Part shown: one piece after another, positions 1 through 63,766 of the stretch | How positions within the stretch are numbered: position 1 is the stretch's first letter | Layout: each line of letters starts with the position of its first letter | Origin: Dehalococcoidales bacterium | Lineage (GTDB): Bacteria > Chloroflexota > Dehalococcoidia > Dehalococcoidales > RBG-16-60-22 | Reading direction: 5' to 3' | Length of the DNA: 63,766 nt | NCBI GenBank assembly: GCA_030603605.1 | Contig: JAUVXN010000001.1 | Coordinates: 1-63,766 of the forward strand | The notes under the pieces: model-generated | Seen by the model: only the letters and a program-made list of their open reading frames with translations | Told to the model about the DNA's origin: nothing | Databases searched by the model: none | Position numbers and translations under genes: made by a program

Positions 1-1
1 C

Positions 2-172
2 TTTGGGATTATCCTTGCTGAAGACGAAACAACCGGAGAGCGAAAGCTCTACGCTGGGGTCGCTGATGGCTTTGACCAACAGGCAGATGAGCGAGCAATT
101 CTATCCTGGGGAAATAAGGTTAATATCGGCCTGTTGGAAGCTCTGATAGCTAAAACGAAGAAGAGACCTTAG
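2..172 (+). CDS. C-terminal end of an unknown protein (partial)
   Basis: An open frame enters from the left edge and stops at TAG 170-172, giving about 56 residues that begin FGIILAEDETTGERKLYAG and end in a basic AKTKKRP tail. The composition is protein-like, with a hydrophobic/acidic alternation, but I do not recognise the family. The stop is followed within two bases by the first element of the 36-bp repeat array, the same arrangement seen behind other genes of the array zones. The start lies outside the window. Confidence 0.6.
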   Translation, partial: FGIILAEDETTGERKLYAGVADGFDQQADERAILSWGNKVNIGLLEALIAKTKKRP

Positions 173-173
173 T

Positions 174-259
174 GAAGGCGAGCCAGCTATTATAAGGCAA
201 CAGATATAACAAGGCGAGCCAGAACTGGGTAGGCAACAGCAAGAGGAAGGCGAGCCATC
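174..259 (+). repeat. 36-bp bipartite repeat array, block L1
   Basis: Three AGGCGAGCC elements alternate with two AGGCAACAG elements, separated by 8-base variable words (CTATTATA, ATATAACA, AACTGGGT, CAAGAGGA). The last element is degenerate (GAGCCAT) and runs into the terminator. The pair AACTGGGT / CAAGAGGA recurs in block L3 and, reverse-complemented, at about 61810-61840. Confidence 0.9.
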
Positions 260-296
260 GGAGCTGGGCTAGGATTTTACTAGCTCCGCTTTGTTT
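260..296 (+). terminator. Array-type intrinsic terminator, copy 1
   Basis: GGAGCTGGGCTAG pairs imperfectly with CTAGCTCCGC across a 7-base loop and is followed by TTTGTTT. The same hairpin ends every array-bearing transcription unit in the window (2155, 2414, 3072, 61911 and 62417). Confidence 0.7.
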
Positions 297-309
297 ATTG
301 ACCTTAAAA

Positions 310-352
310 TTGACACAGGGGATTGACAAAATGTCAATATATATAGTATTCT
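310..352 (+). promoter_or_regulatory. Promoter region of the subtilase gene
   Basis: Two TTGACA boxes (310-315 and 323-328) precede an AT-rich stretch with TATATATAGTATTCT. The doubled TTGACA recalls the array promoters at 2190 and 61886. Which -35/-10 pair is used cannot be settled by eye. Confidence 0.45.
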
Positions 353-371
353 ACTTGCAAGGAGGTGAATC

Positions 372-2114
372 ATGAACAAGAAATTGCTTCTCATAGCTGC
401 TGTTACCCTCGCTCTCATGGTTAGCCTAATTGGGCCATCGACGGTAGCGGCATCGCCACCAGAAATGGTCAAGGTGCTAATAGGCTTTGACCGGCAGCCA
501 GGTTCAGATGAAGAGGGCATTGTGCGTGGGTCGGGTGGTGCCATCAAGTATACCTACCATCTGGTTCCAGCTATTGCCGCGTCGATTCCTGAGGCAGCCA
601 TTCAGGGACTGTTGGGAAACCCCAGGGTGACTATCATTGAGCCCGACATCGCTGTTTACGCCATTGACGCCGAGCTGGACAATACCTGGGGAGTGCAGCG
701 TATTGGCGCTGGAACAGTCCATGACGACGGCAACAAAGGGGCGGGGGTGAAGATAGCCATTATAGATAGCGGAATTGACCGAAATCACCCTGACCTGGAC
801 GCCAATTACGCTGGTGGCTATGACTTCGTTAATGATGATGCTGACCCCATGGATATTGACGGTCACGGCACCCACGTTGCCGGCACCATTGCCGCCGAGG
901 ACAATGATGTTGGCGTGGTCGGCGTCGCCCCTGAGGCCAGTATCTACGCTCTTAAAGTTCTGGAAGGTGGCGAGGGATACTACAGTGATGTAATTGACGC
1001 CCTCCAGTGGGTCGTAGACAACGAGATTCAGGTCACCAACAATAGCTATGGAAGCTCTGGTGACCCAGGAGAGATAGTCAAAGCGGCTTTCGACACCGCT
1101 TATTACACGCACGGCGTGCTTCATGTAGCCGCCGCTGGTAATAACGGTATCCCCCCGGGGAAGGGTGATAATGTTATCTATCCGGCAAGGTGGGATTCTG
1201 TTATTGCCGTGGCCGCAACTGATGAAAGCGATGACCGGGCAAGGTGGTCCAGCACTGGTCTGGATGTGGAACTGTCGGCCCCTGGAGTAAACATAAATTC
1301 CACTCTGGTTGGTGGTGGCTACGGTTGGGGGAGTGGTACTTCCATGGCTTCACCCCATGTAGCGGGCACGGCAGCTCTGGTTATAACCGCCGGAATCACT
1401 GGCAATGATGCTGTACGCCAGAAGCTGGTAGACACTGCCGACGACCTGGGCGATGCGGGACGAGACTCCAAGTATGGTTACGGTCTGGTTGACGCTGATG
1501 AGGCGGCACCTTCTGGACCGGTCAATAACTATCCTGCGGTTTCCATTACAAGTCCCGCCGATGGGTCTACCTTTGACTCCGGAGCCACCATTCTCTTCGT
1601 GGGAACAGCTAGCGACACCGAGGATGGCGACCTCACAGCCAATTTGAACTGGACATCCAGCAGAGATGGCCAGATAGGTAGCGGAGGCACCTTCTCCGCC
1701 ACCCTCAATGAGGGGCAGCATACTATCACGGCGTCAGTGACCGACTCCGGTGGCAAAACTGGGAGCGACTCCATCGAGATAACTGTGGGAACTCCGAGCG
1801 AGGCGACGACCGTTAGTGTATCCTCAATTATGTATGACACCCAGGGCGGAAGAGATAATGACCGGCACTTGCTTATCACTGTCTCCTTGGTCGATGACTT
1901 GGGCAATCCGGTTGCTGATGCCTCCGTCTCCATAGATGTCTTCCTTGACGAATCCCCCTATAGTTCAGTGACGGGCACGACAGAGACGGGCGGCACTGTC
2001 ACTTTCAAGGCGAACAATGCCCCGTCGGGTACCTACACGACGGAAGTCACCGATGTGACTGCTGTAGGATTGACCTGGAACGGTGTCACTCCAGACAACA
2101 GTTTCGACAAGTAA
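372..2114 (+). CDS. Secreted subtilisin-like serine protease (S8 family) with C-terminal Ig-like domains
   Basis: A 580-residue exported protease. Residues 1-27 form a signal peptide (MNKKLLLIAA start, hydrophobic core, VAA end). Residues 30-100 look like an inhibitor-I9-type propeptide. The catalytic domain (about 105-375) shows all subtilase motifs: Asp132 in IAIIDSGID, His165 in DGHGTHVAGT, the oxyanion Asn257 in AAAGN and Ser324 in GTSMASPHVAG. Two beta-sandwich domains follow: about 385-470 (PKD/Ig-like, ending SDSIEITV) and about 475-575 (big-1-like). No membrane anchor or sorting signal is visible, so it is probably released or bound through the Ig-like modules. The ATG at 372 is chosen because AAGGAGGTGAATC lies just upstream. 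The TAA stop overlaps the first repeat element (TAAGGCAACAG). It likely digests extracellular protein for nutrition. The substrate is unknown. Confidence 0.93.
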   Translation: MNKKLLLIAAVTLALMVSLIGPSTVAASPPEMVKVLIGFDRQPGSDEEGIVRGSGGAIKYTYHLVPAIAASIPEAAIQGLLGNPRVTIIEPDIAVYAIDAELDNTWGVQRIGAGTVHDDGNKGAGVKIAIIDSGIDRNHPDLDANYAGGYDFVNDDADPMDIDGHGTHVAGTIAAEDNDVGVVGVAPEASIYALKVLEGGEGYYSDVIDALQWVVDNEIQVTNNSYGSSGDPGEIVKAAFDTAYYTHGVLHVAAAGNNGIPPGKGDNVIYPARWDSVIAVAATDESDDRARWSSTGLDVELSAPGVNINSTLVGGGYGWGSGTSMASPHVAGTAALVITAGITGNDAVRQKLVDTADDLGDAGRDSKYGYGLVDADEAAPSGPVNNYPAVSITSPADGSTFDSGATILFVGTASDTEDGDLTANLNWTSSRDGQIGSGGTFSATLNEGQHTITASVTDSGGKTGSDSIEITVGTPSEATTVSVSSIMYDTQGGRDNDRHLLITVSLVDDLGNPVADASVSIDVFLDESPYSSVTGTTETGGTVTFKANNAPSGTYTTEVTDVTAVGLTWNGVTPDNSFDK

Positions 2115-2153
2115 GGCAACAGAATATAATAGGCGAGAGGCGAGCCAGAAGTA
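2113..2153 (+). repeat. 36-bp bipartite repeat, block L2 (3' end of the subtilase unit)
   Basis: One AGGCAACAG element begins inside the protease stop codon, followed by a degenerate AGGCGAG and a full AGGCGAGCCAG, then the terminator. It sits in the 3' untranslated region of the protease message. Confidence 0.8.
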
Positions 2154-2154
2154 G

Positions 2155-2190
2155 AGCGGGGCTAGAATTAAGCTAGCTCCGCTTTGCTTT
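2155..2190 (+). terminator. Array-type intrinsic terminator, copy 2
   Basis: AGCGGGGCTAG (2155-2165) pairs with CTAGCTCCGCT (2173-2183) and is followed by TTGCTTTT. It ends the subtilase unit. Confidence 0.8.
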
Positions 2191-2220
2191 TGACACTGTG
2201 GTTGACATTTGGTTAATATT
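2190..2220 (+). promoter_or_regulatory. Array promoter P1
   Basis: TTGACA (2190-2195), a 17-base spacer holding a second TTGACA (2202-2207), then TTAATATT (2213-2220). The layout TTGACACT-N3-GTTGACA-N5-GTTAATATT is shared with the two right-arm promoters and, with one degenerate box, with P2. The transcript would consist only of repeats up to the terminator at 2414. Confidence 0.6.
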
Positions 2221-2228
2221 AAGCGACA

Positions 2229-2411
2229 AGGCGAGCCAGAAAGTATGAGCCAGAAGAGACGAGGCGACAGAACTTACTGTTGCCTCTTAGGGGAGCGAGC
2301 CAGAAGAATAGAGGCAACAGCAAGAGGTAGGCGAGCCAGAATAGTTTAGGCAACAGCAAGAGGAAGGCGAGCCAGTGATAGGGAGGCAACAGAAAGTAGA
2401 AGGCGAGCCAG
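2229..2411 (+). repeat. 36-bp bipartite repeat array, block L3a (array-only unit)
   Basis: Elements in exact 36-bp register start at 2293, 2329, 2365 and 2401, with AGGCAACAG between them. The start of the block is scrambled: AGGCGAGCCAG at 2229, a degenerate GAGCCAG, then AGGCGACAG facing an inverted CTGTTGCCT copy, so one half-unit is inverted and forms a hairpin. No ORF with a ribosome binding site lies between promoter P1 and the terminator at 2414. Confidence 0.9.
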
Positions 2412-2413
2412 CA

Positions 2414-2450
2414 GAGCGGGGCTAGGATTTAACTAGCTCCGCTTTGCTTT
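2414..2450 (+). terminator. Array-type intrinsic terminator, copy 3
   Basis: AGCGGGGCTAG (2414-2424) pairs with CTAGCTCCGCT (2433-2443) and is followed by TTGCTTTT. It closes the array-only unit that begins at P1. Confidence 0.8.
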
Positions 2451-2480
2451 TGACACTGTGGTTGAAAAGATGTTAATATT
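2450..2480 (+). promoter_or_regulatory. Array promoter P2
   Basis: TTGACA (2450-2455), a 17-base spacer with a degenerate second box (GTTGAAA), then TTAATATT (2473-2480). It is followed by the same AAGCGACA start sequence as P1. It faces the longest array. Confidence 0.55.
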
Positions 2481-2513
2481 AAGCGACACCCTGAGGGCAC
2501 AGGACCCGGGGAG

Positions 2514-3064
2514 AGGCGAGCCAGTAAGCGCAAGGCAACAGCGAATAGGAGGCGAGCCAGAAACCATAAGGCAACAGACATAACTAGGCGAGCCAGTTGA
2601 CAAAAGGCAACAGACTGAGGGAGGCGAGCCAGGGGCAACGAGGCAACAGGAGACGAGAGGCGAGCCAGAACTGGGTAGGCAACAGCAAGAGGAAGGCGAG
2701 CCAGAACACAGGAGGCAACAGAGTATAGGAGGCGAGCCAGAGATTGATAGGCAACAGATGGAGCAAGGCGAGCCAGGTGTTGGCAGGCAACAGAAACAGA
2801 GAGGCGAGCCAGCTAATGTAAGGCAACAGATATTGTGAGGCGAGCCAGTCTGAGCTAGGCAACAGTATTGACAAGGCGAGCCAGAAGTCCTGAGGTAACA
2901 GAAGGGTGAAGGCGAGCCATTTTGCTACAGGTAACAGGAGATGGGAGGCGAGCCAGGTGATAGAAGGCAACAGCAAGAGGTAGGCGAGCCAGAATGAAAG
3001 AGGTAACAGGAAGTAAAAGGCGAGCCAGATAACGTTAGGCAACAGGAGACGAGAGGCGAGCCAG
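2514..3064 (+). repeat. 36-bp bipartite repeat array, block L3b (16 units)
   Basis: Sixteen AGGCGAGCCAG elements start at 2514 and then every 36 bases through 3054 with no slip. Fifteen AGGCAACAG (sometimes AGGTAACAG) elements sit midway. The 8-base words between them differ from unit to unit, e.g. TTGACAAA, ACTGAGGG, AGATTGAT. The array lies between promoter P2 and the terminator at 3072 and holds no credible gene, so a repeat-only RNA of about 620 nt is expected. Confidence 0.95.
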
Positions 3065-3071
3065 TAGAACG

Positions 3072-3110
3072 GAGCGGGGCTAGGATTTTACTAGCCCTGC
3101 TCTTTTTTTG
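3072..3110 (+). terminator. Array-type intrinsic terminator, copy 4
   Basis: AGCGGGGCTAG (3073-3083) pairs with CTAGCCCTGCT (3091-3101) and is followed by a run of seven T. The second arm differs from the other copies but keeps most pairing. It ends the left array zone. Confidence 0.85.
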
Positions 3111-3111
3111 T

Positions 3112-3207
3112 AGCTATCTAGCTATGATTTTTTAGCTATCTGGTTATGACCATAAAACCATCATAAAACCATCATAAATTATTTTTTGAATGGGTCATAA
3201 AATGACC
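3112..3207 (+). promoter_or_regulatory. Repeat-rich operator region before the accessory block
   Basis: TAGCTAT occurs three times with one TGGTTATG variant, then ATAAAACCATC twice in tandem. At 3193-3207 lies a perfect palindrome, GGTCAT-AAA-ATGACC. The region sits immediately upstream of the strong promoter at 3217 and looks like repressor or initiator binding sites. Iterons of an origin are an alternative, but no replication initiator gene is nearby. Confidence 0.55.
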
Positions 3208-3216
3208 ATAAATCAC

Positions 3217-3246
3217 TTGACATTGATATGTAGCTTGAAATATACT
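3217..3246 (+). promoter_or_regulatory. Strong sigma-70-type promoter of the accessory block
   Basis: TTGACA (3217-3222), 18 bases, TATACT (3241-3246). The palindrome GGTCAT-AAA-ATGACC ends 10 bases upstream. The first gene starts at 3560, leaving a leader of about 300 nt. Confidence 0.75.
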
Positions 3247-3252
3247 GTAATT

Positions 3253-3559
3253 ATAGCTATATTTACAAATTCTACTCTAGTAAGAACAGTATAATAATCG
3301 TATGTTTTCCGAGCCTTGTTTTACCGGAGCGAATAATAATTGAACGGAGGTTATCAAAGCTAATCAGTCCAGCTCCAAAGGGAGTTGATAGCCTAGCAAG
3401 CTATGGCACGTTTACAAACACCGCTTACCGCAACCACATCTATATAGCGGGATATGGCACAAAGCGAATAAGGATTATGCCCGAAAGCTAAACTGCCTAG
3501 TGGTCATATCGCTTTCAGCCTAGCTTGGGGGGGGTTAGACCTTCAGTGAGGTGTTAATT
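3253..3559 (+). other. Long 5' leader, possibly structured
   Basis: About 300 bases without a convincing ORF between the promoter at 3217 and the ATG at 3560. It is rich in short inverted pairs. For example, GAAAGC at 3483 can pair with GCTTTC at 3511, and that same GCTTTC lies in the arm that pairs with 4095-4127. I recognise no known riboswitch or intron. Confidence 0.4.
3511..3541 (+). repeat. Left arm of a long inverted repeat around the first accessory gene
   Basis: GCTTTCAGCCTAG is followed by a run of eight G and GTTAGACC. The reverse complement of 4095-4127 reads GCTTTCAACCTAG, the same eight G and GTTAATAACC, about 26 matches over 31 positions. Confidence 0.75.
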
Positions 3560-4093
3560 ATGGATAACACAGATACCCCCAGTTACATCAAGTCTTTACT
3601 TATCCCCAATGCCAAAAAGCAAGGGCGTAAAGTCTGGTCAGTTGACCTTGAAACCGTCTGGCTACCGTTTTTCACATCTACAAACGTTATGGGCGATACC
3701 GCAATTCCTCTTGATGCACTCGGTTGCCCGATACGCTTGGCTTACAATAAGGATGGTAGCGTCAAGTTTGGCAGTAGTGGCAGACCTGTCACCAAAGTAG
3801 CGAAAGACCTATCAATGCACGTTGCTATGGTAAGGGAAAACTTTACTGCTAACCTTATGCAGTATGCTGGTGTGGTAGCCAATGAGAAGCCACAGGACTA
3901 CTCCAAGATGGTCAGGCAAGCCAATACCGCAGGCTTGCCGATTAGCCAGCACGATAAGGCTGAACTTGACAACGCTATCCAGTTGCAGATAGCCGCCGCT
4001 TTGAGAGAAGCGGAAGCCAAGACGGAAGCCCAGACGGAAGCCAAGACGGAAGCCCCAACGGAAGCCAAGACAAAGGAGACTGTCAAAGTCTAA
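3560..4093 (+). CDS. Hypothetical protein with an EAKTEA-repeat tail
   Basis: 177 residues beginning MDNTDTPSYIKSLLIPNAKK. ATG 3560 is chosen over GTG 3551 because GAGGTG ends about 7 bases before it. The body (1-150) is mixed alpha/beta by look and ends with a helix rich in Gln and Ala. The last 25 residues are tandem copies of EAKTEA-type hexapeptides encoded by a GACGGAAGCC DNA repeat. The next gene shares a KDGSVK/RDGSVK stretch, so the two may be distant relatives. The gene is enclosed by the 31-33 bp inverted repeat. Function unknown. Confidence 0.75.
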   Translation: MDNTDTPSYIKSLLIPNAKKQGRKVWSVDLETVWLPFFTSTNVMGDTAIPLDALGCPIRLAYNKDGSVKFGSSGRPVTKVAKDLSMHVAMVRENFTANLMQYAGVVANEKPQDYSKMVRQANTAGLPISQHDKAELDNAIQLQIAAALREAEAKTEAQTEAKTEAPTEAKTKETVKV

Positions 4094-4094
4094 A

Positions 4095-4127
4095 GGTTAT
4101 TAACCCCCCCCGAACTAGGTTGAAAGC
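4095..4127 (+). repeat. Right arm of the long inverted repeat
   Basis: It begins one base after the stop codon of the 3560-4093 gene: GGTTATTAA, eight C, GAACTAGG, TTGAAAGC. It pairs with 3511-3541 as described there. Confidence 0.75.
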
Positions 4128-4149
4128 AAGCAATATTAAGGGGGGTATT

Positions 4150-4848
4150 ATGGCAAGTAAAACACTCTTGCCAAAGTGGTCAACCCCTGAACGTAAAGCT
4201 ATACTTGTTGAACTATGGGCGGTATATGGAAACCAGTGTTTACAGGGTCATACCGCTTGCCCTATCCTTGAACACTACATCTATATTCAGCCTGTGATAG
4301 AAGTTGTTGGCAAGCCTGTTAAAATTGCCTGTCAAAACAGGGATGGCAGCGTCAAAAAAGACAGTGAAGGAAACCAGATATATATTACTCTATACCAGCC
4401 ACGAACTTTCACGATAAGCAAGCCTGTAACCAGTCGCCTATACGACTATATTATTGACGGGATAATTGAGGACTGGAAAGCAGAAGATAGAGTAACCAGA
4501 CAGCTTGAGTATAGAGTTGAAAGTATAGCCTTGCATAGTCTAGCCGAGCCAACAAAGCCCTTAAGAGGTATATTTTCTGCTATAAGCAAAGATATATGGA
4601 AGTCCAGCCAGCCACTATACTACGTTGAAAATATGGCTATTAGCGGAATAACACTTCAGCCCTTTGTTAAAATTAGATTAGCGTCAAGCTATATGCACTT
4701 ACACGTTAATCTAGGCGATACGTTAAGGGAAGTTAGCAAAAATAAAAGACGTAAAGCCATAAGATATGGCAAGCCCTTGCCACCATCTATTGAGGAAAGC
4801 ATCGGGGCAAAAATCAGGGGAGCGGTTAGACACTACCTAGACCACTAA
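4150..4848 (+). CDS. Hypothetical protein, 232 residues
   Basis: It begins MASKTLLPKWSTPERKAIL at ATG 4150, 7 bases after AAGGGGGG. The C-terminal third is basic (SKNKRRKAIRYGK) and ends AKIRGAVRHYLDH, which suggests nucleic-acid contact, but no catalytic motif is evident. It lies directly downstream of the 3560 gene and is closed by a strong terminator, so the two form a two-gene operon under the 3217 promoter. I do not recognise the family. A plasmid-borne regulator or initiator is possible but unproven. Confidence 0.7.
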   Translation: MASKTLLPKWSTPERKAILVELWAVYGNQCLQGHTACPILEHYIYIQPVIEVVGKPVKIACQNRDGSVKKDSEGNQIYITLYQPRTFTISKPVTSRLYDYIIDGIIEDWKAEDRVTRQLEYRVESIALHSLAEPTKPLRGIFSAISKDIWKSSQPLYYVENMAISGITLQPFVKIRLASSYMHLHVNLGDTLREVSKNKRRKAIRYGKPLPPSIEESIGAKIRGAVRHYLDH

Positions 4849-4861
4849 AGGCAAAAAAACG

Positions 4862-4899
4862 AAAGACACTTCCAGCACTGGAGGTGTCTTTTGCTTTTT
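4862..4899 (+). terminator. Strong intrinsic terminator
   Basis: AAAGACACTTCCAG pairs with CTGGAGGTGTCTTT across CA, followed by TGCTTTTT. It ends the two-gene operon at 3560-4848. Confidence 0.85.
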
Positions 4900-4913
4900 A
4901 CCCGATATTTTAA

Positions 4914-4939
4914 GGGAGGCGTAGAGCCTCCCTTTTTTT
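4914..4939 (+). terminator. Second hairpin with T-run
   Basis: GGGAGGC-GTAGA-GCCTCCC followed by seven T (4933-4939). The sequence CCTCCCTTTTTTTATGGAG is repeated at about 5243-5260, but there the left arm of the hairpin is lost. It precedes a duplicated small-gene module. Confidence 0.7.
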
Positions 4940-4961
4940 ATGGAGATACCAAACCGCCAGC

Positions 4962-5075
4962 TTGCTTTTAGACCTTCCGCCTCCGGAGCGGAGGCTCTTA
5001 ACACACCGTCAGAGGGAACTAGCTCGCAAGTGGCGAGTTGCCAATCGCAAGCGTGTTGCCAAACTACTCGCATGA
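4962..5075 (+). pseudogene. Frameshifted copy of the small basic protein encoded at 5270
   Basis: In one frame this encodes DLPPPERRLLTHRQRELARK…RVAKLLA, closely matching the intact copy at 5270-5413 (DLPLPERKVLTHRQRELARR…). Many DNA differences are silent, so the pair evolved as protein. Copy 1 lacks two bases after the shared QLAF codons, which separates it from the ATG at 4940. It could only start at TTG 4962, which has no close ribosome binding site. It is therefore probably decayed, or uses a frameshift. The TGA overlaps the ribosome binding site of the next gene. Confidence 0.6.
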
Positions 5076-5087
5076 AAGGAGGTAAAA

Positions 5088-5213
5088 ATGGTAAATTGGG
5101 CTTTTTTAATCATAGCTTTCATCTGTGGCTTTGTCGCCTGCTACGCCTTTATCTACCAGATGGCTCAGGTTGAGGTTGCCATAGAAGAGGCAGCCAAAAG
5201 CGTGAGGTTTTAG
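5088..5213 (+). CDS. Small single-span membrane protein
   Basis: 41 residues, starting MVNWAFLIIAFICGFVACY at ATG 5088 behind AAAGGAGGTAAAA. Residues 4-24 form one membrane helix. The rest (QVEVAIEEAAKSV) is an amphipathic helix. Function unknown. It is the second gene of the first module copy. Confidence 0.7.
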   Translation: MVNWAFLIIAFICGFVACYAFIYQMAQVEVAIEEAAKSVRF

Positions 5214-5269
5214 TAAGGTAGCTGAAGCTGCTGGCGTTAGAGCCTCCCTTTTTTTATGGAGGTATGCAG

Positions 5270-5413
5270 TTGGAGCAACCAGTAAACGGACAGCTCGCTT
5301 TTAATGACCTTCCGCTTCCGGAGCGAAAGGTATTAACACACCGCCAGAGGGAACTAGCTCGCCGGAAGTGGCGAGTCGCCAATCGCAAGCGTGTTGCCCT
5401 ATTACTCGCATGA
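5270..5413 (+). CDS. Small basic protein (intact copy of a duplicated gene)
   Basis: 47 residues from TTG 5270, with GGAGGT about 7 bases upstream. It begins MEQPVNGQLAFNDLPLPERK and continues as a very basic helix (RQRELARRKWRVANRKRVA), suggesting DNA or RNA binding. The frameshifted relative at 4962 differs largely by synonymous changes, which supports real coding. The TGA overlaps the GAAAGGAGG of the next gene. No known family recognised. Confidence 0.65.
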   Translation: MEQPVNGQLAFNDLPLPERKVLTHRQRELARRKWRVANRKRVALLLA

Positions 5414-5425
5414 AAGGAGGCAAAA

Positions 5426-5632
5426 ATGCTCTTTTATAAGATGGGTAATGGCAATCTGATTCCGGTTGCAAATAGAGGCACCAGCCGAAAGCAAATCCTG
5501 AAACTCCAGCAAGAGGAGTGGGCTAGGCGACAGGGGGGTATCTGCACCGTTATCAGCTACACCGAGCAACATGCAATCTACTTCGCTACTAAGCAAAGTG
5601 AGCTGCCCCGTCAACAAAGTGAAGGAACCTAA
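5426..5632 (+). CDS. Hypothetical small protein
   Basis: 68 residues, MLFYKMGNGNLIPVANRGTS at the start, behind AAAGGAGGCAAAA. Basic and Gln-rich, with one Cys. The stop overlaps the spacer of the next gene. Function unknown. It occupies the position of the membrane protein of module copy 1 but is not related to it. Confidence 0.6.
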   Translation: MLFYKMGNGNLIPVANRGTSRKQILKLQQEEWARRQGGICTVISYTEQHAIYFATKQSELPRQQSEGT

Positions 5633-5633
5633 A

Positions 5634-5960
5634 ATGCCCAGAATTATAGGGCAGTGTAACACAGCCACCTTTAAGGACATAGAACACCTAGCATCGGTAC
5701 TCCATAACCCCGAAATGTTAGATGTCAGCACTCTCAGCAGGAAACAGCGGTTGGCTTTTCTGGCAATGGCTGCTCTCCTGAAGAGCGGTATTAAACGCAA
5801 GGAACTCTACAAGATACGGGAAATCCTCTTCTGGGATGATGGTCATATTGAGTTCAAACTCTTGAATGTGCCCGGGGCCAGAGAGCTGCTAGAGAAATTG
5901 AATCTGCCGAAGACTAAAACTGACTTCGGCAGAGGCCTGGATAGTATGCTGCAGGATTAA
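5634..5960 (+). CDS. Hypothetical protein, 108 residues
   Basis: ATG 5634 follows the previous stop by one base, with GAAGGAAC upstream. It begins MPRIIGQCNTATFKDIEHLA and is predicted helical, with RKQRLAFLAMAALLKSGIKRKELYKIREILFW resembling a helix-turn-helix-like segment (about residues 35-66). An in-frame upstream start at 5571 would overlap the previous gene and is less likely. A DNA-binding role is only a guess. Confidence 0.65.
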   Translation: MPRIIGQCNTATFKDIEHLASVLHNPEMLDVSTLSRKQRLAFLAMAALLKSGIKRKELYKIREILFWDDGHIEFKLLNVPGARELLEKLNLPKTKTDFGRGLDSMLQD

Positions 5961-6011
5961 AAGACTGAACATGGGGGTAGTGTTTTAGCCGTTTGAGCCG
6001 AAGGAGGTTAC

Positions 6012-6158
6012 ATGACAAAAGTCGCTGAATGCAACGAGTGTCTTGCTCGGTACGACGATGAAGAGAGCGTAGAGCTAGCCGAGAAGTGGATTGCTGATGG
6101 CTACGCTCCCTGCCCCAACATCAGTTGTCCTGGCGAACTCACTGTGAAGGACGAATGA
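6012..6158 (+). CDS. Small zinc-ribbon-like protein
   Basis: 48 residues behind GAAGGAGGTTAC. Four cysteines are arranged as C-N-E-C near residue 7 and C-P-N-I-S-C near residue 36, fitting a single zinc site. The short acidic helix between them carries no enzyme motif. Confidence 0.65.
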   Translation: MTKVAECNECLARYDDEESVELAEKWIADGYAPCPNISCPGELTVKDE

Positions 6159-6187
6159 CTTTAAGACTGCTATAAGTGAGATGCGTA

Positions 6188-6385
6188 ATGTATAGGACTT
6201 TTACAAGAACGTGGTGGAGGAATAACCCTGATTGGCCGAATGGTTTAGAACCATCACCAGGTCGCAAGCACACCTGTCACAAGAACATCAAAACGGAACA
6301 AGAAGCTAGAGAATTATGCAGGCAGTATAATGCTGCCCACAATCCCGGGAGACTATCAAGGAAAATGGAATACGAGGAACAATAA
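6188..6385 (+). CDS. Hypothetical small protein
   Basis: 65 residues, MYRTFTRTWWRNNPDWPNGL at the start. Basic and rich in Trp and Asn. The central sequence (TEQEARELCRQYNAAHNPG) is a common pattern in small phage and plasmid proteins of unknown role. The ribosome binding site is weak. Confidence 0.55.
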   Translation: MYRTFTRTWWRNNPDWPNGLEPSPGRKHTCHKNIKTEQEARELCRQYNAAHNPGRLSRKMEYEEQ

Positions 6386-6405
6386 TATCTAAAAGGTGGT
6401 AACTA

Positions 6406-6537
6406 ATGCCAGAAAATTCAAACGCGGATGAAGTAGTAATAACTGACCCAGATGGTCAAGTACTACCCGACGATGAAGCCCAGGAGTTCCTAAAGAGGAT
6501 ACAAGCTGGGGTGTTCTACATACCCCAAGATAGATAA
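6406..6537 (+). CDS. Very small acidic protein
   Basis: 43 residues behind AAAAGGTGGTAACT. It begins MPENSNADEVVITDPDGQVL and ends FYIPQDR. No recognised domain. Confidence 0.55.
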   Translation: MPENSNADEVVITDPDGQVLPDDEAQEFLKRIQAGVFYIPQDR

Positions 6538-6565
6538 GTGAGAAGAAAGGGGGTGAGAAAATCCG

Positions 6566-6946
6566 ATGACCGAAGAGAAGATGAAGGTCGAGGTATCCGG
6601 TGGCATAAACTGGACGTGGTTCAAGGTCCAGAATGGCAATCTTGTCGCTGTCTTCAGACTCCATCATGGCGAGGAGCCTCTCGCAGCTTTCCGAAAGCTC
6701 CAGAAGAAGATGGTCAAGGTTGACAAGATTGATGTGCCTATGGCTACTTGGAGAGAACCCTGCGACCTCATTGCAGACCACACTGGTAAGTCTAATGGTT
6801 ATGCTCTTCCAGAGGTAGCAGAAGCGTTCGGTTGGCTGAATGACCTCTTCAGGAAACCAGCAGGCGACTTCGAGCTGAGAGAATGCCCACAAGGTACAAT
6901 GCGACACCTTGAATATCACGGGGTTGCGATATGCAGAATCCAATGA
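6566..6946 (+). CDS. Hypothetical protein, 126 residues
   Basis: It begins MTEEKMKVEVSGGINWTWFK, with AAAGGGGGTG upstream. Mixed beta then helical by look, with two cysteines near the C-terminus. The sequence WRE…C…DHTGKSNGYALPEVAEAFGWLNDLF has no catalytic signature I know. Neighbours are all small strong-RBS genes of the accessory block. Confidence 0.6.
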   Translation: MTEEKMKVEVSGGINWTWFKVQNGNLVAVFRLHHGEEPLAAFRKLQKKMVKVDKIDVPMATWREPCDLIADHTGKSNGYALPEVAEAFGWLNDLFRKPAGDFELRECPQGTMRHLEYHGVAICRIQ

Positions 6947-6974
6947 GGTCCAGAATAAAGGAAAGGAGGTTGCC

Positions 6975-7130
6975 ATGGTAAGAGAGAAAAAAGAGCCTTT
7001 ATGCAGATTGGGTTACTGTGCGAAGGAAAAGTCTCACTACCAGGGTGGGGACAGCACCGTCATTAATAAGCTTAAGAACGGCATCTGCCCCATTTGCGGA
7101 GGTGCCACAGAGGAAAAATACTGGAGCTAA
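6975..7130 (+). CDS. Small zinc-finger protein
   Basis: 51 residues at ATG 6975 behind GAAAGGAGGTTGCC. A C-x4-C pair (CRLGYC) and a CPICG knuckle near the C-terminus make a probable zinc site. The same MVR start and ribosome binding site recur in the next gene, so the upstream region may be duplicated. Confidence 0.65.
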   Translation: MVREKKEPLCRLGYCAKEKSHYQGGDSTVINKLKNGICPICGGATEEKYWS

Positions 7131-7157
7131 CACAAGGCGTAAAGAAAGGAGGTTACC

Positions 7158-7343
7158 ATGGTAAGAGTATTTGTCTATGACTCACGCGAGTTTCCCGACC
7201 CTGACCCGAATATGTCCCACGACGAGGTCAGGCAATCGATGACTAACTTCTTCCCCGAGCTGGCGAACGCTGAAATCCAAACGAGCAAGCGCGGTGAAGA
7301 CGACATCATCGAGTTCAAGAAGCGCGTAGGAACGAAGGGCTAG
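7158..7343 (+). CDS. PRTRC system protein C
   Basis: 61 residues, MVRVFVYDSREFPDPDPNMS at the start, with the family pattern V-F-x-Y-D, P-D-P-N-P-x-x-x-x-E-E-V-R, P-E-L and a terminal F-K-x-x-V-G-T-K-G. The length fits the family (about 60-70). PRTRC genes are found on plasmids and integrative elements. The compact beta-rich sequence ending in glycine fits proposals that protein C is a ubiquitin-like modifier, which is inference here. Preceded by AAAGGAGGTTACC. It opens the gene run that continues with B, A and ThiF. Confidence 0.85.
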   Translation: MVRVFVYDSREFPDPDPNMSHDEVRQSMTNFFPELANAEIQTSKRGEDDIIEFKKRVGTKG

Positions 7344-7353
7344 AGGCGGCACT

Positions 7354-7599
7354 ATGGGAAACGAACCCGACTACATTAACAAGGTTGTATCTGCCCTGAA
7401 AAAGGTGCCTGCAAAACATCTCCTGATAATTGAGCTGGCTAACCGCTTCACTAAAAACGGGGAGCTTGACTGCGAAGGCTTGGCAGAAGCCCAGCCGGAA
7501 GTCAATCTGGCTATCGCCGAGGCGAAGATGTACGGGGGCCACACGCTGGTAGCGGTGGATGGTTTAAAAAGGGTAGAGGCTGTACCTGCAGATGATTGA
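7354..7599 (+). CDS. Unknown protein inside the PRTRC cluster
   Basis: 81 residues, MGNEPDYINKVVSALKKVPA at the start, one short helix-rich domain followed by a beta-like GGHTLVAVDGLKRVEAV end. It starts 10 bases after protein C and overlaps the next start by 8 bases, so it is translationally coupled. I cannot match it to a known PRTRC component. Confidence 0.65.
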   Translation: MGNEPDYINKVVSALKKVPAKHLLIIELANRFTKNGELDCEGLAEAQPEVNLAIAEAKMYGGHTLVAVDGLKRVEAVPADD

Positions 7600-8533
7600 C
7601 TTAGAAGGCCTGCGAATTCAAAATGAACTGGCTCATCGCCGAGCTGTCGAGAGAGCGAATGAGAAATATAGCCAGACATTCGAGCTGGCACCCGGACCCG
7701 TATACCCGCTGGCTATCCTCGCCCGTCTGCTCATCACCGGCCCGCCCTCATTGAGCCACCTTGTTGACCTCATGGAGAACTCAGAGGTCGTCGCCGACTT
7801 TCACGAGCTGGTGAGTGAGTATTTACCGGAGCATGAGGCTTTCATCATGTCCCAGGACACCGAAGGCCGTATCCGAGAATTCGCCTATTACTTTGGCCAG
7901 CAGTACTTCCCCCTGTCCGACAATCTCCTCATGGAAGAATATACACTCGGGGACCTCCTCCGTGAAATCCCCGTGGAACTGATGGGCTTTAATTACGAGG
8001 ACTATCACGCTTTTAATGATTTCAGAGACGGGTATATTCTTCTGCTGGCATTGGTAGAGTCTCCCTATGCCGATGACGGAGAGGGCGGCCGAATCCCTAT
8101 CCTGGAGCGGGTGAGAGAGCTGGTTGGTAAGGGGCTGGCTGAGCTGATACCGCCAGAAGGCTGGTCAACCGAAGACCTGCACAGGATGCTTGACGATAGT
8201 GATTTTGCGGGGGCGGCTGACTTTGGCGATTGGGTAACTGCCAATACCGGCTGCTGGGTGCTCGATGCTACCTATGATGATTATGAGGGGGAGCTATGGG
8301 CCCACCACATAGTTGACCAACTGACCGTACAATGGCCTCACGTCGTTGAGCTCCAGGATAGGATTCACAACATGTCAGATTGGCTTGAGGAAGACATTTA
8401 CTACCGCTTTCAGGAACTCCTCGCCCACATGCTTGACCGCAAGGAGTTAATCATACCCAAAGAACAACTGTCGTTCCCGCTTGACGAGAACGGTCAGGTT
8501 ACCAGAGAGGAGGTAACAGCCGATGCTAGATAA
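7592..8533 (+). CDS. PRTRC-associated protein, possibly protein F
   Basis: 313 residues, acidic and helical, starting MIDLEGLRIQNELAHRRAVE. The region WSTEDLHRMLDD…FGDWVTANTGCWVLD…(about residues 190-225) and the helical end (LVHQ-like VVELQDRIHNMSDWLEED) resemble what I recall of PRTRC protein F in size, position and composition, but the match is by impression only. It overlaps the start of protein B by 11 bases. No catalytic motif is visible. Confidence 0.55.
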   Translation: MIDLEGLRIQNELAHRRAVERANEKYSQTFELAPGPVYPLAILARLLITGPPSLSHLVDLMENSEVVADFHELVSEYLPEHEAFIMSQDTEGRIREFAYYFGQQYFPLSDNLLMEEYTLGDLLREIPVELMGFNYEDYHAFNDFRDGYILLLALVESPYADDGEGGRIPILERVRELVGKGLAELIPPEGWSTEDLHRMLDDSDFAGAADFGDWVTANTGCWVLDATYDDYEGELWAHHIVDQLTVQWPHVVELQDRIHNMSDWLEEDIYYRFQELLAHMLDRKELIIPKEQLSFPLDENGQVTREEVTADAR

Positions 8534-9218
8534 TGAGAAACCCACGGTTTACAAGTGGGCGATACCCGGAGAGCTGCAAGTGCCCCCCGACCCGCTGAGA
8601 TGCCGGCTCGACTTTCACCACCAGGCAGTGGTGATGACCCTCTTTGAAGGGGAAGCCGTCGAGACAAGGATAGTCTCGGCGGCGGATATTAGCCAGTCCC
8701 TGGCCAGCGAATTGTCGTTTGGTACGGGGTTGTTGCCGCCGGGGACAATCTGGTGGTTGAACACCAAGGGAGGCCCTGTGTTCGCTCTCTATGTTGAGCC
8801 CAAGGTCCGTAAATTAGCCCTCCAGGAAACGGCCGGCGAGCCGCCCCACCGCTTCACGATACCGCTGCCGGGGTTCATCTTCCTGTGCTCGCCAGGGCGA
8901 CCGCCGTGGGTGTATGCCGTGAAGAAAAAACCGACAAAGGAAACGGATATCGTCTACAGGGCACCGCTCTGCAACATCTTTTCAAGCGGGCTCACCTGCC
9001 CGGGCAGCCACAGATACCCTACCCGGGTCGCAGACATCGTACAGTCATTCTTTGTGTCATTTTTCACCGCCACCGCGGATCTGAAAAACAGGTCGCAGAC
9101 GTTCCCCAATAACATATTGGCTCTCTGGGAATTCCTGGATAAGAAAAAGAAGTTCCCCATGGAAGACCTGGTGAAACACGGCATGGTAAAGGATTTGATA
9201 CATATGGAGTTGAGTTAG
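8523..9218 (+). CDS. PRTRC system protein B (E2-like)
   Basis: 231 residues from ATG 8523 behind GAGAGGAGGTAACAGCC. The family signature is the segment YRAPLCNIFSSGLTCPGS (about residues 140-157), equivalent to the Y-x-A-P-x-x-N-V-x-x-x-G-x-I-C-x-G-S motif of protein B. The layout Asn…Gly-x-x-Cys recalls the active-site region of ubiquitin-conjugating E2 folds, making the Cys in GLTCPG the candidate thiol. Upstream lies a beta-rich half ending PGFIFLCSPGRPPWVYAVK. It lies between the F-like gene and the JAB peptidase. E2-like function is inference. Confidence 0.8.
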   Translation: MLDNEKPTVYKWAIPGELQVPPDPLRCRLDFHHQAVVMTLFEGEAVETRIVSAADISQSLASELSFGTGLLPPGTIWWLNTKGGPVFALYVEPKVRKLALQETAGEPPHRFTIPLPGFIFLCSPGRPPWVYAVKKKPTKETDIVYRAPLCNIFSSGLTCPGSHRYPTRVADIVQSFFVSFFTATADLKNRSQTFPNNILALWEFLDKKKKFPMEDLVKHGMVKDLIHMELS

Positions 9219-9221
9219 TTA

Positions 9222-9959
9222 ATGAAGCCTGTCGGTTACCTGACGAAACACCCCGACGGGCTCTCCGGGGAAACAGGACTGTTCTATAACTATATACTGG
9301 CTTCAAATGGTCTTTTCATTGAGGCCGAGAGCCCCCTTATCGCCGCCCGTATCCCGGTCGCTGAGTGCGAAGTGCGAGGACTGGCGCCCATGGAGACGAA
9401 GGTTACCCTGACGTACGGAAGTATCCCGCAGCGGTTCTGGGAACTGGCGCTCGATAGCTTTCTGGCTGATCCTGATGAAGAGCACTACGTCGCTGTGACC
9501 GCTGATGCCGGCTACCATCTCTATGTACCAGTACAGGATAGAAACGGCGGCAGTGTTACCTATGCGGTCGGGGAGAACGTCGTGCTGGATCTCCACTCCC
9601 ATGGCGGCATGGGAGCCTTCTTCAGTCATAAAGATAATGAGGACGAGAAGGGACTGAAACTATACGGAGTGGTCGGAAAGCTGAACGCTACCCCTGTCGT
9701 CAAGTTGAGGATTGGGGTTTATGGATACTTCAAAACTTTAGCCTGGGGAGACGTTTTCGACGGCTCGCTGACATGGGCAGTGGAATTTGAAAAAGAGGAG
9801 GGGATAAGCGAAGGTGACGTATATTGTTGCCCCGAGACACATGGTTTCCGAATGGAGGATTTTGGTCGTTGGATGTGGTGGAACCGGTGGTTACGTCGCG
9901 GAAGGTCTCTGCCGACTTCTTGCCGGCAGCAACATTCCGCTGGTCCTGATAGACCATGA
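9222..9959 (+). CDS. PRTRC system protein A, JAB/JAMM metallopeptidase-like
   Basis: 245 residues. The zinc motif H-S-H-G-G-M-G-A-F-F-S-H-K-D (about residues 125-138) matches the JAMM consensus H-x-H-x7-S-x2-D, and is followed by KLYGVVGKLN as in protein A of PRTRC systems. Such enzymes cleave ubiquitin-like tails or isopeptide links. The start at 9222 follows the protein B stop by three bases. Odd feature: the frame runs 146 bases into the ThiF gene, giving a Trp/Arg-rich tail of about 49 residues with no resemblance to the family. The functional domain probably ends near VEFEKEEG. Confidence 0.85.
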   Translation: MKPVGYLTKHPDGLSGETGLFYNYILASNGLFIEAESPLIAARIPVAECEVRGLAPMETKVTLTYGSIPQRFWELALDSFLADPDEEHYVAVTADAGYHLYVPVQDRNGGSVTYAVGENVVLDLHSHGGMGAFFSHKDNEDEKGLKLYGVVGKLNATPVVKLRIGVYGYFKTLAWGDVFDGSLTWAVEFEKEEGISEGDVYCCPETHGFRMEDFGRWMWWNRWLRRGRSLPTSCRQQHSAGPDRP

Positions 9960-10665
9960 CCGGGTCGAAGCTCATAACCTGTTAAGACAGCACTTTTACG
10001 CGGCTGATGTGGGTAGATTCAAGTCCCAAGCCCTCGCTGAACGCCTGGCACGCCAGTTCGGTCGGCGTATCGGTTACAGCGTCTATCCGTATGATGCTGA
10101 ACTTATCGGTGAGGACTGTGGCTCTGGATTTTACAAGCGGATGGCTCAGGGTATCATCATCGGCTGTGTGGACAATGCCGAAGCCCGACGATCCATAGCC
10201 CATGATTTCCAGTATGGCAACTGGTGGCTTGATGCCGGCAATGGCCATTCCTCCGGGCAAGTCCTTTTCGGTAATTCCCAGAACCTGGAACAACTGCAGT
10301 GGTCGTTTGAAGAGAACTCTCAGCAGGTGGTCAGGCTGCCGCTGCCGTCCATGCAGCTCCCATCTCTTCTGGCACCTCCGACTGTGCCAGCCACGATTCC
10401 AGGAGACTGTGCTGAGGCGGTGGCTGCCGAGGAGCAGAACCCGGTGATCAACCAGGCCATGGCCATGCTGGTGCTGCAGTTTATGTACCGGCTCTTGAAT
10501 AATAAGCTTACCTGGATGGGAGCTTATATTGACTTGGAAGCCGGCACTCTGCAGCAGGTGCCTGCTGAACCCCAGACGGTAGCTCGAATGTTAGGGGTGA
10601 GGGTCGACACCTTGATCAGGAAAGGTTGCTCAATAGGCAACAGGTACTCATTGAGAGGGAGGTAA
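9814..10665 (+). CDS. PRTRC system ThiF/E1-like adenylating enzyme
   Basis: 283 residues. A GTG at 9814 with GAGGAGGGG upstream gives MTYIVAPRHMVSEWRILVVG. The nucleotide-binding motif GCGGTGGYVAEGL (about residues 18-30) is followed by an acidic strand end (VLIDHDRVEAHNLLRQ), as in E1/MoeB/ThiF enzymes that adenylate a C-terminal glycine. The segment IPGDCAEAVAAEEQNPVINQ (about 193-212) holds the likely catalytic Cys and the family Q-N-P motif. With proteins A, B and C it completes an E1-E2-modifier-peptidase-like set. The target is unknown. Confidence 0.9.
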   Translation: MTYIVAPRHMVSEWRILVVGCGGTGGYVAEGLCRLLAGSNIPLVLIDHDRVEAHNLLRQHFYAADVGRFKSQALAERLARQFGRRIGYSVYPYDAELIGEDCGSGFYKRMAQGIIIGCVDNAEARRSIAHDFQYGNWWLDAGNGHSSGQVLFGNSQNLEQLQWSFEENSQQVVRLPLPSMQLPSLLAPPTVPATIPGDCAEAVAAEEQNPVINQAMAMLVLQFMYRLLNNKLTWMGAYIDLEAGTLQQVPAEPQTVARMLGVRVDTLIRKGCSIGNRYSLRGR

Positions 10666-10670
10666 TATTA

Positions 10671-11294
10671 TTGCTGATTGGCTTGGACAACTTAAAAACC
10701 GGAATCCTGCCGAGCTTTTCACTGCCTGTCATAACTACCTGTCCGGGTAAAACGCCATTTTGTGAGCGCTATTGCTACGGGCTGAAGGGTTATTTCACTA
10801 TGGTGAGCGTCAAGAAATCCAATGACCGGCGCCTTGACGCTACCCTGAGAAGTGCCTTCGTATCTATCATCGTGAAAGAGATACGTAACACGGGATCGCC
10901 CGCTTTTCGCCTGCATGATGTCGGTGATTTTTACAGCGTGGAGTACATAGAGAAATGGAAGGAAATAGCCAACAACCTGCCTGAAGTCATATTCTTTGGG
11001 TCCACCCGCTCCTGGCGCTGCGATTTCTTAAGCGAGCCAATGAAAAGGTTCCGGGACATGGAAAATGTCTACATTAAGGCAAGTGTTGACCTGACAGACA
11101 CGTTGAATCCGAAGAGCTGTGGCTGGAACGTGTGGAGCGTAGAGGGTGAAGGGTTATCATGCCCGCATGATGAAGGTCTGGTCGAGAACTGCGTCGCTTG
11201 CCAGCGATGCTGGACCGTCAAGGGTTTTGACCTGAATTTTAAACTCAGATGGGGTGACCGAGGCGAATACCTAACCCCCAGACTATTCAACTAA
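10671..11294 (+). CDS. Gp88-like protein (phage/plasmid gene product 88 family)
   Basis: TTG 10671, with GAGGGAGGTAATA just upstream, gives 207 residues. A start at 10626 would overlap ThiF. The cysteine-rich motif TCPGKTPFCERYCYGLKGYF (about 25-44), the R-x-H-x-x-G-D-F segment (FRLHDVGDFYS) and the distal C-x-x-C cluster (ENCVACQRC) are typical of the Gp88 family found in actinophages and plasmids. The cysteines suggest metal or Fe-S binding. Biochemical role unknown. It directly follows the PRTRC genes and is probably co-transcribed. Confidence 0.75.
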   Translation: MLIGLDNLKTGILPSFSLPVITTCPGKTPFCERYCYGLKGYFTMVSVKKSNDRRLDATLRSAFVSIIVKEIRNTGSPAFRLHDVGDFYSVEYIEKWKEIANNLPEVIFFGSTRSWRCDFLSEPMKRFRDMENVYIKASVDLTDTLNPKSCGWNVWSVEGEGLSCPHDEGLVENCVACQRCWTVKGFDLNFKLRWGDRGEYLTPRLFN

Positions 11295-11313
11295 AGAAGA
11301 AAGGAGGTGTCTT

Positions 11314-11706
11314 ATGAATGTTCCGGAAAATCCAGAAGAAAAAGAAGAGGAAGCCGAACAACTGGAAGAAGAGCTGCCCGAAGAAACGGAAGAACAACCA
11401 GCTCCGGAGACGGCGGAAGCCAGCCCTCAGAAGGCGGCCAACGAAATGAAAGTCGTCATCGTCATGAAGGATGAAAACATCCTGCTGGGAGTACAGTCCC
11501 CTAACTGCGACCCGGTATACACGACCATGAAAGGCTCCCTGGCCGCGGCATTGAAAAGAGTGCCGGCACTTGTCGCTGAGGCAAAACAGAAATGGGAAAC
11601 CAACCCGCGGAACCCGAAAGCAGACCTGCCGGAGCCGCCACCGAGTCCAGCTCGCAGCCAGCCGGCTCAACCGTCAAAACCAAAGGCTCAACCGAGTTTC
11701 TTCTAA
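11314..11706 (+). CDS. Acidic/proline-rich protein, possibly PRTRC protein E-like
   Basis: 130 residues behind GAAAGGAGGTGTCTT. Residues 1-48 are almost pure Glu/Pro (coiled or disordered). A short folded core (about 48-95) reads MKVVIVMKDENILLGVQSPN … LAAALKRVPALVAEAKQKW. The tail is Pro/Gln/Lys-rich. The core-then-helix layout (beta strands, then an L-x-x-x-L-x-x-x-V helix) is reminiscent of PRTRC protein E, but similarity is weak and the name is tentative. Confidence 0.5.
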   Translation: MNVPENPEEKEEEAEQLEEELPEETEEQPAPETAEASPQKAANEMKVVIVMKDENILLGVQSPNCDPVYTTMKGSLAAALKRVPALVAEAKQKWETNPRNPKADLPEPPPSPARSQPAQPSKPKAQPSFF

Positions 11707-11718
11707 CGAACGGCCGAT

Positions 11719-11746
11719 AAACTGGCGCCTGGCCAGGTGCCAGTTT
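11719..11746 (+). terminator. Perfect-length palindrome between the PRTRC run and the clamp gene
   Basis: AAACTGGCGCCTGG followed directly by CCAGGTGCCAGTTT: 14-base arms with a single G/T pairing. No T-run follows, so it could be an RNA processing hairpin, a weak terminator or a protein site. Confidence 0.55.
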
Positions 11747-11803
11747 CGCCGGGTTTGGCCTACCGGTGCTGATGAGGCAAGGCCAGAAAGGAGGTGATAA
11801 GTT

Positions 11804-13093
11804 ATGGAAATTCGAGTTACCAGGCTGCGAGAGGTGCTTAGTCTGCTCAAGCCAGCTGTACCGCGCAAACCTACTCTCAAGAGCTTGACCAATGTCCTTC
11901 TTAAGGACGGAAAAGCAGTTGCTACCGACCTCGAGTCCATGGTGATAGTAGCAGTCCCCGAAGCAGACCAGACAGTATTGTTTCCCTTCATGGCTGTGAG
12001 CAAGATGCTGGACTATGTTCCAGGGGACGAGATACTTCAACTGCAAAGTGACCAGAACAAGCTCACACTATCCTGGGCCGGTGGCTTAGAGAGTGCTACC
12101 TATCCCATAAGTGAGCCGGACACCTTCCCTGCCATACCTGAGTTTGAAGCCAAGCTCGAGGCTGACCTTGATGGCGATACCTTCATGGCGGCCCTGGCCA
12201 CGGCACAAACTTATGTAGCCACTGCTACTGACCGGCCAGTACTCAACGGCGTGACAGTGGTCCTCGGTTCCCCCATTGAGGTCGCTGCGGGCGACGGATT
12301 CCGTATGTCTCACCAGGTGTTACCCCTGGTTTTCCCGGAAGACAACACCTGCATCATCCCTGCCAGTTCCGTGTCGGTCCTCATGCATCTGTTTAAGAAC
12401 ACCCCCCGAACGCCACCCCAATCCGATTCCCTGATACCTGTTTTAACTGCCAAAAAGCGGATCCAGGTTGCGCTTGATGGCGATAGAGGACTCCGAATAG
12501 GGTTCGGGCCGAAAGCGTCAGTCATCGTCAAGCTGACTGACGGCACACCGCCGGCATGGATTAAGCTCATACCAAAAGAAGAACCTACTTTGCATGTGCA
12601 GGTGTTCGCCCCTGAGTTTGAAACGGCCGTGCGCAGGGTCCGGGACGTGGCGTCTCAAGGTGCTGGCATTGTCCGACTGGAATTTAACGATGGCAATGTC
12701 AGGGTTTCCGCCAAGGCTGATGGGCAGGAAGTAGCGACTAGCATCTCTGTTCTGGAGGCAAAGGGAACTCCATTCAGAACGGCTATCAATGCCAAATACC
12801 TCATTGAGTACCTTAAAGGTAAAGAGGGATTAGTAGCCATCTCTTCGACCGCGGAGTCTTCTCCCGTTAGCTTCCAGCACTCAAAACACCCGAGGGTTAT
12901 CATCATGCCGATGTCCGCTGACTGGGGCGATAAGCCGCCGGCAGCTGAACAGGCAGAACCGGAAAAAGCCGAAGCAGAAGCCGGAAGCTCGGAGACCCCC
13001 ACCGACAAAGTACCTGAAGGGGAAACCCCGCCGGCTCCATCTGCAGAAGCCGCTAAAACTCCAAAACGCCGCGGCAAAGCAAAAAAGAGCTAA
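11804..13093 (+). CDS. DnaN-like sliding clamp (DNA polymerase III beta subunit homologue)
   Basis: 429 residues behind GAAAGGAGGTGATAAGTT. The N-terminal half follows the beta-clamp pattern: LLKPAVPRKPTLKSLTNVLL, then VATDLESMVIVAVP, LPF-type FPFMAVSKML and a second domain (ATDRPVLNGVTVVL, AAGDGFRMSH, IIPASSVSVL). A third domain is more divergent (FRTAINAKYLIEYLKGKEGL, …VIIMPMSADW). About 370 residues fit a three-domain clamp. The last 60 are a disordered Glu/Pro/Ala tail ending KTPKRRGKAKKS, unusual for chromosomal DnaN. Being element-borne and divergent, it is likely an element-specific processivity factor. No polymerase gene is in the window. Confidence 0.8.
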   Translation: MEIRVTRLREVLSLLKPAVPRKPTLKSLTNVLLKDGKAVATDLESMVIVAVPEADQTVLFPFMAVSKMLDYVPGDEILQLQSDQNKLTLSWAGGLESATYPISEPDTFPAIPEFEAKLEADLDGDTFMAALATAQTYVATATDRPVLNGVTVVLGSPIEVAAGDGFRMSHQVLPLVFPEDNTCIIPASSVSVLMHLFKNTPRTPPQSDSLIPVLTAKKRIQVALDGDRGLRIGFGPKASVIVKLTDGTPPAWIKLIPKEEPTLHVQVFAPEFETAVRRVRDVASQGAGIVRLEFNDGNVRVSAKADGQEVATSISVLEAKGTPFRTAINAKYLIEYLKGKEGLVAISSTAESSPVSFQHSKHPRVIIMPMSADWGDKPPAAEQAEPEKAEAEAGSSETPTDKVPEGETPPAPSAEAAKTPKRRGKAKKS

Positions 13094-13102
13094 ATAACGC
13101 CT

Positions 13103-13134
13103 GGGGGAGCCGAGGTTGAAAGCTTCGGCTCCCC
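13103..13134 (+). terminator. Hairpin after the clamp gene
   Basis: GGGGGAGCCGA and TTCGGCTCCCC pair across about 10 bases. No uninterrupted T-run follows (CCTCTCAATTT), so termination may be partial. Confidence 0.55.
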
Positions 13135-13167
13135 TCCTCTCAATTTAAAAGAAAGGAGGGACAACGC

Positions 13168-13647
13168 ATGCAAGAAAACACTTTATTTCAGTTGTCTCAG
13201 AATAGGGGTTCTGGCGAGCTGCATGATAGTAAGTTCATGACCGCCGAGGAAAAGCGAAAAGTCCTGAAACACTGGGAAGCCTTTCTGGGGAGCTGCCTGC
13301 AGAAAAACAAGTTTACGAAGTTGCTCTATGATCACCTTATGCAGCACTGTAGCTTTATAGCTCACTACGACATCAACGGCTTCTATTCGACGTATTTTGA
13401 GAGCGGGGACGATACTATTCAATTTCTTTCCCAGTTTGACGGTCGCCAAGGCATGCCCAAGTCAGTGGAGTATGGAATGACCTACTGGCTCACAGATGAA
13501 GAATATTACGACATCAACATCGAGATGGTTCGTATTGCGGGGAAGTACCTGCCGGTTTTGTTGGAGATGGCCAGAATATCCCAGAAGGACCGTGACCTTG
13601 ACTTGGCCAGAGCATTGTTGGCCAAGCACGGACAAAGCCTGCCGTAG
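13168..13647 (+). CDS. Hypothetical protein, 159 residues
   Basis: It begins MQENTLFQLSQNRGSGELHD, ATG behind AGAAAGGAGGGACAACGC. Mostly helical, with aromatic-rich centre (HYDINGFYSTYF) and an acidic-helical end. Of the size and style of conserved plasmid proteins, but no family name can be given. Confidence 0.7.
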   Translation: MQENTLFQLSQNRGSGELHDSKFMTAEEKRKVLKHWEAFLGSCLQKNKFTKLLYDHLMQHCSFIAHYDINGFYSTYFESGDDTIQFLSQFDGRQGMPKSVEYGMTYWLTDEEYYDINIEMVRIAGKYLPVLLEMARISQKDRDLDLARALLAKHGQSLP

Positions 13648-13681
13648 AAGGGCGCCAAGCCAAAAAACCAAAGGAGGAACT

Positions 13682-13870
13682 ATGCCATTTAGAGACCTCA
13701 GCGGTAAAACTGTCTATGACCTTGAACTTGAGGACTTTGCGAAGCTCTTTTGTGAACGCTGCCGCGAGTGTGCCGAATGTTCAAGAGACGATAGGAAGAC
13801 ACACGTTTGCAGGGCTTTAGTGGACAGCGGGCTTTGGGACGCGTATTGCCGGAAAAATTGTATAACCTGA
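13682..13870 (+). CDS. Cysteine-rich small protein
   Basis: 62 residues from ATG 13682 behind AAAGGAGGAACT. Seven cysteines, including CERCRECAEC (about residues 24-33), a lone Cys near residue 44 and CRKNC near the C-terminus, suggest zinc or Fe-S binding. Function unknown. Confidence 0.65.
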   Translation: MPFRDLSGKTVYDLELEDFAKLFCERCRECAECSRDDRKTHVCRALVDSGLWDAYCRKNCIT

Positions 13871-13895
13871 CATGACAAGCGGTATTTGAAAGGGG

Positions 13896-14198
13896 GTGAG
13901 GGAAATAAAACTACTCACAGCGGAAATCAGAAAACAACTACCAAAGCTTTATGAGACAGAGGAAATCGAGGCAGATGAGAAAACAGTTATTGTTAAGTTC
14001 TTCACGCCGTGGACAAACTGGACTTGGTATGCTGTTGAGTTTGATGGCGAGGATTTGTTCTTCGGCCTGGTAGATGGACATGAAAAGGAATGGGGCTACT
14101 TCTCACTTAAAGAACTAGAATCAATTACCGGACCGGCTGGTCTAAAGATAGAACGTGACCTCCACTTCGGGCAACCAAAGATTAAGGATATCAGGTAA
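13896..14198 (+). CDS. DUF2958 family protein
   Basis: About 100 residues with the family signature KLLTAEIRKQLPKLYETEE, then VIVKFFTPWTNWTWY, F-G-L-V-D-G-H-E-K-E-W-G-Y-F-S-L and a final IERDLHFG. The family occurs on plasmids and integrative elements and has no assigned role. Start is uncertain: GTG 13896 sits on top of the AAAGGGGG ribosome binding site, whereas the usual family start (KLLT) would correspond to the ATA codon at 13905 at normal spacing. Confidence 0.85.
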   Translation: MREIKLLTAEIRKQLPKLYETEEIEADEKTVIVKFFTPWTNWTWYAVEFDGEDLFFGLVDGHEKEWGYFSLKELESITGPAGLKIERDLHFGQPKIKDIR

Positions 14199-14244
14199 GT
14201 TAGACTTTCCCCTGGTAGCCGTCTGAACTCTAATCCTCTGACTC

Positions 14245-14271
14245 CCAAGGCAAAAACAGACTTTGCCTTGG
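14245..14271 (+). terminator. Hairpin behind the DUF2958 gene
   Basis: CCAAGGCAAA-AACAGAC-TTTGCCTTGG, a 10-bp perfect stem. It is followed by GTGG rather than T, so it may be a processing or pause structure. Confidence 0.5.
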
Positions 14272-14315
14272 TGGTGAAGGGGTTAGCTCACTCAAATCTG
14301 GAAGAAAGGAGGTAA

Positions 14316-14705
14316 ATGAACGATATACAAAAGAGGGCGAAGACCGCCAAAACCGAAGGGGTAACCACGCCCAAAATTACGGCTCCTCTTAAACGGACCT
14401 GGACTGATGTCGGTAAAGGATACACAACCGGAAAACACGCAAAAATCGGAGCTATGTTTGACCGCATGGAATGGCAGAAGCTACCTTGCACAATGGGAAT
14501 GATGCCAGGCGAAGGGATTAAAGGGGCTATCAAGCAATTGCGTATCCCTAAAGTCAGCCACGTTGCCAGCTCACACGAATTAGCACCGTATGGGCTACTC
14601 GGAATCACGGGACATTATAAGAACGGTTGTGTCAAGGTATATCTGATAGATACAGGAACAGAGGTAATACCGCTTGCCACCGATTTTAAGGAAAACCAAA
14701 GCTAG
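14316..14705 (+). CDS. Hypothetical protein, 129 residues
   Basis: It begins MNDIQKRAKTAKTEGVTTPK behind GAAAGGAGGTAA. The N-terminal 40 residues are basic and flexible. The rest is a compact domain (GYTTGKHAKIGAMFDRMEW … YGLLGITGHYKNGCVKVYLI) ending in beta strands. No family recognised. Confidence 0.65.
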   Translation: MNDIQKRAKTAKTEGVTTPKITAPLKRTWTDVGKGYTTGKHAKIGAMFDRMEWQKLPCTMGMMPGEGIKGAIKQLRIPKVSHVASSHELAPYGLLGITGHYKNGCVKVYLIDTGTEVIPLATDFKENQS

Positions 14706-14839
14706 ACTTCACAGAATCAAAATCTAGCGACCTTCCCGCCTTTTTGAATGGTATTCTACCTTCAAATTTGCCCACAAAGCAGCGGGGATTGGGCAGAAAT
14801 GAGTCTTCTGTCCAGTTCCCGCAAAGAAAGGAGAACAAC

Positions 14840-15073
14840 ATGGCACAAATCATCAGACAAGAAAAATGCTACAAGCCCAAAGGCTATGGCGTGGTTGAGG
14901 TAATGAGACCTGTCATTAAATGCCACTGCGGTAGCGAGGTAGTCTGTGAGGGTTTCACCAATACCTGCTTTTGCGGTGCCGACTACAACTTTGCCGGTCA
15001 ACTACTGGCTCCCCGCTCTCAATGGGGTGAGGAGACCGGCGAGAGTTTGTCCGACATTCTCAATATCCAGTAA
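14840..15073 (+). CDS. Small zinc-ribbon protein
   Basis: 77 residues, MAQIIRQEKCYKPKGYG at the start, behind AGAAAGGAGAACAAC. A CHCG knuckle (about residues 28-31) and a CFCG knuckle (about 43-46) make a probable four-Cys ribbon. The C-terminus is acidic. Role unknown. Confidence 0.65.
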   Translation: MAQIIRQEKCYKPKGYGVVEVMRPVIKCHCGSEVVCEGFTNTCFCGADYNFAGQLLAPRSQWGEETGESLSDILNIQ

Positions 15074-15096
15074 AGCCAAAAAGAAAGGAAGTGATT

Positions 15097-15324
15097 ATGA
15101 GAAAGGAAATAGAAGGCCAGTGTGGTACCTGTAAGTTTGCCCTGGAGTTCGGTCCACCGCCGTCGCCTGGAGATGCGGATGAAGGAGTCCACTGCTCAAG
15201 CGAGTCCATAGCGCAAAAGAACAAGAGCATGGATGAGTTCCAAGACTACGGGTTCAGCGACCTGTATCGGCTGGAAGCTCTTGCAGAGGAATCTTACCGC
15301 TGCCCCAGCTGGCAAGGAAAATAA
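15097..15324 (+). CDS. Small four-cysteine protein
   Basis: 75 residues behind AAAGGAAGTGATT. CGTC near residue 9, a central Cys in VHCSSES and a late Cys in YRCPSW suit a zinc fold like that of many phage small proteins (Q-C-G-x-C start). Confidence 0.6.
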   Translation: MRKEIEGQCGTCKFALEFGPPPSPGDADEGVHCSSESIAQKNKSMDEFQDYGFSDLYRLEALAEESYRCPSWQGK

Positions 15325-15348
15325 TTTTGAGTGAAAGTAGGTAATTTT

Positions 15349-15579
15349 ATGCAGAGAGAGGACATCAGGCTCAATCATGATGACGAGAAGGAGAAGGTCT
15401 ATGACCAAATCCACGCCCACTACCTCGAAGGGAAAGTGCTAAAAGTGCGTGAGCATAAAAGCGGATTCCCAGCTGTTACCGTGGACTGTGAGGATATCCA
15501 CATTCTAACCGATGTCATCAGCCTGGAGGAATGGTGGGCAAAGCAAAAAACAAAAGAAAGGAGGCAACAAGCTGAATAG
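15349..15579 (+). CDS. Hypothetical small protein
   Basis: 76 residues from ATG 15349 (AAAGTAGGTAATTTT upstream). It begins MQREDIRLNHDDEKEKVYDQ and contains a beta pair (FPAVTVDCEDIHILTD). The end overlaps the start of the next gene by 8 bases. Confidence 0.6.
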   Translation: MQREDIRLNHDDEKEKVYDQIHAHYLEGKVLKVREHKSGFPAVTVDCEDIHILTDVISLEEWWAKQKTKERRQQAE

Positions 15580-16630
15580 CCGGAAGTGGACAGAAAAAGA
15601 GAAAACCATTCTCCGGAGACATTACCAGGGTGAGAACCGCAACGGGCTGACCATCGAATCTCTCTGTGTCTACCTGAACAGACTCCCAGCTAGTATCGCT
15701 GGCCAGTTAGCGAAGTTGCGGCTCAGGGCAAGAAGACCTCGATGGTCACCTGAGGATCTAGCCTATCTCAACGACAATTACGGGGTTATACCTGCAGAAA
15801 AAATCGCTGAGAAGCTAGGGCGGTCCACCAATGCCCTGAAAATCATCTCCTATCGTAAGCTCGGCATCAATCAGCTAACCAATATCTACACCGCCCGCGA
15901 GGTTTCCAGGCTGGTGGGGGTAGGCTGAGCCAAAACCATAATCTTCTGGAAGAAGAAAGGCTATATCGTTGGCTATAAGGCACCCCTTGCTTGCGGAAAA
16001 AACAGGGTATGGGGATTTACCTACGAAGCGCTTGAGGAATGTCTCCGGAATCGTCCATGGCTAGTTGATTACAGGAATATGGAACGGAGTATTTTCCGCT
16101 CTATGGTGAAAGAAGAATGGGATAGAGACCCCTGGTTTACCGCGGAACAGGCGGCACCGAAGCTTGGGCTGATAGACCATAATGCCGTCAAGCGGTACAT
16201 ACGCAGGGGCTGGCTGGCGGCAGAAAGAAAACCAGGCGCTGGGGGGCTTGGGGTTTGGATTATCAGGCAGAGTGCCATCGCCAAGCTCCTGAAAAATGAC
16301 CCCCGCCGTGAGCACCGTCGTCTGGCACTGGTTAAAAGCAGGCACCAAGCCAGCTATCGCAACCACGATCCTGTCGCCCTGCAGAAAATCTGGGTGATAA
16401 AGTGCCCGGTCTGCCGGCACAAGACTACCATAAAGTCGAACCCCAACTTGGCAGCGCCAGAGCTGAAAGGTCTCTTCCTAAGGCTGTACACCAATGGTAC
16501 CTGTAGCCATGGCAAAGTTTGCATAATTCAAGAAAGGGAGGTGAGGCCAATTGGTAAGCGAAAAGGAGCAGGCAGCCAGTCGGCTCAGGAGCATGGTGGA
16601 GAGATATCCGCCGAGCGCGCAAGAGTGTGA
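15572..16630 (+). pseudogene. DNA-binding protein gene split by an in-frame TGA
   Basis: One continuous frame carries two halves separated only by TGA 15926-15928. The 5' half starts near CTG 15572 (GGAGG at 15559). It encodes Myb/SANT-like motifs (KWTEKEKTILRRHY…, RWSPEDLAYLNDNYG, IAEKLGRSTNALKIISYRKLG), then the start of a MerR-type helix-turn-helix (YTAREVSRLVGVG). After the stop the sense resumes at once: AKTIIFWKKKGYIVGYKAP, a second helix-turn-helix (WFTAEQAAPKLGL…VKRYIRRGWLAA), and a CPVCRH zinc knuckle. The stop falls inside a motif, so it is a nonsense mutation, a sequencing error or a readthrough codon. Without it the protein is about 352 residues. Confidence 0.7.
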
Positions 16631-16796
16631 CATCATGCTCATGGGTATCCGTCTTGACAGATTTGTAAATTCCTATGATGAGTGCCACAGCTGTGCCCTG
16701 GGACCCTCCGACCATACCGTTGGCTGGCTCTTCCCAACGAAGGTTTGCCTGAAGGACTGGCTTCGGAGGTGTAAAGAATGGGGGATAAAACCTTGA
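16551..16796 (+). CDS. Hypothetical small protein with a Cys pair
   Basis: 81 residues from TTG 16551 behind AAAGGGAGGTGAGGCCAA, overlapping the end of the preceding frame. It begins MVSEKEQAASRLRSMVERYP and has DECHSCALG in the middle and three more cysteines later, as in many element-borne zinc-binding proteins. Confidence 0.6.
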   Translation: MVSEKEQAASRLRSMVERYPPSAQECDIMLMGIRLDRFVNSYDECHSCALGPSDHTVGWLFPTKVCLKDWLRRCKEWGIKP

Positions 16797-16797
16797 A

Positions 16798-16819
16798 GGT
16801 ATTTTTATACTGTGAAAGG
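16798..16819 (+). promoter_or_regulatory. Repeated intergenic motif, copy 1
   Basis: GGTAT-TTTT-ATACT followed by GTGAAAGGAGGT. It lies just before the gene at 16833. Copies with the same 5-4-5 geometry occur at 17872 and 18110. Confidence 0.6.
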
Positions 16820-16832
16820 AGGTAGGCGAAAA

Positions 16833-17042
16833 ATGAATAAACAACTTAGCTATCTTCCCCAGGAAACCCCGAGATTCGTGGTTGAAATGAGAACTTATAT
16901 TTATCTCCGACCGGACGGCAAATGCGTACATGCTAATTGCGGCGGGGGATTTATTGGCGAAGAGTACGAGCATGATGATCCCAACTGGCAACCTTCGGCG
17001 GATTGGCCCTATGAAATTAGAGATTTAAGAAAGGAAGACTAA
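16833..17042 (+). CDS. Hypothetical small protein
   Basis: 69 residues, MNKQLSYLPQETPRFVVEMR at the start, behind AAAGGAGGTAGGCGAA. A single HANCGGG stretch and an acidic EEYEHDDPNW end. No family recognised. Confidence 0.6.
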   Translation: MNKQLSYLPQETPRFVVEMRTYIYLRPDGKCVHANCGGGFIGEEYEHDDPNWQPSADWPYEIRDLRKED

Positions 17043-17057
17043 AAAAGGAGGCAACCT

Positions 17058-17867
17058 ATGTACATTAAAATCCCTTACAAATACACCGAGCAGGTCATTC
17101 CTAAGCGTTGCCGTAAGCCACGTCCGACTATGTTCGATGGAGAAATATCACTCTCTATCCATGAAGTTACCGGAGAGGAAGCGCCCGTGGCAATAAGGCA
17201 ACACACTAAAACTTTCAAAGAGGACGGCTACGAGCCAACTGTTATTGAGTACCGGTGTTGGCATCAGCAACTCTGGGTAGTAGACAGCTTTAATCGGTTT
17301 TCTCATGGCCCCTACGAAATCCAGACTGCACAACAATTCACCCAAGACCCGTGGCCCTTGGCAAAGGGGCCTCGCTATTCCAGCTATAAATCGCAACAAG
17401 AGAATAGACGAGAACTCATGGCTTGGGCACGTAGCATACTTTTCATTAGTGGGACGAGATGGCGCCGGTCTGGAGAGCCTCGGTACGTGATTATGACTTT
17501 TGGGCTTGGTCATAATCACGGAAATCCTGGCACATCCTTATCCTCAGATAATAACTATAACCCGAATATAAGTAATTCTCGCTATTTTCGGATTGACCAG
17601 CACGATAAGGCACTGGAAACGGCCATCGCGATTGCAGAGCGCAGGGGTGATGATATGGCTATCCCATTCATCAAGGACTCCCATGATACCTTTGACATTC
17701 TTATCCCGGAGGCAATACACCTCAACCCCGATAAAGAGCATGGTTCGGGTGACCCCTTTATCAACAAGCTGGAGGGCATGATTGAGGGGTCACCGAGTAA
17801 GGAGATAGCCGGGATTATGGTCTTGAAAGAAGGCATCGATATTATTTCAGGTATAAGGAGTAAGTAG
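17058..17867 (+). CDS. Hypothetical protein, 269 residues
   Basis: It begins MYIKIPYKYTEQVIPKRCRK behind AAAAGGAGGCAACCT. No transmembrane or known catalytic motif. The centre is basic and aromatic (WARSILFISGTRWRRSG). The region GLGHNHGNPG contains closely spaced histidines. The last 100 residues are helical and acidic. One of the longest unknowns of the accessory block. Function not assignable. Confidence 0.65.
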   Translation: MYIKIPYKYTEQVIPKRCRKPRPTMFDGEISLSIHEVTGEEAPVAIRQHTKTFKEDGYEPTVIEYRCWHQQLWVVDSFNRFSHGPYEIQTAQQFTQDPWPLAKGPRYSSYKSQQENRRELMAWARSILFISGTRWRRSGEPRYVIMTFGLGHNHGNPGTSLSSDNNYNPNISNSRYFRIDQHDKALETAIAIAERRGDDMAIPFIKDSHDTFDILIPEAIHLNPDKEHGSGDPFINKLEGMIEGSPSKEIAGIMVLKEGIDIISGIRSK

Positions 17868-17871
17868 TAAA

Positions 17872-17894
17872 GGTATCCCGATACTGTGAAAGGA
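17872..17894 (+). promoter_or_regulatory. Repeated intergenic motif, copy 2
   Basis: GGTAT-CCCG-ATACT followed by GTGAAAGGAGC, directly before the gene at 17901. Confidence 0.6.
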
Positions 17895-17900
17895 GCTTTG

Positions 17901-18107
17901 ATGAATACTAAGAAAATAGTAAAAACCTACCTCTCTCTACACTGGGACAAACTTCAGCAAGACACAAGGGAGGAAATATTAGCAGGTGCATGCCTCAACC
18001 AACGCTTCGCGCATTACTCCTGGTCAGAAATGGAGGATTGGATACGCACTATCATCAAAGATAATGTTTCCAAGCGGTCCAAAGGTACCGTGGAGATAGA
18101 CGAATAA
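17901..18107 (+). CDS. Small protein, paralogue of 19945-20124
   Basis: 68 residues, MNTKKIVKTYLSLHWDKLQQ at the start. It shares T-R-E-E-I-L-x-G-A-C-L-N-x-R-F-A-H-Y and W-x-E-M-E-x-W-(I/L)-R with the gene 2 kb downstream. Helical. A small DNA- or protein-binding role is possible. ATG 17901 is preferred because AAAGGAGC precedes it at 7 bases. Confidence 0.65.
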   Translation: MNTKKIVKTYLSLHWDKLQQDTREEILAGACLNQRFAHYSWSEMEDWIRTIIKDNVSKRSKGTVEIDE

Positions 18108-18109
18108 AC

Positions 18110-18132
18110 AGTATCTCTATACTGTGAAGAGA
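18110..18132 (+). promoter_or_regulatory. Repeated intergenic motif, copy 3
   Basis: AGTAT-CTCT-ATACT, a perfect inverted repeat, followed by GTGAAGAGAG. The gap 18133-18225 has no gene I can support, though one frame reads YCEECGEW near 18200. Confidence 0.6.
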
Positions 18133-18225
18133 GCGGTAGCCTTGAAGTCGTTTTTCTGCAATATGTGGGTGGTGGCTCTGGCTATTGCGAAGAGTGCGGA
18201 GAATGGCAATAGAAAGGAGGTGATT

Positions 18226-18390
18226 GTGAAAAGGCAAGAATTGAAAGATGATCTTGCAAAGTGGATAGAGCCAGATGTAATAGCCGAAGCTATCGTTAAC
18301 CAAATGGACGAAGAAAAAATCGAGTACACGCTCGAGAATGGCCAGCAGATTTGGCTCAATCACTTAGAGGAGCTGCACCATTATCTATAA
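18226..18390 (+). CDS. Hypothetical small helical protein
   Basis: 54 residues from GTG 18226 behind AGAAAGGAGGTGATT: MKRQELKDDLAKWIEPDVIA at the start. Acidic amphipathic helices. Role unknown. A longer in-frame start at 18124 is possible but has no ribosome binding site. Confidence 0.6.
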   Translation: MKRQELKDDLAKWIEPDVIAEAIVNQMDEEKIEYTLENGQQIWLNHLEELHHYL

Positions 18391-18408
18391 TTTAAAAAGG
18401 TGGTGATT

Positions 18409-18870
18409 ATGGGAGAGACACGGAAAAAACAACAACTGATGGGTGAGCTGAAACACCTCCCTTATCTCAAAGTGGGTAATGCCCACTTTATGCGTGTAGA
18501 TGTAACCTACAAGGGCAAGATATTTTTCCAGATGATACCCAATCTATTCCATGGAGCAACCTATGGCGGGTCTCCCTTGGGCGATGGACCGTTTACAGGG
18601 ATACTCGTCGGTGATGATATGGAGTATTTCAACAGACCGGAGCTGATGTTCAGCGAGACGCCCAAAAACACCAGCTTCTATTCCGAAGAGCAAGAGAGAA
18701 AGAAGGAAGCCGAGTTCTGGACTTTCTTCCACAAGAAGGCTTGGGATATTCTGGTGCTGGCCCGCCAAAGTATAGTCCCGGATCTAGCGCGTCTCCGCTT
18801 AGGAGAGGCATACAGGGACTTTCTCATGTATATGGGAGCAAAAAGACTCATTGAGCAATCACAGGTATAA
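18409..18870 (+). CDS. Hypothetical protein, 153 residues
   Basis: ATG 18409 behind AAAAGGTGGTGATT. It starts MGETRKKQQLMGELKHLPYL. A beta-rich first half (FMRVDVTYKGKIFFQMIPN) is followed by a helical second half rich in Glu/Lys (YSEEQERKKEAEFWTFFHKK). No family recognised. Confidence 0.65.
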   Translation: MGETRKKQQLMGELKHLPYLKVGNAHFMRVDVTYKGKIFFQMIPNLFHGATYGGSPLGDGPFTGILVGDDMEYFNRPELMFSETPKNTSFYSEEQERKKEAEFWTFFHKKAWDILVLARQSIVPDLARLRLGEAYRDFLMYMGAKRLIEQSQV

Positions 18871-18881
18871 GGAGGTGAAAA

Positions 18882-19469
18882 TTGAGCAAGCAAAAACAGA
18901 AACAGGATGACCTTTTCCAGAATGCCGGCGAAAAAATAGAAGAACAACAGCCGGAAAAGAGGTTTAACCCAGATAAGGGAATCGAGGAGATAGTCGGCGT
19001 TTTCTGCGACCCGATTATCGTCATGCCCGGGGGCTGGGGAGATACTCTACCCCCGTGGATCAAGGAAGCCATCACCCTGGAGCGACTTATAGCAAACATG
19101 GAGGGCTTCAGGAGAGGGGCTATGACAGCCACTGATGCCGAGGCCTGTGCCTACTTGTATACGGCTTGCCTGGAGGCGGCACCAAGTCACGACTGGGCAC
19201 AAATCTATCTTTATGTGGCCACCAAGGTCTACGAGAGGCATAGGACCAAGGATTCAGGGGTAACCATGCCCGCGGATATAAGGGTTGAAGAGCTCACCCG
19301 CAACCAGCAGGATGACCTAGCTCACCTGAAGGGCTGGATATACCACATGCGGAGCGAACACCGGGCAAAGAAAGCTAAGGATATCCGGAAAGAAAGGCTA
19401 GCCAAGGAGAAGCAAGAGGAGCAGGATAAGGCACCGGAGGTCGTGCAACATACCTTCGACCTTGGCTAA
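18882..19469 (+). CDS. Hypothetical protein, 195 residues
   Basis: TTG 18882 behind AAGGAGGTGAAAA. Charged ends surround a core of about 110 residues (LPPWIKEAITLERLIANMEG … ATDAEACAYLYTACLEAAPS … WAQIYLYVATKVYERH) that looks all-helical. The Lys/Glu-rich tail suggests a coiled or nucleic-acid-contacting end. Plasmid/phage style. Unknown. Confidence 0.65.
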   Translation: MSKQKQKQDDLFQNAGEKIEEQQPEKRFNPDKGIEEIVGVFCDPIIVMPGGWGDTLPPWIKEAITLERLIANMEGFRRGAMTATDAEACAYLYTACLEAAPSHDWAQIYLYVATKVYERHRTKDSGVTMPADIRVEELTRNQQDDLAHLKGWIYHMRSEHRAKKAKDIRKERLAKEKQEEQDKAPEVVQHTFDLG

Positions 19470-19490
19470 CCTAAAATAGTGAGGTGCAAG

Positions 19491-19655
19491 ATGTCGTTAC
19501 CATTTTTTACAAGGAAAACTGATGCACAGTCATTTTGGGGGAAGTCTGAAAAGTTGGTCAAGGTCTATGTGCCAGCAAGTAGAGGATTTTTAAGAGCACC
19601 CAAAAGTGGATACTACTGGGTAACAGCAGATATGGAAAAGAAGCTAAAGCTGTAA
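19491..19655 (+). CDS. Hypothetical small basic protein
   Basis: 54 residues behind GAGGTGCAAG: MSLPFFTRKTDAQSFWGKSE at the start, then basic and Tyr-rich. No domain recognised. Confidence 0.5.
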   Translation: MSLPFFTRKTDAQSFWGKSEKLVKVYVPASRGFLRAPKSGYYWVTADMEKKLKL

Positions 19656-19675
19656 ATAAGCAAGAAGGAGGATAA

Positions 19676-19876
19676 ATGAAAATTCTAAGTTATGTAGAAT
19701 TAACACCAGCTCAGGAAAAGGCGATAGAGGGTTTTCAAGAAGTAATTGTCAGAACCGCGCTTGCTAAGCCCTTTGTTGTAGCCACCTTCACCACATTCCT
19801 ACAACAGGAAGTCAAGGTAACACTAAGTGAAGATGGTGCCATTGAAAACATCGCATGGGGAGATAAATCATTGTAA
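19676..19876 (+). CDS. Hypothetical small protein
   Basis: 66 residues behind AAGGAGGATAA: MKILSYVELTPAQEKAIEGF at the start. Alternating helix and strand with no motif known to me. Confidence 0.6.
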   Translation: MKILSYVELTPAQEKAIEGFQEVIVRTALAKPFVVATFTTFLQQEVKVTLSEDGAIENIAWGDKSL

Positions 19877-19883
19877 GGGCCAA

Positions 19884-19925
19884 GTATTCCGAATACCTGA
19901 AAGAGACTTTTTACACTATGTGTAA
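19884..19925 (+). promoter_or_regulatory. Two adjacent palindromes before the paralogue gene
   Basis: GTATTC-C-GAATAC (19884-19896) and TTACAC-TAT-GTGTAA (19911-19925) are perfect inverted repeats. A third short motif, ATACTGTAAAGGGAG, overlaps the ribosome binding site. Probable regulator sites for the 19945 gene. Confidence 0.55.
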
Positions 19926-19944
19926 TACTGTAAAGGGAGCTAAA

Positions 19945-20124
19945 ATGCTAACACTAAATTGGGACAATTTAGATACTCAAACAAGGGAAGAGATACTTTC
20001 CGGCGCTTGCCTTAACTCAAGGTTCGCTCATTACGATTGGCACGAAATGGAGGAGTGGCTACGAGATATTATTACTGATAACATAAAGTTGCGTTCTAAG
20101 AATACCGTTTCAATACTTGGATAA
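19945..20124 (+). CDS. Small protein, paralogue of 17901-18107
   Basis: 59 residues from ATG 19945 behind AAAGGGAGCTAAA: MLTLNWDNLDTQTREEILSG at the start. It shares the EEIL-GACLN-RFAHY and WxEMExW(I/L)R core with the 17901 protein and, like it, follows palindromic sites. Confidence 0.65.
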   Translation: MLTLNWDNLDTQTREEILSGACLNSRFAHYDWHEMEEWLRDIITDNIKLRSKNTVSILG

Positions 20125-20161
20125 GCAAGTATTACAGGAAGAAAGATTGAAAGGAGGCAAA

Positions 20162-20488
20162 ATGAGAAGATTATTTAGCAAAAACACGTACAACGGGTAT
20201 CATATTGTCACGTTATCTGAAGAGCCGAACACTGGCCTGTTGCTGGCCAAGAAAACCTCAGAGAAGGATGAGTTTGGCTTCTTGGCTGATGAAGACGATA
20301 TCCCGAAATGCCCACATGTGGGCGAAGTAAGCACGATGGGGCGCCCCTGGGGAGAGTTTATCATTGTGCCGAGCTTGTGCCAGCGTTGTATCTGGGTATA
20401 TCAGACTCCAGATAACGAGTTCGACTGTATCCTGTGCTCCAAAGATAAGCGGATTCACCCCCGTGCTCTTGTAAATAGAGTGGCTTAA
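20162..20488 (+). CDS. Hypothetical zinc-ribbon-like protein
   Basis: 108 residues behind GAAAGGAGGCAA. An N-terminal beta region (NGYHIVTLSEEPNTGLLLAK) is followed by C-x2-H, a C-x-R-C pair (CQRC) and CILC, fitting one or two zinc sites. Unknown role. Confidence 0.6.
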   Translation: MRRLFSKNTYNGYHIVTLSEEPNTGLLLAKKTSEKDEFGFLADEDDIPKCPHVGEVSTMGRPWGEFIIVPSLCQRCIWVYQTPDNEFDCILCSKDKRIHPRALVNRVA

Positions 20489-20595
20489 CCAAGGTATTCC
20501 CCAGAATACTCGGGCAAAATAGCATCCGGGCTGCCCGGTGACAGTTAAGGAAGCTAAATAAGCGTAATAAGCGTAAACTAAGTAGGGGGGGCTAA

Positions 20596-20880
20596 TTGAG
20601 AATTGGGAAGTTAAGGCGACAACTGGCCGAGATATTAAATGAGCTAACTGGTCTCCAGTATAAACCGGAGAAAATCAAACAGACGAATAGGGCAGCTTGT
20701 CCAACTAAGATGATGAATATTGACTGTTATTACTGGTATGCACTTCCCGAAAGCTGCGGCGAGGTTTTATCATCTAGCCTTACCATGAGGGATATAGTTG
20801 AAGCTCACCATAGGCAAGAACATATAAGAATATATTGCGGCGATGTTCGGGTAATGAGCAAATATAGTTCAGGGAGTTGA
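20596..20880 (+). CDS. Hypothetical protein, 94 residues
   Basis: TTG 20596 shortly after GGGGGGG. It begins MRIGKLRRQLAEILNELTGL, then has three cysteines and a Trp/Tyr-rich centre (MNIDCYYWYALPESCG). The stop overlaps the ribosome binding region of the next gene. Confidence 0.55.
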   Translation: MRIGKLRRQLAEILNELTGLQYKPEKIKQTNRAACPTKMMNIDCYYWYALPESCGEVLSSSLTMRDIVEAHHRQEHIRIYCGDVRVMSKYSSGS

Positions 20881-20881
20881 A

Positions 20882-21154
20882 ATGAGCAATGACGATATAA
20901 GTTTGACGCCGATTGAATTAAAAATGATTGAAATATTAGAGGCGCCAGGGCATAAAGTCGTAAGAGACAAGGAGATTATTAATTATGTGTGGGGTGTTGA
21001 GTGGCCCGGTGTTATCTATGCAATATATGTAAATATCTCAAGACTAAGGAAGAAATTGATAGGGCAGAATTTAGAGATTATACGGATAAATGGTGGCTAT
21101 ATGATGATAGCCAAATTAACATCAGGAGGGGATGATGGCAGACTTAGCATATAG
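20882..21154 (+). CDS. Stand-alone OmpR/PhoB-type winged-helix protein
   Basis: 90 residues, MSNDDISLTPIELKMIEILE at the start. The pattern L-T-P-I-E-L-K-M-I-E-I-L…, then V-x-R-D-K-E-I-I-N-Y-V-W, I-Y-V-N-I-S-R-L-R-K-K-L and I-R-I-N-G-G-Y matches the effector domain of two-component regulators (L-T-x-x-E…L, I-x-x-L-R-x-K-L, G-x-G-Y). No receiver domain is present, so it is not controlled by phosphorylation and may regulate this element directly. Confidence 0.8.
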   Translation: MSNDDISLTPIELKMIEILEAPGHKVVRDKEIINYVWGVEWPGVIYAIYVNISRLRKKLIGQNLEIIRINGGYMMIAKLTSGGDDGRLSI

Positions 21155-21314
21155 AGCAGTTCAGTTACTACCAGACCCCGAAGCTACACATATAATTGTC
21201 GGGGAGTTTGATGATATCCACTATACAGCAACTAAGGATAATCCCAATGGTGTCGTTGCATTTTGTGACAGCAGATATTGGGCAGATAAAATCGTTGAAG
21301 CTCTAAACAAATAA
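21135..21314 (+). CDS. Hypothetical small protein
   Basis: 59 residues, MADLAYRAVQLLPDPEATHI at the start, behind AGGAGGGGATG, overlapping the previous gene by 20 bases. No domain recognised. Confidence 0.55.
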   Translation: MADLAYRAVQLLPDPEATHIIVGEFDDIHYTATKDNPNGVVAFCDSRYWADKIVEALNK

Positions 21315-21337
21315 GTTCAATCTGACTGGAGGGGATG

Positions 21338-21499
21338 ATGGCTAAAGTAGAACTAACAATGCAATCACTAGGCGTTGAGCAGAGCTCCTGTTGTGATAAG
21401 CAATTTGATAGGGGTGAAACAATGTACGCTGTCGTTTCAAAGGATGGTGAGTCGTTGGGATGGTGGTGTAAAGACTGCGTGGAGAAAAAGACCAAATAA
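21338..21499 (+). CDS. Small zinc-binding protein
   Basis: 53 residues from ATG 21338 behind GGAGGGGATG. A CC pair near residue 18 and C-x2-C (WWCKDC) near residue 45 make a likely zinc fold. The leader TGGAGGGGATGATGGC nearly repeats that of the previous gene. Confidence 0.55.
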   Translation: MAKVELTMQSLGVEQSSCCDKQFDRGETMYAVVSKDGESLGWWCKDCVEKKTK

Positions 21500-21526
21500 G
21501 ATTCACGAAAGGAACAAGTGAATAGG

Positions 21527-21651
21527 GCTTGCTGGTATCCAGCACGAGGATGCCCACCTTACTAGAAGGTTAGTGGACACACTAAGAGCGAAATGACTTG
21601 CAAGCATAGTAACTCTAGTGACCGATGTGCAAGAGGCTTTAGCCAGCAAGC
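21527..21651 (+). ncRNA. Candidate structured RNA (unassigned)
   Basis: GCTTGCTGG (21527-21535) pairs perfectly with CCAGCAAGC (21643-21651), enclosing about 107 bases with smaller hairpins (CCACCTT with AAGG…GTGG, and CTTGCAAG). Only tiny ORFs fit here (e.g. 26 codons from ATG 21592), so an RNA is at least as likely. No known family matched by eye. Confidence 0.4.
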
Positions 21652-21676
21652 AAATAAACTTCAAAGGCGGTGAATG

Positions 21677-22063
21677 ATGGAACTCAATAAATTTGATGAA
21701 GCATTACGAGACTTGGCTTTATCGCATATCCCCACACCTATTGCAAAGTGTGGTGATATCGTGACAACGCAATGGGGCGATTGGAAGCAACCGCATAAGG
21801 TAAAAATATACGAGGTCGGCATGGAAATCGTTTCATTTAATATCTCCATAGGGCAAAGACAGGCACTCGGTATCAATGGATGGATGGGGGTTCAGCATTA
21901 CTATTATGCAGACCGCGTAGATGATAATGGCGAACAAAAGGGAGTGAAGGGTGTCGTGTTAGCAAAATTCACTACAGCCGATGGAAAAACTTGGGAGAGT
22001 CTATTCCCTACCTTTAACTATGCAGGGTTAAGTTTTAAGTTGAGCCATTCCAATGATAGGTAA
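21677..22063 (+). CDS. Hypothetical protein, 128 residues
   Basis: MELNKFDEALRDLALSHIPT at the start, AAAGGCGGTGA upstream. A beta-rich domain (GDIVTTQWGDWKQPHKVKIY, then WMGVQHYYYADRV) suggests a small barrel-like fold. Unknown function. Confidence 0.6.
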   Translation: MELNKFDEALRDLALSHIPTPIAKCGDIVTTQWGDWKQPHKVKIYEVGMEIVSFNISIGQRQALGINGWMGVQHYYYADRVDDNGEQKGVKGVVLAKFTTADGKTWESLFPTFNYAGLSFKLSHSNDR

Positions 22064-22084
22064 TATCTGAGCAAACTAGCTTCA

Positions 22085-22315
22085 ATGAAAAGTAAAGTAG
22101 AGAGATTTATACATGGTAAAGACTATCGCTTTATAGTGGATTACCTCTATTCCGATTACAAGGGCGATGTGCAGTTTAAGGTTGGTGATGTCGTGCGGTT
22201 TGATTATCCTGGCATCGGGGGGTTGGCTCGTTTTTATACTAAAGAAGTTGGGGTCTGGCAATTATTGTTGATTAAAAACAAAGAGGCTTTCCGAATATTT
22301 GAAGAAACAAACTAA
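22085..22315 (+). CDS. Hypothetical small protein
   Basis: 76 residues, MKSKVERFIHGKDYRFIVDY at the start. Basic with a beta-rich centre (DVQFKVGDVVRFDYPG), similar in look to small barrel domains. The ribosome binding site is weak. Confidence 0.5.
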   Translation: MKSKVERFIHGKDYRFIVDYLYSDYKGDVQFKVGDVVRFDYPGIGGLARFYTKEVGVWQLLLIKNKEAFRIFEETN

Positions 22316-22329
22316 CATCAGAGGTGAGC

Positions 22330-22881
22330 ATGAGTAAAATAGCTGGGATTGACCTTACGGGTTCAGAGCAGAAGGCATCAGGGGTAGCCTTCCTTTATGG
22401 AAGTAATCGGGTATATACTTTGAGGCTCAAAACAGACGTGGATATAGTCGAAAGGGTCAGGGCTGAGAAACCAGATTTAGTTTCAATAGATTCGCCACTC
22501 TCGTTGCCTGAAAATCCCGATAAGATATATCGTGATTGCGAACTTACCTTGAAACGGCGTGGCATCGGTGTTTACTGGTGTCTTTTGCCGTCAATGAAGG
22601 CACTCACAATGCGGGGGATTGCCCTCGCCGCCAAGCTGAGAGAGGCAGGATTGGATGTTATCGAGAGCTACCCAGGAGCAGCCCAAGATATACTCGGTAT
22701 TCCTAGAAAAAATAAGGGTATCCAACTGCTTGCTGATGCTCTGAAAGAATATGGTATCCAAGGTAATTTTAATGTGTCACACGATGAATTAGATGCCATT
22801 ACTGCCGCTATTGTCGGGCGGCTTTATCGTGAAGATAAATATGAGGCTCTCGGTTGTCTGATATTGCCGAGGGCAAAATAA
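22330..22881 (+). CDS. DUF429 family protein (predicted RNase H-fold nuclease)
   Basis: 184 residues from ATG 22330 behind GAGGTGAGC. It opens with KIAGIDLTGSEQKASGVAFL, the RNase H-like first strand with its Asp, then VSIDSPLSLP (second acidic site) and a late DELDAITAAIVGRLY (D-x-x-D-A), the three acidic positions expected for the family. The role in cells is undefined. On mobile elements a nuclease or recombination role is plausible. Confidence 0.8.
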   Translation: MSKIAGIDLTGSEQKASGVAFLYGSNRVYTLRLKTDVDIVERVRAEKPDLVSIDSPLSLPENPDKIYRDCELTLKRRGIGVYWCLLPSMKALTMRGIALAAKLREAGLDVIESYPGAAQDILGIPRKNKGIQLLADALKEYGIQGNFNVSHDELDAITAAIVGRLYREDKYEALGCLILPRAK

Positions 22882-22904
22882 CATCATTCAAAGGTAGGTG
22901 AGAA

Positions 22905-23105
22905 ATGGAGACTATGATTCCTACTGAGTTCTCAGACGGGTCTTTTCTGTCAGCCACGGTAAAAGATGGCAACCTCGTGGAATGCCCTGATATTAGAATA
23001 TCGCCACCGAATAAACGAGGTGGTGGCAGTCTGTCTTTAAAGCAAGCAATAGATTTTCTAAATGATATAAATAACGAGGTGCTGAGGCAAATAAGCCTCG
23101 GCTAA
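22905..23105 (+). CDS. Hypothetical small protein
   Basis: 66 residues behind AAAGGTAGGTGAGAA: METMIPTEFSDGSFLSATVK at the start, ending in an acidic helix. The gap 23106-23212 holds TATACT-GGGAAAGGAGGTGATG and a six-codon ORF (MPMIVS) ahead of the next gene. Confidence 0.55.
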   Translation: METMIPTEFSDGSFLSATVKDGNLVECPDIRISPPNKRGGGSLSLKQAIDFLNDINNEVLRQISLG

Positions 23106-23212
23106 TTAACACTACTCTTATACTGGGAAAGGAGGTGATGCCTATGATTGTTAGTTGACCCTGGTAAATCTTTTGTTTTCTGCAGAAAATAAATAATCAC
23201 AAGGAGGATGTG

Positions 23213-23683
23213 ATGAAGAAGAGGAAGTTTATAGGGAACCTGATGGCGCTTCTGCTGATAGTAGCGCTGCTCGCTTTCGCTTTGCCCGCAATGTCCCCGG
23301 ACGTTGACGTTGGTGCAGCCAGCGGCAGCTCCTCAGTAGGGGCCGCAGATCTCGCTGCAATGAACAGCGGGGCAGCTGTGCTCGCAATGTCTCCGGACGT
23401 TGATGTTGGTGCAGCCAGCGGCACCGTGACGGCAGCAGTCGTTATCACTAACAGTAGCGTAACACCGGCTCCGGCAACACCGTCGGCCCCGGCGTCAAAA
23501 GTATGGGGAATGACTATCTGGTTGGTCTTGGGTGCTAGTCTCGTCACCTTAGCAGTTGCTCACATCCGCAGGCGATACAAAACTATTAATTTAAAGACCA
23601 TTGGCCTCTGTATAACGAGCGACGATCCCGTAAGCGCCATGGGCGGAGGTCCGAATAAGTGTATATTACTGGTGGCTGCTTAA
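23213..23683 (+). CDS. Membrane-anchored protein with a signal-peptide-like start
   Basis: 156 residues, MKKRKFIGNLMALLLIVALL at the start, behind CAAGGAGGATGTG. The stretch AMSPDVDVGAASG occurs twice (about residues 23-35 and 57-69). An Ala/Pro linker is followed by a membrane helix (about 105-123) and a basic RRRYK stop-transfer. The layout, signal plus linker plus single anchor with a basic tail, resembles the surface proteins at 47808 and 53389. It is followed by a strong terminator and is the last + gene of the accessory block. Confidence 0.6.
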   Translation: MKKRKFIGNLMALLLIVALLAFALPAMSPDVDVGAASGSSSVGAADLAAMNSGAAVLAMSPDVDVGAASGTVTAAVVITNSSVTPAPATPSAPASKVWGMTIWLVLGASLVTLAVAHIRRRYKTINLKTIGLCITSDDPVSAMGGGPNKCILLVAA

Positions 23684-23731
23684 ACTAAGCAGCCACCCTG
23701 CCACGAGAGCCGCTAACACATATAAAAGAGA

Positions 23732-23767
23732 GGGCCCGGGGGAATCCTCCCCCGGCCCCTTTTTTTG
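23732..23767 (+). terminator. Strong intrinsic terminator closing the accessory block
   Basis: GGGCCCGGGGGA-ATCC-TCCCCCGGCCCC followed by seven T. Confidence 0.9.
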
Positions 23768-23790
23768 TTTCAAATATGAGATTAGGTAGA

Positions 23791-24201
23791 TTAAGTCTCA
23801 ACGGTAAAGTGAACTGTGATGCTGGCACTCACGCCGGTGGGGAAGCTAGCAGTTGTCCCAACGCTCCAACCACTGATTCCTAGCTTTTTGCCAATTTGGG
23901 AGAGAAATTCAATAAGGCGTCCCGTAAACCACGTCCATATCATATTGATGATGTCCCATCCCTTTCGGGCAAGACTGGGTAGTATATTCTGGAAGCGACT
24001 TACGGCAGCGTTTGAGTTACTGATTAGATTAGCCAGACGTGCTTTGAGTTCATAGATAACTGGATTGTGAGCCTTCGGAGCTTCCTCGGCGATGCTACGT
24101 AATTCCTTTTCTAGTTCCTGAAATGCGACCAAGACCATTTGGGTGCCTAATTTCTCCTCACCTTCCTCTAGTTTGCTTATGCACTCTATTATCTCATCCA
24201 A
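23791..24201 (-). CDS. Hypothetical helical protein
   Basis: 136 residues from a TTG start with AAAGGAAC upstream. Acidic coiled-coil-like N-terminal half (EEGEEKLGTQMVLVAFQELE), then a Trp-rich amphipathic segment (GWDIINMIWTWFTGRLIEF) and a beta-like end. Possibly membrane-associated. A good promoter lies upstream at 24251-24279. Confidence 0.6.
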   Translation of the reverse strand: MDEIIECISKLEEGEEKLGTQMVLVAFQELEKELRSIAEEAPKAHNPVIYELKARLANLISNSNAAVSRFQNILPSLARKGWDIINMIWTWFTGRLIEFLSQIGKKLGISGWSVGTTASFPTGVSASITVHFTVET

Positions 24202-24250
24202 GATTGATGTTCCTTTCTCTTTTACTTCCCCACAGTTTCACTTTCATCCA

Positions 24251-24279
24251 CTTATAACACGCTTTTGACTGAAAGTCAA
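24251..24279 (-). promoter_or_regulatory. Promoter for the 23791-24201 gene
   Basis: On the minus strand, TTGACT (24279-24274), 17 bases, TATAAG (24256-24251). Confidence 0.65.
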
Positions 24280-24328
24280 TAGCTATTGATATACGGATAC
24301 ATAATGTATGCTTACTAAAGTAACATCA

Positions 24329-24544
24329 CTAAGGGGTCGGGGATTCGGAGATACCGTCTGCCAGTTTTATTACGACCGCGGGAGGAGGGGAACCGGGGTC
24401 ATATGCGACGCCATCAAAATATTTACTTACCAGTCGCACCCCCTCTTCGTGGCCATAGATGCTAGCTACGAAGGTATCATCACGCCATACTTCAACCATA
24501 GGCTCGCCAGTTATACCATGAGTGGATAGTCGAAACTTAATCAT
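24329..24544 (-). CDS. Hypothetical small protein
   Basis: 71 residues, MIKFRLSTHGITGEPMVEVW at the start, behind AAAGGTGGTAAAAAGTA, which favours this strand over an overlapping + frame. Beta-rich. Unknown. Confidence 0.65.
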   Translation of the reverse strand: MIKFRLSTHGITGEPMVEVWRDDTFVASIYGHEEGVRLVSKYFDGVAYDPGSPPPAVVIKLADGISESPTP

Positions 24545-24588
24545 TACTTTTTACCACCTTTTGGTCCAACATTGCTTATTTGAATATT

Positions 24589-25905
24589 CTACTTAATAAG
24601 CAGATTTGGCAGCCATATTGCAATCTGGGGGAACACCATTATCAGGATAAGACCGAAACCCTGGAGCAGAACAAATGGGATTACAGAACGATAGATATCA
24701 ACCATGGTAATGCCTTTCGGCACAATACCCTTCATATAAAACAGGTTCCAGCCGAATGGGGGGGTGAGGAATGCCATCTCCATGTTTACCACAAAAAGGA
24801 TACCGAACCAGAGTGTATCGAAACCGAGCATCCGGACGACTGGACAGAATATAGGCGTGCAGATAAGGATAATGCCTGACGGGTCAAGGAAGCATCCCAG
24901 AATAAGGAAGACGAACTGTATACCAATGAGGATAAACCAGCGGTTTACACCGAGCCCGCCTATTATCTGCTTCATGAGCTGTGGCGCTCCAAGTGCCGAA
25001 TAGACAGAGGTGAATGCCGCAGCGCCGATTATTATCCACAGCACCATGCAACTGACGCGAAGGCTCTCAAAGCTTGCCTCCTTAAAGGTGGACCAGGTTA
25101 GGCGCCTTTTGACGGCGGCACATATAATGCTGCCAAATACACCCACAGCCGACGCCTCGGTTGGTGTGGCTATGCCGCTAAAGATGGAGCCCAGGACAAA
25201 CAGGACAAGCAGGATGGGGAGTATCACCGAGCGCGAAGAAATAATCTTTTCTTTCCAGCTAACTAGCATCTCCTCTCTAGGTATCGGGGGTCCAAGACTC
25301 TTATTGAAAAAGCACCTTATGCCAATGTAGATAATGAAAAGAGATGAGAGCAGGAAGCCCGGGAAGACACCGCCAAGAAACATCTTGCCGACTGACTCAC
25401 CGGCAAAGACAGCGTACAGTATCATCATAACACTGGGGGGTATAAGTACGCCGAGTGCCCCGCCGGCTTGAATACAGCCCATGGCTATCTTTTTGTCATA
25501 GCCGCGCTTTAGCATGGATGGTAGGGCGATTATGCCCATGGTGACGGTAGCCGCGCCGCTTATCCCTGCCATGGCGGCAAAGAGGGTACAGATAAGTACG
25601 GTGCCCATGGCTAAGCCGCCGCGGAGGTTGCCCATCCACCGGTACATGGTGGTATACAGGGCATCAGCAACGCCGGAACGTTCCAGTATATTTGCCATGA
25701 GGATAAACAGTGGGATAGCGATGAGGATGATGGTTTCCGTATACCCGAAAAGATGCGATTGGAATATGAACAGGGAACCGGGTCCCCATAGCAGAAAAGA
25801 AAAGACGACAGCAACGCCCGCCAAACTGAAAACGAGCGGCAGTCCGAGAGCCAATAACACTATGAGGCTGAGGAACATTAGTGCCGTAATTAAGCCGACA
25901 CTCAC
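24589..25905 (-). CDS. dctM: TRAP transporter large permease DctM (system A)
   Basis: 438 residues, about 12 membrane helices, starting MSVGLITALMFLSLIVLLAL. Family landmarks: AAMAGISGAATVTMGIIALP, GGALGVLIPPSVMMILYAV, GSIFSGIATPTEASAVGVFG, and the C-terminal MEMAFLTPPFGWNLFYMKGI. It forms the sodium-coupled translocation channel for a carboxylate-type substrate delivered by DctP. The start overlaps the DctQ stop by 4 bases. System A lacks its own promoter and is probably read through from system B. Confidence 0.93.
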   Translation of the reverse strand: MSVGLITALMFLSLIVLLALGLPLVFSLAGVAVVFSFLLWGPGSLFIFQSHLFGYTETIILIAIPLFILMANILERSGVADALYTTMYRWMGNLRGGLAMGTVLICTLFAAMAGISGAATVTMGIIALPSMLKRGYDKKIAMGCIQAGGALGVLIPPSVMMILYAVFAGESVGKMFLGGVFPGFLLSSLFIIYIGIRCFFNKSLGPPIPREEMLVSWKEKIISSRSVILPILLVLFVLGSIFSGIATPTEASAVGVFGSIICAAVKRRLTWSTFKEASFESLRVSCMVLWIIIGAAAFTSVYSALGAPQLMKQIIGGLGVNRWFILIGIQFVFLILGCFLDPSGIILICTPIFCPVVRMLGFDTLWFGILFVVNMEMAFLTPPFGWNLFYMKGIVPKGITMVDIYRSVIPFVLLQGFGLILIMVFPQIAIWLPNLLIK

Positions 25906-26405
25906 TTTAGCTCACTTCCTGTGAATAGCATATAAAAGTCACGAATATACTTCGCCAGGACTTGCAACATGAATAAAAACATCCCCAACACGATGACGAA
26001 CTTGATAGGGAATGTGAGCGGTGCCCATGCCGAATGGGTTACCTGCATTTCTAACAATGCCTTCACCGCGTAGTGCCACGCTTTCCAGAGCACAACCCAG
26101 CCAAAAGCCAGAGCCAAGAGGTGGGTTATGATGTCGATAAGCGCCTGTGTTCGGGGGCGCAGACGCGAAATAAGAATGTCAACCCGCACATGAGCACTGC
26201 GGTATAGGGTGTAACCTGCCCCTAGCATGAAGACGCCACCAAACAACATTCCGCTGGTCTCGTGAGCCCATTTCGTTGGGCTATTAAAGAAGCCCCGTGA
26301 TATAACTTCATAGACGATAATGCCAGCCATCAGTATCAGCAGGAAACTAGTAGCCTTGCCAATCCGTTCATTGATAAAGTCGATAGCCTTAACCAGGAGT
26401 CTCAA
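25902..26405 (-). CDS. dctQ: TRAP transporter small permease DctQ (system A)
   Basis: 167 residues, four membrane helices, MRLLVKAIDFINERIGKATS at the start. The typical FNSPTKWAHETSGMLFGGVFMLGAGYTLY region follows helix 2. It partners DctM in the membrane. Lies between DctP, with a hairpin in the 90-base gap, and DctM. Confidence 0.9.
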   Translation of the reverse strand: MRLLVKAIDFINERIGKATSFLLILMAGIIVYEVISRGFFNSPTKWAHETSGMLFGGVFMLGAGYTLYRSAHVRVDILISRLRPRTQALIDIITHLLALAFGWVVLWKAWHYAVKALLEMQVTHSAWAPLTFPIKFVIVLGMFLFMLQVLAKYIRDFYMLFTGSELK

Positions 26406-26426
26406 TTTCCCACCTCAAACTTAGCG

Positions 26427-26457
26427 TAGAGTGGGAGGTTTTTTGCCTCCCACTCTA
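26427..26457 (-). terminator. Hairpin between dctP and dctQ (system A)
   Basis: TAGAGTGGGAGG and CCTCCCACTCTA form a 12-bp perfect stem with a 7-base loop (26427-26457). It likely stabilises the dctP 3' end or terminates part of the transcripts, raising the binding protein over the permease. Confidence 0.65.
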
Positions 26458-26495
26458 TTACGCCTTTCACTCCACAAGGTCAGTAGAGGTAAATA

Positions 26496-27659
26496 TTAGT
26501 CCCGCGGCAGCAGCGTTCCAGCTCTCTTCTTCTCGAGGTAGTCCGTGACGATGTTCATAGCCTCAGCGCTGGCAGGGCTCTCCGCTGCAAACTCGTCCCA
26601 AACCTCCTTCGCTGCTTCATGCAAAGCATTCACAATCTCAGGACCCCAGACAATCCGCTCAAGCCCATAACCATCGAACCACTTCATTGCCACATCGACA
26701 TATATCGGGTCATAGCCATAAATCATCCATCCAGCATGTACGCGTACGGCATCCCAGATTGCCTGTTGCAGGTCAGGTGGCAGCGAGTCCCAGGCATCCA
26801 TGTTTGCCATGGCCAAACCAGCAGCTGCGCCTACTCCGGGCATATAGTAGTATTCGCACACCTCATGTCCCCTATAGTCCCACTGTTGCCCACGACCGGT
26901 GCAGTAGCCCTCAATAGTGCCCAGCATGAGAGCCATGTAAACCTCGTCGTGAGGCAGAAAGACGGTACCCATCCCCACCTTTTCAAAGAAGTCAAGGTAG
27001 GCGCCGTAGGTTCTTATCGTCACGCCCTTGAAATCATCCAGCGTTCGGATTGGCGGCACCGTCATTAGACCGCTGCCCGAACCAGCAGAAGTCACCAGGC
27101 CAAGGTAGCGAACGTTAAATTTAGCATACTCTCTCAGCAGGATTTCCCTGACGCCGAGCTCATAGTTACAGTAGGCAATATCCCTGGTGTCCTCGTACAG
27201 CATTGGTAGTCCAGATTCGATAGCGCCAACGGGGAGCCTGCCGCGGGCGTAGGAGCCGTCAGTGCAGACCAGCTCGCAAACGCCTTCACCAGCCGCTTCA
27301 AGGCTCTCTTGTTCTGGGAACAACACTCCACCCGCATAGACTCTGAGCTTAATGCGACCCATGCTGGTCTCCTCGATTTGGTTGGCCAAGTGCACCACTT
27401 CTACCCTGTGAATGGCGCCTGCCTCTGGCCAACCGGAAGCGAGCCTCCAATCGAACACCTCTGCCTCTGGTGCTGGTGCTGGTTTGGCTGGCGTGACCGG
27501 TGCTGGCGTGACCGGTGCCGGTGCTGCTGGAGCTGGCACCTGCGGGGTTATCCTCGTTGGTGCACCTGGCGCTTCTTCCTTGGCACAACCGACAATTGAC
27601 ATACCAAGTATGGAAATAACCATCACCAGGGCCAGTAAAATTTGTATTCCTTTTTTCAT
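26496..27659 (-). CDS. dctP: TRAP transporter substrate-binding lipoprotein DctP (system A)
   Basis: 387 residues. Lipoprotein signal MKKGIQILLALVMVISILGM…VGCAKEEAP with the lipid Cys at about residue 26, then a Pro/Ala linker of about 40 residues, then a DctP fold. The binding-site Arg motif is GVTIRTYGAY. EGYCTGRGQQWDYRGHEVCEYYYMPG is the usual late hinge segment. The substrate is not predictable from sequence. The start follows CAAAGGAGATAAA. The 5' leader matches the other five copies but is joined directly to the end of system B dctM, without a promoter. Confidence 0.9.
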   Translation of the reverse strand: MKKGIQILLALVMVISILGMSIVGCAKEEAPGAPTRITPQVPAPAAPAPVTPAPVTPAKPAPAPEAEVFDWRLASGWPEAGAIHRVEVVHLANQIEETSMGRIKLRVYAGGVLFPEQESLEAAGEGVCELVCTDGSYARGRLPVGAIESGLPMLYEDTRDIAYCNYELGVREILLREYAKFNVRYLGLVTSAGSGSGLMTVPPIRTLDDFKGVTIRTYGAYLDFFEKVGMGTVFLPHDEVYMALMLGTIEGYCTGRGQQWDYRGHEVCEYYYMPGVGAAAGLAMANMDAWDSLPPDLQQAIWDAVRVHAGWMIYGYDPIYVDVAMKWFDGYGLERIVWGPEIVNALHEAAKEVWDEFAAESPASAEAMNIVTDYLEKKRAGTLLPRD

Positions 27660-27743
27660 TTTATCTCCTTTGCTAAGTTAGTTGACCTCTATTTGCTCAT
27701 TAAAACTTCTTGCTGCAGCACCACCTCCCTTCCTGTGTAATTC

Positions 27744-29066
27744 TTACAGTTCCGCACCAAACATGAGGTTGGGAATCAATAAGCATAAATTGGGGAATAG
27801 CAGGACCAGGATAAGCGCAATTGCTTGGAGAAAGATAAATGGAATGGCAGATTTATAAATGTCCATCATGCTTATTCCCTTAGGAACAACGCCTTTCATG
27901 TAAAACAAGTTGAATCCGTAAGGTGGTGTGAGGTAGGCCATCTCCATGTTGACCGCGAAAACCACTCCGAACCAAACAGCACTGAAACCCAGCGCTCTAA
28001 TTACCGGGACGTAGATCGGGGTGGTGAGTAATACAATCCCCGCAGGGTCCATGAAACATCCCAACACAAAGAGCGTGAGTTGCATAATGATAACAATAGT
28101 GATGGGTCTCACCTGTAACCCCAACAAAACACCTTTAATTAACTCTGAGCCGCCAGCAGCAGTAAAAACAGTAGTGAAGGCGGTAGCCCCCACCACAATC
28201 CACATGACCATAGCACTCAAGGATATTGTCTTAGAGCAGGCTTCCTTCAGGTTTGCCAAGCCAAGCCTTCGATATACGGCAGCACAGACAAGAGCACCCA
28301 GGCCGCCTACAGCCGCAGCCTCGGTTGGAGTGGCGAATCCGCTAAATATCGAACCCAGAACGGCAACAATAAGAAGGATAGGTAAAATTACCCCCTTGAT
28401 CGAAACAAGCTTTTCCTTCCAGCTAGCTCTTTCGGCAGGAGGCACTGCTGGGCCAAGGGCCGGTCTTAGAGCACACCTTACCAAAATATAAATGATGAAC
28501 AGACCTGAAAGTATCAAGCCAGGTATGATCGCCCCGGCAAAAAGCCTCCCTACCGACTCTCCTGCCATGAAGCCATACAGTATCAGCATGATGCTCGGAG
28601 GGATGAGCGCCCCCAGAGCCCCGCCACCCATAATAGCCCCAACTGATAAATGTTTACTGTATCCCCTGCCTAACATTGCGGGGAGGGCAATCAGTCCCAT
28701 AGTAACGGTAGCTGCCCCACTGATGCCGGTACAGGCAGCAAATAAGGTACAGATGATAACCGTCCCTACTGCTAGGCCGCCTCTTAGCCCGCCTATCCAT
28801 TTGTGCGCCATAACGTAAGCGTCCTCGGCGAGCCCAGAGACTTGTAAGACACTGCCCATAAATATGAACAGGGGGATAGCGATGAGGATGATGGTTCTTA
28901 TGTTATTCAGTACGCCCATGACTATCAGATAGAACGATTTTGCTCCCAATGTAACAAAACCAAATACGACAGCACTCGCTCCCATTGCAAAAGCAATCGG
29001 TAGTCCCACCGCCAAAAGCACCAGCATTAAGCCAAACAGAAAATACGTAGCAAGAACAATGCTCAT
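27744..29066 (-). CDS. dctM: TRAP transporter large permease DctM (system B)
   Basis: 440 residues, MSIVLATYFLFGLMLVLLAV at the start, with CTGISGAATVTMGLIALPAM, GGGALGALIPPSIMLILYGF and MEMAYLTPPYGFNLFYMKGV. The C-terminus LMFGAEL is shared only with system F, as are many other differences, so B and F are closest relatives. Overlaps DctQ by 4 bases. Confidence 0.93.
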   Translation of the reverse strand: MSIVLATYFLFGLMLVLLAVGLPIAFAMGASAVVFGFVTLGAKSFYLIVMGVLNNIRTIILIAIPLFIFMGSVLQVSGLAEDAYVMAHKWIGGLRGGLAVGTVIICTLFAACTGISGAATVTMGLIALPAMLGRGYSKHLSVGAIMGGGALGALIPPSIMLILYGFMAGESVGRLFAGAIIPGLILSGLFIIYILVRCALRPALGPAVPPAERASWKEKLVSIKGVILPILLIVAVLGSIFSGFATPTEAAAVGGLGALVCAAVYRRLGLANLKEACSKTISLSAMVMWIVVGATAFTTVFTAAGGSELIKGVLLGLQVRPITIVIIMQLTLFVLGCFMDPAGIVLLTTPIYVPVIRALGFSAVWFGVVFAVNMEMAYLTPPYGFNLFYMKGVVPKGISMMDIYKSAIPFIFLQAIALILVLLFPNLCLLIPNLMFGAEL

Positions 29067-29593
29067 ACCAACGCCTTCCCTGAAATACCAAATATGATAT
29101 CGCGGATAGATTTAGCCAGTGACTGCATCCCCAGAAGCAAAGCCCCTAAAACCACCGTTATCTTGAGGGGATAGATCGGCGGGCCCCAGATTGTGTTACT
29201 CGTTTCCAATACCCTCACCGAAACCAGCGCTATGTCAAACCCCTTACATATCAATACTAGTATGAAAATGATTGTAGCTATGCCAGTAACTGCATTTACA
29301 ACAGCTTGGGTTCTTGGCGTCAACCTTTTAATGAAGATATCGACATTAACCATGCTTCCGAGTTTTAAGGCATAGGCCCCCCCCAATGCGAAGTAAACCC
29401 CAAAAACGTATTGAGAGCCCTCGTGGACCCATAGTGTAGGGGCATTGAATACACTGCGAAGTAGCACCTCCCAGCAAAGCATAAAGATTAAGGCTAGAAT
29501 TAGCCAGCGGAGAAGCTTCCCTGCATATTCACTAATATTGTCAACGACGCTAAGGCAACTTTGCAATCTCTGCAAAGGAGGCGCTACTTCCAT
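29063..29593 (-). CDS. dctQ: TRAP transporter small permease DctQ (system B)
   Basis: 176 residues, four membrane helices, FNAPTLWVHEGSQYVFGVYFALGGAYALKL-type core. It resembles DctQ of system F (EVLLRSV…NAPT). It starts 65 bases after DctP, with no clear hairpin between. Confidence 0.88.
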   Translation of the reverse strand: MEVAPPLQRLQSCLSVVDNISEYAGKLLRWLILALIFMLCWEVLLRSVFNAPTLWVHEGSQYVFGVYFALGGAYALKLGSMVNVDIFIKRLTPRTQAVVNAVTGIATIIFILVLICKGFDIALVSVRVLETSNTIWGPPIYPLKITVVLGALLLGMQSLAKSIRDIIFGISGKALV

Positions 29594-29658
29594 TCCCTCC
29601 GTCCTTTTCCTACTTAATCGAGGACATCATTACGAAGAAAATCCGGCAAAGTCCGCTA

Positions 29659-30720
29659 CTAATCGATGTAACCCCTGTCCTTCATAAGGCCCTTAAGTAT
29701 ATCCGACATCTTGGCACACCTGTCACTCTTCGCGGCGTAGGAGTCTAAGAAGCCTAGCCCCGCTACTGTCATCGCCTCCACCACGTCATTTTCGTACTGC
29801 ACAATTTCAAATCCCAGCTTCTCTGCGCTCCCTGTGACCGCATGATCGTCTCTCTCCGACATCCAAGTCTGCGCCATATCGAGTGCAGGTCCCTGTGATT
29901 TTATGAAATTTGCGAGGTCTTCAGGCAACGCATCAAGAGCCTTTATGCTGATGCCATAAGTATCCAGACCCAAAGCAAGTACGGGGGGCATCATCAAATA
30001 TGGGCAAACCTCATAATGCTTCAAAGAGCGATACAAGCCAATGCCAGTGGAGTAACCTTCGATGGTGCCCAGCTGCAGTGCCGTGAAACTCTCTTCGTGA
30101 GCGATATAAGTAACTGCTGCCCCCATATCGCCCAGCATATCGGACGCTTCACCCACTGCTCTTATCTTCACCCCCTGGAAATCAGCCAGTGTGCGCAGTG
30201 GTTTTGTCGCCCATATGGGAACCATGCCATAGCTAGCGCAGTTCAAATAGTAAACGCCATGTTCAGCGTAAGCCTCGGCCAGTAGCTCACCGAAACCTCG
30301 CATCCAATAGGCCTCCCGCATGTCGCTTGAGTTTCTCAAGATCATCGGGAAACCGCATGCCATGCCAGCCTCAGGCATAAACTCCTTGTAGTATCCCCCG
30401 TACATAGTCCCCATATCAAGCACGCCATCACGCATAGCATCAAGAATATCTAGTGACTTTACTAACTGCCCGACTGGATACACGGTTACCTTCAGTCGAC
30501 CATTTGACCCCTGTTCAACGAACCCGGACCACCATTCAGGACCCATAACTGTAGCTGTGCCCAGAGGACCGGTACTCTGCAACTTCCACTCAACCACTTC
30601 TGGAGCTACCGGGGCAGCTGGAGTTGCCGGTGCTTCTTCCTTGGCACAGCCGACGACTGACATAGCAACTATGGAAACAACCATCACCAGAACCAGTAAA
30701 ATTTGTATTCCTTTCTTCAT
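29659..30720 (-). CDS. dctP: TRAP transporter substrate-binding lipoprotein DctP (system B)
   Basis: 353 residues. Lipoprotein signal ending VGCAKEEAPAT, with the shortest linker of the six (about 15 residues). Binding motif GVKIRAVGEASDMLGDMGAA, then YIAHEESFTALQLGTIEGYS, a close match to system F (GVKIRAVGDMAEML, HEESYMALQLGTVEAYS). They may take related substrates. Its own promoter lies at 30816-30845. Confidence 0.9.
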   Translation of the reverse strand: MKKGIQILLVLVMVVSIVAMSVVGCAKEEAPATPAAPVAPEVVEWKLQSTGPLGTATVMGPEWWSGFVEQGSNGRLKVTVYPVGQLVKSLDILDAMRDGVLDMGTMYGGYYKEFMPEAGMACGFPMILRNSSDMREAYWMRGFGELLAEAYAEHGVYYLNCASYGMVPIWATKPLRTLADFQGVKIRAVGEASDMLGDMGAAVTYIAHEESFTALQLGTIEGYSTGIGLYRSLKHYEVCPYLMMPPVLALGLDTYGISIKALDALPEDLANFIKSQGPALDMAQTWMSERDDHAVTGSAEKLGFEIVQYENDVVEAMTVAGLGFLDSYAAKSDRCAKMSDILKGLMKDRGYID

Positions 30721-30815
30721 TTGATATTCTCCTTGCTTATTATTATAGTTGACCTCTACTTTCCCATTAAATCTCTTGCTGCAGCACCACCTCCCTTCCT
30801 GTGTAATCCTTGCCT

Positions 30816-30845
30816 ATCATAATCTGTAAAATGTCAAATTGTCAA
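30816..30845 (-). promoter_or_regulatory. TRAP promoter, system B
   Basis: Minus strand: TTGACA (30845-30840), 18 bases, TATGAT (30821-30816). Upstream of the -35 lies GGGTAAATATTTTAGCTATG. Downstream comes GGAAGGGAGGTGGTG and a tiny ORF before dctP. Confidence 0.8.
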
Positions 30846-30914
30846 GTACCATAGCTAAAATATTTACCCTGGTTAATACAAGCACTGAGTAAGGTTTTCT
30901 CTAAATTACGTCAC

Positions 30915-32231
30915 TTATCTTGTTATTAGCTGGCTTGGCAGCCAGAGAGCTATCTGTGGGAAAATGATGATCAGAATCATGCCAATTGCCTGAACGCCTA
31001 CAAACGGCAAGACAGAGCGGTAGATATCCCCCATGGTAATCCCCTCGGGCACCACACCCTTCAAGTAAAAGAGGTTAATGCCGTAGGGTGGGGTGAGAAA
31101 GCCCATTTCCATGTTTATGACGAATAGGATGCCGTACCATACAGGGTCGAAACCGAGGGCGGTAATAATCGGAACGAATATCGGCGTACAAATAAAAATA
31201 ATACCTGAAGCATCAAGAAATGTACCCATCACTATCATCAACAACATCATAATCGCCACTATCACATAGCGATTTACGGCAAAAGCTGTGACTAGACCCT
31301 CTATTAGCTCTTTAGCCCCAAGACCGCTATAAATAGAACTAAAGCTAATTGCCACTACAGCTATCCACATAATCATGGAGGTAAGGAGCATCGCTCGGTA
31401 GCAGACTTCCTTTAGCAATAGCCAGTTCACGCGGCGTTTTATGGCAGCGCAAGCCACAGCGCCAAGAGAGCCGACAGCAGCTGCCTCGGTGGGAGTAGCA
31501 ATCCCGCCGAGTATGCTGCCAAGTACGGCGACAACCAGCAGTAACGGCATGATAATCGCTCTTGTTGATACCAATTTTTCCCTGAACCTAACCCGCTGCT
31601 CGACAGGCACCACCGGACCGAGGCTAGGATTAAGGAAACATCTGATGCCGATATAAATGATAAACAGCGTGGAGAGCAGGAGCCCGGAGAGCATGCCACC
31701 GGCAAAGAGCTTGCCTACCGATTCTCCAGCAACCAGAGCATAGATTATCATCATCACACTGGGAGGGATGAGAATACCAAGGGCGCCACCGGCGGCAATG
31801 CATCCCATTGATATTGATTTGTCATAATTGCGGCGCAGCATAGAGGGTAAGGCGATGAGACCCATGGTAGTGGTAGCGGCTCCACTAATGCCAGACATAG
31901 CCGCAAATACGGTACAGACGATTATCGTACCCATAGCCAGGCCACCCTTTATACCACCCAACCAGTTATGCATCATCCCATACAGGTCATCGGCAATTCC
32001 GGAGCGCTCGAGTACCATGGCCATAAAAATAAATAAGGGAAGGGCAATGAGGACGATAGTCATAGAATAGCCGAATATATTACTTGCGAAGATAACCAGG
32101 GATTCTGGCCCCCACAGCAGCACAGCTGTTAATACCGCTACTCCGCCGAGACAAAAGACAATAGGTAAGCCAGTGGAAAGAAGCACCACCAGCCCAACAA
32201 ACATAAGGATTGTAACCAGACCAATATTCAT
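30915..32231 (-). CDS. dctM: TRAP transporter large permease DctM (system C)
   Basis: 438 residues, MNIGLVTILMFVGLVVLLST at the start. Landmarks: AAMSGISGAATTTMGLIALP, GGALGILIPPSVMMIIYALV, MEMGFLTPPYGINLFYLKGV. Overlaps DctQ by 4 bases. It is the last gene of the system C operon. Confidence 0.93.
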   Translation of the reverse strand: MNIGLVTILMFVGLVVLLSTGLPIVFCLGGVAVLTAVLLWGPESLVIFASNIFGYSMTIVLIALPLFIFMAMVLERSGIADDLYGMMHNWLGGIKGGLAMGTIIVCTVFAAMSGISGAATTTMGLIALPSMLRRNYDKSISMGCIAAGGALGILIPPSVMMIIYALVAGESVGKLFAGGMLSGLLLSTLFIIYIGIRCFLNPSLGPVVPVEQRVRFREKLVSTRAIIMPLLLVVAVLGSILGGIATPTEAAAVGSLGAVACAAIKRRVNWLLLKEVCYRAMLLTSMIMWIAVVAISFSSIYSGLGAKELIEGLVTAFAVNRYVIVAIMMLLMIVMGTFLDASGIIFICTPIFVPIITALGFDPVWYGILFVINMEMGFLTPPYGINLFYLKGVVPEGITMGDIYRSVLPFVGVQAIGMILIIIFPQIALWLPSQLITR

Positions 32232-32728
32232 AATCTATTCCCGTAAATTACGGTGCAAATGTTTCTGGAAAGCCTGGCCAAGGCTTGTAAGATTACAAGT
32301 ACTGCGCCGAGAGTTACTGCCCCTTTAAGCGGCCACATGGGTGGCGCCCAGGATGACGCATATTCAAACCCAAACATAATTGCTTCTATTGTTGCCAGCC
32401 CTGCCTTCCAGACAACCACACCACAGATAAGGAATATCATTGGAGAGGTAATAATATCAAGGAGTGCATGCTTCTGGGGAGAGAGACGGGATGAAAATAT
32501 ATCCATGTTGACGTGCCCGCCGTAACGAAGGGTATATGCACCGCCTATCATAAACAGCGCAGCAAATAGATAGCAACTCAAGTCATGAGTCCATATCTGC
32601 GGCAGATTAAACACACCCCTCAGGATGATTTCATATGTGATAACCAGTATAATCGGGATGATCAAAAAACTGACCGCTTTCCCCGTCCACTCACTTATAC
32701 CGTCAATTATGGTAAAAATCTTATTCAA
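32228..32728 (-). CDS. dctQ: TRAP transporter small permease DctQ (system C)
   Basis: 166 residues, four helices, FNLPQIWTHDLSCYLFAALF region. Preceded by a perfect hairpin at 32750-32779 in the 77-base gap to dctP. Confidence 0.88.
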   Translation of the reverse strand: MNKIFTIIDGISEWTGKAVSFLIIPIILVITYEIILRGVFNLPQIWTHDLSCYLFAALFMIGGAYTLRYGGHVNMDIFSSRLSPQKHALLDIITSPMIFLICGVVVWKAGLATIEAIMFGFEYASSWAPPMWPLKGAVTLGAVLVILQALARLSRNICTVIYGNRL

Positions 32729-32749
32729 CGCTGTTCTCTAACCATTCTT

Positions 32750-32779
32750 GCAGTCCGCCCGTGATTGCGGGCGGACTGC
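32750..32779 (-). terminator. Hairpin between dctP and dctQ (system C)
   Basis: GCAGTCCGCCCG and CGGGCGGACTGC pair over 12 bp with a 6-base loop. Confidence 0.7.
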
Positions 32780-32805
32780 AAAACCATTTACCTTATGGCT
32801 TACGT

Positions 32806-33894
32806 TTAATATTTTGCCTTTACCATTTCAAAAACGGTACCCGCTGCCTTGTGAACGTAGTATTCACTGCGAATCCTGACAACCTCTGTAGCTACGGGGT
32901 CGCCTTCTGCCAGCTTAGCCATGGCTTCTTCCGCGTAACTTCGATATTCGTTCAGAAAAGCCTCATCCGTAAGAAAAGTTCCCGTTAGGCCTAATTTATC
33001 CCATTTAGCGGTAACCGCCCCATAGGCTTCAGTTATCTGGGCCATAGTGGTGGCCCACAAAGTGGATTCACGGCCGCTCAGGATTATGATTTGGGCAAGG
33101 TCATCTGGCAGCTCATCGAGGAGGCTTTGCGCAATCACATGGGGTGACCCGGCACCCATAGGCATGGCGGGTGTAGTGTAGTAGTCAGTAAGTTCATGCG
33201 CTTTAAGACCATAGAGTGTTCCATAGTTGGTATGAGCGGCATCAACAACCCCGGTAGCCAGGGATGTGTATATCTCCGACATCGGGATGTAGGCGGGAGC
33301 GGCACCTGCAGCTGTCCAGATATCCATATGAATGCCAAAACTGCGCATCTTCATCCCCTGCATGTCCGCAAGGGTTTCTATAGGTTTCTTGGATAAGATT
33401 GCTTTGAAATCTCCCGAGTATGATAGGCCTACCAGGCCAAACTTCGCTAGCTCCCCTTTATACAGGTCATCTAAACCCAGTTCATACATCAAAAAGTTAA
33501 GGTCATGCCAGTCGCCACAGAACGGGCCATCGAAGATGCCTGCCGTTGGAATCATGCCCTTGAGGTAGCCGGAAATCAAGTAACCCATCTCGAATGTGCG
33601 ATCACGCAGTGCGTCAAACATTTCGTCAGCAGGTGTGAGCTCCGGTGCGTAGAAAATGTCAAAGGTGATTCGGCCATCAGTGTTTTTTTCTACTATTTCG
33701 CAAAACTTTGTGGTTATCGGATGGGCATTAAAGTCACCTTTGGGCATACCGGTCTGGAACCTCCATTGGTACGTCTGCACCGCCGGGGCTGCTGGGGCTG
33801 CCGGCGCTTCCTCTTTGGCACAACCGACAATTGACATACCGAGTATCGAAATAACCATCACTAGGACCAGTAAGATTTGTATTCCTTTTTTCAT
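32806..33894 (-). CDS. dctP: TRAP transporter substrate-binding lipoprotein DctP (system C)
   Basis: 362 residues. Lipoprotein signal …VGCAKEEAPAA and a short linker. The binding motif is GMKMRSFGIHMDIWTAAGAA, then IPMSEIYTSLATGVVDAAHT. Distinct from the other five in the pocket region, so the substrate likely differs. Promoter at 33986-34015. Confidence 0.9.
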   Translation of the reverse strand: MKKGIQILLVLVMVISILGMSIVGCAKEEAPAAPAAPAVQTYQWRFQTGMPKGDFNAHPITTKFCEIVEKNTDGRITFDIFYAPELTPADEMFDALRDRTFEMGYLISGYLKGMIPTAGIFDGPFCGDWHDLNFLMYELGLDDLYKGELAKFGLVGLSYSGDFKAILSKKPIETLADMQGMKMRSFGIHMDIWTAAGAAPAYIPMSEIYTSLATGVVDAAHTNYGTLYGLKAHELTDYYTTPAMPMGAGSPHVIAQSLLDELPDDLAQIIILSGRESTLWATTMAQITEAYGAVTAKWDKLGLTGTFLTDEAFLNEYRSYAEEAMAKLAEGDPVATEVVRIRSEYYVHKAAGTVFEMVKAKY

Positions 33895-33985
33895 TTTATA
33901 TTCTCCTTTGCTTATTAGTTGACCTCTATTTGCCCATTAAACTTCTTGCTGCAGCACCACCTCCCTTCCTGTAAAATTCTTACCT

Positions 33986-34015
33986 ACTATAATCTTTAAA
34001 TGCCAAAATTGTCAA
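33986..34015 (-). promoter_or_regulatory. TRAP promoter, system C
   Basis: Minus strand: TTGACA (34015-34010), 18 bases, TATAGT (33991-33986), with the GGGTAAATATTTTAGCTATG box just upstream. Confidence 0.8.
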
Positions 34016-34051
34016 GCCACATAGCTAAAATATTTACCCTAGTTGATACCA

Positions 34052-34093
34052 GGCAGGGCACTGACCCCGATTACGGCCAAGGCTCCTCACGGG
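34052..34093 (-). ncRNA. Structured element, truncated copy
   Basis: Matches the 3' half of the element at 43663-43761: CCGTGAGGAGCC, GGCCGTAATCGGGG and AGTGCCCTGCC. The 5' half is missing, cut off near the CoA-transferase stop. Confidence 0.6.
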
Positions 34094-34103
34094 TAACAAT
34101 CAC

Positions 34104-35294
34104 CTACTGACTCTCTTTGTAGGCAAGCAGTTCATTTAGCAGCCAATCGTTATGCTCCCCAAGCAGGGGGTCAGGTCCTCTTATCGCTCCTGGGGTCTCA
34201 CTCAGTTTGGCGAAAACCCCTGGAAGCTCCCTCTTACCTACCTCGGGGTGATTAATCTCAACAAAAAACTCTCGGGCTCGAAGATGTGGGTCATTATATA
34301 GTTCTTCTCCGCTATAAACGGAACCGGAGGCTATATTTACCTTTTGAAGTTGTTTCATTACTTCAATATGGGTATGTCCAATAGTCCATTCGGTGATGAT
34401 TTTGTCCAGCTCATCTTGGTTTTTCAACCGGCAAAGCCTATCCTGGAAGCGCTCATCATCAATAAGCTCTGGCTTACCCATAATCAGGCAGATGTCTTTC
34501 CATTCATCATCATTCTCCACGGCAATGGCTACCCACTTATCTTCGCCTTGGCACCGGTAGCAGCCATGCGGTGCCATAACCTCATCTCTATTACCTCGGG
34601 GTAGGGGTATTCTTCCATTCATAGTGAATTCCATTATTGCCTCTGGCATACAGGTAAGCAAGGCTTCAACCTCCGAGATATCTATGTGCTGTCCTTCTCC
34701 GGTTGCATCTCGGTAACGCAGAGCAGCTAGGGCAGCAAAGGCAGCTGAGGTTGCTGAAGTCTGATCCGAAATTACCGTTCCACATCCTAACGGCGGGCTA
34801 TCAGGATAACCTATAAGGGAGTTTAAGCCAGAGTAAGCCTCTAAAACCTGGCCGAAGGCCAGGCAGTCCTTATCTGGTCCGGTGGCTCCATAGCCAGAGA
34901 GGGAAATCATTATCAAATCTGGTTTTACCTCTTTCAGTACAGAGTAGCCTAAGCCAAGACTATCCAGCACCCTTGGGGCATAGTTTTCTATTACTATATC
35001 AGTTATCCCTATCAGGCGTTTTACTGCCTCTACGTTTTCGGGCTGTTTAAGGTCAAAGACACAGTCTTTCTTTCCCCTATTAAGAAGGGCAAAGTATCCA
35101 CTTCGGTTCAGCCCCCGTTTGCCCTCAGCAAAGGGCTCATATCTCCTCGAAGCATCCGGGAGTGCCGGGTTCTCAATCTTGATTACCTCAGCCCCCATGT
35201 CTGACAGCATCATTCCACACGTTGGCCCTGCCCAGTGTAGTGTGAACTCAACCACCCTTATCCCGTCTAATGGTAATGACCCTGCCTTTTTCAT
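34104..35294 (-). CDS. Class III (CaiB/BaiF-type) CoA-transferase
   Basis: 396 residues, MKKAGSLPLDGIRVVEFTLH at the start. Family features: GMMLSDMGAEVIKIENP, D-x-K-x-P-E, IVIENYAPRVLDSLGLGY, DLIMISLSGYGATGP, and the catalytic-Asp segment CGTVISDQTSATSAAFAALA. It moves CoA from an acyl-CoA to another carboxylate. Last gene of the system D operon (dctP-dctQ-dctM-CoA-transferase pair), suggesting it activates the acid imported by system D. It follows the upstream relative by 14 bases. Confidence 0.9.
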   Translation of the reverse strand: MKKAGSLPLDGIRVVEFTLHWAGPTCGMMLSDMGAEVIKIENPALPDASRRYEPFAEGKRGLNRSGYFALLNRGKKDCVFDLKQPENVEAVKRLIGITDIVIENYAPRVLDSLGLGYSVLKEVKPDLIMISLSGYGATGPDKDCLAFGQVLEAYSGLNSLIGYPDSPPLGCGTVISDQTSATSAAFAALAALRYRDATGEGQHIDISEVEALLTCMPEAIMEFTMNGRIPLPRGNRDEVMAPHGCYRCQGEDKWVAIAVENDDEWKDICLIMGKPELIDDERFQDRLCRLKNQDELDKIITEWTIGHTHIEVMKQLQKVNIASGSVYSGEELYNDPHLRAREFFVEINHPEVGKRELPGVFAKLSETPGAIRGPDPLLGEHNDWLLNELLAYKESQ

Positions 35295-35308
35295 GTCAGC
35301 ACTCCTTG

Positions 35309-36514
35309 TTAGATTATACCAGCCTCATACATTTTCACCAGCTCTTCTTTGGTATAGCCAAGCTGGTTACAATAGACATCCTCATTATGCTGTCCCAGAA
35401 GTGGTGCTGGTCGGCGGATTGACCACGGTGTCTTGGGAAACTTATATGGTGCGCCGGGATAGGTGAGCCTGCCGGCTTTGGGATGCTCTATATCTACGAA
35501 AAAGCCACGCTCTTCCAATTGCCTGCTCTCCATCACGTCTGCCATCGAGTTAACCGGGGCAAATGGAATTTTCTTTACTCTTGCTAGCTCAAAGATTTCT
35601 GCCTTGGTATGCTTCATTGACCACTCTGTCATTAGCGGTTCTAGACTTTCCCAATGTTCTGCTCTGGAGTATGCATCCTTGAATAACTCTTCATCAGCCC
35701 ACTCTGGATTACCCATTATCTCAACCCATCTCTGCCAATGATGTGGCTCAGCCACATGAAGGAACACCCATCCATCCTTACATTTCAGGAACTGAATTGG
35801 AGCATACTCAGCTCTGGCCGCTCTGGTAGCACTCCAGTGCGCATAAGGCCAATATGGAGCGTAGAGCCCTAACGATAGAAACAGAACTTCTAGTTGGGAT
35901 ACATCCACCTGTTGACCAAGGCCAGACTTTCTCCGCGCATGGAGGGCGCACATAGTCGCTACTGCTGCGGTAATACCGGTTACAAAGGCAGCCATCTGCA
36001 TCACCCTGAGAGGTTCTTGCTCTGTTGTCCCTGCATAGCGTGGAGTTATGTAGCCTGCTCCCCCCATGTGCCAACCAGTGAGGTCAGAACCCTTGTAGTC
36101 TTTATATGGTCCTGTCTGACCGAACGGGGTTATAGAGGTCATTATTAGACATGGATTAAGTGATTTCAGGTTGCTGTGGTCAAGCCCTAAAGCCGCCATT
36201 TTACCGGGCTTGGTATCCTCGATAAGAATATCAGCATCCTTAACTAGCTTTTGAAAAATCCCCCTGCCGGTCGCTTTGTCAAGATTTAGGGTTACCCCAA
36301 GCTTATTTGTGTTCAGGTAGAGGAACAGTCCACTACGCTCGCTCCCTGGAATATCATCCAGGAAAGGTCCCCTTCTTCTGGCTGTATCGCCTTGTCCCGG
36401 CTCCTCAATTTTTAGAACCTTTGCCCCAAGGTCGGCGAATAACTTGGCACAAAAAGGGGCACTAATGGAGTGCCCATATTCAACAACCTTGACATCTTTA
36501 AAACATAATTCCAA
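35309..36514 (-). CDS. Class III CoA-transferase homologue lacking the usual catalytic Asp
   Basis: 401 residues, MELCFKDVKVVEYGHSISAP at the start. It has FADLGAKVLKIEEPGQGD, LNLDKATGRGIFQKL, LIEDTKPGKMAALGLDH and PCLIMTSITPFGQTGPYKDY. By hand alignment with its neighbour, the position of the catalytic Asp (SDQTS there) reads MAAFVTG here, i.e. Ala/Phe. It may form a heteromer with the 34104 enzyme or have lost transferase activity. It starts 29 bases after DctM (system D). Confidence 0.88.
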   Translation of the reverse strand: MELCFKDVKVVEYGHSISAPFCAKLFADLGAKVLKIEEPGQGDTARRRGPFLDDIPGSERSGLFLYLNTNKLGVTLNLDKATGRGIFQKLVKDADILIEDTKPGKMAALGLDHSNLKSLNPCLIMTSITPFGQTGPYKDYKGSDLTGWHMGGAGYITPRYAGTTEQEPLRVMQMAAFVTGITAAVATMCALHARRKSGLGQQVDVSQLEVLFLSLGLYAPYWPYAHWSATRAARAEYAPIQFLKCKDGWVFLHVAEPHHWQRWVEIMGNPEWADEELFKDAYSRAEHWESLEPLMTEWSMKHTKAEIFELARVKKIPFAPVNSMADVMESRQLEERGFFVDIEHPKAGRLTYPGAPYKFPKTPWSIRRPAPLLGQHNEDVYCNQLGYTKEELVKMYEAGII

Positions 36515-36543
36515 TCTTCTTATTGCCTCCTCTTAGCACTGTT

Positions 36544-37866
36544 CTATCCTCCGCCCTTAATAACTATGTTAGGAAGCCACAGGGCTATCTGGGGGAATAT
36601 CATGACCGCAGCCAGCCCAATCGCTTGAAGGGCTACGAATGGTGTAATTGAGCGATAAATGTCTCCCATCGTTACTCCCTCTGGAACAATCCCCTTCAGA
36701 TAGAACAGGTTGAAGCCAAAGGGGGGTGTCAGGAAAGCCATCTCCATATTTACCACGAAAAGTATACCAAACCATAGAGGGTTAAAGTCTAACATCGTGA
36801 TTATGGGTACAAAGATTGGAGTGCAAAGTAAAACTATGCCCCCAGGGTCAAGAAACATTCCCAAGATGAAGAAGGTACACTGTATCCCTATGAGGACTAT
36901 CCAGCGATTCACTTCCAGTGCGGTTATCATCTCTCCCAAGTACCGCGGGCCTCCTATTGCACAGTAGACAGTGGTGAAACATGCGGCTCCGACCACAAGC
37001 CACAGAATCATACAGTTGAGTCGGAGGGTACGGTAGCATATTTCTTTGATAATTTGCCATTTAAGACTGCGGCGGATGGCGGCGCAGATGAGGCTACCTG
37101 CTGCCCCTACCCCGGCAGCCTCGGTAGGAGTTGCCAGCCCACTGACAATTGACCCCAGAACGGCAGCAATGAGCAAAGTAGGGAGGATTACCGCTCTAAG
37201 GGAGCCGAATTTCTCTCTCCAGTTAGGCCTCTCCTGCTTTGGCGGCACTGGACCCAACTGTGGCTGAATCAAGCATCTTACACCTATATAGGTACAGAAC
37301 ATAGTGGAAAGGAGCAAGCCTGGGAAAACACCTCCGAGAAACATGCCCCCTACCGATTCCCCCGCACAAAGCGCGTAAAGGATCATCAGAACGCTGGGAG
37401 GAATAAGCACTCCCAGGGCTCCCCCGGCGGCAATGCATCCCACTGCTATCCGTTTGTCGTAATTGCGGCTAAACATCGCTGGCAGGGCGACGACCCCCAC
37501 ACTAATGATGACTGCCCCGCTTATCCCGGACATGGCGGCAAATATGGTGCAGGTCAATACCGATGCCATGGCCAAGCCGCCTTTTACAGGACCCATCCAG
37601 TTGTAGACGGCGCTAAAAAGGTCATCCGCTATACCGGAACGTTCAAGCGTTATTCCCATAAAGACGAACAGGAGGACAGCTACCAGGAGCCAGCTGGTCA
37701 TCGTAGCCAGAAAACGCGGGGCGATCACATAAAGGGCATCGGGACCCCACAGGAAAAAGGTGAATACCATAGCCAAGCCACCTAAGGCAAAGGCCAGAGG
37801 AAGCCCCAGCGCCAGCCCCGCTGCCAAGGAGCCAAACATGATTATGGTAATAAGCCCGACATCCAT
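36544..37866 (-). CDS. dctM: TRAP transporter large permease DctM (system D)
   Basis: 440 residues, MDVGLITIIMFGSLAAGLAL at the start. Landmarks: AAMSGISGAVIISVGVVALP (less typical than the SGAATVTMG of the others), GGALGVLIPPSVLMILYALC, MEMAFLTPPFGFNLFYLKGI. It stands 7 bases from DctQ rather than overlapping it. Followed by two CoA-transferases in the same operon. Confidence 0.93.
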   Translation of the reverse strand: MDVGLITIIMFGSLAAGLALGLPLAFALGGLAMVFTFFLWGPDALYVIAPRFLATMTSWLLVAVLLFVFMGITLERSGIADDLFSAVYNWMGPVKGGLAMASVLTCTIFAAMSGISGAVIISVGVVALPAMFSRNYDKRIAVGCIAAGGALGVLIPPSVLMILYALCAGESVGGMFLGGVFPGLLLSTMFCTYIGVRCLIQPQLGPVPPKQERPNWREKFGSLRAVILPTLLIAAVLGSIVSGLATPTEAAGVGAAGSLICAAIRRSLKWQIIKEICYRTLRLNCMILWLVVGAACFTTVYCAIGGPRYLGEMITALEVNRWIVLIGIQCTFFILGMFLDPGGIVLLCTPIFVPIITMLDFNPLWFGILFVVNMEMAFLTPPFGFNLFYLKGIVPEGVTMGDIYRSITPFVALQAIGLAAVMIFPQIALWLPNIVIKGGG

Positions 37867-37873
37867 TATAATC

Positions 37874-38377
37874 CTATCTCCTTCCGACCACGGTAAGGAA
37901 GTCCCTTATGAATTTAGCTAGCCCTTGAAGCAGAAGCAGAAAAGCGGCTATGGGTATCACTGCCTTGAGGGGATATAGTGGGGGGCCCCAAACAGTGTAA
38001 GAAACCTCCTGTTTTAATATGGAGTCCCAGGCAAACTCAGCCCCTTTCCACAGCATCAGGCCACAGAAAAGGAAAAAAAGTGTCGAGGTAATCAAGTCTA
38101 TGATGGCCTTCCCCCGTGTAGGGAAGCGCCCGTAAAGTATGTCTACATTGACATGTCCACGGTGAAGGAAGGTGTATGCCCCACCCAGCGCAAAGTGAGC
38201 ACCAAAAATCATGGTACTCGTCTCATGTGCCCAAATGGTAGGGGCATTGAATACGTATCTAAGCATTACCTCCAGTACTACTATGCCAATTACCGGGATT
38301 ACCAGGAAGCAAAAAATCCGTCCTCCCCATTCATTAATGCTATCAATAAAGCTCAGAAAACGTTCTATTTTATGCAT
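37874..38377 (-). CDS. dctQ: TRAP transporter small permease DctQ (system D)
   Basis: 167 residues, four helices. Region FNAPTIWAHETSTMIFGAHF, then HRGHVNVDILYGRFPTRGKA. Separated from dctP by a hairpin at 38394-38425. Confidence 0.88.
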   Translation of the reverse strand: MHKIERFLSFIDSINEWGGRIFCFLVIPVIGIVVLEVMLRYVFNAPTIWAHETSTMIFGAHFALGGAYTFLHRGHVNVDILYGRFPTRGKAIIDLITSTLFFLFCGLMLWKGAEFAWDSILKQEVSYTVWGPPLYPLKAVIPIAAFLLLLQGLAKFIRDFLTVVGRR

Positions 38378-38393
38378 GTTCTCGTCTTTGAGA

Positions 38394-38425
38394 GAGGGGG
38401 GATGAAGTGTTACTTATCCCCCCTC
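38394..38425 (-). terminator. Hairpin between dctP and dctQ (system D)
   Basis: GAGGGGGGAT and ATCCCCCCTC form a perfect 10-bp stem with a 12-base loop. Confidence 0.65.
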
Positions 38426-38446
38426 GTAGGCTCACGACTCTTGTCT

Positions 38447-39607
38447 TCAGTCTATATACCCCAAGAGCCTGAGATAATCTTTTAGCATTGTGATTGCCTT
38501 GGCGCAATACTCATCTTTTTCGGCTAGCTTCTCCCAGATGGACATTGATACTTCTGCCATCTTATTCACATCGCTCGCGGGCAGCTGATTTACCTCAATA
38601 CCATGGTCCTTCATTACTATCGCAAGGTTTTCAGCGGCCCCATATTCGGAAAGCCTACCGAAATGGGCACCCCTCTCTTGAGCAACATAAAACAGGATGG
38701 CCTGGAGATCTTTGGGCAGTGTTTCCCAAATGTCCAAGTTCATAAAGCTGACATTCCAATCGAGGAACAGCACGTTCGGTTGTGAGTAATACTGCGTAAC
38801 CTCGTGAAACTTCAAGTCATACATTGAGAATATGTCTCCGAAGGAAGCGGCGTCAACAACGCCTGTAGCCAGCGCCATATAAATCTCGTCGACAGGCACA
38901 TAAACCGTTGCCGCTCCGAGTGCTCCCACCAGTTCCGCTGTGTAGCCGACAGTCCTTATTTTCATCCCTTGGAAGTCGTCTATGCTGGTGATAGGGAGCT
39001 TCGACAGAAAGGCGAAGCCGCCACTTGTCAGGGGGCTGATATAACGAATGCCCTGCGTAGCATAGGCCTCCCGTAGCAGGTCTATAAATCCCAAGTCGTA
39101 GAAGAAAATGTCACCTTCTACATTCTTTCGAAAAGTGCCTGGGAGACCGGCCGCTATGTCTGTAATAGGAAGCACGCCTTTATAGTATGCCCCATGGGAC
39201 ATAGCTATCTCAAACACCCCTTTTGCACAGGCATCGAGTATGTCCGTGTTCGCCACCAACTCTCCAGTGGGGTGGGCGGTAATGTCAATCCTTCCATCAG
39301 ACGCTTCCCTGACCCCGTCAGTAAAACCCAGACACATGTAGCGATAGCCTGCCATGGGAGAGGTGACCCATGTCTGCATCCGCCACTTGAGTACCTCTGC
39401 CTCTGGTGCTGGTGCTGGTTTGGCTGGCGTGACCGGTGCTGGCGTGACTGCCGGTGTAGTCGGTGCTGGCTTGACCGGGGCTGGCTTAGCTGGTGCTGCC
39501 GGAGCTGGTTTAGCCGGTGCCTCTTCCTTGGCACAGCCGACAATTGACATACCAACTATGGAAAGCACCATCACCAGGACCAGTAAAATTTGTATTCCTT
39601 TCTTCAT
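38447..39607 (-). CDS. dctP: TRAP transporter substrate-binding lipoprotein DctP (system D)
   Basis: 386 residues. Lipoprotein signal …VGCAKEEAPAK, then a Pro-Ala-Lys linker of about 45 residues built from PAKPAP-type repeats. Binding motif GMKIRTVGYTAELVGALGAA, then VPVDEIYMALATGVVDAASF. Operon context with CoA-transferases suggests an organic acid later converted to its CoA ester. Promoter at 39699-39727. Confidence 0.9.
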   Translation of the reverse strand: MKKGIQILLVLVMVLSIVGMSIVGCAKEEAPAKPAPAAPAKPAPVKPAPTTPAVTPAPVTPAKPAPAPEAEVLKWRMQTWVTSPMAGYRYMCLGFTDGVREASDGRIDITAHPTGELVANTDILDACAKGVFEIAMSHGAYYKGVLPITDIAAGLPGTFRKNVEGDIFFYDLGFIDLLREAYATQGIRYISPLTSGGFAFLSKLPITSIDDFQGMKIRTVGYTAELVGALGAATVYVPVDEIYMALATGVVDAASFGDIFSMYDLKFHEVTQYYSQPNVLFLDWNVSFMNLDIWETLPKDLQAILFYVAQERGAHFGRLSEYGAAENLAIVMKDHGIEVNQLPASDVNKMAEVSMSIWEKLAEKDEYCAKAITMLKDYLRLLGYID

Positions 39608-39698
39608 TTTGTCTCCTTTGCTTAGTTAGTTGACCTCTATTTGTCTATTAAAAATCTCTTTCCGCAGCATCACCTCCCTTCCTGTGTAATCCTTGCCT

Positions 39699-39727
39699 AC
39701 TATAGTTGTGAAATATCAAATTGTCAA
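39699..39727 (-). promoter_or_regulatory. TRAP promoter, system D
   Basis: Minus strand: TTGACA (39727-39722), 17 bases, TATAGT (39704-39699), with GGGTAGATATTTTAGCTATG upstream. Confidence 0.8.
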
Positions 39728-39872
39728 GCCCCATAGCTAAAATATCTACCCTGATTGATGCCAAGCAGGGGCGTGATGCTCTGTAATTCCTTTGGTAACG
39801 TGAAGGATTAGCTGGTTTTACTGGCTCTAACCCTTTAAGGCGATATTGATGTCTATTAAATCTTGCCATTTA

Positions 39873-40472
39873 CTACCTCATGCCCGGTGGTTGACCACTC
39901 TCACCTTTTTTGTGAGCCGCTTGGATAGCAGCGCTCTGCGTGGCCCGATACTCAGGGTCTTGCCATCGCCTCCTTTGATCCGTGCTCATCTTGGCCCGAT
40001 ACTCAGGGTCTTGCCATCGTTTCTTTAAAGCAGCAGACAATTTTGCCCTGCTCTCATCAGACGGGCTGGGGCGTTTGTGAGCCGCGCTCTGCTTGGTCCG
40101 ATACTCAGGGTCTTGCCAGTGCCTTATTTCAGCCGTGCTCATCTTGGCCCGATACTCAGGGTCTTGCCACCGCCTCCTTTGAGCCGCGCTCTGCATGACC
40201 CGATACTCAGGGTCTTGCCACAGCCTGCTTTGAGCAGCGCTCAGCTTGGCCCGATACTCAGGGTTTCGCCGATAATTTTCTAGCTGTGTTTCAGCTAGAA
40301 AGGACACGGATTGCCTGGCAACTGCGCAGTATCCTTTAACCTGGCCGTCACTAGCTACAGCTTCAACCGGCTGTCCGCAAGCAGGGCAGATGACCCAGAC
40401 ACGCTCCGTCTTCACCACTACTAATCCTACACGATTGAGCACGACCAACTGGGCCTCCTTCATCCAAGCCAA
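39873..40472 (-). CDS. Short-repeat protein (RWQDPEYRAKMS repeats) with an N-terminal zinc ribbon
   Basis: 199 residues from ATG 40472, overlapping the end of system E dctM by 13 bases. Residues 25-50 hold CPACGQPV and a later Cys, a likely zinc knuckle. From about residue 65 there are roughly eight copies of a 17-residue unit based on RWQDPEYRAKxSAAQ. Such units occur as NUMOD3-like DNA-binding repeats next to HNH or GIY-YIG homing nucleases, but no nuclease domain is present here. The DNA is a matching 51-base repeat. Probably a DNA-binding remnant of a mobile endonuclease, or a free-standing relative. Confidence 0.7.
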   Translation of the reverse strand: MAWMKEAQLVVLNRVGLVVVKTERVWVICPACGQPVEAVASDGQVKGYCAVARQSVSFLAETQLENYRRNPEYRAKLSAAQSRLWQDPEYRVMQSAAQRRRWQDPEYRAKMSTAEIRHWQDPEYRTKQSAAHKRPSPSDESRAKLSAALKKRWQDPEYRAKMSTDQRRRWQDPEYRATQSAAIQAAHKKGESGQPPGMR

Positions 40473-41773
40473 AGATTAGGTAGAAAGAGCGCAATCTTTG
40501 GAACAAGCATAACTATAATCAGGCCAGTTAGCTGAAGAAACACGAAGGGTACAATAGATCGATATATATCTCCCATGGTTATTTCTTCGGGAACAATTCC
40601 CTTCATATAGAACAGGTTAACGCCGAATGGGGGTGTCAGGAAACCCATCTCCATATTCATTACGAACAAAACGCCAAACCACACCGGGTCAAAGCCTAAT
40701 GCCGTAATGATGGGGATAAATATGGGAACTGTAATCATGATAATCCCTGTGGTTTCCATAATCATCCCCAGTATAATCAAAAGAAGTTGTATTCCAATCA
40801 AGACAAACCAGGGATTCATGCCTAGAGCCTGGATTGTTTGATTGATAAATTGAGGTCCTCCGATTGCTGAGTATATTGAGGAAAACCATGTGGCAGCTAC
40901 TACAATCCACATAACCATGGCAGTAAGTCGTAATGTTTCGTTGCAGCTCTCCTTAATCAGCGACAGGCGGAGCTTTCGATGAACGGCAGTGCAAATCAAA
41001 GCCCCGAAAGCACCAACAGCAGCCGCTTCTGTAGGCGTAGCCATCCCGCTGAAGATGGAACCCAGGACGCCCACTATAAGGATTAGGGGGAGTGCCAATG
41101 CCTTAAAATGAGGCAATATTGCTCTTAGAGGAGCCCTTTCCTCAGGAGGTAATGCTGGCCCCAAGTTCGGGTTCAAATGACTTCTCACAATAATATAAAT
41201 GCTAAATAGTATGCTCAGCAAGAAGCCAGGAAATACACCCCCGGCAAAGAGTCTGCCGATTGACACATTGGCCATTACGCCGTAAATGATAAAGGTCACG
41301 CTGGGGGGAATAAGTACCCCCAAAGCCCCGCCGGCGGAAATACAACCTATTGCTATGAGCTTATCGTAATTGCGCTTTAGCATGGAGGGCAAAGCTATGA
41401 GCCCCATAGTAACCGTAGCTGCCCCACTTATTCCTGCCATAGCAGCAAATACCGTGCATATCATTACTGTCCCAACGGCTAAGCCTCCCCTCATTCTTCC
41501 CAGTAAACTATACATCAGTTCATACATTTCATCCGCTATTCCGCTCCTTTGCAGGACCATAGCCATAAGGTAGAACAAAGGAAGTGCCAGTAGAACAGTG
41601 CTTCGCATTGTGCCCAATGTCTGAGTAGCCACCATATAAAAGCCACCGACACCCCAGAGCAAAGGAGTGAATAAGAGGGCAACGCCACCTATACAAAAGG
41701 CAAATGGTATTCCTGCTGCCAGCAATAGCAACATGCTTACAAGCAACAGGAGTGTAGTTAATCCCACGCTCAT
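40460..41773 (-). CDS. dctM: TRAP transporter large permease DctM (system E)
   Basis: 437 residues, MSVGLTTLLLLVSMLLLLAA at the start. Landmarks AAMAGISGAATVTMGLIALP, GGALGVLIPPSVTFIIYGVM, MEMGFLTPPFGVNLFYMKGI. Overlaps DctQ by 4 bases. Confidence 0.93.
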   Translation of the reverse strand: MSVGLTTLLLLVSMLLLLAAGIPFAFCIGGVALLFTPLLWGVGGFYMVATQTLGTMRSTVLLALPLFYLMAMVLQRSGIADEMYELMYSLLGRMRGGLAVGTVMICTVFAAMAGISGAATVTMGLIALPSMLKRNYDKLIAIGCISAGGALGVLIPPSVTFIIYGVMANVSIGRLFAGGVFPGFLLSILFSIYIIVRSHLNPNLGPALPPEERAPLRAILPHFKALALPLILIVGVLGSIFSGMATPTEAAAVGAFGALICTAVHRKLRLSLIKESCNETLRLTAMVMWIVVAATWFSSIYSAIGGPQFINQTIQALGMNPWFVLIGIQLLLIILGMIMETTGIIMITVPIFIPIITALGFDPVWFGVLFVMNMEMGFLTPPFGVNLFYMKGIVPEEITMGDIYRSIVPFVFLQLTGLIIVMLVPKIALFLPNLWLG

Positions 41774-42279
41774 TTTAACTCTTCACCATTGACGGCCAGA
41801 TAAAGGTCCCGGGTAAATTTCGCCGATACTTGAATTAAGAGCAGGAATGCTGCTACTGGTATCACACCTTTCAAAGGGTATAGAGGAGGCCCCCAAGGTG
41901 TATTACTATGCTCGAGGGTAATTAGCGAATCCCAAAAAGCAAACCACCCTTTCCATATCATGATACTAAAAATAAATAGAGGAATGAAGAAAAACAATGC
42001 GTCAAGAATCGCCCTAGCCCTTATTGGTAACCTATTGTGTAATATATCTACATTGACCATCGAGCCTCGCCAGAAGCAATATGCTCCTGCCAGCATGAAC
42101 TGGGCACCAAATATATAGGTACTTGTTTCGTGGGCCCACCGAGTGGGTGAATTGAAGGCAAATCTAGCTACAATCTCAAAGATTATTATAGACATATATA
42201 CCAGAACAAGTGGAGCGATGATTTGCCCGCTCCACTTGCCCAAATTATCAATAAAACGCAAATACCGGTTCACCTTCAT
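41770..42279 (-). CDS. dctQ: TRAP transporter small permease DctQ (system E)
   Basis: 169 residues, four helices. FNSPTRWAHETSTYIFGAQF region, then RGSMVNVDILHNRLPIRARA. It follows dctP by 14 bases only, without the hairpin seen in systems A, C, D and F. Confidence 0.88.
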   Translation of the reverse strand: MKVNRYLRFIDNLGKWSGQIIAPLVLVYMSIIIFEIVARFAFNSPTRWAHETSTYIFGAQFMLAGAYCFWRGSMVNVDILHNRLPIRARAILDALFFFIPLFIFSIMIWKGWFAFWDSLITLEHSNTPWGPPLYPLKGVIPVAAFLLLIQVSAKFTRDLYLAVNGEELK

Positions 42280-42293
42280 AATGGCTTCTACTA

Positions 42294-43502
42294 CTAGTCT
42301 ATCTTGTAGTCTGTGTAGCCCTTACTCCTCAGGTAATCGGTTACTATTTTTATCCCTAACTTAGTTCTAGGACCCTTCGCTGCAATAGTAGACCAAACAG
42401 TTTCAGCGGATGCCATTAATGTTGGGTAATCTTTTAGAGCTATATCACAGCGAATAGCTCCGGCTGCCTCCATCTCCTCCCAGGCTAACATACTATCGTA
42501 CGTATCGCGGTAGAAACTTTTTAGTACCATAGTATCAGACACACACTTGGCCAGAATAGCCTGAAGGTCAGGCGGTAGCGAATCCCAGACATCTGGATTT
42601 ACATATATATCATAGCCAAGCATCACGGAAATAACGAGTGGATATATAAAATACTTTGCCTGTTCGTACCACCCAAAATCCCGGATTGTGCTCTCTGACC
42701 CCCAGGTGCAAGCATCAACAGTGCCCGTGGCAAGAGCGGTATAGACCTCTCCTCCTGGAATATATACCGTAGACGCACCTAGCCCTTCAACAAATGCAGC
42801 AGTAGTGCCATGAGTCCTTATCAGCATGCCTTCGTAGTCAGCTGCACTATCAATTAGCTTTGTGGAGACTATCATTAACCCCCTATTAAATTGACAGTCA
42901 AGGAGATGGACTCCATTGTTAGCATAGCTTTCTTTGAAGAAATCCCTTAACCCATACTCATAGTAGGCGATTAATATGTCTTCGTAAGTTCGCAAACCCC
43001 AGGGCATAAGACCTACCTCACCCTCTGGCATAAACCCCTTGTGGTATGGCATAGAGCTAAGGCCCATTTCAAACATCCCTGCGGCCACTGACTTGAGGAT
43101 TTCCACATCGGGGCACAAGGCACCCGGTGGGCTTACAGTAATTGCAAACCTCCCATCCGACATCTTCTCAACATCCTCGCAGAGACCTACGTAGAGTTCC
43201 TTGTAAAACATACTACCTGGAGAGCAAATCTGCTCCCACTTCCATTCGATGACCTCTGCCGCTGGTGCCGGTGCCGGTTTGGCTGGGGCTGGTGCTGCCG
43301 GAGCCGGTTTGGCTGGTGCTGGCGTGACCGGTGCTGGCGTGACTGCCGGTGTAGTTGGTGCTGGCTTGGCCGGGGCTGGCTTAGCTGGTGCTGCCGGAGC
43401 TGGTTTAGCCGGTGCTTCCTCCTTGGCACAGCCGACAATTGACATACCAAGTATGGAAATAACCATCACCAGAACCAGTAAAATTTGTATTCCTTTTTTC
43501 AT
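42294..43502 (-). CDS. dctP: TRAP transporter substrate-binding lipoprotein DctP (system E)
   Basis: 402 residues, the longest of the six because of a linker of about 60 residues of PAPAKPAPAAP-type repeats after the lipid Cys. Binding motif GMLIRTHGTTAAFVEGLGAS, then IPGGEVYTALATGTVDACTW. Promoter at 43598-43627. The linker DNA repeat probably expands by slippage. Confidence 0.9.
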   Translation of the reverse strand: MKKGIQILLVLVMVISILGMSIVGCAKEEAPAKPAPAAPAKPAPAKPAPTTPAVTPAPVTPAPAKPAPAAPAPAKPAPAPAAEVIEWKWEQICSPGSMFYKELYVGLCEDVEKMSDGRFAITVSPPGALCPDVEILKSVAAGMFEMGLSSMPYHKGFMPEGEVGLMPWGLRTYEDILIAYYEYGLRDFFKESYANNGVHLLDCQFNRGLMIVSTKLIDSAADYEGMLIRTHGTTAAFVEGLGASTVYIPGGEVYTALATGTVDACTWGSESTIRDFGWYEQAKYFIYPLVISVMLGYDIYVNPDVWDSLPPDLQAILAKCVSDTMVLKSFYRDTYDSMLAWEEMEAAGAIRCDIALKDYPTLMASAETVWSTIAAKGPRTKLGIKIVTDYLRSKGYTDYKID

Positions 43503-43597
43503 TTTATATTCTCCTTTGCTTATTAGTTAGTTGACCTCTATTTGCTCATTAAACTTCTTGCCGCAGCATCACCTCCCTTCCTGTGTAATCCTTGCCT

Positions 43598-43627
43598 ATC
43601 ATAATCTGTAAAATGTCAAATTGTCAA
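43598..43627 (-). promoter_or_regulatory. TRAP promoter, system E
   Basis: Minus strand: TTGACA (43627-43622), 18 bases, TATGAT (43603-43598), preceded by GGGTAAATATTTTAGCTATG. Confidence 0.8.
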
Positions 43628-43662
43628 GTCACATAGCTAAAATATTTACCCTGGTTGATGCA

Positions 43663-43761
43663 GGCAGGGCACTGGCCCCGATTACGGCCAAGGCTCCTCA
43701 CGGGACGGGGGAGGCACCAGTTGAAAAGTAAACTGGGCCTTGGTTTCCCGAGTGCCCTGCC
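43663..43761 (-). ncRNA. Structured element, full copy B
   Basis: Closing stem GGCAGGGCACT / AGTGCCCTGCC. Inside, in minus-strand sense: GGGAAA, a stem CCAAGGC / GCCTTGG carrying a CCAGTT…AACTGG hairpin and the single-stranded CTCCCCCGTCCCGTGAGG, then CCGTAATCGGGG. Related copies with paired changes lie at 46927, 56683 and 57384. It stands between system F dctM and the system E promoter. Confidence 0.65.
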
Positions 43762-43783
43762 TGGCATATTTTCTCTCTTTTTA

Positions 43784-45106
43784 TTACAGTTCCGCACCAA
43801 ACATAAGATTGGGAAGCCACAAAATCAAAGCAGGAATTAAGAGAGTCAAAGCTAACGCAATCGCTTGTATAATGATAAAAGGTACGGCCGAACGGTAAAT
43901 ATCCCCCATGGTTATCTCTTTGGGAACAATGCCCCTCATGTAGAACAGGTTATAGCCGAAAGGTGGTGTGAGATAGGCCATCTCCATGTTGACTATAAAA
44001 AGCACTCCAAACCAGACGACACTGAAGCCCAGCGCTCTAATCACCGGGACATAGATGGGGGTGCAGAGCAATAAAATCCCGGTAGGGTCCATAAACATTC
44101 CCAATATGAACAAGGTGAGTTGCATAAGGACGACAACAAAAAGGGGGCTTACCTCTAGTCCCACTAAAGTTTCCTGGATTAAGACTGAGCCACCGGCGGC
44201 AGCGAAAACGCAGGTGAAGGCGGTAGCCCCTACCACGATCCACATAACCATTGCAGTCAGGGATATTGATTTATAGAGGGCTTCCTTCAGGACCGCCAGG
44301 GTGAACCTTCGATTTATTACTGCACAGAGAAGGGCACCGGCAGCGCCTAGAGCAGCCGCCTCGGTGGGAGTGGCAAATCCGGTGAATATCGACCCCAGAA
44401 CAGCAACAATAAGGAAGATGGGTAAGATTACCGCTCTGAGTGAAACAAACTTTTCCTTCCAGCTGGCCCTCTCAGCAGGTGGCACCGGCGGACCAAGCTC
44501 AGGCTTAATAACACACCTTACCAGAATATAAGTAATAAACAATCCTGAGAGTATCAATCCTGGTATTAATCCACCGGCGAAAAGCCTCCCTACTGACTCC
44601 GATGCCATGAAACCAAACAATATCATTCCAACGCTGGGCGGGATGAGTATCCCCAGAGCCCCTCCCCCCATGACAGAGCCTATGGCTATGTTTTTGTCGT
44701 ACTTTCGCTTTAACATTGCCGGCAGTGCAATAAGTCCCATAGTAACGGTAGCTGCTCCGCTGATGCCGGTGCAGGCAGCAAATAGAGTGCAGATGATAAT
44801 CGTCCCTATTGCCAGGCCACCATTTATGCCACCTATCCATTTGTGTGCTGTCGCATAAAGGTCTTCGGCTACCCCGGAGACCTGCAAGACATTACCCATA
44901 AAGATGAACAGAGGAACAGCGATGAGGATAATAGTTCGGATATTATTTAGTGTGCTTGAGACCATGAAAAAGAGTGAATCCATTCCCGTTGTGGCTACGC
45001 CAAATATCACCGCACTCCCCCCCAGTGCCAGGGCAATGGGGAGTCCCAGTGCTAAGAACACCAGCATTAAGCCAAACAGGACACACGTAGCAACAAGAAC
45101 ACTCAT
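43784..45106 (-). CDS. dctM: TRAP transporter large permease DctM (system F)
   Basis: 440 residues, MSVLVATCVLFGLMLVFLAL at the start, ending LMFGAEL like system B. Landmarks CTGISGAATVTMGLIALPAM, GGGALGILIPPSVGMILFGF and MEMAYLTPPFGYNLFYMRGI. Overlaps DctQ by 4 bases. Confidence 0.93.
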   Translation of the reverse strand: MSVLVATCVLFGLMLVFLALGLPIALALGGSAVIFGVATTGMDSLFFMVSSTLNNIRTIILIAVPLFIFMGNVLQVSGVAEDLYATAHKWIGGINGGLAIGTIIICTLFAACTGISGAATVTMGLIALPAMLKRKYDKNIAIGSVMGGGALGILIPPSVGMILFGFMASESVGRLFAGGLIPGLILSGLFITYILVRCVIKPELGPPVPPAERASWKEKFVSLRAVILPIFLIVAVLGSIFTGFATPTEAAALGAAGALLCAVINRRFTLAVLKEALYKSISLTAMVMWIVVGATAFTCVFAAAGGSVLIQETLVGLEVSPLFVVVLMQLTLFILGMFMDPTGILLLCTPIYVPVIRALGFSVVWFGVLFIVNMEMAYLTPPFGYNLFYMRGIVPKEITMGDIYRSAVPFIIIQAIALALTLLIPALILWLPNLMFGAEL

Positions 45107-45606
45107 GTCAGTACCTTCCCCGATTTAATAGCTGCAATGTCGCGGATGAATTTGGCCACCGCCTGTAGACACAGCAGTGCAGCTCCTCCTACTACTATTA
45201 TCTTAAGGGGATAGATTGGCGGGCCCCAGACTGTCTGACTCGTTTCGTTTATTCTTATTGAATACAATGCCAACTCAATCCCCTTCCCTGCCAACCCCAC
45301 CAAGAAAATGAAGGTAATTATACCCATGGCTGTATCCACAATAGCCCTGGTTCTTGGCTTTAATCGCTTAACCAGAATATCAACATTAACCATGCCCCCG
45401 AGTTTCAGGGCATAGGCGCCACCCAGGGCGAAGTAAACTGCAAAGAAGTATTGGCTGCATTCGTGCGCCCAGATGGTCGGAGCGTTGAGCACGCTCCGAA
45501 GCAGCACCTCCCAGCAAAATATAGCAACTATAACTAGAACTACCCAGCTAAGGAGCTTCCCAGTAAATTCGCTAATGCTATCAATAGTCGCACAGCAACG
45601 ACGCAA
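45103..45606 (-). CDS. dctQ: TRAP transporter small permease DctQ (system F)
   Basis: 167 residues, four helices. LNAPTIWAHECSQYFFAVYF region, close to system B DctQ. A long hairpin (45622-45675) separates it from dctP. Confidence 0.88.
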   Translation of the reverse strand: MRRCCATIDSISEFTGKLLSWVVLVIVAIFCWEVLLRSVLNAPTIWAHECSQYFFAVYFALGGAYALKLGGMVNVDILVKRLKPRTRAIVDTAMGIITFIFLVGLAGKGIELALYSIRINETSQTVWGPPIYPLKIIVVGGAALLCLQAVAKFIRDIAAIKSGKVLT

Positions 45607-45621
45607 TATCTCTCCTCCTGC

Positions 45622-45675
45622 GTTTTCCTACCTAACGGCAAACAATCGTGGAAAGCAACCGTTAGGCAGGAAAAC
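45622..45675 (-). terminator. Long hairpin between dctP and dctQ (system F)
   Basis: GTTTTCCT-A-CCTAACGG pairs with CCGTTAGG-C-AGGAAAAC: two 8-bp stems separated by one mismatch, with a 20-base loop. Confidence 0.7.
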
Positions 45676-45686
45676 ATCAAAGTCTA

Positions 45687-46838
45687 CTACTGAAGGTAGC
45701 CTCTCTCCTTCATCAAGCCTTTCAGTATTTCCGCCATCTTGGCACACCGTACATTCTTCTCAACGTAGCCGTCCAAGAAGTCTAAACCTGCCTGCGTAAA
45801 CACATCGATTACCTCATCGTCATAATACACAAGCTCGCCCCCGTAATCGGGTATCTTGGCCAAAATTTGGGCTTCAGATGACTCAGCCCAGTAAGTGTAT
45901 TTCCAATTAAGGGTGGGGCCCAGTCCCTTTATCAAAGCGACGAGGTCTTCGGGCAACTTATCAAGAGACTTGTGGCTAATACTGTAGCTTTCAATACCTA
46001 CAGGGACTACGCCGGGCCACATCACATACGGGCAAACCTCATAGTGCTTCGCGCTCTCCCATACGGAAAGGCCAGTGGAGTAAGCCTCAACGGTGCCTAA
46101 TTGCAGCGCCATGTAGCTCTCTTCATGGGGAATGAAACTGCATGCTGCCCCCATATCAGTCAGCATTTCAGCCATATCGCCCACTGCCCTAATCTTCACA
46201 CCTTCGAAATCACTCAGTGTGCGTAGTGGTTTTGTAGCCCATATGGGCACCTGAGAATAGCTACCAGGGCATAAATAGTAAACGCCATGCTCAGCATAAG
46301 CCTCTCTTATTATGTCCAACCACCCCAGCTCGTAAAAGAGCCAATTCATCTCGTGGGAGGTTCTGTATAACATCGGTAAACCGGCTTCGATACCTGCCTC
46401 CGGCATAAATCCCTTCCAGTAGCCTCCATAGGTAAATGACATGTCAATTACCCCTGCACGCAAGCCTTCAAGCACATCCGGAGACTTTACCAGCTGCCCG
46501 GCAGGGAACAGGGTGATTTTCAGCCGACCATTTGATGTCTTTTCAACCCAATCGCACCACCAGTAGTTGGTAATCCATTCGGGGTTGGTCTGGTCGGCGT
46601 GGATGCACTGGAACTTCCACTTAACTACCTCTGCCTCTGGTGCTGGGGCTGGTTTGGCTGGCGTGACCGGTGCTGGCGTGACCGGTGCCGGCTTGGCTGG
46701 TGTGATTGGTGCTGGCTTGGCTGGTGCTGGCTTGGCCGGGGCTGCCGGTGCTTCTTCCTTGGCACAACCGACAACTGACATACCGAGTATGGAAATAACC
46801 ATCACCAGGACCAGTAAAATTTGTATTCCTTTCTTCAT
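45687..46838 (-). CDS. dctP: TRAP transporter substrate-binding lipoprotein DctP (system F)
   Basis: 383 residues. Lipoprotein signal …VGCAKEEAPAA, with a linker of about 45 residues of AKPAPVTP repeats. Binding motif GVKIRAVGDMAEMLTDMGAA, HEESYMALQLGTVEAYS. Closest to system B. Its leader lacks the usual TTGACA promoter. Instead the structured element at 46927-47025 abuts the Shine-Dalgarno leader. Confidence 0.9.
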   Translation of the reverse strand: MKKGIQILLVLVMVISILGMSVVGCAKEEAPAAPAKPAPAKPAPITPAKPAPVTPAPVTPAKPAPAPEAEVVKWKFQCIHADQTNPEWITNYWWCDWVEKTSNGRLKITLFPAGQLVKSPDVLEGLRAGVIDMSFTYGGYWKGFMPEAGIEAGLPMLYRTSHEMNWLFYELGWLDIIREAYAEHGVYYLCPGSYSQVPIWATKPLRTLSDFEGVKIRAVGDMAEMLTDMGAACSFIPHEESYMALQLGTVEAYSTGLSVWESAKHYEVCPYVMWPGVVPVGIESYSISHKSLDKLPEDLVALIKGLGPTLNWKYTYWAESSEAQILAKIPDYGGELVYYDDEVIDVFTQAGLDFLDGYVEKNVRCAKMAEILKGLMKERGYLQ

Positions 46839-46926
46839 TTGATATTCTCCTTTGCTTATTAGTTAGTTGACCTCTATTTGCTCATTAAACTTCTTGCTGC
46901 AGCATCACCTCCTCTTATAGTTTCTA

Positions 46927-47025
46927 GGCAGGGCACTGACCCCGATTACAGCCAAGGCACCTCACGGGACGGGGAGGTTTCCAGTTGAAAGTATATCTGG
47001 GCCTTGGTTTCCCGAGTGCCCTGCC
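46927..47025 (-). ncRNA. Structured element, full copy C
   Basis: Same closing stem as copy B (GGCAGGGCACT / AGTGCCCTGCC), the same CCAAGGC / GCCTTGG stem and the conserved CTCCCCGTCCCGTGAGG and CTGTAATCGGGG. The apical hairpin differs (CCAG…CTGG). It overlaps the 3' end of the 46946 gene and ends about 10 bases before the system F dctP leader. Confidence 0.65.
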
Positions 47026-47185
47026 TGGCATATTTCTCTTTAATTCTCTCTAACGCCTTAAAACCCATATACCTGCCGCACCAACGATAGTCTCCCTTGC
47101 AGTACTGTTCCTTATACGTTAACGCCAGTTCATCGATACTAAAGTTGAAAAACGGGCACGTGGCCAACAATTCACAATCTGGCAT
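46946..47185 (-). CDS. Small cysteine-motif protein (C-x6-CPFFN family)
   Basis: 79 residues behind AGAGGTAAAA. Pattern CELLATCPFFNFS, YKEQYCKGDYRWCGRYMGF fits a widespread small protein family of unknown function in which about four cysteines probably bind metal. The last 26 residues (from about ARQGTRETK) are encoded by structured element C and are unlikely to be original. Confidence 0.7.
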   Translation of the reverse strand: MPDCELLATCPFFNFSIDELALTYKEQYCKGDYRWCGRYMGFKALERIKEKYARQGTRETKAQIYFQLETSPSREVPWL

Positions 47186-47405
47186 TTTTACCTCTTCCCC
47201 TTTTCGCCCCTCTTAGAGTGCCTATGAGCTTAATTACACCAAAAACCAAAATAGCCAGAAGCAGCGCCGTTTCCAGGCTTCTAACTGCGATATGAGGCTC
47301 CTGTATCAAATGTTGACCGTAACGCCAGATGTTCGAGAAATGCCATAACAGGGCAGCACTCATCCCGATTAGTGCTATATCGGCGATTACATCCTTCACA
47401 TTCAT
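47172..47405 (-). CDS. Small two-span membrane protein
   Basis: 77 residues from ATG 47405: MNVKDVIADIALIGMSAALL at the start, two hydrophobic segments (about 8-25 and 45-62), then a basic tail (GAKRGRGKNARL). Overlaps the 46946 gene start by 14 bases. Role unknown. Confidence 0.6.
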   Translation of the reverse strand: MNVKDVIADIALIGMSAALLWHFSNIWRYGQHLIQEPHIAVRSLETALLLAILVFGVIKLIGTLRGAKRGRGKNARL

Positions 47406-47425
47406 TTCTTGGGAGCAAATCCTCG

Positions 47426-47722
47426 TTAGCCCTTTGGCTTTTTTGGCGCTTTCGTCTCTGCGGCCTTTGGCTCTGGCGTCTCTGCGGCTGTAGGAGGGGC
47501 AGCCTCCGCTTTCGTCTCTGCGGGTGTCGCAGTTGGTGGCTTCTTTTTCCAAAACATTAACCTCTTCCAAAACATCTCAACCTCCTGTCTTAGCCTTTTC
47601 CACTTCCGCTTGGCTCTCTCTCTATCGTAACAGTCCTGGCACATACCGTGCGTGACTCCCTTATCTTCATAGGGCGGCTTCTCCCCAAGTTTCTTGCCAC
47701 ACCAAGCACAGACTACTTCCAT
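47426..47722 (-). CDS. Zinc-ribbon protein with an Ala/Pro/Lys tail
   Basis: 98 residues from ATG 47722. CAWCGKKLG and CQDCYDRE form a four-cysteine zinc ribbon (about residues 5-32), then basic helix RKWKRLRQEVEMFWKRLMFW and a low-complexity tail rich in Ala, Pro, Thr, Lys. Function unknown. Confidence 0.65.
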   Translation of the reverse strand: MEVVCAWCGKKLGEKPPYEDKGVTHGMCQDCYDRERAKRKWKRLRQEVEMFWKRLMFWKKKPPTATPAETKAEAAPPTAAETPEPKAAETKAPKKPKG

Positions 47723-47807
47723 TTCCGCTGCCTGGGGTATCCAGCGGAAGGGCAACCCTGATCCTAAATAATTATATTTTCGGTTTTGGTGCCTTCCGCT
47801 GGGTCGT

Positions 47808-49202
47808 TCAGTCGGCTCTCCGCCTCCTAACCCATAAAATGAGCAATCCCGCTATAACCACAAGGCCGGCTATAACTGCGCCCCACAAGGCCCAGTTGAT
47901 TCCCGGTGGTGCCGGTAGCGGCGCCGTCGGCGGAGCTGGTGCTGGAACTGGAGCAGGTGCTGGAGCTGGCGGTGCTGGAGCAGGCGGTGTTGGAGCTGGT
48001 GCCGGTGTTACCGGTGGTGTTGGTGTTGGCGGTGGCGGTGGCGGTGCCACTACGGTGAAGCTGCCGCTCAACCCATCCACAGCTACCGTGTAGCTGCCTT
48101 CCGTTCTGCTGACACTAAAGGTAACCGTCTTACTGCCGCCAGCGGCAACGGTTACGCTCTTCTCTGCTTCCTTCACCCCGTTTATCTCGAGGACTACGGT
48201 ATAGCTCCCTTCCCTGCCACCGGTATTGACCACTGAAATGCTGATGTTTACCCTTTCGGCAGGAGCAACCTCAGCGGGCGAGATAACCAGCGAGCTGCAG
48301 GTGAAAGCAGCCGGTGGCATGCCGATGATGGCAAAGATGGTGAAGTGCGCAATCGAAGCGGTGATGGTGTTGTTCTCCTCATCAACCACGCAGTCCAGCT
48401 CTACCCATCCAGGAGGTGAGGCCGTCTCATCGTAGTAAGCCAATACTAGGTCTTCTTCGGCTACCCCTTCAGGCAGCGCCTCGGGGTCATAGCTCCAGGT
48501 AAAGGTTATTGGTGGAGCAAAGGTAGCCCCCTCAGGACCGAAGTCATAGGTCAGCTCGATAATATGGGCGCCCTCTGGCGGATCGGGTGGGCTCTCATCA
48601 ATGCTTACCTCCAGAGTCTCCAGCGGGTCGCCATCTTCATCCAGGGCAATGGTGCCCTTGGGGATGGTGATGGTTAGGTTGCCATCTCTGGAGGTGGCTT
48701 CTATCGGCTTGAGTATCTCACCGGTTTGGCTGTCAATACGGAATTCAGCCTCTACACCGAACAGGTTCGTCTCGACATACATTGCTTCAGCTACAGATGG
48801 TGCCCATCCATCTTCATCCTCGGACGGCTTTATGGTAACTGACAAGGGAAGCTCTTTAGTCTCGCCGCTATCAAAGGGGTAAGTCTGGCCGGTATAGACG
48901 CCGTTCACATAGAAGGCTATGGGGTCTTCCTCCTGTATATCCCCCTGGACAATAAGCTTTACTCCCAGCGGGTCAGCACTGCCATATTTACCCCGCTCAG
49001 TGATCTTGATGGGGTTGCCACTACCGTTTATCACTCCTTCGCCTCTGGCCTCTACCCTGGTGCCAACTGGGGCTTGGCCGCCGTTTATGGATACATCACC
49101 GTAAAATGCATGAGGCATTGGTGGTATGTCCGCAGCGTATACCGGTACGCCAACTAGGGTCATCAACAATGACGCCGCTATACAGATAAGTAGCTTTCTC
49201 AT
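47808..49202 (-). CDS. Surface-anchored CARDB-like protein
   Basis: 464 residues. Signal peptide MRKLLICIAASLLMTLVGVP…, several beta-sandwich domains, including a stretch with PDPPEGAHIIELTYDFGPEG and a CARDB-like domain (about 300-390, SPAEVAPAERVNISISVVNT). A Pro/Ala/Thr linker, one membrane helix (WALWGAVIAGLVVIAGLLIL) and a WVRRRRAD stop-transfer follow. Expected to sit on the outer face of a single membrane. Adhesive or scaffold role inferred. Follows the beta-helix gene after a strong hairpin. Confidence 0.75.
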   Translation of the reverse strand: MRKLLICIAASLLMTLVGVPVYAADIPPMPHAFYGDVSINGGQAPVGTRVEARGEGVINGSGNPIKITERGKYGSADPLGVKLIVQGDIQEEDPIAFYVNGVYTGQTYPFDSGETKELPLSVTIKPSEDEDGWAPSVAEAMYVETNLFGVEAEFRIDSQTGEILKPIEATSRDGNLTITIPKGTIALDEDGDPLETLEVSIDESPPDPPEGAHIIELTYDFGPEGATFAPPITFTWSYDPEALPEGVAEEDLVLAYYDETASPPGWVELDCVVDEENNTITASIAHFTIFAIIGMPPAAFTCSSLVISPAEVAPAERVNISISVVNTGGREGSYTVVLEINGVKEAEKSVTVAAGGSKTVTFSVSRTEGSYTVAVDGLSGSFTVVAPPPPPPTPTPPVTPAPAPTPPAPAPPAPAPAPVPAPAPPTAPLPAPPGINWALWGAVIAGLVVIAGLLILWVRRRRAD

Positions 49203-49215
49203 AGCTCATCTCCTG

Positions 49216-49245
49216 TGAGGGGGCTCCCTCGCGCGGAGCCCCCTC
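49216..49245 (-). terminator. Hairpin between the beta-helix and CARDB-like genes
   Basis: GAGGGGGCTCC and GGAGCCCCCTC pair over 11 bp around CTCGCGC. No T-run on the minus strand, so partial termination or RNA stability is more likely than full stop. Confidence 0.6.
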
Positions 49246-49251
49246 TAGTAT

Positions 49252-51672
49252 TTACTTAAGGTGAAGTGATATGGGGGTGAAGCTAAAGCCAACCAAAGTG
49301 CCCGGATTTTTCATGGACACCCAGTAGCCCTCGGTTATATACATATCCTTTGCCGATAAGCCACCCGGCAAGGCAAACCACGAGGACTGCTGCCCGGCGA
49401 CTGGTGGACTTACCACCAGTTCGTAGCCCTCGAGGTCGCCGGTGACCTTGAGAACCATCGCTAAGGCCTCACCAGCATCCATGTAGCCAACAGTCTCCAT
49501 GTAGGCCAAGCCCACCAGATTCCAGCCAGCATAAAGGTCCTTGGACGGCACTGAAAGGTCTGGGCTAAAGAGGATAGCGGCTATATCCGGCTCGGCCATC
49601 CTGACATAGATAGCATCACAGGGCTTGAGAGGATAATCGGCATTATCGCCGTTGAGGGGCACCCATGGTGGTGTAACAGTGGGATCGAAGGCGTAGGCGG
49701 GGCTGGTAGCATGTATCGCTAGGCCATCACCCAGAGCCACATACTCATCCCACTCATTACAACCTGCATCAAGGGCAATTGGAGTGGAGAAGGTATTCCA
49801 TCCAGTTTCCAGGTGAACCATGGGATATCCAAAGTACTCGATCTCGTCAGCCAGCACCGTCTCAGAGTCCCTAGTCAGCCAGGGTAAGTAGGCTACATAG
49901 TCGCTGACCGCATTGCCGGTGCCACCGGGGTTAAGGTAGCCACCAACTTCACAAGTAGGCCCGCTGATATCACCCCAGTAGTTCACCTCGGCATCGACAG
50001 ACGTGTCTATCTGGTTTAACACCCCGTACTCGGTGTTACCGGAAATTTTGTTGAAGTTTATGCTGGTTGTCGAAGCCATACTACTGGCATCCCCTCCGTC
50101 GTACCTGATATATACGCCGGAGCCTTCCGCACCAGTGATGTTATTGCTGGTTATGGTGACATCTTCCGTCAGGAATCCACCCCACTCACGTATGTAGATG
50201 TTCTTACCCTTTATATTCTCAGGGTCCGAGTAGTGCGGAATAGCACCATATATCGTATTACCTGTTATGGTTACGTTGGTGACTCCACCTAGGCAAATAT
50301 TGCTATACCCGTTGTAGATGGTGTTACCTTCGATCAAAACATTACTGGGAGCATGGGTCGAAAAAGGAATCATAAGAATCGAGAAGGGTGTTGGCGCGAG
50401 GCTATCATAGATTTTATTACCCCCTGATATCTCAATGCCAGTCACATAGCCAACAACAAGTACGCAAGAGTTCCCCGTATCATGCACTGTGTTGTCCTCA
50501 AGCAGGATATCGGTCTTCTCGATTTCAGCGTCCTCGAACCTAGCCCTTACTCTTATTCCGATGCTGCTTATGTCGTAGACTTCGTTGCCTATTACTTCGA
50601 CATAGTTCGCACTGACGTCGATTCCTAGCCCTGCTGGACAATCGCCCGCGGTACCCGTGCAAGTTATGTTCCTGACAATGTTACCCAGGATATCCGCATT
50701 GTCGCCCTCCACGAGGATTGCACCTATGTCGCCAGCCTGGTCGGCTCCCGTGGCGATGAAGTTCTGGATGGTAAAGCCCTCCAGTGTGACGTCAGCTGCC
50801 GATACATGAATGGCAGGATTTGTCAACGTGCCCTCGCCATCAATAACCGGGCTGGAGGCTGCCTTAATGGTTAGGCTCTTATTAACGACTACGTTCTCGT
50901 TGTACGTGCCGTCAGCGACGAGGATGGTGTGGCCATCAGCGGTTTCGACAGCATCAATAGCATCTTGGATTGTGAGAAAGTGGGTTACTTCCCAGCCTGG
51001 TGTTGCACTCGTGAAGTCGTCATCAACCAGGGCGATAGGCTCAACGGTGTAGATTGTGCCGCTTATGGTAATGTCGTCAACATAAAGAACACCATTGGCG
51101 GTAGGAGGCCCACCATATTCAAGGGCTACATAAAAGATTGTGGCGGTGGGATAACCAGCCAGGTGTTCAGCGAGCGTCTTCCAGTTCTCAGGGCCGGAGA
51201 CTAGACCCGTCTCCGGGTCATATGCACGCCCATTCCAGTAATCGGTTGGAAGAGTAGACACCCATTCACCTGCTGTCTGAATAGCCGTTTTTTGGCCACC
51301 CAGCCCCCAGTCCGCCACGCCATCATCATCTGTATCCAGGTAAAGCGCTGGGAAGGGACAAGGCGCACCAACCTCAGAATAGTAGGTGAAAGAAAGGTCA
51401 TCATTGGAAATGGTGCTTAGTGCCTGGCCGTACCATACTTCAACTATTGCCATATCGTCCCAGGTCGGCACTGCGGGCAGGGTGAACTTCACCGTGTAGT
51501 CTCCGTTGTAGCCCGCTGGGGCTGCATTTGACCACTCTGCGGTGGCGCCGCCCCTCTCCACAAGCACAACCCCGGTATAAAGGTCGACTGCCCCCGCCGG
51601 CACTGCCGTCATCAGGCTGAAGCTCAGCACCAGCACCAGGGCTAAAAAGATACTAAAAATTTTACGTTTCAT
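49252..51672 (-). CDS. Large exported right-handed beta-helix protein
   Basis: 806 residues. Signal peptide MKRKIFSIFLALVLVLSFSL…AGA, nearly identical to that of the 51768 gene. An N-terminal beta domain (about 30-230, WNGRAYDPETGLVSGPENWK), then parallel beta-helix repeats (about 235-590: SIQDAIDAVETADGHTILVA…, VEGDNADILGNIVRNI, ITGNTIYGAIPHYSDPENIK). A C-terminal domain with repeated G-W-N motifs (LETGWNTFSTPIAL, YAGWNLVGLAY) resembles S-layer-associated modules. Probably a surface carbohydrate-binding or lyase-like protein. No active site can be named. Confidence 0.8.
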   Translation of the reverse strand: MKRKIFSIFLALVLVLSFSLMTAVPAGAVDLYTGVVLVERGGATAEWSNAAPAGYNGDYTVKFTLPAVPTWDDMAIVEVWYGQALSTISNDDLSFTYYSEVGAPCPFPALYLDTDDDGVADWGLGGQKTAIQTAGEWVSTLPTDYWNGRAYDPETGLVSGPENWKTLAEHLAGYPTATIFYVALEYGGPPTANGVLYVDDITISGTIYTVEPIALVDDDFTSATPGWEVTHFLTIQDAIDAVETADGHTILVADGTYNENVVVNKSLTIKAASSPVIDGEGTLTNPAIHVSAADVTLEGFTIQNFIATGADQAGDIGAILVEGDNADILGNIVRNITCTGTAGDCPAGLGIDVSANYVEVIGNEVYDISSIGIRVRARFEDAEIEKTDILLEDNTVHDTGNSCVLVVGYVTGIEISGGNKIYDSLAPTPFSILMIPFSTHAPSNVLIEGNTIYNGYSNICLGGVTNVTITGNTIYGAIPHYSDPENIKGKNIYIREWGGFLTEDVTITSNNITGAEGSGVYIRYDGGDASSMASTTSINFNKISGNTEYGVLNQIDTSVDAEVNYWGDISGPTCEVGGYLNPGGTGNAVSDYVAYLPWLTRDSETVLADEIEYFGYPMVHLETGWNTFSTPIALDAGCNEWDEYVALGDGLAIHATSPAYAFDPTVTPPWVPLNGDNADYPLKPCDAIYVRMAEPDIAAILFSPDLSVPSKDLYAGWNLVGLAYMETVGYMDAGEALAMVLKVTGDLEGYELVVSPPVAGQQSSWFALPGGLSAKDMYITEGYWVSMKNPGTLVGFSFTPISLHLK

Positions 51673-51767
51673 GGATTTTTATCCTCCCTTTTTAATTTTT
51701 GAGTCTGAATACTTAATCTATCTTCTGCTATAACTATCACCTCCTTTCCGGACATATTCAGGGTGCT

Positions 51768-52409
51768 TTAGAGATCTAATGGATTGTAGTTGCTTGCCGG
51801 AACTGGTTCTATGAACGGGTCTGGGAATGACTCGTCATATGATTGTGCATCAGGATCCCACAGGTAGATGCTGAACCCGACTAACCAGGCACCCATCGTA
51901 TCATCCCATTCAGCGTATGGGGGATATGATAGAGCCGGCTCTTGTGGTGCCAGCAGGTAAGCCCACTGATATGCCACGCCATGCACAAAGCTTTCCGTAC
52001 TTGGGGCGCCATCGAACTCCAGGTACCCACGCCAGTAATTCACAATCGGGTAGTCACCATAGAGTGGTGCAAATTTATAGCTGACCCTTCCTTCTTTCTC
52101 TATCCAGAGGTCCGCTTTCTTGTCGTAGGTGTATATTGTGGACTCTCCCTCTAGGTCATCTACGACAGGAGAGTAGGTGTAAGCTGAGTGCAGCACATTT
52201 CCGGTGAGCCTGAACTCGGATGACGTGAAACTACTCTGGGAAATGTACGTCCAGTCACCAGGTTCTGCGAATTTGGCACGCCACTGGAACTGGGTCTGAT
52301 AATACTCTACCTCGAATGTTGCCGGTTTTGCCGCGAGGGCAACAGAAGACAAGCTGAAGCTGAGCAACAGCACCAGGGTTAAAAAGATACTAAAAATTTT
52401 CCTTTTCAT
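51768..52409 (-). CDS. Exported protein, 213 residues
   Basis: Signal peptide MKRKIFSIFLTLVLLLSFSL…ALA shared with the next gene, then a beta-rich domain (FEVEYYQTQFQWRAKFAEPG … YKFAPLYGDYPIVNYWRGYL). ATG behind TTTAAGGAGGAAAATTC. Function unknown. It is likely part of the surface-protein set. Confidence 0.7.
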   Translation of the reverse strand: MKRKIFSIFLTLVLLLSFSLSSVALAAKPATFEVEYYQTQFQWRAKFAEPGDWTYISQSSFTSSEFRLTGNVLHSAYTYSPVVDDLEGESTIYTYDKKADLWIEKEGRVSYKFAPLYGDYPIVNYWRGYLEFDGAPSTESFVHGVAYQWAYLLAPQEPALSYPPYAEWDDTMGAWLVGFSIYLWDPDAQSYDESFPDPFIEPVPASNYNPLDL

Positions 52410-52438
52410 GAATTTTCCTCCTTAAAGGATTTTGAGTT

Positions 52439-52633
52439 TTACCAATTAGCTCTGCAATAAACATCACCCCCTTCCTGAAATTTGTATCTGATTATGACGC
52501 TGCCGGTCATACGGTCAATCATAACCCTGTCGTTGCCTCTCCCATAGACTTCGGCGTTATATCCCCAGTCCAGTACCTTTACCCATCCTGTTCCATCGAG
52601 CAGCTTCGGTTCTGGCCTTTCTTTAATCCTCAA
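52439..52633 (-). CDS. Hypothetical small protein
   Basis: About 64 residues, probably from TTG 52633 (a longer frame starts at 52672). GTGWVKVLDWGYNAEVYGRG and RVMIDRMTGSVIIRYKFQEG look like a small beta domain. Its 3' end overlaps the leader Shine-Dalgarno (AAGGGGGTGATG) of the 51768 gene. Confidence 0.5.
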   Translation of the reverse strand: MRIKERPEPKLLDGTGWVKVLDWGYNAEVYGRGNDRVMIDRMTGSVIIRYKFQEGGDVYCRANW

Positions 52634-52994
52634 AGAAGTGTGGGTGTTTCTTCTCAATTTCTCGTTTGCCAATTTCTTCAGCCATCTTGGGAGTGACCGG
52701 ATCTCGGCTTTCCCTTTCCCTCTTAATCAGGTCCGCCATCATGGTGATCAGGTCTTCATGCAGGTCCGGGTGTTTCTCGTGCATGTAATCACGAAACTCG
52801 GGCAATTCAGCAGATTCTTCGGTCAGGTCCTGAAGGAAAAGCATCAAAGCCGCGATAACCGCTCCGTCAGTTGCCTCGGCAACTGTCTCATACCTCCTCC
52901 GGCTTCTCCAGGGGCCTTCACTCTCGGTCACGGTTTCTATGAACTTCTGGTAAAAATCCTCTGGTAACGCGACGGTTAAGGTTTTTGTTGCCAT
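52623..52994 (-). CDS. Hypothetical protein, 123 residues
   Basis: MATKTLTVALPEDFYQKFIE at the start has the beta-strand then helix of ribbon-helix-helix proteins (T-V-x-L-P-x-x-x-x-x-x-F-x-E-x-V), followed by a long acidic helical part. It starts 2 bases after the stop of another RHH-like gene, so the two form an operon. Transcription regulator or antitoxin role inferred. Confidence 0.6.
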   Translation of the reverse strand: MATKTLTVALPEDFYQKFIETVTESEGPWRSRRRYETVAEATDGAVIAALMLFLQDLTEESAELPEFRDYMHEKHPDLHEDLITMMADLIKRERESRDPVTPKMAEEIGKREIEKKHPHFFED

Positions 52995-52996
52995 GG

Positions 52997-53173
52997 CTAC
53001 CCTTTCTTCCTTTCTGCGGAAGGAGCCGGGTCAGTTTCCTCTCCATGCTCCTTTTTCCAAAGCGTAACCAGTTCCTGAATCAGACCATCGTAGCTCTGCC
53101 CCAGGTGCTTAATTAAATCCAGGGCAACCTTGGTTGGCCTCGAAATGCTGATACATGCCCGTTCTTTAGCCAC
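52997..53173 (-). CDS. Small ribbon-helix-helix-like protein
   Basis: 58 residues from GTG 53173: VAKERACISISRPTKVALDL at the start, then IKHLGQSYDGLIQELVTLWK. The strand (CISIS) plus two helices fits an RHH/antitoxin-like fold. The promoter at 53234-53262 is of the TRAP/surface type. Confidence 0.6.
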   Translation of the reverse strand: MAKERACISISRPTKVALDLIKHLGQSYDGLIQELVTLWKKEHGEETDPAPSAERKKG

Positions 53174-53233
53174 AACACACTACCAATCGATGCCAAAAAC
53201 CTGCGGAGAGATATGAATACATATGTATAGAAA

Positions 53234-53262
53234 TTTATATCATAAAATTACCAATTTGTCAA
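53234..53262 (-). promoter_or_regulatory. Promoter of the RHH operon
   Basis: Minus strand: TTGACA (53262-53257), 17 bases, TATAAA (53239-53234). GTAAATATTTTAGC lies just upstream of the -35, as in the TRAP promoters. Confidence 0.75.
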
Positions 53263-53331
53263 TACCTTTCGCTAAAATATTTACGGTAATTAATAAAATA
53301 GTTACTGATACTTTCGGCAGCCAATTAAAAG

Positions 53332-53360
53332 GAGAGCCCCCCTGATTCAGGGGGGCTCTC
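53332..53360 (-). terminator. Terminator of the 1023-residue surface protein gene
   Basis: GAGAGCCCCCC and GGGGGGCTCTC pair across TGAATCA. On the minus strand it is followed by CTTTTAATT. Confidence 0.8.
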
Positions 53361-53388
53361 GGGGTTCGGATATAACCGGATAGACGGA

Positions 53389-56300
53389 CTAGACTGTGCG
53401 CCTGGTCCGGACTATCAGGACGATAACCGCGATTACCAGTACTGCACCGATGATGATGACTGCCCAGATATAGGCTGGAGCAATCGGTGCCGGTACGGAC
53501 ACCGGTGCAGGAATGATGATATCCGCCGGCTGTATTGGTGCTGGTGCCGGAGGTATGTTGATTACCGGTGCCGGTAACTGCTCAATCACTATCGGTGCTG
53601 GAGCTGCCTCTGGTAGCTCGGCAACCGTGAAGTTCGATACTGCTGACCAGTCGCCCGATACCGGTGCTGTCGCCTGGACTCTCCAGTAGTAGGTGGTGCC
53701 GCGCTCAAGCTCGGCGAGCAGGCGATAGGCGGTGGAGGCGATGTTTACGTCAACAATAGGAGCGTTTATGTAAGGATTCAGAGCCAGCTGGAACTGGTAG
53801 TTGCTGGCGCCGGCTACCGGTGCCCAGGAGAAGGAAGGCCTCGGTGAAGCTTCGTCGGTGCCGTTGGCTGGCGAAAGTACCGTGGGTACCTGCGCTGCCA
53901 GGGGCTGGACGGTGAAGCTGCGTGCCTCGGAGTACGGGCTATAGAACGGATCCGTAACCCTTACCTTCCAGTAGTAGGTCTCGCCAGCAGCAAACTCAAG
54001 GGCATTGATGTTCTGGTTGGGACCAATCAGCACGTTAGGCGTAGCCGCATCAGTGTCAATCTTGGGTGTGGCTAAAAGGAGTATGCTGCAGGCGGCATCG
54101 GCGTAAATATTGACAGTGTACGAGAGGGTGCCCGTTGTCGGCTTGGTCCAGCTGAAGGCGATATCCTGAGAGTAGCCGCTTACCGGGTTGACCGGGTTCT
54201 GGAAGCCGTCTGCCGGAGCCACCAGCTCTACCACTGCGCCAGTTGCCACCGTGTCGGTTAAGGACCACAGCCCGTTGGCGACAGAGTCAAGAACCCAGAG
54301 GTCAGTGCCGCCGGAGGCCCGCAGTGACGAGGGAGCCCTGTCGAAGGTCTCATCGTCGCTGGGCTCTTCTGCCCACTTGCTCGCAGACGGGGTGGCGGTA
54401 GATAGCTCCATCGTGCGCTGGAGTTCGCTGCCGTAGCCGGTGACGTTACAGGTTATAGCGTACAGGACATCATTGGTAAGGACTAAGCCGAAGGTCCCGT
54501 AGCCAGTATCTACCGGCGCAAGCAGGTCCTTCCAGGTGGTGCCGGTCTGTCCAATCTCCCAGCGCTCTATGGTATCGTTGGCATCAGTGCCGGCGAAGAT
54601 AAAGTCGCCGGTAGCCAGTCCGGTGGCGGTTACCTGGGTCAAGCCAGCTCCGCTGAGTACCGTGGATATCTTGGTCCAGGAGGCGTTGCCGTCGGAAGAG
54701 TAGGACACGTAGCCCTCTTCGCCGCCGACCAGCAGGTTGTCATCGCTGAGGAGGGTGATGCTGTGGATGTCGCCACCGGACAGCTTGGTGTCCACATCGG
54801 CGTTCCAGGTGAAGCCGCCGTTGGTGGTCTTGCTGACCTCGTCCTTGCCGTCGGAGACGACATAGGCGACATCCTCATCCTGAACGGCTATGTCCTGGAG
54901 GGCGTAGCGGCTGGTGCGGACGGTCCACTTTACCGTACCACCATCGGTGGAGTAGTATATCCTCTTCTCAGTCCTATCGGCTATGTAGACGACATCGGGG
55001 TTGCTGGCGGCAATGCGGACAATCCAGTCGGTATCGCTGCCATTGTCGGTGGCAATGCAGAACACCTTCTGCCAGGTGGAAGCCTGGCGGTACAGGCTGG
55101 TCTCATTGCCGGAGTCGGCTGCCAGCAGGTAGAGCACGCTGCCATCGGGGCTTACCGCAAGGTCCATCGCGGTAGCAAGGGCGGAGTCAATCAGGGCAGT
55201 ACTGTTCCAGGTCTTGCCGTTATCGGTAGAAACGCCAAAGGCACTGGCAGCGCCCTGTTTGATGCCGACTACGTTGTTGTGTGACCAGCGCACGACTACC
55301 TTGTCGGCGCCATCTTCAACACCGATTTCCTTATTGGAGCGCGAGCCGCTGACGGTTGGCGATGAAGCCAGCGCATCGGCACTGCGGTAGACGTCGTTGG
55401 TGGCATAAGCACCGGCAACCAGGTCGGTGCCGTCCCAGGCAACGCTGTTAATACCGGTACCATCTTTTTCCTTTTCCACCGTGGTGTCTTTCAGGCGGTA
55501 GTAACCGCCTACCTCGTCGGCGTTATCAGTCGCGGAAGCGCCGATAAAGACAATCCTGGTAGCATCGTCACCGCCCAGGTACTCGGGGTCAATGGAAATG
55601 TCCGCAGCATTGACTATGAGGCCGGCTCCGCCGGCGTTGGTCTCCAGTTCTACGGGATAGCCGTCAAAGACGTTGGAGTCCCATTCATCCTGGTTGAAGC
55701 TGGCGATGTGGTAGTTGAGAGAACCGGTGCCTATAGCGCCACCAACTATCTCGGAGACAAGCAGCATCACCTCGTCCGACGCGAAGTTGGGCGAGAATGC
55801 CACGGCGCGGAAACTATCGGGGACTGTTGCAAGACCGGTGCCAAATTCGGTAACGGCATTGTACCACACGGGTGCCGTTGCGCCCAGGTTGAAGTAGAAC
55901 ACACAGCCCTTGGCGGAGACCGCATCGTCAACCCCGGCTATGGCGATATACCTTGTCGAGCCGCTCAGCGCCGAGATGGCAACGTCATACATAATATCCA
56001 GGGAAACGATGTCGGTGATGAACCCAGCACTGTCGTTCAGCGAACTGAAACTGGAGCCGCCGTCGGTGCTCACGTAGACTTCATCGGTGTCACCGGCGAC
56101 CACGACGATATCCGGGTCGTCAGGGGCAATGGCTACCAGTTGAACATCGGCTAGCCCTGGGCTTGGTGTAGTTGGCAGCGCCACCTCGGTCCAGGAAACG
56201 CCGCCATCAACAGACTTGAAAATTTTATCCGTTCCGATATCAGCGAGGACATAAATTACTTCCCCGTCTGTTGAAACAGCCATATCGAGGAGGCTGGACC

Positions 56301-56460
56301 CTTCGGCAAGGAACTCATTGGTGGTGCTGGGAACAGCTGCATCGACTTTCTCGGTAAAGCTGAGGGTGCCCGCAGATACAGGTGCCGCAGCAAGGAGCAT
56401 GCTAACCAGCAATATAGTGGTGAGTCCTATGCCCCATATCTTTATTAATCTTTTTTTCAT
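53389..56460 (-). CDS. Very large BNR/sortilin-type repeat surface protein with C-terminal anchor
   Basis: 1023 residues. Signal peptide (MKKRLIKIWGIGLTTILLVS…APVSAG), then about 650 residues of repeating beta-propeller-like units marked by S-x-D-G-G-x-S/T-W (FKSVDGGVSWTEV, YVSTDGGSSFSSL, GVSTDNGKTWNST, YYSTDGGTVKWTV, TTNGGFTWN). Two fibronectin-like domains (about 755-850 and 860-960: FSWTKPTTGTLSYTVNIYAD, PSFSWAPVAGASNYQFQLAL), a Pro/Ala/Ile linker and a final membrane helix (WAVIIIGAVLVIAVIVLIV) with RTRRTV follow. Likely the main cell-surface or S-layer-associated protein. The promoter and extended Shine-Dalgarno leader are of the type seen with the TRAP genes. Confidence 0.8.
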   Translation of the reverse strand: MKKRLIKIWGIGLTTILLVSMLLAAAPVSAGTLSFTEKVDAAVPSTTNEFLAEGSSLLDMAVSTDGEVIYVLADIGTDKIFKSVDGGVSWTEVALPTTPSPGLADVQLVAIAPDDPDIVVVAGDTDEVYVSTDGGSSFSSLNDSAGFITDIVSLDIMYDVAISALSGSTRYIAIAGVDDAVSAKGCVFYFNLGATAPVWYNAVTEFGTGLATVPDSFRAVAFSPNFASDEVMLLVSEIVGGAIGTGSLNYHIASFNQDEWDSNVFDGYPVELETNAGGAGLIVNAADISIDPEYLGGDDATRIVFIGASATDNADEVGGYYRLKDTTVEKEKDGTGINSVAWDGTDLVAGAYATNDVYRSADALASSPTVSGSRSNKEIGVEDGADKVVVRWSHNNVVGIKQGAASAFGVSTDNGKTWNSTALIDSALATAMDLAVSPDGSVLYLLAADSGNETSLYRQASTWQKVFCIATDNGSDTDWIVRIAASNPDVVYIADRTEKRIYYSTDGGTVKWTVRTSRYALQDIAVQDEDVAYVVSDGKDEVSKTTNGGFTWNADVDTKLSGGDIHSITLLSDDNLLVGGEEGYVSYSSDGNASWTKISTVLSGAGLTQVTATGLATGDFIFAGTDANDTIERWEIGQTGTTWKDLLAPVDTGYGTFGLVLTNDVLYAITCNVTGYGSELQRTMELSTATPSASKWAEEPSDDETFDRAPSSLRASGGTDLWVLDSVANGLWSLTDTVATGAVVELVAPADGFQNPVNPVSGYSQDIAFSWTKPTTGTLSYTVNIYADAACSILLLATPKIDTDAATPNVLIGPNQNINALEFAAGETYYWKVRVTDPFYSPYSEARSFTVQPLAAQVPTVLSPANGTDEASPRPSFSWAPVAGASNYQFQLALNPYINAPIVDVNIASTAYRLLAELERGTTYYWRVQATAPVSGDWSAVSNFTVAELPEAAPAPIVIEQLPAPVINIPPAPAPIQPADIIIPAPVSVPAPIAPAYIWAVIIIGAVLVIAVIVLIVRTRRTV

Positions 56461-56618
56461 GTATCCCTTCCTTATCTATATTATTTATATTACCAGTCTC
56501 CACAGTTTATGGAGTCTGATTAACAATCACCGTATTTGAGTCGTAATGACTCATTCCCCTTGCGGGCTGCTGCCATAGCATCACCTCCTTCAGGCTCATA
56601 ACGCCACATGTAACATAT

Positions 56619-56647
56619 AATATAAATGAAAAAGGGCTATTTGTCAA
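56619..56647 (-). promoter_or_regulatory. Promoter of the 1023-residue surface protein gene
   Basis: Minus strand: TTGACA (56647-56642), 17 bases, TATATT (56624-56619), preceded by GGGTAAAAAAATTAGCTATG. Downstream is GAAGGAGGTGATGCT and a 23-codon leader ORF (MLWQQPARGMSHYD…). The rest of 56461-56938 holds structured element D and the pilin promoter region. Confidence 0.8.
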
Positions 56648-56682
56648 GCCCCATAGCTAATTTTTTTACCCTCGTTGACATC

Positions 56683-56783
56683 GGCGGGGGGCGCCGACCC
56701 CGATTACAGTCAGGACACCACACGGGACGGGGAGAAAAAGAGGGGTCGATAACCTCTTCCTGAATTTCCCGGGCACCCCCGCC
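56683..56783 (-). ncRNA. Structured element, full copy D
   Basis: Closing stem GGCGGGGGTGCC / GGCGCCCCCCGCC, with sequence unlike copies B and C but pairing kept. Inner stem TCAGGA / TCCTGA and apical AGAGG / CCTCT also show compensating changes. Conserved CTCCCCGTCCCGTG and CTGTAATCGGGG. It lies upstream of the promoter at 56619. Confidence 0.65.
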
Positions 56784-56938
56784 ATAACTATAAACGGCGG
56801 TCAACCTTTTGTCAACCACAGTGTCACCAGCCTTGTCCAGGACTATATTCCTATCTATAAGGTTACTTTTGGGTGATTGAAGTAGCCGCACATACAGGAT
56901 AGAGTATTATTAAGTACGGAAGTAAGGAGGTAACAACG

Positions 56939-57361
56939 ATGAAAAGATTTATCAGGCAGTTCCGATATGGTGAAAAGGGGTTCACGCTGATTGAGCTCCT
57001 GGTTGTTATCGCCATTTTGGGCGTTCTCGCCGCGGTAGCCATCCCCAATGTCGGTAAGTTCATCGGCGAGGGCAAGGCAGAGGCAGCGGCAACAGAGGTG
57101 CACAATATCCAGACGGCGGTAATGGCAGCCATGGCAGACGCCTCCACCGGGAATGTAACCGGTGGTTGTCCGGTCGGTGCCGGAACAGAGAACTTCGGCG
57201 ATATCGACCATGACCCTCTTACTGCGGGCCAAGACCTCACGGTTGACCCAACAGGGCCAAATACTGTAGGCGAGTTTATTGTCGGCGGCGCAGATAAAGT
57301 AACTGGGTCTTACGCTATCGATGTTGAAGGCACAGTTGACCAAATATGGTATCCTCAGTAA
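56939..57361 (+). CDS. Type IV pilin-like protein (major pilin candidate)
   Basis: 140 residues. Prepilin signal EKGFTLIELLVVIAILGVLA: cleavage before Phe at G-FTLIE, mature Glu5 present. The first 40 mature residues are a hydrophobic helix. The body is short and Asp/Gly-rich (GAGTENFGDIDHDPLT), as in a pseudopilin or small major pilin. ATG behind AAGTAAGGAGGTAACAACG. Heads a five-gene run of pilin-type genes on the + strand. No assembly ATPase or peptidase gene is in the window. Confidence 0.85.
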   Translation: MKRFIRQFRYGEKGFTLIELLVVIAILGVLAAVAIPNVGKFIGEGKAEAAATEVHNIQTAVMAAMADASTGNVTGGCPVGAGTENFGDIDHDPLTAGQDLTVDPTGPNTVGEFIVGGADKVTGSYAIDVEGTVDQIWYPQ

Positions 57362-57383
57362 CTTCGTTTTCTCCCATAGCGAT

Positions 57384-57487
57384 GGGGCGTGCTCTGCCAG
57401 GGGAAACAGGACTCCAGTACTCGACCTGGGTGAACCTCCCTCCCGTGTGCTGCCCTTGGCGTAATCGGGCAAGTGGCATCTCGTCCC
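57384..57487 (+). ncRNA. Structured element, full copy E (in the 5' region of a small membrane gene)
   Basis: In + sense: GGGGAAACAGG, apical CCAG…CCTGG hairpin, CCTCCCTCCCGTG and GGCGTAATCGGGC, enclosed by GGGGCG…TGCC / GGCA…CGTCCC. The same order of conserved blocks as copies B, C and D on the other strand. It lies directly before the 57507 gene, where a cis-regulatory RNA would be. Confidence 0.6.
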
Positions 57488-57506
57488 TTCTTCATCGAGG
57501 ATAACA

Positions 57507-57845
57507 ATGATGAGAGTAGCCGTAATAACACGTTTCCCAAACACCGCTGTCACCGCAGCGGTGTTTGTATGCCTCAACATGGCCGACGCCTGGCTGACAA
57601 CCCAGCTGCTGGCTCGCGACGGCATCGAGGCTTTCTGGTGGTCCTCGCACTATAACAGCAATATGATTATCAAAGGGATCCTCGCCTTATTGGTAGCCAT
57701 TGTTCTCACTCGTCTGGGCAAAGCCAGGCTACTGAAGTGGCTCAATATAGCTATGCTGTTCGTGGTCTTATCCAATGGGATCTGTTTTTCAGGATACTTG
57801 GGCTCATTGTTCTACTGGCAAACCCAGATAGCCACCTATCCTTAG
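57507..57845 (+). CDS. Small membrane protein (DUF5658-like)
   Basis: 112 residues, about three membrane helices (PNTAVTAAVFVCLNMADAWL, IIKGILALLVAIVLT, IAMLFVVLSNGICFSGYLGS). N-terminal helix with ADAWLTTQLL and a later SNMIIKG fits the DUF5658 look (three-helix bacterial membrane proteins), by impression. It sits inside the pilin cluster behind structured element E. GAGGATAAC precedes ATG 57507. Confidence 0.6.
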   Translation: MMRVAVITRFPNTAVTAAVFVCLNMADAWLTTQLLARDGIEAFWWSSHYNSNMIIKGILALLVAIVLTRLGKARLLKWLNIAMLFVVLSNGICFSGYLGSLFYWQTQIATYP

Positions 57846-57876
57846 CCAGTGACATCGGTGGCAGGAGGTAAGCCGA

Positions 57877-58239
57877 ATGAAAAGCGAAAAGGGATTTTCC
57901 CTAATTGAAACTGTGGTGGCTCTGGCTATCCTCGGTTTAGTTGCGGTTGCCTTTCTTGGTAGTCTAGCTACTGCGACCAAAGCCACCGTTGTAACTGATG
58001 AGCAAGCCACTGCTGGGAGATTAGTGCGGAGTGAAATAGAGTTCGTTAAGAGATGTGATTATAATACCTCGGAATATCCGACGATAGACCCAGCACTCAT
58101 ACCTGACGGCTGGGCAATACCATCGCCAGTTATTGAACTTGTGCACGCAGCTGAAGACGGTATCCGGAAGGTAACAATTACAGCTGAACATAATGGAGAA
58201 GCCATACTCTCCATCACGATATATAAGGTAGATAGATGA
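57877..58239 (+). CDS. Pseudopilin / minor pilin
   Basis: 120 residues. EKGFSLIETVVALAILGLVA prepilin motif near the N-terminus with the conserved Glu5, then a 90-residue body. Overlaps the next gene by 4 bases, so it is translationally coupled. Preceded by GGCAGGAGGTAAGCCGA. Confidence 0.85.
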   Translation: MKSEKGFSLIETVVALAILGLVAVAFLGSLATATKATVVTDEQATAGRLVRSEIEFVKRCDYNTSEYPTIDPALIPDGWAIPSPVIELVHAAEDGIRKVTITAEHNGEAILSITIYKVDR

Positions 58240-58757
58240 AGCAAGACGAGAAGGGGTTTACCCTTATTGAGCTGATAGTGGCTATCGCCATTTCGGCAAT
58301 AATCGCCATTGGCGCTGGTACGACCACGGCTCAGATATTCAGAGTTTCTCAGTGCAATAGCGACTGGACAACAGCCGTTCGCCAGGTTCAGAATGTTGGC
58401 TACTGGGTCAGCCAGGATGTTCTGATGGCACAGACTGCTAACGTCAGTGATGACCCTGAAACTGCTGATTCTGAATTCATTATTATGAACTGGAAGGACT
58501 GGGAGACTGGTGATACATATGACATACGTTATATATGGCTCGATTCGGCGGATTCGCTGAAGAAACTCAAGAGAAAACAACTGACTCGTGATAAGGATGG
58601 TGTGGAGATAGGCAATGAGACGACCATGGTGGCTGATAATATCTATATGGCGAATCTTTCCGGGCAGAATGGCGCGTGGAGCCTAAGTGTAGAAGCACAT
58701 TCAGGCGATAGAAGTTCGATTGGAGAATACGAAATTAGCCAGAGGCTTGAACAATAA
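58236..58757 (+). CDS. Minor pilin (PilW/PulJ-like)
   Basis: 173 residues. MKQDEKGFTLIELIVAIAIS with Glu5, followed by a longer beta-rich body containing LNG-free RVSQCNSDWTTAVRQVQNVG and YWVSQDVLMAQTANVSDDPE, as in PilW/PulJ-type initiators of pilus assembly. Confidence 0.8.
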   Translation: MKQDEKGFTLIELIVAIAISAIIAIGAGTTTAQIFRVSQCNSDWTTAVRQVQNVGYWVSQDVLMAQTANVSDDPETADSEFIIMNWKDWETGDTYDIRYIWLDSADSLKKLKRKQLTRDKDGVEIGNETTMVADNIYMANLSGQNGAWSLSVEAHSGDRSSIGEYEISQRLEQ

Positions 58758-58762
58758 AAAAG

Positions 58763-59614
58763 GTGCGTATAGTGAAAAAGTGGTTATCTGAGATAAGAGG
58801 AGGGGAAGCTGGGATGGTTCTGCCTATAGTACTGGTGATGATGGTTATGGGCAGCTTGCTTATTTTACCTTCCATTAACTATGTCTCAACTAGCCTTAAA
58901 ACCGGCGGGATGATTGAAGAGAAGATAAAAGGGCTTTATGCCGCTGAAGTTGGGGTAGAAGATGCCCTGTGGAAGATAAAAAATGATACTCCTCCTTTTT
59001 CTCCATACCAAATTACTGGAATAAATGGAATGCTGGTTGATGTTACTATTGACGGAATTGATACACTGGTCGGTGAGGAACTGGGAGAGTCAGGTGGCCA
59101 TGAAGAATGGCTGGTGATAACTAAATCCACAACCTACGATTCGGAAACTGGGATTTACTCTTACGACATGTCTCTGTCAAACAATGGCAGCGGCAATATA
59201 AAAATATTAAAGATTTTAATTTACTTCCCCCAGAACCTTGAATATGTAGTCGGGTCAACCAGCAGTAATATTACCATTCCAGTAAACGATGACCCAACAG
59301 TGATTGGTGAACCAAGTACAGGTATTACTCTTAAATGGGAAATACCTGTTGACCAGGCCCCTGACATTGCTAAAGAGGAAACCGTGTGGCACCATTTCCG
59401 GTTAAGCGGTCCTCCCGACATTGATGGTGTTGAGGGACACGGCGTTGTGGAAGCACATCGTACTGATATCGGTACAGTATGGGGCTCGGAAAGTTATCCA
59501 TACTCAATTACGGCTCAGGCCAAGAATGCTGCCGGTATAGTGATAACCACCATTAGAGCTGGGGTGTGGACAGGTGACCAGCTAGATATAAGTTGCTGGC
59601 AAATAAACCCCTGA
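58763..59614 (+). CDS. PilX-like pilus assembly protein
   Basis: 283 residues from a GTG (58763 or 58772). The N-terminus GEAGMVLPIVLVMMVMGSLL has the hydrophobic helix but lacks the FTLIE cleavage site, as in PilX-type proteins. KGLYAAEVGVEDALWKIKND is the usual A-E-x-G-x-x-x-A…W motif. The C-terminal 150 residues are beta-rich. Likely last gene of the pilin operon. Confidence 0.75.
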   Translation: MRIVKKWLSEIRGGEAGMVLPIVLVMMVMGSLLILPSINYVSTSLKTGGMIEEKIKGLYAAEVGVEDALWKIKNDTPPFSPYQITGINGMLVDVTIDGIDTLVGEELGESGGHEEWLVITKSTTYDSETGIYSYDMSLSNNGSGNIKILKILIYFPQNLEYVVGSTSSNITIPVNDDPTVIGEPSTGITLKWEIPVDQAPDIAKEETVWHHFRLSGPPDIDGVEGHGVVEAHRTDIGTVWGSESYPYSITAQAKNAAGIVITTIRAGVWTGDQLDISCWQINP

Positions 59615-59694
59615 AAGCTAAAGTGGTTTGTTGGTCAGGGGCTCCGGTGCTCAATCCTGGGTGGTGAAGTGTTTTTCTTGGTGAATGATGGGAA

Positions 59695-59979
59695 ATGATA
59701 CGTTATATTGTGGTAATCACCGTCATCATCCTGATTGTAACCGCTGTCGTGGTGTGTGTTTACTTTTTCGCTAGATTCTTGGATGGATTCAGCCCCCTTC
59801 AATTCCAGGAATATCACGTTTCCCCAACACCGCTCTGCCAGGGGAAACAGGCATCACTATGTTGCCTCTTATTCTCTGGCTCGCCTATTACCGTCTGTTG
59901 CCTACTCTTCTCTGGCTCGCCTCCTGTACTCTGTTGCCTCTTTATTCCTGGCTCGCCTAGTTATTGCTGTTGCCTTTGA
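59695..59979 (+). other. Short membrane ORF running into antisense array (probably broken)
   Basis: ATG 59695 gives a plausible single membrane helix (RYIVVITVIILIVTAVVVCV) for about 40 residues. It then runs through fragment 59813-59850 and into the antisense of the repeat array, where any frame can stay open. The first part could be the start of a truncated gene. Ribosome binding is weak (GGGAA). The 59615-59860 gap otherwise holds a hairpin, GTTTCCCC…GGGGAAAC, at 59817-59845. Confidence 0.3.
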
Positions 59980-60160
59980 CCTCCTGGCTCGCCTACCTCT
60001 TGCTGTTGCCTCTATTCTTCTGGCTCGCCTTTCTTGTCCTGTTGCCTTCTACCACCTGGCTCGCCTACCAATTTCTGTCGCCTATTATGTGCTGGCTCGC
60101 CTTTTACATACTGTTGCCTCACAAAGCCTGGCTCGCCTTATAATAGCTGTTGCCTACTGA
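59853..60160 (-). repeat. 36-bp bipartite repeat array, block R1
   Basis: Eight CTGGCTCGCCT elements alternate with CTGTTGCCT elements (one CTGTCGCCT), i.e. the array on the minus strand. It directly follows the stop of the phosphatase gene. Contains word pairs also found in R2 (GGTGGTAG) and in L3a/R2/R3 (AAGAATAG with CAAGAGGT). Confidence 0.92.
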
Positions 60161-60168
60161 CTTTCTAG

Positions 60169-61524
60169 TCATTTAGCGCTCTTTTTATCTATAATATATT
60201 TGTCAAACACAGTTCCATCTACATACTTTGCCTCGAAAGTAAACTCCCCCGCTGGCGTTACCGTAACCTTGCAATAGTGGTAGGTTTCTTCAGCATAGGC
60301 CGTCCAAGGATCCCACTGGCCTATTTCGCATAGATTCCCTCCCCCACCACCAGTGACAATATAAACTGTTCCATTTTCATCGCGTTGGCAGTTCCAAACT
60401 GGCTCAGTCCTCTCGTAAATGTGATTATGCGCATTGAAAACCATATCAACATTATGTTTATGAAATAGAGGTTCCCACGCTGCCCTTAGTTGGAGCCAGT
60501 CTTCTAAGCCTTCACCGACACCGCTTGTATATATTGGTTCGTGGAAAAAGACAAATTTGAAACTCTTGTTGGTTGAAGCTAAATCATTCTCTAACCAATT
60601 ATATTGCTCACTAGTAACTCCAAAATCAGGAACCAAATCACACCAACGAGATGGGCCATATATGCATTCCAATTCTTTGTTAGAATCTAATATTACGAAA
60701 TGGCAATCTTGGTAATCAAAGCTATACCACTTTTCATTATGCCGGGCGTCCGTAGCAAGTTCAGGCAAAGCAAAAAAGCGTTGATAATAGCTCACTCCCG
60801 TGTCAACTCCGTTATATTCGTGGTTACCAATTGCAGGAAACATTGTGATTTTTTGCATTAGAGGCATTTGCCAATCCAACATTTCTTGCCACTGTTCTTC
60901 ACGCTCTCCATAATCGACAAAATCACCTGGTCTTAGGTAAAAATCGATATCTTCGCTAGCTATTTGCCTGCAAATAGCTTTAGTAATACTCGGGTTATCG
61001 TTTTCGTGGTCGCCTAACACACAGAAAGAAAAGGTTCTAGGATAGTCAACATCCAGTCTGAACTGGCAATCACCACTTTTGATATTATCCGAAACAATTC
61101 TATAATGCCCTTCAACAAAGGAGCCTGGTAAGATTATCTCTACTTCATGGTGATATGCAGCTTCCCTCAGCCCCGGCCAGACGTCTTTCCATATGGTTCC
61201 CGTCGACGGCTCATATTGAATATATTGGTAATTATCGCTTTCACCAAATTCCACAAAATTTACTAATGTATTCTTGTTCGTTTCCCAGACTATTGTCGCA
61301 GTTCTTCCAGTAGTGTATTGCACATATGGTCCAAGTAGAACTGGTTGTTGCGGTGGTGGAGGAGGATGCGGTATCAATCCGATGTAACTCATAACCCAGT
61401 GGGCTGGGGGAAGCCTGTTATTAAGGCCAAAGTGGTAGGCTAATGTCCCACCAAGGAAAGAGACTGTCATCACTACGACTGACACCAATATGAATAAAGT
61501 TAGCCTTTTCTTAGTTTTTCTCAT
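60169..61524 (-). CDS. Membrane-anchored metallophosphoesterase (purple acid phosphatase type)
   Basis: 451 residues. N-terminal membrane helix (LFILVSVVVMTVSFLGGTLA), Pro-rich linker (HPPPPPQQP), then a fibronectin-like N-domain (VQYTTGRTATIVWETNKNTL). The calcineurin-like catalytic domain follows (from about 160): VLGDHE, RPGDFVDYG (G-D-x-x-D/Y), IGNHEYNG (G-N-H-E), FFHEPIY (H-x-P) and NAHNHIYERT (G-H-x-H-type, here A-H-N-H). Together these give the dinuclear metal ligands. Probably hydrolyses phosphate esters outside the cell. Transcribed from the promoter at 61886 through a 5' region made of array R2, and followed by array R1. Confidence 0.9.
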   Translation of the reverse strand: MRKTKKRLTLFILVSVVVMTVSFLGGTLAYHFGLNNRLPPAHWVMSYIGLIPHPPPPPQQPVLLGPYVQYTTGRTATIVWETNKNTLVNFVEFGESDNYQYIQYEPSTGTIWKDVWPGLREAAYHHEVEIILPGSFVEGHYRIVSDNIKSGDCQFRLDVDYPRTFSFCVLGDHENDNPSITKAICRQIASEDIDFYLRPGDFVDYGEREEQWQEMLDWQMPLMQKITMFPAIGNHEYNGVDTGVSYYQRFFALPELATDARHNEKWYSFDYQDCHFVILDSNKELECIYGPSRWCDLVPDFGVTSEQYNWLENDLASTNKSFKFVFFHEPIYTSGVGEGLEDWLQLRAAWEPLFHKHNVDMVFNAHNHIYERTEPVWNCQRDENGTVYIVTGGGGGNLCEIGQWDPWTAYAEETYHYCKVTVTPAGEFTFEAKYVDGTVFDKYIIDKKSAK

Positions 61525-61547
61525 ATATTTATCAGTTGCCTTTTGTC

Positions 61548-61885
61548 CCTAGCTCGCCTTATAATTTGCTGTTGCCTTATGAAGTCTGGCTCACCTTCAC
61601 TATTCTGTTACCTACCGACCCCTGGCTCGCCTGCTTACTTCTGTTGCCTTATATACCATGGCTCGCCTACCTCTTGCTGTTGCCTCTATTCTTCTGGCTC
61701 GCCTCCCTTCTTCTGTTACCTAAACTGGCCTGGCTCGCCTACTATATACTGTTGCCTTCTACCACCTGGCTCGCCTTTCATTATCTGTTGCCTGGCAGCT
61801 CCTGGCTCGCCTTCCTCTTGCTGTTGCCTACCCAGTTCTGGCTCGCCTGTTTTCTTCTGTTGCCTTATGTCACCTGGCTCGCCAA
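61548..61885 (-). repeat. 36-bp bipartite repeat array, block R2 (5' region of the phosphatase unit)
   Basis: Ten CTGGCTCGCCT elements (two degenerate) at 36-bp spacing (e.g. starts at 61624, 61660, 61696, 61732). The array fills the space between the promoter at 61886-61914 and the phosphatase start. Confidence 0.93.
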
Positions 61886-61914
61886 TATTAACATTTTGTC
61901 AACTCTAGTGTCAA
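61886..61914 (-). promoter_or_regulatory. Array promoter P3
   Basis: Minus strand: TTGACA (61914-61909), 17 bases containing a second GTTGACA, then TTAATA (61891-61886). Identical to P4 at 62392-62420 and the same design as P1 and P2. Confidence 0.6.
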
Positions 61915-61948
61915 AACAAAGCGGAGCTAGTAAAATCCTAGCCCCGCT
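61911..61948 (-). terminator. Array-type intrinsic terminator, copy 5
   Basis: Minus strand: AGCGGGGCTAG (61948-61938) pairs with CTAGCTCCGCT (61930-61920), then TTTGTTTT. It ends the tRNA/small-protein unit that starts at P4. Confidence 0.8.
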
Positions 61949-61989
61949 TGCGCCTCTCTTCTCCTGCCTGAGAATGGCTGGCTCGCCTT

Positions 61990-62118
61990 TCACTTGTTGC
62001 CTTTCCTGCGAATGAGGTAAGCAATCACGAACAAGACTCCTAAGAAAAATACAACCACAAGTACGCCTAGCAGGATTTCAGTTGGTGAATTCAGTAAGGC
62101 CAGTGAGTTGAATGGCAT
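61990..62118 (-). CDS. Small single-span membrane protein
   Basis: 42 residues from ATG 62118 behind GAGGAGGAGTTT: MPFNSLALLNSPTEILLGVL at the start, one membrane helix, and a basic YLIRRKGNK end. The last codons (AGGCAACAAG) are part of a repeat element. It follows tRNA-Met in the same unit. Unknown function. Confidence 0.65.
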   Translation of the reverse strand: MPFNSLALLNSPTEILLGVLVVVFFLGVLFVIAYLIRRKGNK

Positions 62119-62137
62119 AAACTCCTCCTCAATTAAC

Positions 62138-62180
62138 GAGTCCTGGCTCGCCTCCTCTTCTCTGTTGCTTTGTTACACCA
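62138..62180 (-). repeat. 36-bp bipartite repeat elements between tRNA-Met and the small membrane gene
   Basis: CTGGCTCGCCT, CTGTTGCTT (degenerate) and ACTCGCCT elements in minus orientation. Confidence 0.75.
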
Positions 62181-62196
62181 CTCGCCTCCTCAGAAT

Positions 62197-62270
62197 TGGT
62201 AGCGGGGGCAGGATTCGAACCTGCGTGACCAGCTCATGAAGCTGTTGAGTAACCTCTACTCTACCCCGCG
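62197..62270 (-). tRNA. tRNA-Met (CAT), initiator-like
   Basis: 74 nt with encoded CCA. Acceptor CGCGGGG pairs with CCCCGCT except C1·U72, an unpaired first position as in initiator tRNAs (usually C1·A72). D stem GAGT/ACTC, anticodon loop TTCATGA (CAT), T arm GCAGG-TTCGAAT-CCTGC. The three G:C pairs of a classic initiator anticodon stem are absent, so the type is uncertain. Confidence 0.85.
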
Positions 62271-62279
62271 ACTCCGCTA

Positions 62280-62303
62280 CCTGGCTCGCCTTACTAATCC
62301 TGT
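62280..62303 (-). repeat. 36-bp bipartite repeat elements between tRNA-Arg and tRNA-Met
   Basis: CCTGGCTCGCCT followed by CCTGTTGG, a partial second element that merges with the CCA end of tRNA-Arg. Confidence 0.75.
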
Positions 62304-62379
62304 TGGTAGGCGTGGTAGGATTCGAACCTACGACCCGTTGCTTAGAAGGCAACTGCTCTGTCCTCTGAGCTACACACCC
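62304..62379 (-). tRNA. tRNA-Arg (TCT)
   Basis: 76 nt with encoded CCA. Acceptor GGGTGTG / CACGCCT (with G·U pairs), D arm GCTC, anticodon stem GTTGC / GCAAC with loop CTTCTAA (anticodon TCT), T arm GTAGG-TTCGAAT-CCTAC. Confidence 0.93.
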
Positions 62380-62391
62380 CTGGCTCGCCAA

Positions 62392-62420
62392 TATTAACAT
62401 TTTGTCAACTCTAGTGTCAA
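62392..62420 (-). promoter_or_regulatory. Array promoter P4
   Basis: Identical to P3. The unit it drives is: one array element, tRNA-Arg, tRNA-Met, small membrane gene, terminator. Confidence 0.6.
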
Positions 62421-62454
62421 AACAAAGCGGAGCTAGTAAAATCCTAGCCCCGCT
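62417..62454 (-). terminator. Array-type intrinsic terminator, copy 6
   Basis: Identical to copy 5. It ends the unit holding tRNA-Ile and the 62968 and 62616 genes. Confidence 0.8.
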
Positions 62455-62483
62455 TGCGCCTCTCTTCTCCTGCCTGAGAATGG

Positions 62484-62606
62484 CTGGCTCGCCTACCTCT
62501 TGCTGTTGCCTCTATTCTTCTGGCTCGCCTCACTATTTCTGTTGCCTTTTTATCTCTGGCTCGCCTCACAATATCTGTTGCCTTACATTAGCTGGCTCGC
62601 CTCAGA
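62484..62606 (-). repeat. 36-bp bipartite repeat array, block R3
   Basis: Four CTGGCTCGCCT and three CTGTTGCCT elements, directly downstream (minus sense) of the 62616 stop and ending at the terminator copy 6. It contains the AAGAATAG-CAAGAGGT word pair of L3a, R1 and R2. Confidence 0.9.
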
Positions 62607-62615
62607 GATTTTCAG

Positions 62616-62930
62616 CTATATGATCCCTTCATCCTTGAGGTAGTCTTCCATCTCCAACTCCCTTCTGGTCTTGTGGCACTTAGCGCAGTACTCGTGCTTA
62701 ACGTCGTCTGGGTGGTAGCTGGTCATTCCGCACTTCGGGCAGGTGTAGCTTTCCTGCTCTACCATGCCTCCCTCAATCTCTTTCCTGAAAGCGTAATTCA
62801 CGGCACCACAGGTATCGCAGCACCCGACTATGGCCTCCGGGATCGTCAGCTCTTGGCCGAGCACCATCGTCTTGTGATTCTTCTCCTCTTTCTCGACGAC
62901 CTCTCCCTTATCGCAAATCTGACACTTCAT
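62616..62930 (-). CDS. YgiT/double zinc-ribbon protein
   Basis: 104 residues from ATG 62930: MKCQICDKGEVVEKEEKNHK at the start. CQIC, CCDTCG (first ribbon with VPEAIVGCCDTCG-like pattern), CPKCG and CAKC (second). The YgiT-like N-terminal part is typical of antitoxin or regulator zinc domains, but the usual helix-turn-helix is missing. A degenerate array element (GGCGAGCCAG) lies 5 bases before the ATG where a ribosome binding site would be. Confidence 0.65.
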   Translation of the reverse strand: MKCQICDKGEVVEKEEKNHKTMVLGQELTIPEAIVGCCDTCGAVNYAFRKEIEGGMVEQESYTCPKCGMTSYHPDDVKHEYCAKCHKTRRELEMEDYLKDEGII

Positions 62931-62935
62931 CCCAA

Positions 62936-62967
62936 ACTGGCTCGCCTCTCTAATTCTGTTGCATTGT
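62936..62967 (-). repeat. 36-bp bipartite repeat elements between 62968 and 62616 genes
   Basis: CTGGCTCGCCT and CTGTTGCAT elements in minus orientation. Confidence 0.75.
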
Positions 62968-63306
62968 TCATTCGGCCCTCCAAAAGAAATGCCTGGACTT
63001 AACACCAGTGAGTAGTCCCGGCACTTCTTTAATTGGCTCCTCCTCAAAGAAGGCTCGGCACCAGAACTCTATCTCCTCTGGCGTGGGACCGCGCGCCCCC
63101 AATCGGGCAATGCTTAGATGCCAGAATTGAGACCTCTCACCAAATGCTTTGGGTAAAATGTCCATGGTAAGGCAGAGCTTTAGCCCATCCGGTAAATGGT
63201 GATAGTGCTCCGGCGACGCGACCCCAGCTGGTATCCAGGGAGACGCTTGGGCCCTGTCCTTCAGCTTCTTTACAATAGCAACTACATCCGGAGCTCGCCG
63301 GTCCAT
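62968..63306 (-). CDS. Hypothetical protein, 112 residues
   Basis: MDRRAPDVVAIVKKLKDRAQ at the start, AAGGAGGAAAGCAG upstream. QFWHLSIARLGARGPTPEEI with later FWCRAFF and FFWRAE is a recurring pattern of small phage/plasmid or Chloroflexota proteins. Function unknown. Confidence 0.65.
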   Translation of the reverse strand: MDRRAPDVVAIVKKLKDRAQASPWIPAGVASPEHYHHLPDGLKLCLTMDILPKAFGERSQFWHLSIARLGARGPTPEEIEFWCRAFFEEEPIKEVPGLLTGVKSRHFFWRAE

Positions 63307-63333
63307 CTTATCTGCTTTCCTCCTTATCCACTC

Positions 63334-63343
63334 TGGCTCGCCA
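63334..63343 (-). repeat. Single array element between tRNA-Ile and the 62968 gene
   Basis: CTGGCTCGCC only, without the second half-unit. Confidence 0.7.
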
Positions 63344-63359
63344 CTTTAAGCATCACCTG

Positions 63360-63432
63360 TGGGCTCGGTTGGATTTGAACCAACGCCCCCCAAGTTATCA
63401 GCTTGGTGCTCTAACCACTGAGCTACGAGCCC
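63360..63432 (-). tRNA. tRNA-Ile (GAT)
   Basis: 73 nt. Acceptor GGGCTCG / CGAGCCC, D arm GCTC, anticodon stem CCAAG / CTTGG with loop CTGATAA (GAT), T arm GTTGG-TTCAAAT-CCAAC. CCA is not encoded, unlike the other two tRNAs here. Confidence 0.95.
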
Positions 63433-63436
63433 GTAT

Positions 63437-63641
63437 GTCGCCTTCCTTATTCTGTTGCCTTATTACGCCTGGCTCGCCTTCAATGGCCTGTTGCCTCAGC
63501 AATTCTGGCTCGCCTACCTAGACCTGTTGCCTTATCACCTCTGGCTCGCCTTTACCGCTCTGTTGCCTGCTTTTTCCTGGCTCGCCTTCAATGGCCTGTT
63601 GCCTCAGCAATTCTGGCTCGCCTCCCTGGCTCGCCTTTTAC
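63437..63641 (-). repeat. 36-bp bipartite repeat array, block R4
   Basis: About six CTGGCTCGCCT elements. A segment of about 46 bases beginning at 63471 is repeated at 63579 (108 bases, exactly three units). Confidence 0.92.
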
Positions 63642-63659
63642 CTTTTCCGATATAAACGT

Positions 63660-63766
63660 TTACCATACATCTACTTTGGCCCCGTCCGGCAGCTCTGGGG
63701 TTGGTATCCACTTGAACCAGCCTGTGAGCTCTCCAGGCTGCATAATCTCTTGTTGCCAAGCCGCGA
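63660..63766 (-). CDS. C-terminal end of an unknown protein (partial)
   Basis: Open from the right edge to a TAA at 63660-63662: about 34 residues including QQEIMQPGELTGWFKWIPTP and ELPDGAKVDVW. Directly followed by array R4. No family recognised. Confidence 0.55.
   Translation of the reverse strand, partial: AAWQQEIMQPGELTGWFKWIPTPELPDGAKVDVW

Follow-up and report, generated by a model that had tools for sequence, protein, structure and literature searches.

The window analysed here (63,766 nucleotides of a contig from a Dehalococcoidales bacterium) carries ladders at both contig ends, at 176–3064 on the plus strand and 63636–59859 on the minus strand, in which two fixed elements, E1 (AGGCGAGCCAG) and E2 (AGGCAACAG), alternate. 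The middle 56 kb, with mobile-element and TRAP genes, contains no ladder and one isolated E2. The ladders and single elements lie among genes, tRNAs and transcription signals as follows.

176–258 (+): five-element ladder just 3′ of an incomplete ORF at the contig edge (stop codon called at 170–172), then a terminator
2114–2148 (+): E2 overlapping the subtilase stop codon at the codon's last base, with an E1; a terminator-like hairpin comes next
2190–2219 (+): promoter-like TTGACA-18-TAATAT
2229–2411 (+): E1, then a hairpin (2262–2285; a near-E2 paired with an inverted E2), then a seven-element ladder (2293–2411; first E1 with two mismatches) ending in E1
2450–2479 (+): promoter-like TTGACA-18-TAATAT, 5′ of the longest ladder
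2514–3064 (+): longest ladder, gene-free, 16 E1 and 15 E2
3071–3103 (+): hairpin of 13 pairs plus T run, like an intrinsic terminator, closing a predicted noncoding transcript
59859–60155 (−): 17-element ladder, 3′ of the phosphoesterase gene
61533–61884 (−): ladder flanked by a promoter-like site and the phosphoesterase gene; strict register for 18 elements (61884–61569), then two further elements at gaps of 9 and 7
61978–62002 (−): near-E2 where a small ORF ends, a gap of 5, E1; a terminator/promoter module next
62143–62170 (−): near-E2, 8 bases, E1; between tRNA-Met and a small ORF
62281–62291 (−): E1 between tRNA-Arg and tRNA-Met
62380–62390 (−): E1 (TGGCGAGCCAG) abutting a −10-like hexamer on its 5′ side and tRNA-Arg on its 3′ side
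62484–62602 (−): seven-element ladder ahead of a terminator/promoter module
62937–62964 (−): near-E2, 8 bases, E1; flanked by two ORFs a short distance apart
63333–63343 (−): E1 downstream of tRNA-Ile
63452–63636 (−): ten-element ladder (63623–63452) and one E1 ahead of it (gap of 2); upstream of tRNA-Ile

The elements, of 9 and 11 bases, are both built as AGGC, 4 or 2 bases, and CAG. E1 is an imperfect DNA palindrome (GGC-GA-GCC), E2 is not palindromic, and the GGA motif is absent from both. With variable words of 8 bases they form a 36-bp unit, E1-A8-E2-B8, in which steps of 17 and of 19 bp alternate. Over the whole window, 90 gaps between alternating elements measure exactly 8 bases, beside three near misses (5, 7 and 9). 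A scan for E1-N8-E2, tolerating up to three mismatches in the 20 fixed bases, returned 48 matches window-wide and none in 100 dinucleotide shuffles. The original prediction had described positions 174–3064 as arrays of this design. The pattern is real, but the interval consists of three ladders (176–258, 2293–2411 and 2514–3064) and single elements, interrupted by the subtilase gene (372–2114), terminators and promoters, and the array extends further than had been noted, the matching minus-strand ladders at 63636–59859 having been missed. The strict register with varying words claimed for 2514–3064 is borne out by all 30 gaps between its 31 elements, 27 of which are exact, with one substitution each at 2893, 2910, 2929 and 3001. 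The number of E1 copies per ladder (3, 4, 16, 5, 4, 10 and 8) is even in five of seven, a post hoc count too weak to give a usable signal.

At the ladder-bearing ends, elements are present in 10 of the 10 intergenic gaps examined, the surroundings of tRNAs included, which goes beyond what had been seen before. Their orientation is that of the flanking genes in 98 of 99 copies; since the genes within each end all point the same way, this co-orientation amounts to about two independent blocks. The promoter-like sequence TTGACA-18-TAATAT was found at four sites adjoining ladders or tRNAs, and 2450–3103 reads as predicted promoter, ladder and predicted terminator, so that the longest ladder would occupy a predicted transcript without a gene. 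At 62390 and 61884, E1 begins directly after a −10-like hexamer, and a transcript would thus start inside E1. Shine-Dalgarno decoys were considered and rejected, as there was at most a slight GAGG excess over word-shuffled ladders (GAGG 38 versus 30.5 ± 4.2; GGAGG 9 versus 7.8 ± 2.5; AGGAG 9 versus 7.1 ± 2.5; AGGA 17 versus 19.0 ± 3.8).

The words had been taken to be free. They are variable, but they are also purine-rich and poor in C (A words 64% purine and 11% C, B words 73% and 9%, copies included), and in some cases an exact pair of neighbouring words is found again in another ladder. Words are mostly either identical or unrelated, and those that are not copies resemble each other no more than column-shuffled words do; with 90 gaps of 8, this indicates that the spacing is held and the letters are not. 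A second feature absent from the original prediction is that neighbouring words are common to separate places only as E1-A-E2-B-E1 cassettes. The cassette AAGAATAG/CAAGAGGT is present four times, AACTGGGT/CAAGAGGA three times and two others twice each. Matching A words are followed by matching B words in 11 of 12 pairs and preceded by matching B words in 0 of 7 (5 untestable). Matching B words are preceded by matching A words in 11 of 19 pairs and followed by them in 0 of 11 (8 untestable). These counts all derive from four families and are therefore not independent. Pairs of A words at one and two differences show no clear excess (2 and 6 versus 0.9 and 7.9 expected), and B-word pairs at one difference number 21 versus 3.5 expected, 20 of them being CAAGAGGA/CAAGAGGT. 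At a larger scale, an E1-terminator-promoter-E1 segment of ~115 bp exists in two copies (62494–62380 and 61988–61874).

The original prediction treated E1 as a protein site only, yet it could also be a pairing element. Two copies of E1 can form a duplex through the GGCGAGCC that each contains, with six G-C pairs flanking two tandem G-A mismatches. The computed self-duplex energy is −13.0 kcal/mol, a value reached by 84 of 2000 permutations. In minimum free energy folds, E1:E1 closure is predicted around three of three tRNAs, in stretches whose cutting from E1 to E1 favours such closure. For tRNA-Arg, the 6.8 expected pairs were reached by 12 of 200 permutations, and closure persists in a longer stretch. 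Among the ladder stretches, two of six fold above word-shuffled controls, namely 2229–2411 (−50.9 versus −40.8 ± 3.2), which contains the E2 hairpin, and 62602–62484 (−27.7 versus −24.2 ± 1.9). The other four do not: 2514–3064 gave −136.5 versus −137.8 ± 5.7 with words shuffled (−126.4 ± 6.8 with all letters shuffled), and 60155–59859 folds worse than its controls (−57.8 versus −62.6 ± 3.8). Strong overall RNA structure is disfavoured on this ground. Nor do adjacent words form hairpins with each other, their mean complementary run being 1.62 versus 1.75 ± 0.10.

The spacing-aware genome search proposed for finding related ladders did not turn them up: exact E1-N8-E2 gave one isolated match in 84,980 species genomes, near chance, in a Nitrosomonadales MAG and with no E1 at the next step. 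In IMG/VR, the 20-base pattern gave no match, a 16-base form gave 21 stretches with one match each, E2-N8-E1 gave one match and E1-N28-E1 at least 120 stretches. Among the matches listed, none of 143 loci had E1-N8-E2 followed by E1 one step on (up to two mismatches in E2 and three in the following E1). The terminator sequence used as query returned nothing, and IMG/VR protein scans found no relative of the phosphoesterase or the subtilase and one partial beta-clamp relative (39 residues). Phage and plasmid collections gave 17 and 3 records, each covering 4–5% of the query at E ≥ 2. Against Rfam 15 (4227 models, whole window), only the three tRNAs reach the gathering score; the seven weak matches in 2100–3120 all fall far below their cut-offs, and a known RNA family was rejected accordingly. 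In line with the claim that no described family has this design, none was found in Rfam, in the phage and plasmid collections or in literature titles and abstract openings among the matches listed. The E1/E2 ladder looks like an undescribed kind of repeat.

Several described systems share part of this design. The noncoding protein-sponge RNAs CsrB, CsrC and RsmZ carry many copies of a short protein-binding motif; the ladder differs from them in that E1 and E2 have no GGA motif, and the Rfam CsrC model scores 10.9 bits at best versus a cut-off of 61. In the consulted part of MacGregor (2015, PMC4679880), TAACTGA heptamers are described as direct repeats in marine Beggiatoaceae, Cyanobacteria and some Bacteroidetes and proposed as binding sites of a post-transcriptional regulator of S1, Csp or Csr type. 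Like the ladder they are intergenic direct repeats, with many sets per genome and no pattern in downstream gene functions, but they are made of one heptamer, mostly within several bases upstream of start codons (PMC4679880), whereas the ladder combines two distinct elements with 8 variable bases between them (90 gaps) and lies before and after genes and around tRNAs. The pneumococcal BOX, RUP and SPRITE repeats are, as far as the portion of the source used here tells, small, interspersed, nearly confined to a narrow lineage, in some cases expressed, and endowed with extensive secondary structures (PMC3049150); most ladders do not fold above controls, and the words within the unit are not conserved. 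REP/BIME elements with RAYT are likewise extragenic, regularly spaced and built on a clustered dyad-bearing element, but BIMEs alternate in orientation (PMC2817692, from the part consulted). The ladder keeps a single orientation, following the genes in all copies but one, and has a second, non-palindromic alternating element, in agreement with the original prediction. Finally, Borg tandem repeats are pervasive, A-rich, partly intergenic and suggested to give regulatory RNAs, and their repeat regions are said to have independent origins on extrachromosomal elements (PMC9879509, partial text), in contrast to one element pair present in many gaps with a unit interior that is not repeated.

The best reading, in our view, though one we hold tentatively and at somewhat less than even confidence, is that of a lineage-specific transcribed ladder acting in RNA via an RNA-binding factor, where transcription, factor and function are all inferred. 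Units would lie in sense orientation in untranslated and intercistronic parts of transcripts. Since E1 can pair with another E1, neighbouring copies may close a loop of ~28 bases displaying E2 and two purine-rich words, and E1s on either side of a tRNA may close its precursor. A putative RNA-binding factor would recognise E2, the E1 clamp or both in their fixed geometry and act on end formation, stability or grouping of ladder RNAs. The gene-free ladder at 2514–3064 would give rise to a dedicated noncoding RNA that may act as the factor's sponge. We favour RNA because of the gene co-orientation, the promoter/terminator framing and the self-complementarity of E1. Counted against it, a GGC-GA-GCC-type dyad would suit a DNA-binding dimer equally well, and gaps of exactly 8 are not needed for a simple clamp. 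The original idea, that a putative RNA- or DNA-binding protein would use the ladder as a series of recognition sites, fits the strict-spacing ladder, which is real. We consider improbable a far-reaching version in which nearly every transcript, pre-tRNAs included, would carry E1 clamps and E2 loops, spaced at fixed steps of 17 and 19 bases, as an RNA-organising code, and a dedicated enzyme would extend the ladders one 36-base cassette at a time, inserted between E1 boundaries and with new words of a fixed 8 bases.

The ladder might instead be a noncoding repeat family without host function, tolerated between genes and spreading by copying of 36-bp E1-bounded cassettes, whether by slippage, by recombination or by an enzyme of a mobile element working at E1, as has been argued for BOX, RUP and SPRITE. 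The identical cassettes at several places, the confinement of word matches within E1 boundaries and the duplicated ~115-bp segment all point this way, and pneumococcal repeats were judged parasitic from their distribution in the consulted part of PMC3049150. We nevertheless regard this as rather unlikely: the elements are nearly invariant and the gaps stay at 8 while the words are randomised, drift should leave intermediates, of which the A words give no clear sign (the B words do show an excess at one difference), and the cassette counts rest on four non-independent families. A ladder of DNA sites bound by a protein of nucleoid or boundary type, in which E1 would serve as dyad site and E2 as variant site, would account for the imperfect palindrome, for the similar AGGC...CAG form of both elements and for their position between genes and next to promoter-like sites. 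It is less probable again, as the 17- and 19-bp steps, at 3.4 turns per 36-bp unit, would not keep the sites on one face of B-DNA, a DNA site has no need of gene co-orientation, and the 56 kb between the ends lack a ladder.

A translated repeat seems very improbable. An antisense frame at 3042–2584 (−) is open for 152 residues with a 12-residue repeat (WLA-x3-LLP-x3), and antisense-frame stops number 4 versus 10.2 in word-shuffled ladders, 2% of shuffles being as low in this one of six frames. However, that depletion is weak once six frames are counted, antisense stops are rare anyway because the sense words are poor in C and T, the frame opposes the flanking genes, and no homolog was found at E ≤ 0.001 among 2609 candidates. 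The sense frames contain 31, 23 and 40 stops in the seven ladders, and a protein-coding repeat was rejected. CRISPR arrays combine repeats of ~20–50 bases with unique spacers about as long. The ladder recalls such an array in its constant elements and variable words, and each contig end has a ladder nearby, which is what assembly breaks at repeats would produce. Yet 9- and 11-base elements with 8-base words are far below CRISPR sizes, words recur between ladders, and genes, tRNAs and terminators interrupt the ladders in an order that makes biological sense. Among 30 window proteins chosen mostly by length, Pfam matched none to a cas family. The distinction from CRISPR drawn originally stands, and a CRISPR-like array or assembly artefact is the least credible explanation of all.

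To conclude, if the ladder is read in RNA, a strict geometric code would underlie a wide-ranging post-transcriptional system, in a lineage about which little is known. If it is a repeat family without host function, its near-invariant elements, randomised words and E1-bounded cassettes would reveal a mode of spreading unlike slippage followed by drift. Besides, the clean design of the ladder makes either reading directly testable with the genome or transcriptome of the organism.

Two short fixed elements, E1 (AGGCGAGCCAG) and E2 (AGGCAACAG), alternate at a spacing of 8 bases in ladders at both ends of the window, and the strongest fact of this work is that the words between them are randomised while the elements and their spacing are kept. 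With up to three mismatches allowed in the 20 fixed bases, E1-N8-E2 matches the window 48 times, against 0 in 100 dinucleotide shuffles. The longest ladder is the following:

2514-3064, + strand: longest ladder, 31 elements (27 of 31 exact) with 30 gaps

All 30 of these gaps are exactly 8 bases, so that the slip-free register claimed in the original prediction is borne out here, but the single array it drew over 174..3064 dissolves into three ladders and several single elements. The right-end ladders, absent from its list, lie on the opposite strand (63636 to 59859). Over both ends, 90 gaps between alternating elements (45 per kind) are exactly 8 when E1 is allowed two mismatches and E2 one, and one overlapping false E1 is removed; within a limit of 30 bases, eight further gaps measure 2, 5, 7, 9, 12, 15, 22 and 22, those of 5, 7 and 9 looking like small slips.

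Copies included, purines make up 64% of the A words (the 8 bases after E1) and 73% of the B words (after E2), and C makes up 11% and 9%. Identical A-word pairs number 12 (0.0 expected), the words being otherwise mostly unrelated (2 pairs at one difference versus 0.9 expected, 6 at two versus 7.9). Identical B-word pairs number 19 (0.2 expected) and those at one difference 21 (3.5 expected), 20 of the latter opposing CAAGAGGA to CAAGAGGT; CTATTATA is the sole word found in both positions. Where A words match, 11 of 12 pairs share the next B word and 0 of 7 the previous one (5 untestable); where B words match, 11 of 19 pairs share the previous A word and 0 of 11 the next (8 untestable). Shared neighbours therefore correspond to E1-A-E2-B-E1 cassettes that change partner at E1, with a small effective number of cases since only four families contribute.

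Counting E1 with at most one mismatch and exact E2, 98 of the 99 elements in the two ends are co-oriented with the flanking genes, a result worth about two independent blocks because genes within each end share one direction. A near-E2 and the only antisense E2 (2277-2285) form the first and second arms of one hairpin, and the stretch between the ends holds a single E2, at 10635. At least one element occupies each of the 10 intergenic gaps laid out in the two ends, gene limits being partly our own calls from ORF lists and sequence and the gap downstream of the subtilase being counted to 3119 only. Single elements sit in the 33-base gap between tRNA-Arg and tRNA-Met, in a 37-base gap between two ORFs and in the 52-base gap after tRNA-Ile; the subtilase stop codon shares its final base with an E2.

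A sense coding role was rejected, the frames of seven ladders holding 31, 23 and 40 stops. An antisense frame of 152 residues has 0 homologs at E ≤ 0.001 among 2609 candidates, and Shine-Dalgarno-like words show no clear enrichment in the ladders.

Promoter-like sites accompany the ladders, as read from sequence:

2190, + strand: promoter-like TTGACA-18-TAATAT
2450, + strand: promoter-like TTGACA-18-TAATAT
62420, - strand: promoter-like TTGACA-18-TAATAT
61914, - strand: promoter-like TTGACA-18-TAATAT

E1 starts immediately 3' of a -10-like hexamer at 62390 and 61884. A recurrent hairpin sequence (about AGCGGGGCTAGGATTTTACTAGCTCCGCT) was aligned at six places, with E1 upstream in all six (once as a CCAT form) and a TTGACA-type promoter sequence next in five. 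Promoter-like sites exceed expectation in two scanned regions (8 versus 2.8; 11 versus 4.6). Terminator-like sites show no excess over chance there (3 versus 3.0; 3 versus 4.3) and the scan recovered 4 of the 6 hairpins, so that the evidence for terminators is the recurrence of the hairpin sequence and its position. The 2514-3064 ladder, flanked by a promoter-like site upstream and a terminator-like hairpin downstream and containing no gene, is predicted to be a noncoding transcript of ~620 bases. Besides, a ~115-bp segment (E1, terminator-like hairpin, promoter-like site, E1) occurs at 62494-62380 and 61988-61874 in copies identical as aligned, preceding tRNA-Arg and the phosphoesterase ladder, respectively. 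A second, TTGAC-N5-GTTAA-like dyad lies in the promoter-like sites at 323-352, 2190-2219, 2450-2479, 61914-61885 and 62420-62391 (one copy starts TTGAA), is perfect (TTGAC-N5-GTCAA) upstream of the subtilase, and looks like a shared operator.

At the RNA level, an E1:E1 self-duplex of six G-C pairs and two tandem G-A mismatches reaches -13.0 kcal/mol, an energy equalled by 84 of 2000 permutations. NMR studies of tandem G-A pairs use GGCGAGCC as a model octamer; no such study was among the matches listed from open-licence PMC papers. Neighbouring E1s in 2514-3064 have a summed pairing probability of 3.47 out of a maximum of 8 (partition function). E1s close around each of the three tRNAs in minimum-free-energy folds of E1-to-E1 stretches, a cut that favours closure; for tRNA-Arg, 6.8 E1:E1 pairs are expected, a value reached by 12 of 200 permutations, and closure is retained in a longer stretch. 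Two of six ladder stretches (2229-2411, which contains the E2 hairpin, and 62602-62484) are more stable than word-shuffled controls; the other four fold no better, one of them worse. In each of the six, the reverse strand folds less stably, as expected because G-U pairs count.

At gathering scores, Rfam matches only the three tRNAs in the window, in agreement with the initial view that no known family has this design, and a published description was not found in open-licence PMC papers among the matches listed. Run on species genomes and IMG/VR, the spacing-aware search proposed for finding the design elsewhere returned no ladder: the exact 20-base pattern has one isolated match in 84,980 species genomes (257 billion bases), near chance since ~0.5 is expected by our arithmetic, and 0 in IMG/VR, and looser patterns (one with at least 120 matches) gave no ladder among 143 loci examined. 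Of the 120 subtilase relatives listed, the first four that carry an organism name come from MAGs of Dehalococcoidia (two), Chloroflexi and Dehalococcoidales, other phyla standing lower among the matches listed. For a TRAP permease, the first listed relative with a named organism is a Dehalococcoidales MAG (61% identity), with Desulfobacterales and others further down. On these grounds the host probably belongs to the class Dehalococcoidia.

The ~56 kb without ladder between the two ends (3120-59620) are possibly an inserted island. Their + part encodes Prok-E2_D, Prok-JAB, ThiF, GP88 and beta-clamp-like proteins, a set reminiscent of PRTRC-type mobile elements, and their - part TRAP transporter genes. 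The latter are repeated at 24589-46838, where Pfam identifies one protein as DctM and two as DctP; two further DctM proteins (P0040 and P0052, putatively on the same contig) are 61% identical to the first. A 27-base inverted repeat (89%; 3511-3537 / 4101-4127) lies either side of ORF 3551-4093. A 25-base direct repeat (92%; 57524-57548 / 59810-59834) near the right edge of this ladder-free part could be a terminator or an insertion edge, since its first copy overlaps an inverted repeat. A 51-bp tandem repeat (6.6 copies, 39927-40264) lies within ORF 39873-40472 (-), whose protein is repetitive.

Drift would hardly be expected to yield this many substitutions alongside three slips; either the geometry is selected or the words are made at fixed length. 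The original prediction proposed recognition sites for an RNA- or DNA-binding protein. Its RNA version is our tentative preference, short of an even chance, because of the sense orientation, the transcription frames and the self-pairing E1. Its main rival, a repeat that spreads by copying and does nothing for the host, is rather unlikely. A ladder of DNA sites ranks next and appears improbable.

To conclude, the nearest published case found is that of the TAACTGA repeats of Beggiatoaceae, proposed as sites for a post-transcriptional regulator (PMC4679880). As described there, these repeats have neither a second element nor variable words, whereas the E1/E2 ladders have both; binding by a regulator is likewise a proposal. 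Under the RNA role that we favour, E1 would act as a clamp, E2 and the words would be exposed in open loops, and a putative factor may read these loops.
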